A model generated the notes under the pieces. That model saw nothing but the letters and a program-made list of their open reading frames with translations, did no database searches and had not been told where the DNA came from. The position numbers were made by a program, and so were the translations under genes. A stretch of 32,616 nt of DNA from Candidatus Zixiibacteriota bacterium (lineage in GTDB: Bacteria > Zixibacteria > MSB-5A5 > UBA10806), in assembly GCA_024641335.1 (NCBI GenBank), contig JAHEDG010000031.1, positions 1-32,616 of the forward strand, in the 5' to 3' direction. The first letter of the stretch is position 1. Each line of letters opens with the position of its first letter. This document shows positions 1-32,616 of this stretch, piece after piece.

Positions 1-618
1 GGCGGAAGCGCTACCATCAATGACGCTTATCTCCTGGCGGTCTTGCTTAAGGCCGGATCGCTGCCGGCCAATGTCGATATTCTGCAGAGTACCGTGGTGG
101 GGCCGGCCCTGGGCCTGGATTCCATACATAAGGGCCAGACATCATCATTAATCGGCCTTTTGCTGGTTGTCTTTTTCATGGGAATATATTACAAGTTTTC
201 AGGCGTGATCGCGGATATCGCTCTTCTTTTGAATATTCTCTTTGTAATGGCTTTCATGGTTCTACCGGGAGTCAATGCCACTCTGACCATGCCGGGCATC
301 GCCGGAATAATTCTGACCGTGGGTATCACGGTCGATTCCAACGTGCTGATATTCGAGAGGATTCGGGAGGAGTTGCGAACAGGTAAGACGGTCCGGGCTT
401 CCATCGACGCGGGCTACGACCGGGCGCTTCTGACCATCATCGACTCCCACGTAACCACCCTGATAACGGCGCTTTTCCTGTTCATCTTCGGATCGGGTCC
501 GGTTCGGGGATTTGCCGTGACTTTGTCTGTGGGTGTGTTCTTATCGTTGTTCACCGCACTGTTTATCACCAAGGTGATATTCGATATGCGAAAGAAATAC
601 AAAGGCCTTTCCATTTAA
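1..618 (+). CDS. secD: Protein translocase subunit SecD, C-terminal part (5' end outside window)
   Basis: SecD works with SecF in the inner membrane, using the proton gradient to help the SecYEG/SecA channel release proteins into the periplasm. Only the last 205 codons are present; the reading frame is open to base 1. The visible part begins inside the conserved stretch before the membrane domain and contains LPANVDI and VGPALGLDSI, the usual junction of the periplasmic P1 domain with TM2. About five hydrophobic segments follow. The motif VGITVDSNVLIFERIREE is the classic SecD/SecF TM4 signature. The gene ends with TAA at 616-618, 14 bases before secF, so the two are an operon. The identification is firm from motif order and from the secF neighbour. 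Confidence 0.96.
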   Translation, partial: GGSATINDAYLLAVLLKAGSLPANVDILQSTVVGPALGLDSIHKGQTSSLIGLLLVVFFMGIYYKFSGVIADIALLLNILFVMAFMVLPGVNATLTMPGIAGIILTVGITVDSNVLIFERIREELRTGKTVRASIDAGYDRALLTIIDSHVTTLITALFLFIFGSGPVRGFAVTLSVGVFLSLFTALFITKVIFDMRKKYKGLSI

Positions 619-632
619 CGGGGTAGAGTTTT

Positions 633-1619
633 ATGTTACGGATAATAAAAGAGACAAACATCGATTTTATAGGAAAACGGAACCTTGCGTTTATCTTCTC
701 CGTACTTCTGTCTGCGTTGGGGATCGTGGCGTTCATAATGATTATTCTGGGGAAAGCCAACCTTGGTCTTGATTTCACCGGAGGCGCCGAGATTATAGGC
801 AGTTTTGAAAAGCCGGTATCGGTTGACGAGGTGCGTAACGCTTTGGGAGAGATCGGTTTTGGGAAGGCCAAGATTCAGAGCATGGTGGGCGAGGGGTTTG
901 TTAATTCGTTCATTATTCGGGTTCAGGGGAAGATCGAAAACGCGGTCGCCGAAACAACTTATACCGAGGACGGACGGCAGGTAGTTAATATGAAGGCAGT
1001 TGAGGGTGACGCGCTCGGAGATCTTCTGAAAAATGCTATCGCCGGTTATTTCAAGGACAATAAATTCACCCTGGATTCCACCAATAATATCAGCGGCAAG
1101 GTGGGGGAAAAACTAACCGCCGACGCTATCAAGGCGGTGATTTTCGCCCTGATCGGAATCATGATCTATATCTGGATCAGGTTCGATTTCCGTTTCGGAG
1201 TGGCCGCCACAATCGCCACCTTCCATGACGTTCTGGCTGTTTTGGGTATTTATTTCCTGCTCAACCGCGAGGTATCTCTTTTGGTGATTACCGCCCTTTT
1301 GACTCTGGCAGGGTATTCCCTGACCGATACTGTGGTCGTGTTCGATCGTATCAGGGAGAATCTGAAACAGTTCCGCAAACGAGGCGATTTCGGTTCCACA
1401 GTTAACTTGTCGATCAACGAAGTGCTTTCCAGAACCGCCATAACTTCAATAACTACAGTCATGGTGGTACTGGCCATCTTGTTTTTCGGCGGCGAAGTCT
1501 TATTTGATTTCGCCCTGGCTCTGACTCTAGGAATTATCATAGGTACATACAGTTCGGTTTTCGTGGCCAGTCCGATTATAGTAGAATGGGAAAAGCGTTC
1601 TCCCAGACGCGTAAAGTAA
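633..1619 (+). CDS. secF: Protein translocase subunit SecF
   Basis: Inner-membrane partner of SecD in the Sec auxiliary complex, 328 aa, a normal length for SecF. TM1 (about residues 15-40) is followed by LGLDFTGGAEI, the SecF signature. A periplasmic domain comes next (about 45-160). Then come five membrane segments, with TLAGYSLTDTVVVFDRIREN (about 225-245) matching the RND-type SecF motif. The ATG at 633 lies 14 bases after secD, with a GGGGTAGAG ribosome-binding stretch just upstream. Transcription probably ends at the hairpin at 1642-1671. Nothing unusual is seen. Separate secD and secF is the common state, although some FCB relatives carry a fused secDF. Confidence 0.97.
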   Translation: MLRIIKETNIDFIGKRNLAFIFSVLLSALGIVAFIMIILGKANLGLDFTGGAEIIGSFEKPVSVDEVRNALGEIGFGKAKIQSMVGEGFVNSFIIRVQGKIENAVAETTYTEDGRQVVNMKAVEGDALGDLLKNAIAGYFKDNKFTLDSTNNISGKVGEKLTADAIKAVIFALIGIMIYIWIRFDFRFGVAATIATFHDVLAVLGIYFLLNREVSLLVITALLTLAGYSLTDTVVVFDRIRENLKQFRKRGDFGSTVNLSINEVLSRTAITSITTVMVVLAILFFGGEVLFDFALALTLGIIIGTYSSVFVASPIIVEWEKRSPRRVK

Positions 1620-1641
1620 AATAGAAGTTTTTTGCTGCAAT

Positions 1642-1671
1642 AAAAAAGCGGGATATTATTCCCGCTTTTTT
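1642..1671. terminator. Bidirectional rho-independent terminator between secF and a beta-helix gene
   Basis: An 11-bp perfect inverted repeat, AAAAAAGCGGG / CCCGCTTTTTT, with an 8-base loop. The A-run on one side and T-run on the other let it act on both strands. It sits between two convergent genes, secF (+) ending at 1619 and the minus-strand gene ending at 1692, so it can serve both. Confidence 0.9.
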
Positions 1672-1691
1672 ATGTTGGAATTTTGAGGATA

Positions 1692-3086
1692 TTACTTCAA
1701 TAAGACCATTCTGGCGGTTTGCCGGGAGTCGGCGGTTTCGATCCGTCCGAAATATACTCCGCTGGGATACGCCGAAGCGTTCCATAAGATCCGATGTCGT
1801 CCGGCTTCTTTAACTCCGGAGAACAGGTCGGCGACCTGTCTTCCCATAAGATCGAAGACCGAGATAGTGATAGCCGATTGTTTCGGCAGATCGAAAGCCA
1901 AAACCGTCGAACCGTTGAACGGGTTCGGGTAATTTTCGGTAATTCCGAATGTTTTCGGCGGATCGATAGTTTCCGAATCGCGAACGTCTACCATGATGGT
2001 TCCCCCGCCGAAGATACCGATATCGGATCTCGGTTCACCCAGGCCGAGTCCGCATTCCAGCAGGCTGTCGGCCAGACTCGGATCGCCGGCGTCGATACAG
2101 GGAGAATCGTAGGGGTCGCCGCAGTAGGTCGACATAAGGTGGAAATCGCGGCCATCGGCGTTGCGGAAATATGGGTTGGCGTTGATATTGCCCGTGCCAT
2201 CCCAGCCTCCTTCGACATCGCAATAGGTAATCGGAGGATTAGTGCTTATCAGCAGAAGCTGAGGGCCGTCGGGCGCGTAATTGCCCCAGATAATATTATT
2301 GACGATCTCCGGATAGGAAGCCAGTGATCTGATACCCCCGCCTGATTCGGCCTGATTTTTGTAGACGGCGTTATTTCTGATTATCGCGTCCGAATTATAG
2401 ATACAGTTTATTCCTCCGCCTGTCCGCGCCGTGTTGCCGCTGATGATATTGTTCTTGATTTCCGGATTGGAAAATTCGATATTGATACCGCCTCCGTAAT
2501 CGGATGTATTTTCGTGTATTAAATTATCATGAATCGATGGGCTTGATAAATAAAAGCAGGAGATTCCCCCGCCGCCGCCGGTGGTGATATTGCCAGAAAT
2601 TATATTATAGCTTATTACCGGCTGGGAATACCATCCGCAGTAAATGCCGCCTCCCCTGATGGTCGATTGATTTTCTTTGATAATATTGTATGAGATAGTC
2701 GGACTGGAGTTCAGACAGCGAATTCCGCCGCCGGTATTTTTCGCCCCATTTCCATTTTGAATTGTAAAGCCGTATAATACTGCCGATTCGTTTTCCTGAG
2801 AATCGAACCAGATTACGGTTTCAGAACCGCTGCCGTCGATTATAGTCGATGACAAATATGATTTATCCTCGATGATGAGAAACAGCGAGGCCAGTACTAT
2901 GTTTCGTCCGCTGAAATCTATGTTTTCGTAGTAAGTTCCGGGATCAACCAGAACCGTATCGCCATCGACCGAGGCCAGAATGCCGGCCTGGATCGAGGGG
3001 AAATCGTCCGGTATGGAGATTATGCGCGCGGTCGCAGGCAGAGCCGCGACAACCATGGCGATCATTATTATTGCAAATATCTTCAT
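1692..3086 (-). CDS. Secreted right-handed beta-helix protein with YPNPFN-type C-terminal sorting domain
   Basis: Predicted exported surface protein, 464 aa. A signal peptide (about residues 1-20, ending ATA) is followed by IPDDFPSIQAGI and GDTVLVDPGTY, the usual opening of pectin-lyase-like parallel beta-helices. At least six rungs of the form SxPxIxxNxIxxNxxxxGGGIxC follow (about 110-290). The C-terminal 80 residues contain ENYPNPFNGST and end RMVLLK, the pattern of type A T9SS-like sorting domains found across the FCB group. The start is set at ATG 3086, because GGAGGG lies 7 bases upstream; an in-frame start seven codons earlier lacks this. It is a paralogue of the next gene upstream (3391-4881) in the helix part only, as the tails differ. 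Its ligand or enzymatic activity cannot be told from the sequence. Confidence 0.9.
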   Translation of the reverse strand: MKIFAIIMIAMVVAALPATARIISIPDDFPSIQAGILASVDGDTVLVDPGTYYENIDFSGRNIVLASLFLIIEDKSYLSSTIIDGSGSETVIWFDSQENESAVLYGFTIQNGNGAKNTGGGIRCLNSSPTISYNIIKENQSTIRGGGIYCGWYSQPVISYNIISGNITTGGGGGISCFYLSSPSIHDNLIHENTSDYGGGINIEFSNPEIKNNIISGNTARTGGGINCIYNSDAIIRNNAVYKNQAESGGGIRSLASYPEIVNNIIWGNYAPDGPQLLLISTNPPITYCDVEGGWDGTGNINANPYFRNADGRDFHLMSTYCGDPYDSPCIDAGDPSLADSLLECGLGLGEPRSDIGIFGGGTIMVDVRDSETIDPPKTFGITENYPNPFNGSTVLAFDLPKQSAITISVFDLMGRQVADLFSGVKEAGRHRILWNASAYPSGVYFGRIETADSRQTARMVLLK

Positions 3087-3194
3087 TAATTTCCCTCCGC
3101 AAAACAAATCAGTCCCGCTAACCCTAAGGGTATCGGTTCGCCGGTATGATCCATTACGGACGAAAAATTTCCTCGGAAAGCGTTTCGTTGAGTT

Positions 3195-3243
3195 GTGTAA
3201 CGAGGGTCGTTCAGGAGTGTAACGAGACCGCGCAAAACGCGGT
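3195..3243. repeat. Direct repeat GTGTAACGAG x2 next to a small hairpin
   Basis: GTGTAACGAG occurs at 3195-3204 and again at 3217-3226, a 22-bp period. It is followed directly by the inverted repeat ACCGCG-CAAAA-CGCGGT (3227-3243). The block lies in the probable 5' leader of the minus-strand beta-helix gene, between its candidate promoter and its start. A binding site or leader structure is possible; no known motif is recognised. Confidence 0.5.
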
Positions 3244-3256
3244 TTGTCTTACAACA

Positions 3257-3285
3257 ATAATATAATTTGTTTCAGTTATACACAA
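3257..3285 (-). promoter_or_regulatory. Candidate sigma70-type promoter for the 1692-3086 gene
   Basis: Reading the minus strand, TTGTGT (3285-3280) and TATTAT (3262-3257) are separated by exactly 17 bases. A start near 3250 would give a leader of about 165 bases containing the repeat and hairpin at 3195-3243. The call rests on hexamer match and spacing only. Confidence 0.5.
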
Positions 3286-3390
3286 AGATATGATTGATAA
3301 TGTACTGTTATTCAACGTTTCATACGGAAACCAGGCATCGGGATATACCTGCAGCGTTTTGTGAGGATATAAGAATAAGCGATGGCGCAG

Positions 3391-4881
3391 TTATTCCGGC
3401 GGGCAATCGGCGCAGGGATTGCATTCGCCTATGGATCCTTTGAAATAGGCGACTCCATATGTAATATCCAGGCCATTGTACGAGCAGCTGGCGTTGACAT
3501 CGCCGGCAACATACCATGTATCGCCCGGAACACATTCGCATTCATACGGCGGCGGCGGGCCGTTCTTGAAATAATTCACTCCGAAGGTGACGTCAAGGCC
3601 GTTGTAGCCGCCGCTGTTGTTGGCGTCGCCGATTACATACTGGCATCCCGGCGGCTGGCTGGCCTGGCCTCCTCCGCCGTAGGCTCCCATATCGGCGCGC
3701 GGTTGTCCCAACCCCCGAAGACAATCGGTATCCGAATCGAGGCTGTCGGGGTGGCCGGCATCTATGCAGGGGGAATCGTTCTGATCGCCGCATTGCACCG
3801 CTTCCAAATGAAAATCCCCGTTAAGAGAATCTCTGAATATGGGATAAATATTGATATTGCCGTCACCGCTCCAGCCGCCCAGGACATCCGAATAGGTCAC
3901 GACTGTAGTGCTGTTCATTGAAAAAATTTCATTGTCTACAATAGCCGAGTTATTCCAGACAATGCTGTTGATTATGGTTACGGTCGAATAGCGGATAAAA
4001 AACCCGCCTCCATAGATCTGCGCCCAGTTGCCGGATACGGTGTTATTGCGGATTGAAGGCGATGAGTTCCAAAGGCAAAGACCGCCGCCGTATCCTCCCA
4101 GAGCCGTATTGCCCCTGATAACGTTATTGACTATCGATGGATTGGAATAATCGCAGTATATTCCGCCGCCCTCGCCTATTGGGTAATCCTCGACATTATT
4201 ATCCAGAATTTCATTCCCCTTGATCAGAGGATGAGCGTGGAAGCAGTATATACCTCCGCCGTCTCCCGCTTCGTTGAGAATAATGGAATTGAATTCGATG
4301 GCCGGATTCGCGTTGTTATGGCAGAAAATCCCTCCTCCACCACCTCCAAACCAGATGCTGGATTCGTTTTCCGTGATTACGTTATTTGTTATCCACGGAT
4401 TGGAACCGTTTCCGCAATAGATTCCTCCTCCGGCTCCCCCGGAACTGTCTTCGGCCATATTGAATCTGATTAGATTATGTGAAATTACAGGCGAAGCCCC
4501 ATAGTTGCAGTGAATTCCCGCGCCGGTATCGGCCCGTCCGTACTGGATGGTAAAACCGGTAAGAAGGGCTGACGCGCTTTCGCCGGAGCTGAATGTTACC
4601 ACCGTACCGGTATTCTCGCCGTCGATTACTGTCGAGGAAATATAGGATGTGTCACCGGTAGTAAGAAACAGGGATGCCAGGGTGATATCGCGGCCGTTGA
4701 AATTGATATGCTCAAAATAAGTATCGGGCTGCGCCAACACTGTGTCGCCGTCGGCCGATGAATCGATTCCCTGCTGTACCGAGGGGTAATCTGCCGGGAT
4801 ATTGATTATAGCGGCCAATGATATCCGGCCTGCTGTGATAACGGTGATAAGAAGAAGCGTGAGATATTTTTTCCTGTTCAT
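3391..4881 (-). CDS. Secreted right-handed beta-helix protein with paired dockerin-like tail
   Basis: Predicted exported protein, 496 aa. A signal peptide (about 1-23) is followed by IPADYPSVQQGI and GDTVLAQPDTYF, the same beta-helix opening as in its neighbour. About eight rungs rich in GGGIYC and NPxIxxNxI follow (about 115-330). From about residue 410 the tail carries two copies of a module, GDANNSGGYNGLDVTFGVNYF and later GDVNASCSYNGLDITYGVAYF, separated by a YECEC segment and closed by a Cys-rich CNPCADCPPE end. This paired module resembles a dockerin in its D/N-rich loops but is not canonical. The same tail ends the protein at 17245-18657. A GAGGG about 10 bases upstream supports ATG 4881. 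It differs from its neighbour in lacking YPNPFN, so it may be retained at the surface by another route (inference). Confidence 0.88.
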   Translation of the reverse strand: MNRKKYLTLLLITVITAGRISLAAIINIPADYPSVQQGIDSSADGDTVLAQPDTYFEHINFNGRDITLASLFLTTGDTSYISSTVIDGENTGTVVTFSSGESASALLTGFTIQYGRADTGAGIHCNYGASPVISHNLIRFNMAEDSSGGAGGGIYCGNGSNPWITNNVITENESSIWFGGGGGGIFCHNNANPAIEFNSIILNEAGDGGGIYCFHAHPLIKGNEILDNNVEDYPIGEGGGIYCDYSNPSIVNNVIRGNTALGGYGGGLCLWNSSPSIRNNTVSGNWAQIYGGGFFIRYSTVTIINSIVWNNSAIVDNEIFSMNSTTVVTYSDVLGGWSGDGNINIYPIFRDSLNGDFHLEAVQCGDQNDSPCIDAGHPDSLDSDTDCLRGLGQPRADMGAYGGGGQASQPPGCQYVIGDANNSGGYNGLDVTFGVNYFKNGPPPPYECECVPGDTWYVAGDVNASCSYNGLDITYGVAYFKGSIGECNPCADCPPE

Positions 4882-5097
4882 TTTTCGGACCCTCTTGTTC
4901 GATTGAAAGAAGAGACATTTGTATACGTTTAACTGAATTAATAACAGTATTTTGATGTTTTTGGATCCAATTTTTACGAGTCGGGTTCACGATGACTGTA
5001 TTTCGCCTCGCGTTTTCGAAGTTATGCCAGGCTCTGACTCGCGGTTAACATCTTAATAAAGCGCTGGGGGCGGGCATGCTCGACCTCAGCCATAATC

Positions 5098-5247
5098 TCA
5101 TTTCAACAGCACCATCTTAATATCCTCCGACCGCGATCCCGCCTCCAGCCGGGCGAAATAACCCGCGAGGCCGTTGATGTCAGTTCGAATTGAAGCATAA
5201 TTCAGGATTCTATTCTTAATCCTGACCGAGGCAGCGCTCCAATTGCT
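5098..5247 (-). pseudogene. Relic of a YPNPFN-type C-terminal sorting domain
   Basis: On the minus strand a 49-codon open stretch ends GYFARLEAGSRSEDIKMVLLK followed by TGA at 5100-5098. This matches the last 20-odd residues of the intact sorting domains in this window (for example VYFGRIETAD and RMVLLK in the 1692-3086 gene, and IYLYSIRAGG and RMVLLK in the 28781-30970 gene). A WSAAS segment that should sit about nine residues earlier is displaced by roughly 20 residues, and an in-frame stop lies at 5250-5248. No YPNPFN, signal peptide or start codon is present. It is best read as the tail of a deleted secreted-protein gene. Confidence 0.7.
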
Positions 5248-5443
5248 TCAATGAGAGAAAAAGGTAATCGGGCAGATTTTCTCATAATCATTCCTGGTAT
5301 GATAGAAACCGAAAAAATACGTTTCTCAATTTACATTGAAATATATGCTGGTCCATCCACGATGTCAAGGAAATGGTGGCTTATTCTGGATCTATTTGCA
5401 CATTCTAAGGATAGGCCTGATCTTTTTTTAGTTCAATTTTCTC

Positions 5444-5471
5444 TTGACCAAATAGTAATTAGTTCTATATT
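5444..5471 (+). promoter_or_regulatory. Promoter of the Rieske/cytochrome operon
   Basis: TTGACC (5444-5449) and TATATT (5466-5471), 16 bases apart, are each one mismatch from the sigma70 consensus. Transcription would start near 5478, about 64 bases before the Rieske gene. It is the best promoter match in the gap. Confidence 0.6.
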
Positions 5472-5501
5472 AATCAGCCAATCGGGCAGGAGTGCCTGAG
5501 T

Positions 5502-5519
5502 TTGTGAAATAAAGCACAT
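5502..5519. promoter_or_regulatory. Imperfect CRP-family-like site in the operon leader
   Basis: TTGTGA-AATAAA-GCACAT is one base away from the core TGTGA-N6-TCACA palindrome of CRP/FNR-superfamily regulators. It lies some 25-42 bases downstream of the predicted transcription start, a position that would suit repression. A perfect version of the palindrome is present at 14162-14179 in the same window. Confidence 0.35.
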
Positions 5520-5541
5520 TCAAGTTAAGAAGGAGCAGCCA

Positions 5542-6003
5542 GTGGCAGATGAAAAAATCCCCCGCCGTGACGCCATAAATTATCTTCTGGGCGCCGGTAT
5601 AGGGGCTTTGGGGGCGGCGACTCTGTATCCCATAGCGCGGTATATTATCCCACCGCCCGCTTCGGGTTCGGGTACGTCATCCGTTTCCGCCGGTAAAGTG
5701 GGAGAGCTCAAACCGAACGAGGGAAAAATTTTCAAGTTCGGCAACGCCCCTGGGATTTTGATTCTCAAGCCGGGCGGTGACCCCGCCAGCGCTTTGAGTT
5801 ACGCGGCCTTCACCGCGGTATGCACGCATCTAAACTGCACTGTTCAATACCGGACCGACATAAAGGAAATATGGTGCGCCTGTCATAACGGCCATTTTGA
5901 TCTCAACGGCAAGGTCATCTCCGGTCCTCCTCCCGAAGCGCTCAGGGAATTCCGGGTAGCCATCAAGGGCGACGAAATATTTGTCTCCAGCGAGGAGGCT
6001 TGA
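5542..6003 (+). CDS. Rieske [2Fe-2S] subunit of a cytochrome bc-type complex
   Basis: Electron-transfer subunit that takes one electron from quinol at cytochrome b and passes it to a cytochrome c. It is 153 aa. The N-terminus has RRDAINYLLGAG and one hydrophobic segment (about residues 15-36), a Tat-type signal anchor as usual for Rieske proteins. The cluster boxes are CTHLNC at 94-99 (ligands C94 and H96) and CACHNGH at 112-118 (ligands C112 and H115, with C99 and C114 as the usual disulfide pair). GTG is the start, with AAGGAG 6 bases upstream. The cytochrome b gene starts just after the stop, so the two are co-translated. The protein is short, like bacterial b6f/menaquinol types. Box II reads CACHNG rather than the common CPCHGS. 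Confidence 0.95.
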   Translation: MADEKIPRRDAINYLLGAGIGALGAATLYPIARYIIPPPASGSGTSSVSAGKVGELKPNEGKIFKFGNAPGILILKPGGDPASALSYAAFTAVCTHLNCTVQYRTDIKEIWCACHNGHFDLNGKVISGPPPEALREFRVAIKGDEIFVSSEEA

Positions 6004-6005
6004 TC

Positions 6006-7076
6006 ATGGCGGAGAAAAACGCGCTTTACAAGTGGTTTGACGAGCGGGTCGACCTGGTAAATCTCGAAAAATTCCTAAGACATAAAACTGTTCCGTACCA
6101 CCGTCATTCTCTGTGGTACTATGTCGGAGGGATGTGCCTGTATCTTTTCATCGTTCAGGTGATCACCGGCATTTTACTGCTTCTATATTATAAGCCCACG
6201 GCCGAGGCCGCCTACGAATCGGTTCAGTATATAATGACCGAAGTGCCGTTCGGATGGCTGATAAGATCAATTCACTCCTATGCCGCCAATCTCTTTATCG
6301 GTTTTGTGTTTTTGCATATGTTCTCCGTGTTTTTGATGAAGGGTTACCGTAAGCCCAGGGAGATCACCTGGATCACCGGTGCCCTGCTCCTTTTCCTGGC
6401 CATGGGTTTCGGGTTTTCCGGGTATCTTCTGCCCTGGAACCAGTTAGCCTACCTGGCCACTAACGTGGGAACCAATTTCGCTGTTATGGTGCCTTTCGTC
6501 GGCAAATGGGTCCTGGAGTTTCTGCGCGGCGGTACGGAAGTAACCGGCGCCACGCTGACCAGATTTTTCGGATTTCATGTGGCGGTGCTGCCGGGCATAG
6601 CCACCGCGCTGTTGGGCGCCCATCTGCTCTTCGTGCAGCGTCAGGGGATGAGCGTTCCGATATCCATCGAGAAGGAGATAAACGCCGGCAAGGCCAAACG
6701 GCTGGAGATACCGTTTTTCCCCAATTTCCTCTACCGTGATGTAGTCGGCTGGAGCCTCGCTTTCGGTTTGATTATCCTGCTATCGTCGCTGTTCCCCTGG
6801 GAGCTGGGGGAGAAGGCCGATATCTTAAAACCGGCGCCTCCCCATGTCAAGCCGGAATGGTTTTTCGTGTTCATGTATCAGACTTTGAAATATGTTCCCA
6901 AGGCGGTAGGCGTATTCGGCTTCGCTATCGCCGGAGGTATCTGGGTTCTTCTGCCGTTTTTCGACAGCAAATCGAACCGGGGGGAATTCAACAGGCTTTA
7001 TACCATAATAGGAATAGCGGCGGTCGTCTATATGGTCGTCTTTACCATAATCGGCTATGTGGCCCCGGGGGAATAA
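6006..7076 (+). CDS. Cytochrome b subunit (fused b6 plus subunit IV type)
   Basis: Membrane quinol-oxidising subunit carrying two b hemes, 356 aa with about eight TM segments, combining in one chain what b6f complexes split into cytochrome b6 and subunit IV. Heme ligands are H90/H104 (13 residues between) and H191/H206 (14 between), the spacing typical of b6-type rather than mitochondrial bc1-type proteins. The quinol-site motif reads PEWF at residue 283, where most homologues have PEWY. ATG 6006 is chosen because GAGGAGG lies 7 bases upstream; a TTG at 6000 overlapping the Rieske stop is less likely. Gene order Rieske then cytochrome b matches other quinol:cytochrome c reductase operons. No cytochrome c1 or f follows; multiheme cytochromes take that place. 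Confidence 0.95.
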   Translation: MAEKNALYKWFDERVDLVNLEKFLRHKTVPYHRHSLWYYVGGMCLYLFIVQVITGILLLLYYKPTAEAAYESVQYIMTEVPFGWLIRSIHSYAANLFIGFVFLHMFSVFLMKGYRKPREITWITGALLLFLAMGFGFSGYLLPWNQLAYLATNVGTNFAVMVPFVGKWVLEFLRGGTEVTGATLTRFFGFHVAVLPGIATALLGAHLLFVQRQGMSVPISIEKEINAGKAKRLEIPFFPNFLYRDVVGWSLAFGLIILLSSLFPWELGEKADILKPAPPHVKPEWFFVFMYQTLKYVPKAVGVFGFAIAGGIWVLLPFFDSKSNRGEFNRLYTIIGIAAVVYMVVFTIIGYVAPGE

Positions 7077-7077
7077 G

Positions 7078-8373
7078 ATGAGAAATTTAACTGCAATTTT
7101 CCTGACCATACTCTTTGCTTCCATCGGCTCGGCCTCGGCCAGAGAATCGAGCTGTATCAGCTGCCATTTATCCCATGACTGGGTCGCAGATACAACCATC
7201 GCCGCGGACTTTATATCAGGTGATATCCATCGCAATATGGGGTTGGATTGCTCCGATTGCCATGGCGGCGATTCCCGGAAAGGATTCAAAGAGGGAGATC
7301 CCGAACTGGCCATGAATCCCGCCAGGGGGTATAAGGCCCCTCCGAATAGAGCCGGGATTCCGAATTTTTGCGCCCGATGCCATTCCGATATCGAGTACAT
7401 GAAAAAATACAATCCCAAGCTGCCGACCGATCAGCTGAAACTTTACAGAACTTCTGTTCACGGCAAGCAGCTCTACGGAAAGAACGATACCAAAGTAGCC
7501 GTCTGCACCGATTGCCACGGCATACACAAAATACTGCCGTCCGGCGATTCCCGCAGCAAGGTCTATCACAATAACATCCCCGGGACTTGCAAAAGCTGTC
7601 ACTCCGATCCCGGACATATGCGCGGATATAAATACAAGGGGAAACCGATCCCCACCGACCAGTTCGACGAATACTCGAAATCTATCCACGGAATTCTGGT
7701 TCTCGAAAAGGGAGACAATGCGGCGCCGTCATGCAACAACTGTCACGGCAATCACGGAGCGACACCGCCCAACCTGGCCTCGGTTTCGGCCGCCTGCGGC
7801 GAATGCCACGCCTCCAACCGCGATTTCTTCAATAACTCTCCTCATAAAGAAGCCTGGAAGGAGATGGGATATCCCGAGTGCGAGCAATGTCATGACAATC
7901 ATTATATACATCCATCCAGCGACGAGATGCTGGGGGTGGCTGCCGGTTCGCTCTGCCTCGAATGTCACGATGATGACAGCAAGGGATATATGGCCGCGTC
8001 TCTGATGAAAGCATCGATCGATTCCTTAAAGGCAGCTCTGGAAATTTCCGAAGCGACCGTTCGGGAAGCCGAGGTCAAGGGAGTCGAAGGAGGGCAGGCC
8101 AGGTTTGATCTGGGAGCGGCCAAGGATAATCTGACCAGAGTCAGAGCGGTCGTTCATACTTTTGATCCGAAGCAGGTAACCGAGATAACATCGGCCGGAA
8201 TTAAAACGGCAGAGGAAGTTCAACTTACCGCCAAAGCGGCGCTGGGAGATATAAAAACAAGACAGATCGGCCTGGGTGTATCGCTGATTTTCATTTTGTT
8301 CTTCGTGGTAGCGCTGTTGCGGAAAATCAGGCAGGTCGATAAGAAAACCGATTTTACCGTTGGTGATCACTAA
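7078..8373 (+). CDS. Nine-heme cytochrome c, membrane anchored at C-terminus
   Basis: Periplasmic electron carrier of 431 aa. A signal peptide (about 1-22) precedes nine CXXCH sites at residues 26, 58, 98, 143, 171, 219, 240, 268 and 293. A roughly 85-residue helical segment rich in Ala, Glu and Lys follows (about 305-390). One TM segment (about 396-414) and a positively charged tail end the protein, so the heme domain faces the periplasm. The start ATG at 7078 overlaps nothing and sits one base after the cytochrome b stop. By position it is the likely electron acceptor of the Rieske protein, replacing cytochrome c1/f (inference). Shared sequence around the hemes suggests a cytochrome c3/NrfB-like multiheme fold, but no named family is certain. 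Confidence 0.93.
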   Translation: MRNLTAIFLTILFASIGSASARESSCISCHLSHDWVADTTIAADFISGDIHRNMGLDCSDCHGGDSRKGFKEGDPELAMNPARGYKAPPNRAGIPNFCARCHSDIEYMKKYNPKLPTDQLKLYRTSVHGKQLYGKNDTKVAVCTDCHGIHKILPSGDSRSKVYHNNIPGTCKSCHSDPGHMRGYKYKGKPIPTDQFDEYSKSIHGILVLEKGDNAAPSCNNCHGNHGATPPNLASVSAACGECHASNRDFFNNSPHKEAWKEMGYPECEQCHDNHYIHPSSDEMLGVAAGSLCLECHDDDSKGYMAASLMKASIDSLKAALEISEATVREAEVKGVEGGQARFDLGAAKDNLTRVRAVVHTFDPKQVTEITSAGIKTAEEVQLTAKAALGDIKTRQIGLGVSLIFILFFVVALLRKIRQVDKKTDFTVGDH

Positions 8374-8424
8374 TAAAGGGAATCTTGAGTAAACCTATGG
8401 TTTTCCGATTCGCGGAAAGCCGGA

Positions 8425-10467
8425 TTGGGACTGGTGGTGCTGGGAACGATATTTAAAAAACGGAATTACCCCAAATTGTTCAAGAAGCTGGGGCTAATTC
8501 TGGGCGGCCTGATTCTGCTGACAGTGATCATGGGTTTTATCACTCTGCAGATTACCAGCCGTCCCAAATTCTGCATAACCTGTCATTATATGCAGCCGTT
8601 TTATGACGCCTGGGAGACATCGTCGCATAAGGACATTCCCTGTTCCGAATGTCACTACCCTCCCGGTACAATGGAGAAATTAACCGGCAAGTTCCGGGAT
8701 CTGAACCAGCTGGTAAAATATCTGACCAATACCTACAAACGATCCAAGCCGTGGGCCGAAATAGAGGACGCCTCCTGCCTGAAATCAGGATGCCATTCCA
8801 CTCGAGGTCTCGAGGGAACAGGAAAGGTCCAGTTCGGCCGGGTGACATTCGACCATACTCCCCATCTGCGAGAAATGAGACGCGGCAAAAAACTCCGGTG
8901 TACCTCGTGCCACTCCCAGATTGTGCAGGGCGAACATATCACGGTCACTCAATCCACATGTATCCTATGTCATTTCAAGGAACTGGGACCGGATTCCCAT
9001 ATGTCGGATTGCGTTCTCTGCCATTCTCCGCCGGTAGCGGTGAAAGGGAGCGATACTCCCGTGCCGTATGATCACTCTATGGTGCTGGAGAAAAAGATCG
9101 ATTGCCGGACATGTCACGGCTCCATGGTTGTGGGCGACGGCGCTGTGCCGAAGGATCGATGCTACAGCTGCCATTGGGACGACGAACGCAATTCCAAATA
9201 TAGCGATTCCATACTGATGCACAGGATGCATATCACTGAAAATAAAATCGAATGCGAAAACTGCCATCTGGCTATGCAGCATAAAGCCCCGGAAAGATCG
9301 GCCCACCTGGCCGAAGACTGTTCCGGATGCCATAGCAAAACGCATCTGGGACAGGAAAATCTTTTCGCCGGTACCGGCGGATTCGGGGTTCACGATATGC
9401 CCAGCCCGATGTACGAATCCCGGATGAACTGCCAGAACTGCCATGTCTACCATTCGTCAGGAACGGAATATCAATCCAAGGGAGAGATCAATGTGGCCCG
9501 ACCCGAATCCTGCGAGCCGTGCCACGGTTCGGGTTATGGCAGAATATTGAAACTCTGGCAGGATACCAGCGACAAGAAACTGCGGATTGTCGATTCGCTG
9601 ATCAAACGGACCAGGAGCGAAATCGAAAGCTCCGGAATGAAAATTGCCGACAGAAAAAAAGCCGAGACGCTGGTAAACAGCGCCGAACATAACTATAGCC
9701 TGGTAAAGAACGGTTTGCCGATTCATAATATCAAGTACTCGGACGAGCTTCTGGGGGCCAGCTATAAATACCTGGTCGACGGTCTGGCGGCGGCAGGATC
9801 ACAATATAAGCCGCCTATGCTGGCCGCGTCATCCACTCTGGTACCGTCAGAATGCGCCAACTGCCATACGGGTATCGAGGAGCGGAAAGTTTATGTATAC
9901 GAACTCTCGTTCCTGCACGAAGACCATCTGGCCAGGGCTGGTTTGAAATGCGGAGTATGCCATTCCAATCAAAGACAACATGGAGAACTGATAGTCAGCA
10001 AGAACGACTGCATGAGCTGCCATCATTCCAAACCGAATTGCGATAACTGCCATAAGCTCCAGGCGGATCTTTTCAACGGGCAGGCCGGCTATATCGGGAT
10101 AAACCAGCCGAATATCATGAAAGAAGCCGATCTGGAATGTGTCAGCTGTCACCTGGAAGACGGCAAAGTGAGCCGGCCCACCGGCGCTAAATGCGTCGAA
10201 TGCCACGGCGCGGGTTATGACGATATGGAAACCGAATGGAAACTGACGGTCAAATCGTCGATTGAAAATCTGGAAATGTTATTGAAGAATATTTCGCATA
10301 CCGGATTGACAGCGGATGATAAAAAATCCGTCGAAGACGCGGAGAATTTTATCAGGCTTATGAAGACCGACGGTTCCTGGGGCGTGCATAACGAGACCGA
10401 GATAATTTCGGCGCTCGACGAGTTGGAAAATAAAATCAAGGCCGTAGCCGACAGACAAACGGGTTAG
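8425..10467 (+). CDS. Eighteen-heme cytochrome c with NapC/NirT-like N-terminal anchor
   Basis: Large membrane-anchored multiheme cytochrome, 680 aa from TTG 8425. One TM segment (about 20-42) is followed directly by CITCH and HYMQPFYDAW, as in NapC/NirT/NrfH quinol dehydrogenases. Seventeen CXXCH sites lie at about 50, 73, 159, 179, 196, 227, 246, 277, 299, 336, 363, 477, 509, 529, 539, 572 and 590, plus one CLKSGCH (CX4CH) at 118. Helical segments without hemes occur at about 370-465 and 600-680, each with a HN pair (IHNIKY, VHNETE). The start is uncertain: TTG 8425 has only GGAAAG upstream, while a better ribosome site (AAAGGG, 8375-8380) serves TTG 8385 in another frame. Substrate is unknown; a role moving electrons between membrane and periplasm is inferred from the anchor and the operon. 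Confidence 0.9.
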   Translation: MGLVVLGTIFKKRNYPKLFKKLGLILGGLILLTVIMGFITLQITSRPKFCITCHYMQPFYDAWETSSHKDIPCSECHYPPGTMEKLTGKFRDLNQLVKYLTNTYKRSKPWAEIEDASCLKSGCHSTRGLEGTGKVQFGRVTFDHTPHLREMRRGKKLRCTSCHSQIVQGEHITVTQSTCILCHFKELGPDSHMSDCVLCHSPPVAVKGSDTPVPYDHSMVLEKKIDCRTCHGSMVVGDGAVPKDRCYSCHWDDERNSKYSDSILMHRMHITENKIECENCHLAMQHKAPERSAHLAEDCSGCHSKTHLGQENLFAGTGGFGVHDMPSPMYESRMNCQNCHVYHSSGTEYQSKGEINVARPESCEPCHGSGYGRILKLWQDTSDKKLRIVDSLIKRTRSEIESSGMKIADRKKAETLVNSAEHNYSLVKNGLPIHNIKYSDELLGASYKYLVDGLAAAGSQYKPPMLAASSTLVPSECANCHTGIEERKVYVYELSFLHEDHLARAGLKCGVCHSNQRQHGELIVSKNDCMSCHHSKPNCDNCHKLQADLFNGQAGYIGINQPNIMKEADLECVSCHLEDGKVSRPTGAKCVECHGAGYDDMETEWKLTVKSSIENLEMLLKNISHTGLTADDKKSVEDAENFIRLMKTDGSWGVHNETEIISALDELENKIKAVADRQTG

Positions 10468-10576
10468 AGATGTTTGATTATGATTAGCGGTAGAAGAAAA
10501 TATTGGCAAATAAATTTAAAATGGATAACAATTAACAGATTTTAAGCGAGATGCCTATGTTACAGGAGATGATAAT

Positions 10577-11320
10577 TTGAAAGCGCCCAAGTTCCCCCAG
10601 CAGGTGATAAGCCTGGCCATAATTTTCGCCATCTTGCTGGGCGGATTGATAGCGGCCAGGATCCTGCTTGTTCCGAAATCATTCGGCAAATACGGTCATT
10701 ACAGGGCCGATGCCGCTGACGAGGTGGCTTCTCTGGATATCAAATACGCCGGGTATAAGGCCTGCCTGGAATGTCATGACGATATCTACGTCATCAAGGA
10801 AAAATCGAATCATCGCGGTTTATCCTGCGAAGTCTGCCATGGCGCGGCCGCCAAACATATCGAGGCCCCCGATGAATTCGTTCCTGACGCTCCCCGAGGA
10901 CGAGGCTACTGTCCGTTGTGCCACGGCTATAACCCGTCGCGCCCCACCGGCTTCCCACAGATAATTACCCTGCAGCATAATCCCGGCAAACCATGCATGA
11001 CCTGTCATAATCCTCATAATCCCCTCCTGCCGCATTCGCCGGAGGAGTGCAGCGCCTGCCATCGGGAGATCGCCAGTCAGAAGAGAGTATCGCATCATTC
11101 CTCGCTGCCCTGTGAAAAATGCCATACCGTACCGGCCAGACATACAACCGATCCCAGATCGGCCCTGCCCAAAAAGCCGACAACCAGGGAATTCTGCGGA
11201 GGTTGTCATGATAAAAACGCCGCCAGCCCGAAAGAGATACCCAGAATCGAACTGGCGTCGCACGGCGGACGATACCTTTGCTGGGAATGTCATTACCCGC
11301 ATCACCCGGAGGCCAAATGA
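10577..11320 (+). CDS. Eight-heme cytochrome c with N-terminal membrane anchor
   Basis: Periplasm-facing electron carrier of 247 aa. An N-terminal hydrophobic segment (about 9-32) acts as an uncleaved anchor or signal. Eight CXXCH sites follow at residues 63, 84, 112, 140, 158, 179, 207 and 235. Additional His residues such as HH and KH between sites could serve as distal ligands. It starts at TTG 10577 with AGGAG 8 bases upstream; the ATG at 10569 stops after three codons. The 109-base gap before it is A/T-rich and the largest within the operon, so an internal promoter is possible. Its stop overlaps the ATG of the ferredoxin subunit gene (ATGA), which points to partnership with the NrfC/NrfD pair that follows. 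No specific family name is certain. Confidence 0.92.
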   Translation: MKAPKFPQQVISLAIIFAILLGGLIAARILLVPKSFGKYGHYRADAADEVASLDIKYAGYKACLECHDDIYVIKEKSNHRGLSCEVCHGAAAKHIEAPDEFVPDAPRGRGYCPLCHGYNPSRPTGFPQIITLQHNPGKPCMTCHNPHNPLLPHSPEECSACHREIASQKRVSHHSSLPCEKCHTVPARHTTDPRSALPKKPTTREFCGGCHDKNAASPKEIPRIELASHGGRYLCWECHYPHHPEAK

Positions 11321-12093
11321 AAGAAAATAAATCAGAAAAACCGAATCGCAGAGAATTCCTGCTCTCATGCTCCAAAGCCATTCCCCTGACCGGGGCGCTG
11401 TTTTTCCCACTTTCAGCGGCCAGGCTGCTGCTGGCCCAGGAAAGCGGTGATTACGATCCAACCGTTCATAATTACGGTATGGGCATTGATATTCACAAAT
11501 GTATCGGATGCGGCCGATGCGCCGCCGCCTGTAAAACAGAAAACAACGTGCCCCTGGAACCTCATTACTTCCGTACATGGGTGGAACGATATGTTCTGCC
11601 TTCGGAAGGAGAAGCCCTGGTAGACAGTCCAAACGGAGGTATCGATGGTTTCCCCGAGATGAACGAGGATATCGATACTCTCCGAAGTTTCTTTGTCCCC
11701 AAGCTGTGTAATCACTGCACCAACGCTCCCTGCGTGCAGGTCTGCCCTGTGGGAGCGACCTTTATCACCCGCGACGGCGTGGTGCTGGTAGATGAAAAAT
11801 ACTGCGTGGGCTGCCGTTATTGTATCCAGGCATGTCCCTACGGAGCCAGATTCCTTCATCCTGAAAAAAAGGTCGCCGATAAATGCACTTTCTGCTACCA
11901 CCGTCTGGCCAAAGGCCTGCTGCCGGCCTGTGTGGAGGTTTGCCCGACTCAGGCCAGGGTTTTCGGCGAGGTGGGACAACAGAGCAGTCCCTTAAGACGA
12001 TTCCTTCGCTTTAATGATGTTATAGTACTGAAATCCTCGCTTAATACTCTGCCCAAGGTATACTACGCCGGGGCCGACGGGGAGGTGAGATAG
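11317..12093 (+). CDS. Tat-exported four-cluster ferredoxin subunit (NrfC/PsrB/DmsB-like)
   Basis: Periplasmic iron-sulfur electron-transfer subunit of 258 aa. A Tat signal NRREFLLSCSKAIPL with a hydrophobic core (about 10-40) precedes sixteen cysteines in the pattern of four [4Fe-4S] clusters: C62/65/68/72, C131/134/139/143, C163/166/169/173 and C190/193/205/209. This is the standard arrangement of NrfC, PsrB, HmcB, ActB and related subunits, which pass electrons between an NrfD-type membrane protein and a partner. The ATG at 11317 overlaps the cytochrome stop by 4 bases and has GGAGG upstream. There is no catalytic molybdopterin subunit nearby, so the partner is most simply the multiheme cytochromes of the same operon (inference). 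Confidence 0.94.
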   Translation: MKENKSEKPNRREFLLSCSKAIPLTGALFFPLSAARLLLAQESGDYDPTVHNYGMGIDIHKCIGCGRCAAACKTENNVPLEPHYFRTWVERYVLPSEGEALVDSPNGGIDGFPEMNEDIDTLRSFFVPKLCNHCTNAPCVQVCPVGATFITRDGVVLVDEKYCVGCRYCIQACPYGARFLHPEKKVADKCTFCYHRLAKGLLPACVEVCPTQARVFGEVGQQSSPLRRFLRFNDVIVLKSSLNTLPKVYYAGADGEVR

Positions 12094-12095
12094 AT

Positions 12096-13316
12096 ATGGA
12101 ATCTATGATAGCGTCGGCGGTAAGCGCTCTTCAGGATTTCACCGGGTATATATACCCCAATGAATACGAACTGCACTGGGAGCTCTTGATAGTCGTATAT
12201 CCGTATCTTACCGGTCTCGTGGCCGGGGCTTTTATCCTGGCATCGCTGGAAAGAGTCTTCAATGTGAAAGAACTCCAGCCGGTTTACAGGCTTTCGCTGC
12301 TCTCCGCGCTGGCTTTTCTGTTTGTCGCCCCTCTGCCTCTTTTGGCCCACCTCGGACATCCGGAAAGATCGCTCGAAATGTTCCTGACTCCCCATACCAA
12401 ATCAGCTATGGCCATGTTCGGGTTTGTTTATGCCTGGTATCTGATGGTCGTGCTGCTGCTGGAAATCTGGTTCGATTACCGAAAAAGCATGGTCATCTGG
12501 TCGAGAGAGAAAAAGGGAATGATGGGCTTTATCTACAGAATCCTGACCCTGGGAGCTACTGATATCTCCGAAAGTTCCTTGCGCTTCGACGATAAGGTCG
12601 GTAAAGCGATCACCATTATCGGTATTCCATCGGCCTTTTTGCTGCATGGCTATGTCGGCTTCATTTTCGGATCGATCAAAGCCAATCCCTGGTGGAGCAG
12701 CGTTCTGATGCCGATTGTTTTCCTGTTTTCGGCTATAGTTTCAGGCATCGCGCTGATTTTAGCCCTTTATATGATCACCACCATGTTCAGGTTCAAAGAG
12801 ATCAGCATGCCGTGTCTGAACAAGCTGGCCGAGCTGTTGATTTACGCCATGATAGTCGATTTCTCCCTGGAGCTGCTGGATTTCATTCAAAGGCTGTACG
12901 AATCGGAGGAATCAATAAATATTCTCTCTCATATGATTTCCAGTCGGCTGTTTATCAGCTTGATTATTTCGCAGATTATTCTCGGTAGCCTGGTGCCAAT
13001 GATTTCACTGATCTGGGCCCGGTTTGGCCGTCTACCCGTTGAAATGCGCAGAATAGTCTATTTCATTGCCGCTCTTCTGGTACAGGTGGGAATCTTCAGC
13101 ACACGCTGGAACGTGGTCATCGGAGGCCAGCTGTTTTCCAAAAGCCTGAGAGGATTAACAGTCTACAAAATAGAGCTGTTCGGATTCGAGGGATTGCTGA
13201 CCACCTGTTTCTTCCTTCTGCTTCCTTTTGCTATCCTCTATGTACTGACCAAATTGCTGCCACCGTGGATCATAGATGAAAAAGATATAAAACCGGCGGA
13301 AGCGCAGGTCTCGTAA
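12096..13316 (+). CDS. NrfD/PsrC-family quinone-interacting membrane subunit
   Basis: Integral membrane protein of 406 aa with about nine or ten hydrophobic helices and no heme ligand motif. NrfD-family proteins bind quinone near the periplasmic face and exchange electrons with the iron-sulfur subunit encoded just before. Family features are the early WELLIVVYPYLTGLVAGAF helix, APLPLLAHLGHPER after TM2 and LLHGYVGFIFGSIKANPWW in the middle, which resemble NrfD/ActC/QrcD-type sequences. The gene starts 2 bases after the ferredoxin gene stop, with a strong GGAGGTGA 7 bases upstream. It is the last gene of the operon; the terminator follows 22 bases later. Whether it pumps protons, as proposed for ActC-like members, cannot be told here. 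Confidence 0.93.
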   Translation: MESMIASAVSALQDFTGYIYPNEYELHWELLIVVYPYLTGLVAGAFILASLERVFNVKELQPVYRLSLLSALAFLFVAPLPLLAHLGHPERSLEMFLTPHTKSAMAMFGFVYAWYLMVVLLLEIWFDYRKSMVIWSREKKGMMGFIYRILTLGATDISESSLRFDDKVGKAITIIGIPSAFLLHGYVGFIFGSIKANPWWSSVLMPIVFLFSAIVSGIALILALYMITTMFRFKEISMPCLNKLAELLIYAMIVDFSLELLDFIQRLYESEESINILSHMISSRLFISLIISQIILGSLVPMISLIWARFGRLPVEMRRIVYFIAALLVQVGIFSTRWNVVIGGQLFSKSLRGLTVYKIELFGFEGLLTTCFFLLLPFAILYVLTKLLPPWIIDEKDIKPAEAQVS

Positions 13317-13337
13317 TCCATTATTTCAATATCTGAT

Positions 13338-13376
13338 ATCCCTTATTCCCCGCGCGGGAATAAGGGATGTTTTTTT
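13338..13376 (+). terminator. Rho-independent terminator of the respiratory operon
   Basis: A 13-bp perfect stem, ATCCCTTATTCCC / GGGAATAAGGGAT (13338-13350 and 13356-13368), with a 5-base loop is followed by GTTTTTTT. It sits 22 bases after the NrfD stop and just before the convergent DinB gene. The T-run is on the plus strand only. Confidence 0.95.
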
Positions 13377-13383
13377 CGGCCGA

Positions 13384-13941
13384 CTACGCGAATACCGATT
13401 TTAAGTTGCTTATCAGAATTTTGGCGGTCGAATTTTTCCTTTCTTCCGGCTTCTTGAATATCGTGGATGGCTTCTTAACGTTCTTTATTCCCGGCAGATT
13501 AACTATATAGGTTATCTGCCCCAAATGATGCGTTTCGTGCATATAGCTGAACGCTAAGTTCTGGCCGACTGTTTCGAACTTCCCCCAGCTGGCCTTGTCC
13601 ATCAGACCGGGATCGACATTTTTAAGCAAATGATCGGTCAACGACGATATTTTAGCCAGACGGGCTATCATTTCCTCCGGCGATGGATATACCGAGGAAT
13701 TTCCCTGAGGATATGTTCCTCGCGCGAATAAATCGGCCAGGTTTCCCAAACGAGGTTCTCCTCCGAGGATCTCCACTATTTCGCCCCGGTTCACGATAAT
13801 ATGCCCGAGGAGCCACATAAGAGGATTGCCCCTCTTCTCCGGCCTTATAAAATAACTTTCGTCGGGAATGCCGGCTAACGACTTGATCAGGAATGACGAA
13901 TTGAATTTAAGCAAATCCGAGAAGATTGTTATTGATTCCAT
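13384..13941 (-). CDS. DinB-family protein (putative metal-dependent four-helix bundle)
   Basis: Cytosolic protein of 185 aa in the DinB/YfiT superfamily, small metal-binding four-helix bundles that include bacillithiol- and mycothiol-dependent transferases and many members of unknown function. The metal ligands can be seen: H47 in LLGHIIVNR, and H135 and H139 in YMHETHHLGQ, the standard DinB arrangement. The LMWLLGH start of helix 2 is also typical. ATG 13941 has GGGAG 7 bases upstream. It converges on the respiratory operon but is unlikely to be functionally tied to it. The last 35 residues (KKPSTIFKKPEERKN and beyond) are basic and extend past the usual bundle. Substrate is unknown. Confidence 0.88.
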   Translation of the reverse strand: MESITIFSDLLKFNSSFLIKSLAGIPDESYFIRPEKRGNPLMWLLGHIIVNRGEIVEILGGEPRLGNLADLFARGTYPQGNSSVYPSPEEMIARLAKISSLTDHLLKNVDPGLMDKASWGKFETVGQNLAFSYMHETHHLGQITYIVNLPGIKNVKKPSTIFKKPEERKNSTAKILISNLKSVFA

Positions 13942-14001
13942 TACATTCTCCCTGAATAAGGTTTCCCTCCGCCTTTAGTACCTATAAAGATCGTGCCGGA
14001 C

Positions 14002-14019
14002 TGTTTCAAAAGTGAAACA
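14002..14019. promoter_or_regulatory. Operator-like inverted repeat TGTTTCA-N4-TGAAACA
   Basis: A 7-bp perfect inverted repeat with a 4-base spacer (TGTTTCA-AAAG-TGAAACA), about 60 bases upstream of the DinB start and about 240 upstream of the dehydrogenase. Its size and symmetry suit a dimeric repressor or activator site; no specific regulator is recognised. A shorter palindrome, TTGTG-T-CACAA, follows at 14034-14044. Confidence 0.5.
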
Positions 14020-14161
14020 AAAAGATAGAGCTGTTGTGTCACAAGAGGTTACGATTTACGCTTGAACCAAGAAAATCGGCATTCATCGTTCATTTAATGA
14101 TCAGGATTGTGAAGATCGAACAATATCCCGATACAAAAAATATAGTTAAATATCTCCAGTA

Positions 14162-14179
14162 TTGTGATAATTTTCACAA
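14162..14179. promoter_or_regulatory. Perfect CRP/FNR-superfamily-type palindrome
   Basis: TTGTGA-TAATTT-TCACAA is a perfect palindrome in its 6-base arms and contains the core TGTGA-N6-TCACA recognised by CRP-like proteins in other bacteria. It ends 7 bases before a candidate -35 hexamer at 14187, so it could control the dehydrogenase/CoA-transferase operon. Which regulator binds it in this organism is unknown. Confidence 0.6.
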
Positions 14180-14186
14180 AATTCCC

Positions 14187-14215
14187 TTGCCGTTCCTGCC
14201 GATAGAACTTAATAT
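14187..14215 (+). promoter_or_regulatory. Candidate promoter for the alanine dehydrogenase operon
   Basis: TTGCCG (14187-14192) and TAATAT (14210-14215) are 17 bases apart, each matching four of six consensus bases. The weak hexamers would fit an activated promoter, with the CRP-like palindrome centred about 50 bases before the predicted start. The leader would be about 35 bases long. Confidence 0.4.
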
Positions 14216-14256
14216 GAAATCGAAATGAAGATTTCTGTAAATAGGAGAGCCTTGCC

Positions 14257-15390
14257 ATGGATATAAGTATCGCCGCCGAAGAATATCATTACGAAAACAG
14301 AGTCGCCCTGACTCCGGCCGCCGTGAAATCGCTGTTTCGGTTCGGGCACAATGTCTTTATCGAGACCGGCGCGGGGAAGGGAGCCGGGTTTTCCGACGAC
14401 ATGTTCCGTGATGTCGGGGCCAGGATCGTCTTTTCCAAAGACGAAGCATTCATGAGAGGGAAAATTCTCCTGAAGATATTTCCTCCCACCGCCGAGGAAT
14501 ACAAGCTTCTCACCGAAAACCAGATAATCTTCTCGTTTTTACATCTGGTCGCGGCCCACAAAGAGGGTCTGGATACCCTCTTAGCCAAAAAAATTACCGC
14601 TGTCGGCCTGGAAGTAATCGAGGATCAAAGCGGCCGCCTCCCGGTTCTGACTCCCATGTCGGAACTGGCCGGCCAGATGTCCTTGCCGATTGCCAGTTAT
14701 TATCTTTCCAATATCGGCGGCGGCCGAGGCGTGCTTCTCGGAGGGGCCGCCGGGATTCCGCCGGCCACTGTCATCGTTCTGGGAGCCGGCACCGCTGGCC
14801 TGAACGCGGTCCGGGCGGCCAACGGTTTGGGATGCCACGTGATTCTTTTCGATACCAGCCTCGACCGTCTGCGTTACGCCAACGATATTTTCGGACGGCA
14901 GTTGGTTACCTATCTGCCGTTTCGCTATAATCTGGAAAAAGTGATTCCGATAGCCGACGTGGTAATAGGCGCGATCCTCATTCATGGCGCGGAAACGCCC
15001 AAGCTGATTCCCGAAGAATTAGTGCGGAAGATGAAACCGGGCTCGGTGATAATCGATATTTCCATTGACCAGGGAGGATGCGTGGAAACATCCCGGCCCA
15101 CGAATTGGGCGACTCCCTGCTACACTATGCATGAGGTGACCCATTTCTGTGTGCCCAATATGCCATCGAATGTCGGACGCACGGCAACCTATGCTCTGGC
15201 CAACGCTGTCCTGCCGTTTATCAGAATGGTGGCCGATAACGGCCCCGAAAAGGCTTTCGCCGACGATGTTGGTCTGGCCAAAGGTGTTTACACATTTGAC
15301 GGCCATGTAACCAATGAACCGGTCGGCAAACGCTTTGACGTGAAAACCAGGAAACTGGCGGATCTGCTTAAGGGGGGGAAGACAGCGTGA
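14257..15390 (+). CDS. ald: Alanine dehydrogenase (NAD-dependent)
   Basis: Reversible oxidative deamination of L-alanine to pyruvate and ammonium with NAD, in the cytosol. It is 377 aa, close to the family's 370. Residues matching the known active site of Ald are in the expected places: R15 in ENRVALTP, K73 in LLKIFPP, H96 in FSFLHLVA and D271 in SIDQGG. The NAD-binding fold has VLGAGTAGLNA (about 171-181), and SRPTNW and NMPSNVGRTA are family signatures in the second half. Less usual is KIFPP where most Ald have a KVKEP-like motif, so a related 2-oxo acid reductase role cannot be excluded. The gene ends in a 4-base overlap (GTGA) with the CoA-transferase gene, indicating translational coupling. 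Upstream lie CRP-like and other palindromes. Confidence 0.87.
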   Translation: MDISIAAEEYHYENRVALTPAAVKSLFRFGHNVFIETGAGKGAGFSDDMFRDVGARIVFSKDEAFMRGKILLKIFPPTAEEYKLLTENQIIFSFLHLVAAHKEGLDTLLAKKITAVGLEVIEDQSGRLPVLTPMSELAGQMSLPIASYYLSNIGGGRGVLLGGAAGIPPATVIVLGAGTAGLNAVRAANGLGCHVILFDTSLDRLRYANDIFGRQLVTYLPFRYNLEKVIPIADVVIGAILIHGAETPKLIPEELVRKMKPGSVIIDISIDQGGCVETSRPTNWATPCYTMHEVTHFCVPNMPSNVGRTATYALANAVLPFIRMVADNGPEKAFADDVGLAKGVYTFDGHVTNEPVGKRFDVKTRKLADLLKGGKTA

Positions 15391-16682
15391 ACTGGATCGA
15401 TCAATACCAGAGAAAGAGGACCACGGCCGAAACGGCCGTGGAATCCATCAAGTCGGGGGACAGGGTTTATATTCACCCCGGATGCTGCACTCCCCAGCAT
15501 CTGGTTGACGCTATGGTGGCCCGCAAGAATGAACTTGAAAATGTCGAGGTCTGCCATGTCCTGACTCAGGGAAAAGCCGGTTATGTAGAGCCGGGGATGG
15601 AAGGCCATTTTCGGCATCGCTCGTTTTTCAGCGGGGCCAACGTGAGACAGGCGATTAATGACGGCCGGGCCGATCAGATGCATATATTTTTGGGCGAGAT
15701 AGAGAACCTGTTTATCAGAGGCATCCTGCCTATCGATGTCGCTCTGATCCAGGTCAGTCCACCTGACGAGCATGGTTTTCTCTCCTACGGTGTCGGGGTG
15801 GATATCACCATGACCGCCGCTCAAACCGCCAAAACAGTCATCGCCCAGGTTAATCCTGAAATGCCCAGGGTGCACGGCGACTGTTTTATTCATCTTAGTA
15901 AGATTACCTATGTAGTAGAACATTCAACTCCGCTTCTGGAAATGCCCCAGGGAACTCCCGATGACGTATCATTGAAAATCGGCAGAATCATTGCCGAGAA
16001 AATCGAGGATGGTTCGACGCTGCAGATGGGTATCGGTTCCATTCCCGACGCTTTTCTGGCCGCCCTGGACGGCCGTCATGATATGGGGATTCACACGGAG
16101 ATGTTTTCCGACGGCATCATTCCTCTGGTCGAAAGCGGGGTCATCAATAATTCCAAAAAGACTCTGCATCCCGGCAAAATCGTCTCGGCCTTTACTCTAG
16201 GCACCCAGAAGATATTCGATTTTTGCCACGATAATCCGTTCATAGAATTCCATCCCTGCAAATATACCAACGATCCGTTTATCATCGCCCAGAACGAGAA
16301 AATGATCTCCATCAACTCCGCGTTGGGAATCGATCTGACGGGACAGGTTTTCGCCGATTCCCTGGGATTCGATTTTTATTCAGGTTTCGGAGGCCAGGTT
16401 GATTTCGTCAGGGGAGCGGCCAAATCCAGGGGAGGGATGCCATTTATCGCTTTTCCGGCCACGGCCAGAAACGGTACGGTCTCGCGAATTTCGCCGTTTA
16501 TGCCCCCGGGAACAGGGGTGACCACCACTCGCGCGGACGTTCACTGGATTGTGACTGAATACGGAGCGGCCTATCTTCATGGAAAATCGGTCAGGGAGAG
16601 GGTTAAGGAACTAATCGGGATCGCCGCCCCGCAATTCCACGATGAACTGACAAAATTCGCCGGCGAACATAAATGGATTTAG
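15387..16682 (+). CDS. Acetyl-CoA hydrolase/transferase family CoA-transferase (4-hydroxybutyrate CoA-transferase-like)
   Basis: Cytosolic class I CoA-transferase of 431 aa, the normal length for the 4-hydroxybutyrate/acetate/butyrate CoA-transferase group. Visible landmarks are SGDRVYIHPGCCTPQ near the N-terminus, QMGIGSIPDAFLAAL (about 212-226), the catalytic glutamate E238 in HTEMFSDG, GFGGQVDFVRGA (about 334-345) and VTEYGAAYLHGKS (about 390-402). Substrate range cannot be fixed from sequence; a short-chain acyl donor with acetate or a hydroxy acid is typical. The GTG start overlaps the dehydrogenase stop, with an AAGGGGGGG run upstream. Pairing with Ald suggests an amino-acid fermentation or assimilation step, for instance activating acids made from alanine-derived carbon (inference). 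Confidence 0.9.
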   Translation: MNWIDQYQRKRTTAETAVESIKSGDRVYIHPGCCTPQHLVDAMVARKNELENVEVCHVLTQGKAGYVEPGMEGHFRHRSFFSGANVRQAINDGRADQMHIFLGEIENLFIRGILPIDVALIQVSPPDEHGFLSYGVGVDITMTAAQTAKTVIAQVNPEMPRVHGDCFIHLSKITYVVEHSTPLLEMPQGTPDDVSLKIGRIIAEKIEDGSTLQMGIGSIPDAFLAALDGRHDMGIHTEMFSDGIIPLVESGVINNSKKTLHPGKIVSAFTLGTQKIFDFCHDNPFIEFHPCKYTNDPFIIAQNEKMISINSALGIDLTGQVFADSLGFDFYSGFGGQVDFVRGAAKSRGGMPFIAFPATARNGTVSRISPFMPPGTGVTTTRADVHWIVTEYGAAYLHGKSVRERVKELIGIAAPQFHDELTKFAGEHKWI

Positions 16683-16707
16683 AGCCGTCGCGAGGTTAAG
16701 TCAAAGA

Positions 16708-16748
16708 GGGGCGGAATCATAGGACGGATAACCGATGGTCGCCGCCCC
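16708..16748. repeat. Inverted repeat after the CoA-transferase gene
   Basis: GGGGCGG (16708-16714) pairs perfectly with CCGCCCC (16742-16748) across a 27-base loop, 25 bases after the stop codon. No T-run follows, so it is not a standard terminator; it could still stabilise or end the transcript. Confidence 0.4.
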
Positions 16749-16834
16749 GGATAATTGATTCGATTTGTTCCTATAATAAACGTAGCGCAGCTTATGAAAA
16801 TCATAATCCCGCTTTTAATGTCGATAAGCATAAT

Positions 16835-17038
16835 ATGAATAGCACTATGAAAAGACGGAGCGAATATGTTCCGCTGGAGATCTCGGGGGAAAAACTCGAT
16901 TTTTTCGTCGCTGAACTTCGGGAAAAACTCCTCAACGAATTCTGGGCTTCTGTCCCCGAAGGCCGGGAAAAAGAAGAGATCAAGGCCCGGATAGAATTGA
17001 ATATTTATGCCGCACTGGGACTCACCGAACGAAAGTAA
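16835..17038 (+). CDS. Small hypothetical protein
   Basis: 67 aa, or 63 if the second ATG at 16847 is used. The sequence is charged and predicted mostly helical, with EISGEKLDFFVAELREKL and EEIKARIELNIYAALGL segments, and has no signal peptide, membrane segment or cysteine. Composition looks protein-like rather than random, and codon use fits its neighbours. There is no ribosome binding site before either ATG, although CATAAT directly precedes the first one. It stands alone between the CoA-transferase and a secreted protein gene. I do not recognise a family, and function is unknown. Confidence 0.5.
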   Translation: MNSTMKRRSEYVPLEISGEKLDFFVAELREKLLNEFWASVPEGREKEEIKARIELNIYAALGLTERK

Positions 17039-17244
17039 ACCGCGGTTTCTTTTGTAGAAACCAGACATCGTCCGAAAACACTTGCTTTTTATAAATCGCC
17101 CTATATCTTTCCCTTGTAGCGATTATTGATTCTTCGGGAAGAGAAGCGAATAAAACTACATTAATATATAAGTGTTCCAAAAAAGAGTTCTTTTGTAATC
17201 AGATATTCTCTCTAATGTCTTTTTTCCTAATGGAGGAATTTATC

Positions 17245-18657
17245 ATGAAAAGGACAGCTACTCTGGTTCTAACCCTCACACTGCTGGTTGTTATTCCGGC
17301 CCAAGCCCAGGATATCATCTGGAGCCGCACCTATGGCTTTTCCGGAACCAGCGAACTCGGCCAGTGCGGAGCCGTGGTATCTGACGGCGGTTATATCATA
17401 GGGGGACTCTCCACGGCCTTCCCCAATGGCGATTTCTGGATGGTTCGTACCGATTCCGTGGGGGATACGATCTGGACCCGTAACTACGGCATGACCCGCT
17501 GGCAGTCCGCATTTTACGTAATTGAAACATCAAACGGCGGTTTCGCTATTTGCGGCGAGAACAGCGCGGCAGTCGGTGACGATCAAGTGTACATTGTCAG
17601 AATAGACGCCAATGGCGATACTCTCTGGACCCGTAATTTCGGAGCGGCCGGCAATCATGATAACGGCAAGGCTATAATAGAAACATCGGATCACGGTTTT
17701 CTGGCCCTGGGCAACGGTTACGACGGCAATACGGATCTATACATGATCAAACTCGACAGCCTGGGTACTTTACTCTGGTCGCGGCTCTACGGCGGCATCG
17801 GTTCGGAGGTTGGTTACGGAGTGGTGGAAATGCCCGACGGCGGTTTCGGGATCACCGGGTCTACCTCCACCGGATCGATCGGAGGTTCGGATCTGTGGCT
17901 ATTGCGTACCGATTCTGTCGGAGATACGCTCTGGACAAGAAAATACGATTTCCACGCCGGACTGGATAGAGGCGACGGGATCGTACTGACAAACGATGGC
18001 GGATTCGCTATAGGCGGCAGAACATGGAACGGCACTTACGCCCAGCTTCTGGCTATGCGCACCGACTCTTTCGGCAACCTTATCTGGAGCGCTGAATTCG
18101 GGATTCCGGCTACCGGCGAGTTCGCCGAGTCGATCGATATGACTCCGGACGGAGGATTCGTAATAGGCGGCGGCAAGGGAACCTCATCTTTCGATTATTT
18201 CGTGGTCAGGCTTTCAGCCAATGGCGATTCGCTCTGGGCCGCGACCTATAACGGAACAGCCGGCGACTCGGATGACTGTTTCGAGATCAGGGTCGATTCC
18301 AACGGCGATATCATGGCCTTCGGCTACAGCGATATAGCCAACCCGGGATACGACACCGAATACTGGCTTTTGAAAATAGCCGACGGGGCAGCCCAGAGCG
18401 GATGCGATTATGTTGTCGGGGATGTCAATGGAAGCGATACCTACAACGGTCTGGATATTACCTATGGAGTGAGCTATTTTAAGGGAGGCGTCGCGCCGGT
18501 ATATGAGTGCGAATGTCCTCCTCATGGAGCCTGGTTCGTATCCGGCGACGTTAACAGCAGCTGCTCCTATAACGGACTTGATATTACCTTTGGGGTCAGT
18601 TATTTCAAGGGCGGAACTGCCCCGACACCATGCCAGGACTGTCCTCCGGCCCGGTAA
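17245..18657 (+). CDS. Secreted seven-repeat (propeller-like) protein with paired dockerin-like tail
   Basis: Predicted exported protein of 470 aa. A signal peptide (about 1-22, ending PAQAQ) is followed by seven repeats of about 50 residues. Each contains an aromatic opening such as IWSRTYG or LWTRNFG, a DGGFxIxG core and a DxWxxRTDSxGD end; seven such units suggest a seven-bladed beta-propeller (inference). From about residue 390 the tail has two copies of GDVNxSxxYNGLDITxGVSYF separated by YECEC and ends CQDCPPAR. It is closely similar to the tail of the beta-helix protein at 3391-4881. ATG 17245 has GGAGG 8 bases upstream, while an in-frame start ten codons earlier has none. A terminator follows at 18700. 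Such repeats occur in FCB-group surface proteins; the ligand is unknown. Confidence 0.88.
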   Translation: MKRTATLVLTLTLLVVIPAQAQDIIWSRTYGFSGTSELGQCGAVVSDGGYIIGGLSTAFPNGDFWMVRTDSVGDTIWTRNYGMTRWQSAFYVIETSNGGFAICGENSAAVGDDQVYIVRIDANGDTLWTRNFGAAGNHDNGKAIIETSDHGFLALGNGYDGNTDLYMIKLDSLGTLLWSRLYGGIGSEVGYGVVEMPDGGFGITGSTSTGSIGGSDLWLLRTDSVGDTLWTRKYDFHAGLDRGDGIVLTNDGGFAIGGRTWNGTYAQLLAMRTDSFGNLIWSAEFGIPATGEFAESIDMTPDGGFVIGGGKGTSSFDYFVVRLSANGDSLWAATYNGTAGDSDDCFEIRVDSNGDIMAFGYSDIANPGYDTEYWLLKIADGAAQSGCDYVVGDVNGSDTYNGLDITYGVSYFKGGVAPVYECECPPHGAWFVSGDVNSSCSYNGLDITFGVSYFKGGTAPTPCQDCPPAR

Positions 18658-18699
18658 AGCCTGTTTTTAGCCATTCCGGCAAAACAAAAAAATCCAAAA

Positions 18700-18737
18700 A
18701 AGACTTGATCATGGATGATCAGGTCTTTGTGTTTTTA
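18700..18737 (+). terminator. Rho-independent terminator after the seven-repeat protein gene
   Basis: AAGACTTGATCAT (18700-18712) pairs with ATGATCAGGTCTT (18715-18727) with one G-T pair and a very short loop, followed by TGTGTTTTTATT. It sits 43 bases after the stop. An A-rich stretch upstream could give partial activity on the minus strand. Confidence 0.75.
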
Positions 18738-18822
18738 TTGAGTTTTATTTCCGCCTTAGGCTGTCGTAAAGAAAGAAGAAATAACAATGTCCAGACTTAT
18801 ACGGTAATCATTCGGTTTTAAG

Positions 18823-19090
18823 ATACCGGTGTCTACTATATTTGCTTCAATCATCCATGTACCGGAGGATTTACCCACCTCTCAGGAGGGGATCTACGCC
18901 GTTTCGGCAGGGGATACTTTACTTGTATCCAAGAGTATATATAGGAGGCGATTATGATCGACCGAATGGTCAGCCTAACAGGGGAAAAAGTTGATGAGAC
19001 CGCGGTTAATGGTGCCGGGTAAACCGACATGACGATCGAATTTGCCGACAGCTTATCGATCGATCATTGTTGTTCGCGGGAAAACCAAAC
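18823..19090 (+). pseudogene. Decayed N-terminal part of a secreted beta-helix gene
   Basis: In frame from 18841 the translation reads ASIIHVPEDLPTSQEGI and then AGDTLLVSKSIY. It aligns without gaps to AAIINIPADYPSVQQGI and DGDTVLAQPDTY at the N-terminus of the 3391-4881 protein. The frame then hits a stop at 18955-18957. The match continues one frame over, from about 18945, as EAIMIDRMVSLTG (intact gene EHINFNGRDITLA) and DETAVNGAG, until TAA at 19020-19022. Beyond that only faint similarity remains, for example MTIEFADS. No start codon with a ribosome site precedes it. At least one frameshift and two stops make this a pseudogene of a third beta-helix paralogue, on the opposite strand from the intact ones. 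Confidence 0.75.
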
Positions 19091-19191
19091 CGGCCCTGGT
19101 CTGGCTATCCTTTATGATTTCGTCTTTTCCAAAGGAGGGCCCCCTCCGATTTCATGCCCTGGTTGCTCTCCGACCGATTGATAAATCGGGT

Positions 19192-19220
19192 TTGGCATAC
19201 CCGCGGTTTCATTATATACT
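19192..19220 (+). promoter_or_regulatory. Promoter of the GNAT gene, apparently giving a leaderless mRNA
   Basis: TTGGCA (19192-19197) and TATACT (19215-19220) are exactly 17 bases apart, four and five of six bases matching the sigma70 consensus. The -10 box ends 10 bases before the ATG at 19231, leaving a leader of only a few bases, in line with the missing ribosome binding site. Confidence 0.6.
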
Positions 19221-19230
19221 GAAACTGACT

Positions 19231-19731
19231 ATGCGGGCCGATATAAATTTCGAAATTTTAGAAGCTCAATCAGCTGAAAAGAAGACTATAGAAAACCTTC
19301 TTAGTCTATATCTTCACGATATGTCCCAGTTCGCGCCGTTTTTGAAAATCGGCTCCGACGGTCGGTTTCGCTACCAGAATATCGATCTGTACTGGGAGAA
19401 TCACGGGCTTACGCCGTTTCTGATCAAAGCCGAAAACCGTCTGGCCGGGTTAATTCTGTTCAATTCATCACCCTATGTCCCTGACGAAATAGACTATGGA
19501 ATTCACGAGTTTTTCATATTAGCGCGATTAAGACGTCGAGGCCTGGGCAAAGCGGTTCTGAAAAGATTGTTCGGGATGTTCCCCGGAAAATATTACGTTG
19601 CCCAGCTGACTTCCAATCAGCCGGCCATCGAGTTCTGGCATCGGGTATACGATAGTCTCGGAATTCGGTATGACGAGGCCGAAGAAACAGAGGCCGGGGT
19701 CAGGATACTGACACAGAGGTTTACGGTCTGA
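19231..19731 (+). CDS. GNAT-family N-acetyltransferase
   Basis: Acetyl-CoA-dependent acyltransferase of 166 aa, probably cytosolic. The fold can be followed: an N-terminal strand and helix (INFEILEAQSAEKKTIENLL), the LYLHDMSQF segment common in this subgroup, YGIHEFFILARLRRRGLGKAVL (about 88-109) with the acetyl-CoA-binding R-R-x-G-L-G-K-A loop, and a final VAQLTSNQPAIEFWHRVY motif. The start is ATG 19231 rather than earlier in-frame codons, because the domain begins there and a 17-base-spaced promoter lies directly upstream. No ribosome binding site is present. It converges on the MDR gene with a 25-base gap. The substrate cannot be predicted. Confidence 0.87.
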   Translation: MRADINFEILEAQSAEKKTIENLLSLYLHDMSQFAPFLKIGSDGRFRYQNIDLYWENHGLTPFLIKAENRLAGLILFNSSPYVPDEIDYGIHEFFILARLRRRGLGKAVLKRLFGMFPGKYYVAQLTSNQPAIEFWHRVYDSLGIRYDEAEETEAGVRILTQRFTV

Positions 19732-19756
19732 ATTCCGGCCGGGACGGAGCAGTTGT

Positions 19757-20785
19757 TCAGGGCTTCAAAATTATCTTTCCGATCGAGCTGTTTTCCTCCA
19801 TCATCCTGTGGGCCTCGGCGGCCTCATTCAGATCCAGGATACGGCCCATATGTGGGTTTATTTTCCCCTCGGCGATCAACCCTATTATCTCCTTCATTTC
19901 ATCCTTTGTGCCCAGATAAAGTCCTTTGACGCTCAAATGCCTGAGGTAGGTCATGTGAATCGAGAATTCGGTCTCACGGCCGGTAATTATTCCGCAGAGA
20001 AGCATAGTTCCGCCCCGCTTGAGCATATCGAAGCTGATTCCGAAAGTCTTTGGCCCGACATAATCCAAAATCAGGTCGACTCCGAAAGGGGCGATTTTTT
20101 TTACTTCCGCCGGGATATCGTCGGTAAGACGGTTGAATACGTAATCGGCCCCCAGGTTTTTCATCATTTCCAATTTCTTATCCGAATTGCCTGTGGCGAT
20201 GACCTCGGCTCCGATATGCTTGGCCAACTGGATGGCAATAGTGCCCAGGGCCCCCGATCCGCCCCAGATGAAAAAAGTCTGTCCGGCCTTTAATTTTCCG
20301 ACTGTTTTAAGACCGTGCCAGGCTGTCAAACCGGAAACCGGCGTGACCGCAGCCCGCTCCGAAGATATATTATCCGGAAGACGAACCAAATTATCGGCCG
20401 GGACCGAGACATATTCGGCGTATCCTCCCGGAACATGCAGGCCGATATATTTCCAGTTCAGACAAAGATTCGGCTTTCCTTCCTTGCAAAGAAGGCATTG
20501 ACCGCAGGTAATAATCGGGTACACGGCGACCCGGTCTCCAATGTCGGCCTGGGCAACTTCCCGGCCGATTTCCGCGACAGTGCCGATAATATCCGCTCCG
20601 GGAATATGAGGCATACTTACGCCGATCCCCGGGTAACCGTTTCGAACAACCTGGTCTATCCTGTTGACCCCGGCGGCCTCGATCCTGACTATTGCCTCTC
20701 CCGGTCTCGGTTTCGGTTCGGGAAAATCGGTAACATAGTTTAGTTTATTTATATCCCCGTGTTCGTTGATGACCACAGCTTTCAT
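19757..20785 (-). CDS. Zinc-type MDR-superfamily oxidoreductase (quinone reductase/alcohol dehydrogenase-like)
   Basis: NAD(P)-dependent medium-chain dehydrogenase/reductase, 342 aa. The N-terminal GroES-like domain contains CGQCLLCKEGKPNLC (about 94-108), the four-cysteine structural zinc site. The position that holds the catalytic zinc cysteine in alcohol dehydrogenases is Asn in GVNRIDQ, and the usual His after it is absent, so it is more likely a quinone-oxidoreductase-like or enoyl-reductase-like enzyme. The cofactor domain has WGGSGALGTIAIQLAK (about 174-189). The ATG at 20785 has AGAGGA about 8 bases upstream. It stands alone, between the GNAT and YceI genes. The true substrate is unknown. 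Confidence 0.9.
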   Translation of the reverse strand: MKAVVINEHGDINKLNYVTDFPEPKPRPGEAIVRIEAAGVNRIDQVVRNGYPGIGVSMPHIPGADIIGTVAEIGREVAQADIGDRVAVYPIITCGQCLLCKEGKPNLCLNWKYIGLHVPGGYAEYVSVPADNLVRLPDNISSERAAVTPVSGLTAWHGLKTVGKLKAGQTFFIWGGSGALGTIAIQLAKHIGAEVIATGNSDKKLEMMKNLGADYVFNRLTDDIPAEVKKIAPFGVDLILDYVGPKTFGISFDMLKRGGTMLLCGIITGRETEFSIHMTYLRHLSVKGLYLGTKDEMKEIIGLIAEGKINPHMGRILDLNEAAEAHRMMEENSSIGKIILKP

Positions 20786-20842
20786 TCAAATCCTCTCTGT
20801 CAAAATCATATTTTGATCGCTCAACCCGTATATGCTCCGAGT

Positions 20843-20871
20843 AAGTTATGAAAATTGTACGGGAAAATCAA
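20843..20871 (-). promoter_or_regulatory. Candidate promoter for the MDR oxidoreductase
   Basis: On the minus strand TTGATT (20871-20866) and TAACTT (20848-20843) are 17 bases apart. The leader would be about 50 bases. The match is moderate. Confidence 0.38.
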
Positions 20872-20952
20872 GCTTGAGAAAAACAGGCATTATAGCGAGA
20901 CGGAAAGCCGATAAAGATAGGTAATTCAATACCGCTTTTTCCTGTTCAGGCT

Positions 20953-21603
20953 TTATTGCACGGTTGAGAGCTGCGGCGCGGGAAACGCCGTGGAGGCGAA
21001 AACATCGATCTTCACGACCTGCTTTTCATTGAGCTTCAATAAAAGAAATTGGGGACGTTTGATTTCATAGTCCGCCAACAGGATGTCGAAAGAACCGGTT
21101 ATATGAAGAAGATCGCCCCTGGACTTCGCCTGCGTTTCCTCCGACTCTTGCTTATAAGTAACAGTCAGAACCACATTAATCGGCCTGGTGACACCGTGGA
21201 CGGTGAAATTCCCCAGAACAGTTACCTCGACATCTTTATCATTCTCCAGACTCTTCATGGAGCTGTTCTCTATCTTAAGCAGTTCGAAAGTTGTCTTGGG
21301 GAATTTGCCCGTTTCCAGGTACTTGTCCCTCATATGCTCATCGCGCATGGCGATTCCGGTTTTCAGGCTGGGCAGATCTACCTCGAATCGGGCTTCCGGC
21401 GAATCGAAGATATCAGCCAGGTTAACCTTGACATAGCCGATGATTTCTCCGGTCTGTCCTACAATTGTCTCTAACGGCGCCGTGGACGTAAAAGTAATTA
21501 CATCTCTGCCGGCGGTGTCATTTATGTTAAATGTTGTAATCTCCTGAGCGAATGAGACCGAAACTACCCAGAACAAAGCCGGAATGGCAATTAGATTCTT
21601 CAT
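20953..21603 (-). CDS. YceI-family periplasmic protein
   Basis: Predicted exported lipocalin-like protein, 216 aa. YceI proteins form an extended beta-barrel that binds polyisoprenoid or other hydrophobic molecules. The signal peptide is MKNLIAIPALFWVVSVSFAQ. The YceI core follows: an initial TFTSTAPLETIVG strand (DTAGRDVITF before it), the signature SLKTGIAMRDEHMRDKYLET (about 90-109), FPKTTFEL, and VLGNFTVHGVTRPINVVLTV. The start at 21603 is chosen because AGGAGGT lies upstream and the signal peptide begins there; an in-frame extension of 37 codons is not needed. It is divergent from the PdxJ-like gene with a 132-base gap. Specific ligand unknown. Confidence 0.93.
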   Translation of the reverse strand: MKNLIAIPALFWVVSVSFAQEITTFNINDTAGRDVITFTSTAPLETIVGQTGEIIGYVKVNLADIFDSPEARFEVDLPSLKTGIAMRDEHMRDKYLETGKFPKTTFELLKIENSSMKSLENDKDVEVTVLGNFTVHGVTRPINVVLTVTYKQESEETQAKSRGDLLHITGSFDILLADYEIKRPQFLLLKLNEKQVVKIDVFASTAFPAPQLSTVQ

Positions 21604-21699
21604 TGTCGACCTCCTGATTTTGACTTTGCTATCCATTATCATATATAGAATTAACACATCCTGACTCATTTCGGTTCCGAAGTCCTCATTAAAAGAATC

Positions 21700-21728
21700 T
21701 TGACTCCCGGGCATTTGTCTCTTAATCT
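21700..21728 (+). promoter_or_regulatory. Promoter of the PdxJ-like gene, apparently giving a leaderless mRNA
   Basis: TTGACT (21700-21705) and TAATCT (21723-21728) are 17 bases apart. The -10 box ends 7 bases before the ATG at 21736, so transcription would start at or next to the start codon. No ribosome binding site is present between them. Confidence 0.5.
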
Positions 21729-21735
21729 AATATTC

Positions 21736-22416
21736 ATGTCGAGAATTATTGTCGATCTGGAACCGCTTTATCGTCTTTATGACGGCGGTGATGTCCAACG
21801 GGCGCTCTTAAAACAGGCCATAGCCCTGGAGATCGCCGGGGCTGACGGTGTCTTCGTATATACAGGACCGTTCAGCCAGGCCCGAGCCAAAACCCTGGCT
21901 AATCTTAAAGCCAATTTGGGTATCACGCTGACCGTCAGAGTCGAATCCGACCAGGAATGGATAGAAACTCTCCTGGATATCAAACCATCCATGGTGGTAT
22001 TCGGTTTGGACGGCTCCGATCAGGATAATCTGAAGGAAAATATCATCCGCGTGCAGGTGGCTAATATCCTGGCCGCCGTGGAGATCCCGCTGGATATCAA
22101 TTCGGTCAAGCAGGCGGCCAGGCTGAAAGCCGATTATCTGATGCTCGATTGCCAACGTTACTGCGCCGTGGAATCCTTGAATGAGGAAATAGAGGAGTTG
22201 AATCTGATATCAAAGCTGGCCTCTTTGGGAGTCAAGCTGGCTATGGGGACAGCTGCCAAAGGGGATTTCAGCCGGCCGAAACTCAGAAAGCTGGCTCAAA
22301 TGAGAACCATCGAGGAATATTTCGTCGGTCTTCCGCTGCTCTCCGAATCTCTGGTACGAGGCTATACCGATACATTGCAGGATATAAAAGCTGTCGCAGA
22401 CCAGTCCCGGCATTAG
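21736..22416 (+). CDS. Divergent PdxJ-like TIM-barrel protein
   Basis: 226-aa cytosolic protein that resembles pyridoxine 5'-phosphate synthase (PdxJ) over its length: a first strand and GGDVQRALLKQAIALEIAGADG (PdxJ has a GG..PD..EAA..AE.AGADG pattern), RVESDQEWIETLLDIKP, VEIPLDIN, LASLGVKLAMGT and, at the end, EEYFVGLPLLSESLVRGY, like the PdxJ EINIGHALIA..V..G segment. The residues that define PdxJ are changed: NxDHxATLR reads VDLEPLYR, the ELHTGxYA motif reads MLDCQRYC, and the GHGLNY motif reads GTAAKG. It may therefore be a catalytically different or inactive relative. It starts at ATG 21736 with no ribosome site and a promoter directly upstream. The radical SAM gene follows after 120 bases. 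Confidence 0.68.
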   Translation: MSRIIVDLEPLYRLYDGGDVQRALLKQAIALEIAGADGVFVYTGPFSQARAKTLANLKANLGITLTVRVESDQEWIETLLDIKPSMVVFGLDGSDQDNLKENIIRVQVANILAAVEIPLDINSVKQAARLKADYLMLDCQRYCAVESLNEEIEELNLISKLASLGVKLAMGTAAKGDFSRPKLRKLAQMRTIEEYFVGLPLLSESLVRGYTDTLQDIKAVADQSRH

Positions 22417-22451
22417 AGTTCTCATTTAATTATTATATCCGATCAAAATAA

Positions 22452-22480
22452 CCGCTTTCGAAATTAGCGGGAATATTTTT
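22452..22480 (+). terminator. Possible weak terminator after the PdxJ-like gene
   Basis: CCGCT (22452-22456) and AGCGG (22466-22470) form a 5-bp stem with a 9-base loop, followed by GAATATTTTT. It sits 36 bases after the stop. The stem is short, so this is tentative. Confidence 0.38.
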
Positions 22481-22536
22481 GAGACAAAAAAGTATAAAAT
22501 GTTGTTATAAGTAATAATTAACAAGGGGTGACCGTT

Positions 22537-23427
22537 ATGCTGACCGGAGTTCATTTCCTGCTGACCTATAAATGCACCAATGAATGCGATCATTGTTTTC
22601 TATACTGCTCCCCGGAAGCCGATGGCGTCTTCTCAATCGATAAAATCAAATCGGCCTTAAGGCAGATGAAGGATGTCGGCTCGATAAACTCGGCTTATTT
22701 CGAGGGAGGAGAGCCTTTCCTTTATTATCCTCTCCTGGTTGAATCGTTGAAAATGGCCAGGGCCGCCGGATTTTCGGTCGGTGTGGTTACCAACGCCTAC
22801 TGGGCAGAATCTGAATCCGACGCTCTTTTATGGCTCGAGCCTCTGGTCGATATCGGAATCGCCGATCTTTCCGTCTCCGACGATATATTCCATAATCCGA
22901 ACAATAACAATCGTCCGCGATGGGCGCTCGACGCGGCCGGAAAGCTCGGCATACCCAGCGGTTCCATCCGCATAGAAAAACCGGTGGTGAAAACATCGCC
23001 CGATAGTATGCTAAAAGGTTTACCGGTTCTCGGAGGGGAGGTCATATTCCGGGGCAGGGCTGTGGACAAGCTCCTGAACGGGCTGCCGAGACGTCATTAC
23101 TCCGAATTCGATTCCTGCCCTCATGAGGATTTGAAGAACCCGTCCCGCGTGCACCTGGACCCCTTCGGCAATGTTCATATCTGCCAGGGGATGGTCATAG
23201 GCAATATCAATGATAAGTCTTTGAAGGATATAATGGACGAATACGAACCCGAAAACGATCCCGTTATCGGCTCGCTTTTAAAGGGAGGCCCGGCGGAGTT
23301 GGCCAGGCGGTTTAATTACGATATCACCTACGGTTTCGCGGATCATTGCCATCTCTGCTACGAGATTCGCCGGGTTCTGCAGACCCGTTTTCCTGATAGT
23401 TTACGTCCTGCACAGGTTTACGGATAG
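22537..23427 (+). CDS. Radical SAM protein
   Basis: Radical S-adenosylmethionine enzyme of 296 aa. The [4Fe-4S] motif is C13-x3-C17-x2-C20 in YKCTNECDHC, followed by a second short Cys run (LYC), then YFEGGEPFLYYP, the GGE-type SAM-binding motif, and FSVGVVTNAYW. The C-terminal part has DSCPHEDL (about 194-201), LDPFGNVHICQGMVIGN (about 208-224) and DHCHLCYEIRR (near 270), a cysteine pattern like a SPASM/Twitch auxiliary cluster domain. ATG 22537 has AAGGGG 8 bases upstream and is preferred to GTG 22528. No peptide or other substrate gene is recognisable beside it, so its reaction is unknown. Its neighbour is the divergent PdxJ-like gene, on the same strand. Confidence 0.85.
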   Translation: MLTGVHFLLTYKCTNECDHCFLYCSPEADGVFSIDKIKSALRQMKDVGSINSAYFEGGEPFLYYPLLVESLKMARAAGFSVGVVTNAYWAESESDALLWLEPLVDIGIADLSVSDDIFHNPNNNNRPRWALDAAGKLGIPSGSIRIEKPVVKTSPDSMLKGLPVLGGEVIFRGRAVDKLLNGLPRRHYSEFDSCPHEDLKNPSRVHLDPFGNVHICQGMVIGNINDKSLKDIMDEYEPENDPVIGSLLKGGPAELARRFNYDITYGFADHCHLCYEIRRVLQTRFPDSLRPAQVYG

Positions 23428-23471
23428 TTGCCGCTTGACGGTATTCGGCCTTAGCTTTCCCCCGAATTAGC

Positions 23472-23500
23472 TTGAAACCCCCGAATATTTTACGCATAAT
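23472..23500 (+). promoter_or_regulatory. Promoter of the small membrane protein gene
   Basis: TTGAAA (23472-23477) and CATAAT (23495-23500), 17 bases apart, are strong sigma70-type matches. The start would be near 23507, giving a 29-base leader that includes GGAGG. Confidence 0.6.
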
Positions 23501-23535
23501 CGTGTATATACAATATCGGAGGATGGAGGCTCCTG

Positions 23536-23796
23536 ATGTTCGAAAAAAGGCTTAAATCGTTTTCGTATGCCGCCGGAATGACTTTTCTGATCCTGATTTT
23601 AACGGTTATCCTGACATTCTGCTGGTATATGCTTTTGGATGCGGGCTATTTCGGCAATATCACGATTATATCGAGTATCGATACGGCCGATATAGCCGGC
23701 TATCTGCTCAATCTGAAACTGCTGACAATTTTCTTCGGAGCGCTGTTCCTGCTCAGTTATATCTGGCATAAGAAACTTACCGGATCCAGCTGTTAA
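23536..23796 (+). CDS. Small two-helix inner-membrane protein
   Basis: 86 aa with two hydrophobic segments (about 12-38 and 57-80), a short loop between them and charged ends. No family is recognised. It has its own promoter 36 bases upstream and a GGAGG 6 bases before the ATG, which supports expression. It ends 9 bases from the convergent methyltransferase gene, with no room for a terminator, so the two transcripts may overlap. Function is unknown. Confidence 0.62.
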   Translation: MFEKRLKSFSYAAGMTFLILILTVILTFCWYMLLDAGYFGNITIISSIDTADIAGYLLNLKLLTIFFGALFLLSYIWHKKLTGSSC

Positions 23797-23805
23797 GGCG
23801 CATAG

Positions 23806-24330
23806 TCAATTACTTTCCAGCGCCAACAGCTTTTTCTTGCGCCAGAGACCGCCGGCAAACCCGGTCAACTCTCCATTTTTTCCAATGACTCTATGGCACG
23901 GCACAACCACAGCAATAGGATTTTTGCCTATAGACGCGCCGACCGCCCTGGCCGCTTTCGGATTCCCGGTTTTTTCCGCGATCCATCCGTAATTCACTGT
24001 CCTGCCAAAAGGAATTCCGCTTAGTTTCTTCCAGACCGATCTCTGGAAATCGGTCCCGACAAGATCCAAAGGCAGATCGAATGACTTCAGCTTCCCCTGA
24101 AAGTAGAGGTTCAGCTGTTTTTCGACTTCCTTCAAAGTTTTGGTTTTCGTTCTGCCTGTTTCGGCGTTATAATGCCTGGCCAGGTTTTTGAGTATTGATT
24201 CCGGTTTCTTCGATCCCGCGAAATCGAGACGGCAGATTCTGTTTCCATGTTCCGCGACGATCATGTCTCCTAACGGAGTCTTGATCACATCGTAATTAAT
24301 GACTCCTGACTTACGTTGATTTTCGGCCAT
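23806..24330 (-). CDS. ogt: Methylated-DNA--[protein]-cysteine S-methyltransferase (O6-alkylguanine repair)
   Basis: Suicide DNA-repair protein that moves the methyl group of O6-methylguanine to its own cysteine. It is 174 aa, a normal length for the Ogt/MGMT class without the Ada regulatory domain. The active-site motif VVPCHRVIG has C145. FQRSVWKKLSGIPFGRTVNY (about 95-114) is the DNA-binding helix-turn-helix of the family, with GNPKAARAVGASIGKNP after it (RAVGxAxxxNP, the arginine-finger region). ATG 24330 has AAAGGAGGG upstream. It is divergent from the lipoprotein gene with a 130-base gap. Confidence 0.95.
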   Translation of the reverse strand: MAENQRKSGVINYDVIKTPLGDMIVAEHGNRICRLDFAGSKKPESILKNLARHYNAETGRTKTKTLKEVEKQLNLYFQGKLKSFDLPLDLVGTDFQRSVWKKLSGIPFGRTVNYGWIAEKTGNPKAARAVGASIGKNPIAVVVPCHRVIGKNGELTGFAGGLWRKKKLLALESN

Positions 24331-24460
24331 GAAAGCCCTCCTTTAAAAATACTAATACTCAGTGATAAAATACGCGACCGCCATCGGAAAGCCAGAAAAA
24401 ACGTTTGACCAAAGCGGTTATTTACCGATATTCTATAATAAGAAAGAAAAGGAAGGGAAC

Positions 24461-25705
24461 ATGAAAACTGGACTGATCTTAATATTCGGGTTGCTTTCGA
24501 TTTCCATAACCGCTTGTGATAATAAGAGTTCCAACCCACCGACGGAGACCGCTCCGATCAGGGTGACCAATCCGGCCGCCGGCGCGATGATCGCCGATCC
24601 GATCACTGTCAGAGCCGCGGCGGGAAGCGGGTATGCCTTTATCAGGGTCGATTTTTATATCGACGGCGACTCGGTCTGGACCGATAATATCGCTCCTTAT
24701 GAATACTATTGGGATGTCCTGAATTATGATTCCACCGCCGATCATACTATTCAGGCAGCGGGATATACCGCCGACAGCAGTTATACTTCCGCGCTGGTCA
24801 CCGCCAGTGTTTCCATTACGCCGGGTTTATCATTCGTTTCGAGCTACCTGCCGAATTCTCAGCAGGCTCTGGGCGTGACTGTCTGGCAGAATCTGATGTT
24901 TATCTCTTCAGGAGATCCCGGCCTGGAGGTGATAGATATCAATGTGAAAACTGCGCCTATATACAGATCGCGGTTCGACAGTCCGGGCCAGGCCTACAAA
25001 GCAGATATCCAGTCTTCGACATTAAATGTGGTTATTGCCGATTGGGACGCCGGTATTTCGAGAGCTAATTTCGCCGATCCGGAATCCCTGGTTCAAAGGG
25101 GAGCGTTTGATACGCCCGGGCTGGCTAAGGATGTCGTCGCGTCGGGGAATTATCTTTATGTCGCCGATCAGGACGGTCTGGCCATTATCGACTGTTCGGA
25201 TCCTTATATCCTGACCCCGCTGCAGAGAGTGGCCTTGCCGACAAGCGTTAACTATGTTGATATTCAGGGCTCGCTGGCCTTCGTGACCAACAGCGCCGAT
25301 CTTCATATTATAAACGTCGCCAATCCGCTGTCTCCATCGGTTCTGACATCCTATAATACTCCGGGCTCGGCCCAGGCTGTAGCCGTGATCGATACCTTCG
25401 CCTTTGTCGCCGATGGCACCGAAGGTGTGCTGGCTCTGTCGGTTGCCGATCCTGCCAATCCCAGATATCTATCCAGATATATCGCCGGCGGGTCATCCGT
25501 CTCCACTGTCGATGTCGGAGATTCCACGGTCTTTGCGGGGACAGCGTCGGGCGGGATTTACGCCCTGGACTATGCTCAACCGGATACTCTCCGGCTGCTC
25601 GATGATTATAATACGGGTAACACCATCTGGCAGGTAAATTACGATTCACATTATTTATATGTGGCCACCAGTGGCAATGTCTATATTTTCAGGTTTGTCC
25701 GTTGA
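24461..25705 (+). CDS. Lipoprotein with Ig-like domain and LVIVD-type propeller repeats
   Basis: Predicted outer- or inner-membrane lipoprotein of 414 aa. The signal peptide ends in the lipobox ITAC with the acylated C19. An Ig-like domain follows (about 28-120; PIRVTNPAAGAMIADPITVRA and a VDFYIDGDSVWTD strand typical of bacterial Ig folds). Seven or so repeats of about 40 residues make up the rest, with LEVIDIN, LAIIDCSDP, LHIINVANP and VLALSVADPANPRYL as cores; these are LVIVD repeats, which form beta-propellers in surface proteins. ATG 24461 has GGAAGG upstream; an extended in-frame start at 24362 would remove the signal peptide from the N-terminus. A TATAAT lies at 24434-24439. Function is unknown. 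Confidence 0.9.
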   Translation: MKTGLILIFGLLSISITACDNKSSNPPTETAPIRVTNPAAGAMIADPITVRAAAGSGYAFIRVDFYIDGDSVWTDNIAPYEYYWDVLNYDSTADHTIQAAGYTADSSYTSALVTASVSITPGLSFVSSYLPNSQQALGVTVWQNLMFISSGDPGLEVIDINVKTAPIYRSRFDSPGQAYKADIQSSTLNVVIADWDAGISRANFADPESLVQRGAFDTPGLAKDVVASGNYLYVADQDGLAIIDCSDPYILTPLQRVALPTSVNYVDIQGSLAFVTNSADLHIINVANPLSPSVLTSYNTPGSAQAVAVIDTFAFVADGTEGVLALSVADPANPRYLSRYIAGGSSVSTVDVGDSTVFAGTASGGIYALDYAQPDTLRLLDDYNTGNTIWQVNYDSHYLYVATSGNVYIFRFVR

Positions 25706-25880
25706 GTCACCCCCGCTTTGCGTCGGCCTGCCCTCTATAAATGAACGGATAAGATAAAATCGCTATATCCGCCATCGTCCGTCCGAGGCGAAATATTCCT
25801 TGCCATACCCGGGCATCTTCATTAATATTAAATTCAGTATTGCTTCGTTTCCATTCGCTCGGATTTTGATCGTAAGAGAA

Positions 25881-26375
25881 ATGATGAAAAAGTCGATAGT
25901 AGGCGATCCATTACTTTGGCCCGGCCTGGTCTACGCCCCGATAAATATCTACGGCCTCTTATATGCCCTTGGCACGGTTTCGGGATCGATCGGTTTGCTT
26001 TTCGAGGAGTTTTCCCAAACAGATAATTTTGCCGTTTGCCGTCAGAAGACCGATAATGGGTGGGTCAGGGTCAAAGCGGCGCTGGCTTTACGGAGTTCCG
26101 AATATGCTCCGGGCGAGGAGGAAGCTGATCTCTTGATCTGTTGGTCAGATGATACCGGCGGAATCAACGGTCTGCCTGTGCTGGAGCTTTCCGGAGTGGC
26201 CGGAAATAATCCGTCCAAAAGCGCTGCTACCGCGATCGATGTCCGGGGTCTGGACAGTATCTTTGCCGAGGATCCATCGGAAGATCTGCTGGTTCGAGGA
26301 GAATCCCGGATAAAATTCGAGGATACCATCCGCCAGCTGGACGAACGGATAAAAAAAATAAGGAGCAGGCAGTAA
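25881..26375 (+). CDS. Uncharacterised conserved-looking protein
   Basis: 164 aa, cytosolic, without signal or membrane segments. The region GDPLLWPGLVYAPINIYGLL (about 8-27), the ALALRSSEYAPG stretch (about 73-84) and EADLLICW (about 88-95) resemble a widespread uncharacterised family with YAPxNExG, E..SSxF and D-x-I-V-C-W motifs, from memory. Such an E...D-hhh-C-W layout is sometimes interpreted as nuclease-like, which is only a guess here. The last 25 residues form a charged helix (DTIRQLDERIKKIRSRQ). The start is the first of two adjacent ATGs at 25881/25884, after a weak AAGAGA; extending it upstream gives unlikely sequence. Confidence 0.65.
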   Translation: MMKKSIVGDPLLWPGLVYAPINIYGLLYALGTVSGSIGLLFEEFSQTDNFAVCRQKTDNGWVRVKAALALRSSEYAPGEEEADLLICWSDDTGGINGLPVLELSGVAGNNPSKSAATAIDVRGLDSIFAEDPSEDLLVRGESRIKFEDTIRQLDERIKKIRSRQ

Positions 26376-26557
26376 AATAATCGCTTGCCTTTTAATTCGC
26401 TTTTGGCGATATTTTGTCAGTCTGCGACACTTTTCTTTTGTTCTTTAGCCATGCCGGTATCGGCAGGCATCGACTTGCAATCGATCTTTGAATTTGCTGC
26501 AGGACGATTATTGGGTTTTGATTTGAGATTCTATAACGTTTTAAATGGAGAACCAAT

Positions 26558-28762
26558 ATGCTGGGAAGACTAACGAATTCAGCGGTTTTATTGGTCGTCG
26601 CACTGGGCTTCTTTTTTGTATTAGCAATTACATCCGGGGCTTTCGCCCAGGACCCGGGCGTACCGGATTCGATGATTATCGGTAATTTGGACGGATCTCT
26701 CATCCTGGCCGGGTTGAACACCGAGATTGTAGTGCCGGTCTATATCCGTACCGACGATTCTGTGAACTTCGTGCATATTCCGGTGGGTACGGATGACGAC
26801 TATATCAGCTCGCGCGATGGCGGGGTTTTCTATCCGCCCCTTTCGCTCTGGGATGACGTTAGCTTTTTAGCGCCTGATATCGACAATCCCAGCGTAGGGT
26901 ATACCAGCCAGAGTATTCTGGGATTCGCTTATCTTTTCGATCCCAGAGATCCTCAGAATTTCCTGCTGACCAATGGTCAATGGGTGCATATCGCGGATTT
27001 CCATTTCACCTCCACCGATAACGTCGGTATTCTCGGAGATACAACCGATATTATCGAAGGCAATAATCCGGCCAATGGAAACCTGTATCTAGGCCTCTCC
27101 GACGGAACCTCCATAGTTTTTCCAGAGGTGGTCTGGGGAAAGATATATTTCCCTCCCAATACCCCTCCTGCATTCACCGAGCCGCTTGGCGGCACTTATG
27201 CTCTTAATGAGCAGTTCGGTATTTGTTTTAATGTCTCCGCTGCCGATGAAGACGATGATAACCTGGTCCTGACAGTGGATTTCGGACCTGACGATTATAC
27301 CCTCGAGGAATTGATAAACGTACCGGGTGATGTCTCCTATGAATTCTGCTGGGTCCCGGCCGAAGGAACCGCCGGAAGTTATCCTCTGACTATTACGGTC
27401 AATGACGGCAACGGTGGAGTTGTTAATCTTAATATCGTATTTGAGGTTACCCCGACGGGGCTGGTTATCGCCAGCACATCGACCCTGCCCGGCACAGTTA
27501 TTTCTCTTCCCATTTCGTTAAATAACGAAGGGGTATCATCGGCTGTCGGCGGTTTCGAAATTAATGTCAGCTGGAATCCGATCGCTATGGATCTGACCGG
27601 CGTTCTCAGAGCAGGACGGATCGGCGATTTCGAATATTTTCATGTTCATGAAAACGATCTGGACCAGGGAATAGCCAGAATAGTCGGCATAGCGGATATT
27701 AATAATGGAGATCGCACGCCTCCTCTTTCCCCCGGCACAGGACCGATTATCTATATGGATTTTGCCATTTCCAGCGACGAGGACCTGATAGGAGTCGAAC
27801 TGCCGGTATCGTTCCTTTGCCTCGATCAGAGCGATAATACACTATCGGATTCCACCGGTTACCTTTTGGTCCATCCTGAGCTGACCGACGGCATTGTCGA
27901 AATTATCGGACCCGATGATGTTCTGACCGGCGATATTAATTTAAATGGTGTGCCCTACGAGGTGGCCGATGTGGTTCTTTTTGTAAATCACATCGTAAAC
28001 CCCGACGGCTATCCCTTTAACCCCATTCAATTGGAAGCCTCGGATATTAACGCCGATGGTCTTCCGGCCACTGTCGCTGATCTGGTGCTGCTTATAAACA
28101 TAGTTACAGGCGTCGTACTCCCCCCGAAATTGGAACCGGCAGACCATAACCTCCTGGTCAGAATTCAGCCCGATAACGGTAAAATCGAATTTCGGGCCGA
28201 AACCGATATCGAACTCGGAGCCGTTCTTATAAAGCTGGCCCATGAAACCGGGGCTGAGTTGCAACCGATTGCGAATGGTGAGTTGTCCATAGCCTACTAT
28301 GACGATGGTGAGGTATTAGCCGTCTTGGCTTACCTCCCGGGCGGCGGCGGAATCGCGGCCGGAATGTCTGACCTGTTTTACATTAACGAATACAACGGCG
28401 AACTGCAGGTCTCGGAAATCTCGGCGGCGGACGGTTTCGGCAATTTGCTGAACTCGGTTTCAAGGCTCGAAGCCCCGATTCCATCTGAATATGAACTCTC
28501 CCAAAACTATCCTAACCCATTTAACGCCAACACGAAGATCAGTTTCGGCTTGCCTGAACCCGGCCAGATTCAGTTGGAAATATTCAACATCACGGGACAA
28601 AAAGTGGGCACACTTCTTGATGGTTACTTTGAAGCGGGTAGGTATGACCTTGTTTGGGATGGTACCGACTCTAATGGGCAAATTGTATCTTCGGGAGTGT
28701 ATTTCTACCGGCTGCAAACCGGTACAGTTGCGAAAACCATGAAAATGACATTACTAAAATAG
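26558..28762 (+). CDS. Large secreted protein: cohesin-like domain, dockerin-like segment and YPNPFN sorting domain (copy 1)
   Basis: Predicted exported surface protein of 734 aa. The signal peptide runs to about residue 30 (TSGAFAQ). The N-terminal 200 residues are shared with the next two genes. A cadherin/Ig-type domain follows (about 205-300; NTPPAFTEP, AADEDDDNLVL, TVNDGNGG). A cohesin-like domain comes next (about 305-450; ISLPISLNNEG, VGGFEINVSW, GPIIYMDFAI). A dockerin-like segment with D/N-rich loops (GDINLNGVPYEVADV and SDINADGLPATVADL) lies at about 460-520. The last 80 residues hold SQNYPNPFNANT and end MKMTLLK. A GGAGA precedes the ATG. An 18-base gap separates it from the next copy, so they form a tandem operon. 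Ligand unknown. Confidence 0.9.
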   Translation: MLGRLTNSAVLLVVALGFFFVLAITSGAFAQDPGVPDSMIIGNLDGSLILAGLNTEIVVPVYIRTDDSVNFVHIPVGTDDDYISSRDGGVFYPPLSLWDDVSFLAPDIDNPSVGYTSQSILGFAYLFDPRDPQNFLLTNGQWVHIADFHFTSTDNVGILGDTTDIIEGNNPANGNLYLGLSDGTSIVFPEVVWGKIYFPPNTPPAFTEPLGGTYALNEQFGICFNVSAADEDDDNLVLTVDFGPDDYTLEELINVPGDVSYEFCWVPAEGTAGSYPLTITVNDGNGGVVNLNIVFEVTPTGLVIASTSTLPGTVISLPISLNNEGVSSAVGGFEINVSWNPIAMDLTGVLRAGRIGDFEYFHVHENDLDQGIARIVGIADINNGDRTPPLSPGTGPIIYMDFAISSDEDLIGVELPVSFLCLDQSDNTLSDSTGYLLVHPELTDGIVEIIGPDDVLTGDINLNGVPYEVADVVLFVNHIVNPDGYPFNPIQLEASDINADGLPATVADLVLLINIVTGVVLPPKLEPADHNLLVRIQPDNGKIEFRAETDIELGAVLIKLAHETGAELQPIANGELSIAYYDDGEVLAVLAYLPGGGGIAAGMSDLFYINEYNGELQVSEISAADGFGNLLNSVSRLEAPIPSEYELSQNYPNPFNANTKISFGLPEPGQIQLEIFNITGQKVGTLLDGYFEAGRYDLVWDGTDSNGQIVSSGVYFYRLQTGTVAKTMKMTLLK

Positions 28763-28780
28763 GATTTGAGGACGTAGCTT

Positions 28781-30970
28781 ATGAGAAAGCAGGGGCTGCT
28801 GGCGATTTCAATTGCGGTAGCCCTGATGGTAGTGGGGGATGCATCGGGGCAGGATCCTGGATTTCAGGATTCCCTGATAATCGGTAATTTAGACGGTTCC
28901 ATAATTCCGGCCAGCTTGAATCAGGAAGTTATTATTCCTGTTTGGGTTAAAACTGACGATTCGGTTACATTCGTTCATATTCCTGTGGCCACCGATAACG
29001 ATTATATCGCGGGCCGATCGGGCGGGATTTTTTATCCACCGATGAGCCTGTGGGATGATATCAGATTTTTAGCTCCCGATTTTAACCAGCCCTTCCAGGG
29101 TTTTACAAATCAGAGTATTCTCGGATTCGCCTATCTCTCCAATCCCAGAGATCCGCAGAATTTTCTTCACACCAATTATCAGTGGGTCCATGTAGCCGAT
29201 TTTACCATGCTTACAACCGCCGATTCAAGTGTTCTGGGAGAGACTACTACCTTTATAGAAGGTTACAATCCTGCCGTTGGAGATCAGGTTTGGATTTTGG
29301 TCGACGGTGTCACTCAGGTGTTTCCAGCGACCGTTTATCCTCGAATATTCTTCACCAATAATATGGAACCGGAATTTTCAGAACCGGGATCGGATCTGAC
29401 CTTGAATATCAACACGGAGTTTCGGATTGAGTTTTTTGTGACCGTCTCCGACGCCGACGGCGATTCCATCGATCTTCAAGTCAGCTTTCCCGGAGCGAAC
29501 TATAGTTTCACTACAATGGAAAGGGAGCCGGGGCATGTTCGAAGCCGTTTCCGCTGGACACCCGGTCGGGATGTGGACGGTCAATTCGTAGCGCTATTTA
29601 CAGCCGATGACGGCCGCGGAGGAATTTCCCAGCTCCAGGTAACCTTGAATGTCACTCCGACAATTCTTCAAATCCCCGAAATTTTCGGATTTGGCGGCGA
29701 GATGATTCTGGTACCTGTCTATTTGAAGAACACAGGGATTACTTCATATGTCGGAGGCTTCGATTTGTTCGTAGGCTACGGCGAGGAGATGCTCGATTTT
29801 CGCCGGGTCATCAGGGCTCCCAGAATAAACAACTGGGAATATTTCAACTATTCCTTATGCGATTCTTCAAAAATCAGAATTGTCGGCCTGGCCGATATAA
29901 GCCATAGGGGCAACGGTCTTCCTCCGGGGGACGCTCCCATCGTTTTCCTGGAATTTCAGTTGTGCCCCGATGATATTTATATCGGACAGTATGATGATAT
30001 CTTTTTCTTAAACGAGGATGAAAACGATAATACTATTACCGATACCACCGGCTATATCCTCATTCATCCCCGGCTGGACGACGGATATGTTTATAATATG
30101 GATCCGGACAGCGTGTTGATCGGCGATATCAATTTGAATTACATCCCCTGGGAGGTATCCGACGCGGTACTGCTGGCTAATCATTTTATCCGCCCGAATT
30201 CCTACCCCTTCAATCCTGCCCAGGTCAGGGCCTCGGATACCAACGGCGATGGAATTCCGAGAACATTGCCGGATCTGGTATTTCTTATCAATGTGTTAAA
30301 CGGGACTATTCCTCCCCCGAGATTAGGAATCGGCGATTCGCATAAATCCGAAATAACCATCGTCCGCGGCCAGGCTAATCCCGACGGGTTTTCATTGCGA
30401 TACGATTCGGCCATACCCGCTGGAGCGGTTTTGATTCGTTTGGATCACCGCGGCGGCTCTCTCGGCATTCCCCGTACACCCACCGATATGACTTTGATAT
30501 ACAATGATGATAACGGGGTTCTTTCGCTGCTGCTTTACGACCTTGGCGGAAATTATATTAATCCCGGTGAAACCTTGATAGAGTTTGACGAACCGTCGGC
30601 CGGGATTACTCCGGTATTCGCCGAGATTCAGGTTTCGGACAGGTATGGTTATTTTATGCTCGTCGGCGGTATCGATGAAGTCGGCAGACCCGAAACTTTC
30701 AGCCTGTACGGCGCTTATCCCAATCCGTTTAATTCTTCCGCGGCGATTAGATTTTATCTCCCCTCTCAATCTGATGTGGAGTTAACGATTTTTAACGTTC
30801 TTGGTCAGGTTGTAAAAACTGTTTATGATAAAAATGTCGCGGCTGGCGAGAACACGATTGTCTGGAATGGAGTTGCCGATGACGGCCGGGAGGTATCATC
30901 GGGAATCTATCTCTATAGTATAAGAGCCGGCGGGTCAGAGGCCAAATCCAGAATGGTACTGCTTAAGTAA
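28781..30970 (+). CDS. Large secreted protein, tandem paralogue (copy 2)
   Basis: 729 aa with the same layout as copy 1: a signal peptide (about 1-23), the shared N-terminal domain (GNLDGS, FVHIPVAT, SLWDDIRFLAPD, SILGFAYL, NPRDPQNF), a cadherin/Ig-type domain, a cohesin-like domain (VGGFDLFVGYG), a dockerin-like segment (GDINLNYIPWEVSDA and SDTNGDGIPRTLPDL) and a sorting domain with GAYPNPFNSSA ending RMVLLK. The N-terminal domains of copies 1 and 2 are more than half identical by eye, while the middle domains have drifted. ATG 28781 has GAGGA 8 bases upstream. A terminator follows at 30976, so copies 1 and 2 are one transcription unit. The pairing suggests duplication followed by divergence of binding surfaces (inference). 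Confidence 0.9.
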   Translation: MRKQGLLAISIAVALMVVGDASGQDPGFQDSLIIGNLDGSIIPASLNQEVIIPVWVKTDDSVTFVHIPVATDNDYIAGRSGGIFYPPMSLWDDIRFLAPDFNQPFQGFTNQSILGFAYLSNPRDPQNFLHTNYQWVHVADFTMLTTADSSVLGETTTFIEGYNPAVGDQVWILVDGVTQVFPATVYPRIFFTNNMEPEFSEPGSDLTLNINTEFRIEFFVTVSDADGDSIDLQVSFPGANYSFTTMEREPGHVRSRFRWTPGRDVDGQFVALFTADDGRGGISQLQVTLNVTPTILQIPEIFGFGGEMILVPVYLKNTGITSYVGGFDLFVGYGEEMLDFRRVIRAPRINNWEYFNYSLCDSSKIRIVGLADISHRGNGLPPGDAPIVFLEFQLCPDDIYIGQYDDIFFLNEDENDNTITDTTGYILIHPRLDDGYVYNMDPDSVLIGDINLNYIPWEVSDAVLLANHFIRPNSYPFNPAQVRASDTNGDGIPRTLPDLVFLINVLNGTIPPPRLGIGDSHKSEITIVRGQANPDGFSLRYDSAIPAGAVLIRLDHRGGSLGIPRTPTDMTLIYNDDNGVLSLLLYDLGGNYINPGETLIEFDEPSAGITPVFAEIQVSDRYGYFMLVGGIDEVGRPETFSLYGAYPNPFNSSAAIRFYLPSQSDVELTIFNVLGQVVKTVYDKNVAAGENTIVWNGVADDGREVSSGIYLYSIRAGGSEAKSRMVLLK

Positions 30971-30975
30971 ACCAC

Positions 30976-30998
30976 GGGGCTGAGGCCCCTTATTTTTT
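30976..30998 (+). terminator. Rho-independent terminator after copy 2
   Basis: GGGGC (30976-30980) and GCCCC (30985-30989) pair across a TGAG loop and are followed by TTATTTTTTT. It lies 6 bases after the stop codon of the 28781-30970 gene. Confidence 0.85.
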
Positions 30999-31057
30999 TG
31001 GCAGGATTGATACCTGTTTGGATACCAATTTGTCTTTTTAGTTGTTTGATTATTCTC

Positions 31058-31087
31058 TTGACAATCTAAGTAACGGAGGATTATTTT
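31058..31087 (+). promoter_or_regulatory. Candidate promoter of copy 3, with GTAACG repeats
   Basis: TTGACA (31058-31063), a perfect -35 box, is followed 18 bases later by TATTTT (31082-31087). GTAACG occurs at 31070, 31089 and 31127, on and after the promoter. The leader would be about 160 bases long, with nothing else recognised in it. Confidence 0.45.
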
Positions 31088-31253
31088 TGTAACGTTAGTT
31101 TCTTGCAAAAAAAATAATTTAAGAAAGTAACGGTAGAATAACTAATAAGATTTTACTGTTCAATGGAATGATAAGTATCGAATCGTATTATGTTATTCTG
31201 GTCAGAGTTGATAACAGGCAAGATATCGAATGAAATTTTACGGGGGTTTTTTT

Positions 31254-32616
31254 ATGCGCAAGTCGATTTTGTTTTTAGGACTCTTTATAATGATCTGTTC
31301 GATAGCTTCGGCCCAGACGCCCGGCTATTTCTTGACTTTCGGCAATCCGGACGGCTCCGATATAGTAGTCAGTATCGACATGGATTTGGAGCTGCCGGTC
31401 TGGTATGCCAGCCCCGCGGGGAATTTGGCAGACTCGGTGAACTTCCTTCATATCGCCCTGGCCTGTAATGACAGCGTAATCAGCGGCCACAACGGCGGGT
31501 TTTTTATGTTCCCTCTTTCTAGTTGGGATGACGCTTCATTTCTGGGACCGTCGCAGGATAATAATCTCCCGGGTTACAGCTATGTCGGTATCCTCGGTTT
31601 TGCCGACCTGGGCGGTGGTCCCAACCCGTTCCTGAATACCAACGGAGACACCATTCAGATTGCGGCGTTCAGGATGCATACCGCCAATAATCTGAATTTT
31701 GTCGGCCATGGTCTCTGTCCGTTTGCCGATGGCGATCAGGGGGCTCCGAACGACGGGACCATCTTCGGCCTTCAGGACGGTGTTACCATAGTCAATCCGC
31801 AAACTACATACAGTTGCTTATATTTCAGCGAAAATCAGGACCCGGTCTGGACCGTTTTCCCAGAGGGGAACGTCGCGGCGGATAAGGGCATAGAAGTCTG
31901 TTTCGCGCTCGCGGGGGAAGATACCGATGATGATACCCTGACAATATCCGAAATAACTAACTACGGAACGGTAATCGAATATTCAGACCAGCCCGGTCAG
32001 GCTACAGCCATGTTCTGCGCTGCTTTCGACACTCCGGGCAATTATGTGGTGGAATTCGAGCTTAATGACGGCACTGTCGGTATTCCTCTTCAAGTCACGG
32101 TTGAAGTGACCCCTATAGGTCTGGTAATCGGCTGTCCGGGAGCTTTCCCCGGTATCGAGGTTTCCGTGCCTGTGCGGTTGGAAACCGCCTCATTCGAAAC
32201 AGGCGGCTTCGAGATTCTGATCAGCTGGGATAATACCGCCCTGACATATTTGGGGATAGATCCGACCGAACGTATAGATCTTGGACGGGAATATTTCCAT
32301 GTAAATCTTAACGACGGCTGCTCCAACTGCCCAGATATAAACCGGGCCAGGGTCGTCTGGATATCCGATATTAATAACGGACGGCCTCATGATCCGGCTC
32401 CTCCGGGTGATGATCCCATCTTTTACATCAGATTCGAGATCGAAGCGGATCTGCCGTTCGGAATGGTCATACCGGTGGAATTTATCACCGAGGATTATTC
32501 GGACAACGCCATCAGCGACCAAAGCGGATATCAGTTTATTCATCCTGACCTGACATCGGGGTGCGTTAGCTTGATCGATCCCAACACTTTCAAGGGCGAT
32601 CCCAATATGAATTGCT
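31254..32616 (+). CDS. Large secreted protein, third paralogue, cut by the window end
   Basis: Open from ATG 31254 to the last base, 454 codons without a stop. The signal peptide (about 1-22, ending SIASAQ) is followed by FGNPDGSD, FLHIALAC, SWDDASFLGP and YVGILGFADL, the same N-terminal domain as copies 1 and 2 but clearly more diverged. A cadherin/Ig-type domain (about 210-290) and a cohesin-like domain (about 295-440; GGFEILISWDN, PIFYIRFEIEA) come next. The last visible residues, FKGDPNMNC, correspond to the start of the dockerin-like segment. Extra cysteines (for example DGCSNCPD) are absent from the other copies. A GGGGG run 7 bases before the ATG may act as the ribosome site. It has its own promoter region, after the terminator of copy 2. 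Confidence 0.88.
   Translation, partial: MRKSILFLGLFIMICSIASAQTPGYFLTFGNPDGSDIVVSIDMDLELPVWYASPAGNLADSVNFLHIALACNDSVISGHNGGFFMFPLSSWDDASFLGPSQDNNLPGYSYVGILGFADLGGGPNPFLNTNGDTIQIAAFRMHTANNLNFVGHGLCPFADGDQGAPNDGTIFGLQDGVTIVNPQTTYSCLYFSENQDPVWTVFPEGNVAADKGIEVCFALAGEDTDDDTLTISEITNYGTVIEYSDQPGQATAMFCAAFDTPGNYVVEFELNDGTVGIPLQVTVEVTPIGLVIGCPGAFPGIEVSVPVRLETASFETGGFEILISWDNTALTYLGIDPTERIDLGREYFHVNLNDGCSNCPDINRARVVWISDINNGRPHDPAPPGDDPIFYIRFEIEADLPFGMVIPVEFITEDYSDNAISDQSGYQFIHPDLTSGCVSLIDPNTFKGDPNMNC

Follow-up and report, generated by a model that had tools for sequence, protein, structure and literature searches.

The question raised by this locus is what a protein with the layout of pyridoxine 5'-phosphate (PNP) synthase, PdxJ, might do once the residues of its active site have been replaced. 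The gene lies in a stretch of 32,616 nucleotides from a Candidatus Zixiibacteriota bacterium (contig JAHEDG010000031.1 of assembly GCA_024641335.1), to which we refer in its full length as the window. The initial annotation, made from the letters of the DNA alone, described a PdxJ-like layout with three replaced substrate-binding segments, and left the choice between a new reaction and a non-catalytic relative. We consider it probable that the protein is the inactive descendant of a Zixibacteria PNP synthase, retained for a role that is probably non-catalytic.

At the level of the whole protein, the affinity to PdxJ is clear. The Pfam family PdxJ (PF03740) matches residues 25-219 with 59 bits (E 4.7e-16) and thus above its curated cut-off of 24.5, and a profile built from nine members of the clade finds PdxJ chains among the PDB sequences (E 2.4e-24). 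Six NCBIfam PdxJ equivalog models also match, all of them far under their cut-offs (the best with 42.8 against 190 bits), so that the protein falls short of the level set for PNP synthase equivalogs. An AlphaFold2 model based on an alignment of 32 rows reaches a pLDDT of 94.1 and a pTM of 0.90. When this model is searched with Foldseek, PdxJ chains take all of the first 16 places, with E-values from 1.2e-15 to 9.1e-13; in VIA-align, the PdxJ entries score Z 26.6-29.9, six of the seven at Z 28-30, and the top structural match is the PDB PdxJ chain 3f4n_C, with Z 29.9 and an rmsd of 2.0 for 223 aligned residues. The next family is ribulose-phosphate epimerase with Z 21.2. The layout claimed initially is therefore borne out by the Pfam score and by the resemblance of the predicted fold to PdxJ crystal structures, and the profile search and structure prediction proposed at that time both lead to a PdxJ-type TIM barrel. 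A placement in another TIM-barrel family was rejected, since the family profile, the PDB profile and the fold searches all come nearest to PdxJ. By its predicted structure, the window protein is a PdxJ barrel, and other barrel families are excluded.

The active site gives a different picture. We compared 14 positions, which we take to be those of the UniProt/HAMAP annotation of PdxJ, with the E. coli numbering checked against an E. coli sequence. Only one of the 14, Gly215, is retained in the window protein according to the multiple alignment, and the three segments noticed at the outset (VDLEPLYR, MLDCQRYC and GTAAKG) are all present in the ORF. Tyr, Arg and Gly stand at the positions of His45, Glu72 and His193, which are presumably the catalytic residues of PdxJ; the Gly at His193 follows from the multiple alignment, where the KG of GTAAKG aligns on Gly192-His193. 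The position of Glu153 is occupied by the Met directly before LDCQRYC. In what follows, families are given by their sample codes: the window belongs to f1, and f2 is the other family of the same order in the sample. Cys143, which lies in LDCQRYC at the end of strand 6, is retained in 8 of the 9 f1/f2 members. One change had escaped the initial annotation, namely the deletion of the lid, i.e. the loop that closes over the active site and spans residues 95-105 of E. coli PdxJ according to PMC10471632. According to the alignment, 13 residues are missing in all five f1 members and 16 in all four f2 members; hence, the closing loop expected of a PNP synthase is lacking in 9/9. The features of the locus are listed in the table.

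Table. Coordinates in the window of the PdxJ-like gene, of its altered active-site segments and of nearby genes.
Feature	Position	Strand	Remarks
PdxJ-like protein, 226 aa	21736..22416	+	ATG at 21736, stop codon ends at 22416; without PdxJ active-site residues
Strand 1 end and the loop after it	21751..21783	+	VDLEPLYRLYD replacing NxDHxATLREAR (alignment)
Strand 2 end	21847..21876	+	GVFVYTGPFS replacing the GITIHLRGDRRHI region; His45, Arg47 and His52 gone (alignment)
Site of the 13-residue active-site lid deletion	22003..22020	+	between GLDG and SD (lid-region alignment)
Strand 6 end	22144..22164	+	LDCQRYC replacing the E-L/I-N/H-T...Y region (alignment)
Strand 7 end	22249..22269	+	TAAKGDF replacing NAGHGL; His193 position is Gly in 9/9 f1/f2 (alignment)
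Radical SAM protein	22528..23427	+	111 nt downstream of the PdxJ-like gene; Pfam Radical_SAM 39.2 bits
AlaDH/PNT-family gene and acetyl-CoA hydrolase/transferase gene	14257..16682	+	pair near the PdxJ-like gene in 4/9 f1/f2

The genome to which the window belongs is listed as 100% complete, and its single PdxJ match over the Pfam cut-off is the ORF in the window. A search for a second, normal pdxJ, as advised by the initial annotation, found none; two further PdxJ matches, with 10.5 and 10.4 bits and E-values near 0.3, do not reach the cut-off. No match to PdxA was obtained in this genome by profile search. One PdxS is present, with pdxS and pdxT adjacent and each above its NCBIfam equivalog cut-off, and the genes of IspH and IspG come after them. 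Without PdxA or a substitute, one of the substrates of PdxJ is not made, and PdxST yields PLP directly. Because PdxS and PdxT are present and PdxA is unmatched, the window gene is unlikely to act as a working sole pdxJ.

The gene content of the phylum was tallied for 97 Zixibacteria genomes with a completeness of at least 85%, as raw counts that include related genomes. PdxJ is matched in 68 of these genomes, and 29 have no match. The scores form two classes: seven genomes, termed canonical, reach 307-324 bits, and the other 61 do not exceed 248.2 bits. In the lower class, the matches of G088 and G097 are truncated. PdxA accompanies the canonical form in 6/7 genomes (the exception is G036), the lower-scoring form in 0/61 and the lack of a PdxJ match in 0/29; for PdxS, the corresponding numbers are 0/7, 58/61 (the exceptions are G033, G073 and G092) and 27/29. 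Thus, the genomic company of pdxA that would be expected of a PNP synthase is found neither in the window's own genome nor in any of the low-scoring ones. A second, smaller sample of 58 relatives overlaps with the first and shows the same pattern. It contains seven canonical full-length forms, with PdxA in six of the genomes and PdxS in none, and 25 non-canonical forms, with PdxA in none and PdxS in 24; furthermore, it includes a truncated match of a canonical family with neither PdxA nor PdxS (G057) and a genome of 52% completeness with PdxA and no PdxJ match (G019). PdxH proved uninformative as a discriminator, as the C-terminal domain of PNP oxidase (PF10590) is matched in none of the 58 genomes, not even where pdxA and canonical pdxJ occur. 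The clade profile, applied at E 1e-20, matched 79 of 132 genomes, with one match in each.

One could suppose that the window protein is still a PNP synthase, which works with an unusual active site and receives 3-amino-2-oxopropyl phosphate from another source. It is, after all, the sole PdxJ homolog found in its genome, and the position of the IspG and IspH genes next to pdxST suggests that DXP is probably made. However, nearly all of the listed substrate and catalytic positions are gone, the lid is deleted, and low-scoring PdxJ goes with pdxS and never with pdxA in the counts given above; we regard this explanation as extremely improbable. Judged from its sequence, the window protein is a homologous member of the PdxJ family and, by any feature tested, no PNP synthase, and it has almost certainly lost PNP synthesis.

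The loss of the active site is graded across Zixibacteria. Our motif alignment comprises 48 sequences of the phylum and nine PdxJ from outside it. It covers 45 of the 68 PdxJ-matched genomes (7/7 canonical and 38/61 lower-scoring), and the smaller sample contributes G004, G006 and G046, with G057 left out; for the other 23 lower-scoring genomes, the term non-canonical denotes the score class only. All 14 positions are kept in 8/8 canonical sequences, 5-10 in the 31 intermediates, and 1-3 in the nine f1/f2 sequences. Among the outside controls, 14 positions are found in 6/9 and 11 in 3/9, the latter being of the Bacteroides/rhizobial type. This type, known here from plasmids of Bacteroides, Tistrella and Rhizobium, is likewise divergent (30-37% identical to canonical Zixibacteria PdxJ), but all three of its sequences keep His45, Glu72, Thr102 and His193 among their 11 positions as well as the full lid. 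In contrast to these, His193 is missing from 40/40 aligned non-canonical sequences, where it is replaced by Gly (15), Arg (14), Asn (9), Ser (1) or Gln (1). The replacement follows the family: Arg in 11/12 of f9, Asn in 9/9 of f19, and Gly in 9/9 of f1/f2. In f9, His45 is replaced by Gln in 11/12, and Glu72 is kept in 12/12. In f19, Glu72 is changed to Gln in 7/9, and His45 and Glu153 are kept in 9/9; the Gln and Asn of this family would preserve the shape of the original residues and remove a charge or a proton transfer. Since f9 and f19 retain some of the catalytic residues, the loss of activity is a firmer conclusion for f1/f2 than for the intermediates. Five of six intermediates tested pass the cut-off of the PdxJ equivalog NF003625 despite the missing His193, and neither of the two f1/f2 members tested does. 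Automatic annotation may therefore call the intermediates PNP synthases.

Near-invariant polar residues occur on the catalytic face of f9 (10) and f19 (16). In f1, D7, Y15, C139 and N149 are invariant in 5/5 sequences, and in f2, E120, D138, C143, E145, T179 and E200 are invariant in 4/4. All of these sets count against our preferred reading of an inactive PdxJ descendant. Those of f1 and f2 would suit a new enzyme, in which the barrel would have been recruited to a different reaction with a family-specific pocket (e.g. Asp7, Cys139 and Asp/Glu at 177 in f1), and the retention of Cys143 in most f1/f2 members points in the same direction. TIM barrels switch reactions easily, and the fold comparison brings up, after PdxJ, epimerases and decarboxylases of sugar phosphates at Z about 20-21. 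On the other hand, the near-invariant polar pocket sets of f1 and f2 do not overlap, and the polar invariants that are shared by the whole clade lie, by our own assignment, at the rear (R3, K131, D133, Y134 and E193) or in helices (Q107, K125 and K160).

The conservation of the two barrel faces bears on the same issue. We calculated the mean pairwise identity per column for the catalytic face (C-terminal strand ends and the loops that follow) and for the opposite face, both assigned by ourselves from the predicted secondary structure. In canonical Zixibacteria PdxJ, the catalytic face is the more conserved one (0.77 vs 0.64, a difference of +0.13), as it is in seven PdxJ from outside the phylum (0.63 vs 0.50); diverse four-way PdxJ controls give differences of +0.09 to +0.13. 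For nine mixed PdxJ, which lie near f1/f2 in overall conservation (0.43 and 0.39, respectively), the catalytic face is ahead by a weak margin (0.54 vs 0.45, P 0.07). The intermediates show 0.39 for the catalytic and 0.46 for the opposite face (P 0.10). In f1/f2, conservation is lowest on the catalytic face, which is the inverse of the PdxJ controls: 0.27 stands against 0.58 (-0.31), and 0 of 10,000 permutations were as low. A columnwise comparison of f1/f2 with the mixed PdxJ yields -0.27 for the catalytic face (p 3e-7) and a non-significant +0.13 for the opposite face (p 0.07); hence, the loss of constraint in the pocket is clear, and a gain behind the pocket is suggestive only. The rear 'stability' face of TIM barrels is conserved for folding alone, which has to be held against our reading as well. 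With such a weakly conserved catalytic face, we hold a new enzyme to be rather unlikely. The initial inference, which named a new reaction and a relative without catalysis as the two options, fits the evidence, and of its branches we favor the second: a mainly non-catalytic role, be it structural, protein-binding or regulatory, seems probable to us.

A gene without its former function could also be in decay, i.e. it would have lost its purpose at the switch to PdxST and be on the way to deletion. The 29 genomes without a PdxJ match would agree with this explanation, as the gene has seemingly been lost repeatedly, and so would the long branch that leads to f1/f2 (0.91 changes per column). The reading frame, however, is intact in 9/9 genomes of the two families f1 and f2, the predicted fold is confident, and 21 columns are invariant among the nine sequences, of which the others are 29-44% identical to the window protein. 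For the close f1 pair G001-G003, dN/dS is 0.10, in comparison with 0.04 to 0.09 for canonical pairs where it could be computed; as most pairs have a high or saturated dS, the evidence for selection comes mainly from this one pair. Taken together, decay appears very unlikely to us. As in a pseudoenzyme, the catalytic residues are lost while the predicted fold and purifying selection (the latter mainly from the one f1 pair) are kept. The genomes without a match nevertheless imply that the function is dispensable within the phylum, and this counts against the reading of a retained PdxJ descendant.

The descent of the non-canonical forms can be followed by their locus and by the trees. Genes of a block with metG, tatD, ksgA and uncharacterized genes (Pfam names from the copies in G011 and G040) lie within 6 kb and on the same strand in 6/7 canonical and 16/16 intermediate neighborhoods. 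Because of this common locus, canonical and intermediate forms look like orthologs and not like paralogs beside a normal copy, and a horizontal or paralogous origin of the intermediates is not favored. The block is near the f1/f2 gene in 0/9 neighborhoods, some of which are short contigs, and this is a point against our preferred reading; for f1/f2, orthology therefore rests on the tree and on the single-copy state. These two families form one clade in both trees (100/99), which in one of them groups with four f5 sequences in a branch of 13 rows (98/91). In that tree, the split between canonical and non-canonical forms is not resolved; the other tree shows it (80/72). The active site may have been lost once or more than once. 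A scan of named genomes with the window protein as single query did not find its relatives; with the clade profile of nine rows, nine loci were found, eight from Zixibacteria or Candidatus Zixiibacteriota and one from an entry named 'bacterium'. In the plasmid collection, the window protein had no match and canonical Zixibacteria PdxJ matched 48 records.

Other neighborhoods differ between families, with gene calls that are crude: in G020 and G035, the pdxJ-like ORF was displaced by an overlapping one. In f9 and f17, a gene of an rluD-like pseudouridine synthase (Pfam) follows directly after the pdxJ-like gene, with a gap of 3-8 nt in 6/7 measured cases and of 76 nt in G053. Within f1/f2, a radical SAM gene of the same cluster comes after the PdxJ-like gene in 3/9 genomes, and a gene of another cluster, a TonB-dependent receptor judging by the G002 copy, in 4/9. 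The best NCBIfam match of the radical SAM protein in the window is the YydG peptide epimerase model (61 bits; cut-off 300). The f1/f2 neighborhoods do not tie the gene to a process through any partner, ligand or operon, which again speaks against the preferred reading. Six loci gave no match to Rfam families at the gathering score, and a scan for promoters and terminators gave counts close to those of shuffled sequence.

If our reading of an inactive, retained PdxJ descendant is right, B6 synthesis would have passed to PdxS-PdxT, with the PdxJ descendant kept afterwards, and selection would act on the folded barrel, perhaps on its rear face, rather than on catalysis in the old pocket. Less degenerate relatives retain pocket residues specific to their lineage, and these relatives may thus have passed through a stage of ligand binding without catalysis. 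More tentatively, and with somewhat less than even confidence, we suggest that PdxST freed PdxJ from B6 synthesis and that it was then re-purposed separately, family by family, across Zixibacteria. In that case, the phylum would have a group of novel barrel proteins that serve in ligand binding, structure or catalysis, most of them at one locus, with the window's clade as the furthest removed.

Among known systems, PdxJ itself (PF03740, TIGR00559; E. coli entries 1HO1 and 1M5W) shares the profile and the predicted fold with the window protein; a likeness in neighborhood is confined to the canonical and intermediate Zixibacteria forms. The window protein departs from it in keeping 1 of 14 positions, in the loss of the 13-residue lid, in the unmatched pdxA, in the presence of PdxST and in its sub-equivalog scores. 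The barrels of ribulose-phosphate 3-epimerase and 3-keto-L-gulonate-6-phosphate decarboxylase are next in fold at a distance (Z about 20-21 vs 29.9 for PdxJ), and they are absent from the sequence matches listed for the window protein. The nearest concept is that of a pseudoenzyme such as PDX1.2 from Arabidopsis, which the review PMC6071262 presents as a PdxS-family pseudoenzyme outside direct B6 synthesis and as a proposed regulator. The window protein, too, is a member of a B6-synthesis family that is probably kept without making B6; PDX1.2, however, is of the PdxS type and stands beside functional PDX1 copies, whereas the window protein is the sole PdxJ copy in a genome where no active PdxJ was found. 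Searches of open-licence papers brought up neither an inactive PdxJ family or PdxJ pseudoenzyme nor a report on PdxJ from Zixibacteria; the combination of Zixibacteria and vitamin B6 led to environmental surveys only.

These results bear on annotation practice. The presence of PdxJ has been used as a signature of the DXP-dependent B6 pathway (PMC9997740). Applied to Zixibacteria, this criterion would probably give the wrong pathway in 61 of the 68 PdxJ-matched genomes. At the same time, the phylum offers a graded natural series from a working enzyme to a barrel without its ancestral pocket, mostly at one locus. Here, one can trace and test how an enzyme loses the supply of its substrate and what becomes of its fold afterwards.

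Some further observations concern the window and the loci of relatives. Between positions 6000 and 13316 of the window, genes of a cytochrome b, several multihaem c-type cytochromes and an NrfD protein lie close together, and one of the multihaem cytochromes carries NapC and MtrC/MtrF-like domains; this is likely a cluster for respiratory or extracellular electron transfer. Positions 26558-32616 contain related proteins in tandem, of which two are complete (about 730 aa) and match type IX secretion sorting domains, and a third extends past the end of the window. In relatives (L079:11135-14222, L096:10070-13275 and others), the interval between ksgA and pdxJ encodes two related proteins of about 200 aa and a longer one of about 600 aa; they occur in many Zixibacteria neighborhoods, and the copies tested have no Pfam match at E 0.1. 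At L079:15023-16411, a TatD DNase domain is fused to a radical SAM domain in a single ORF.
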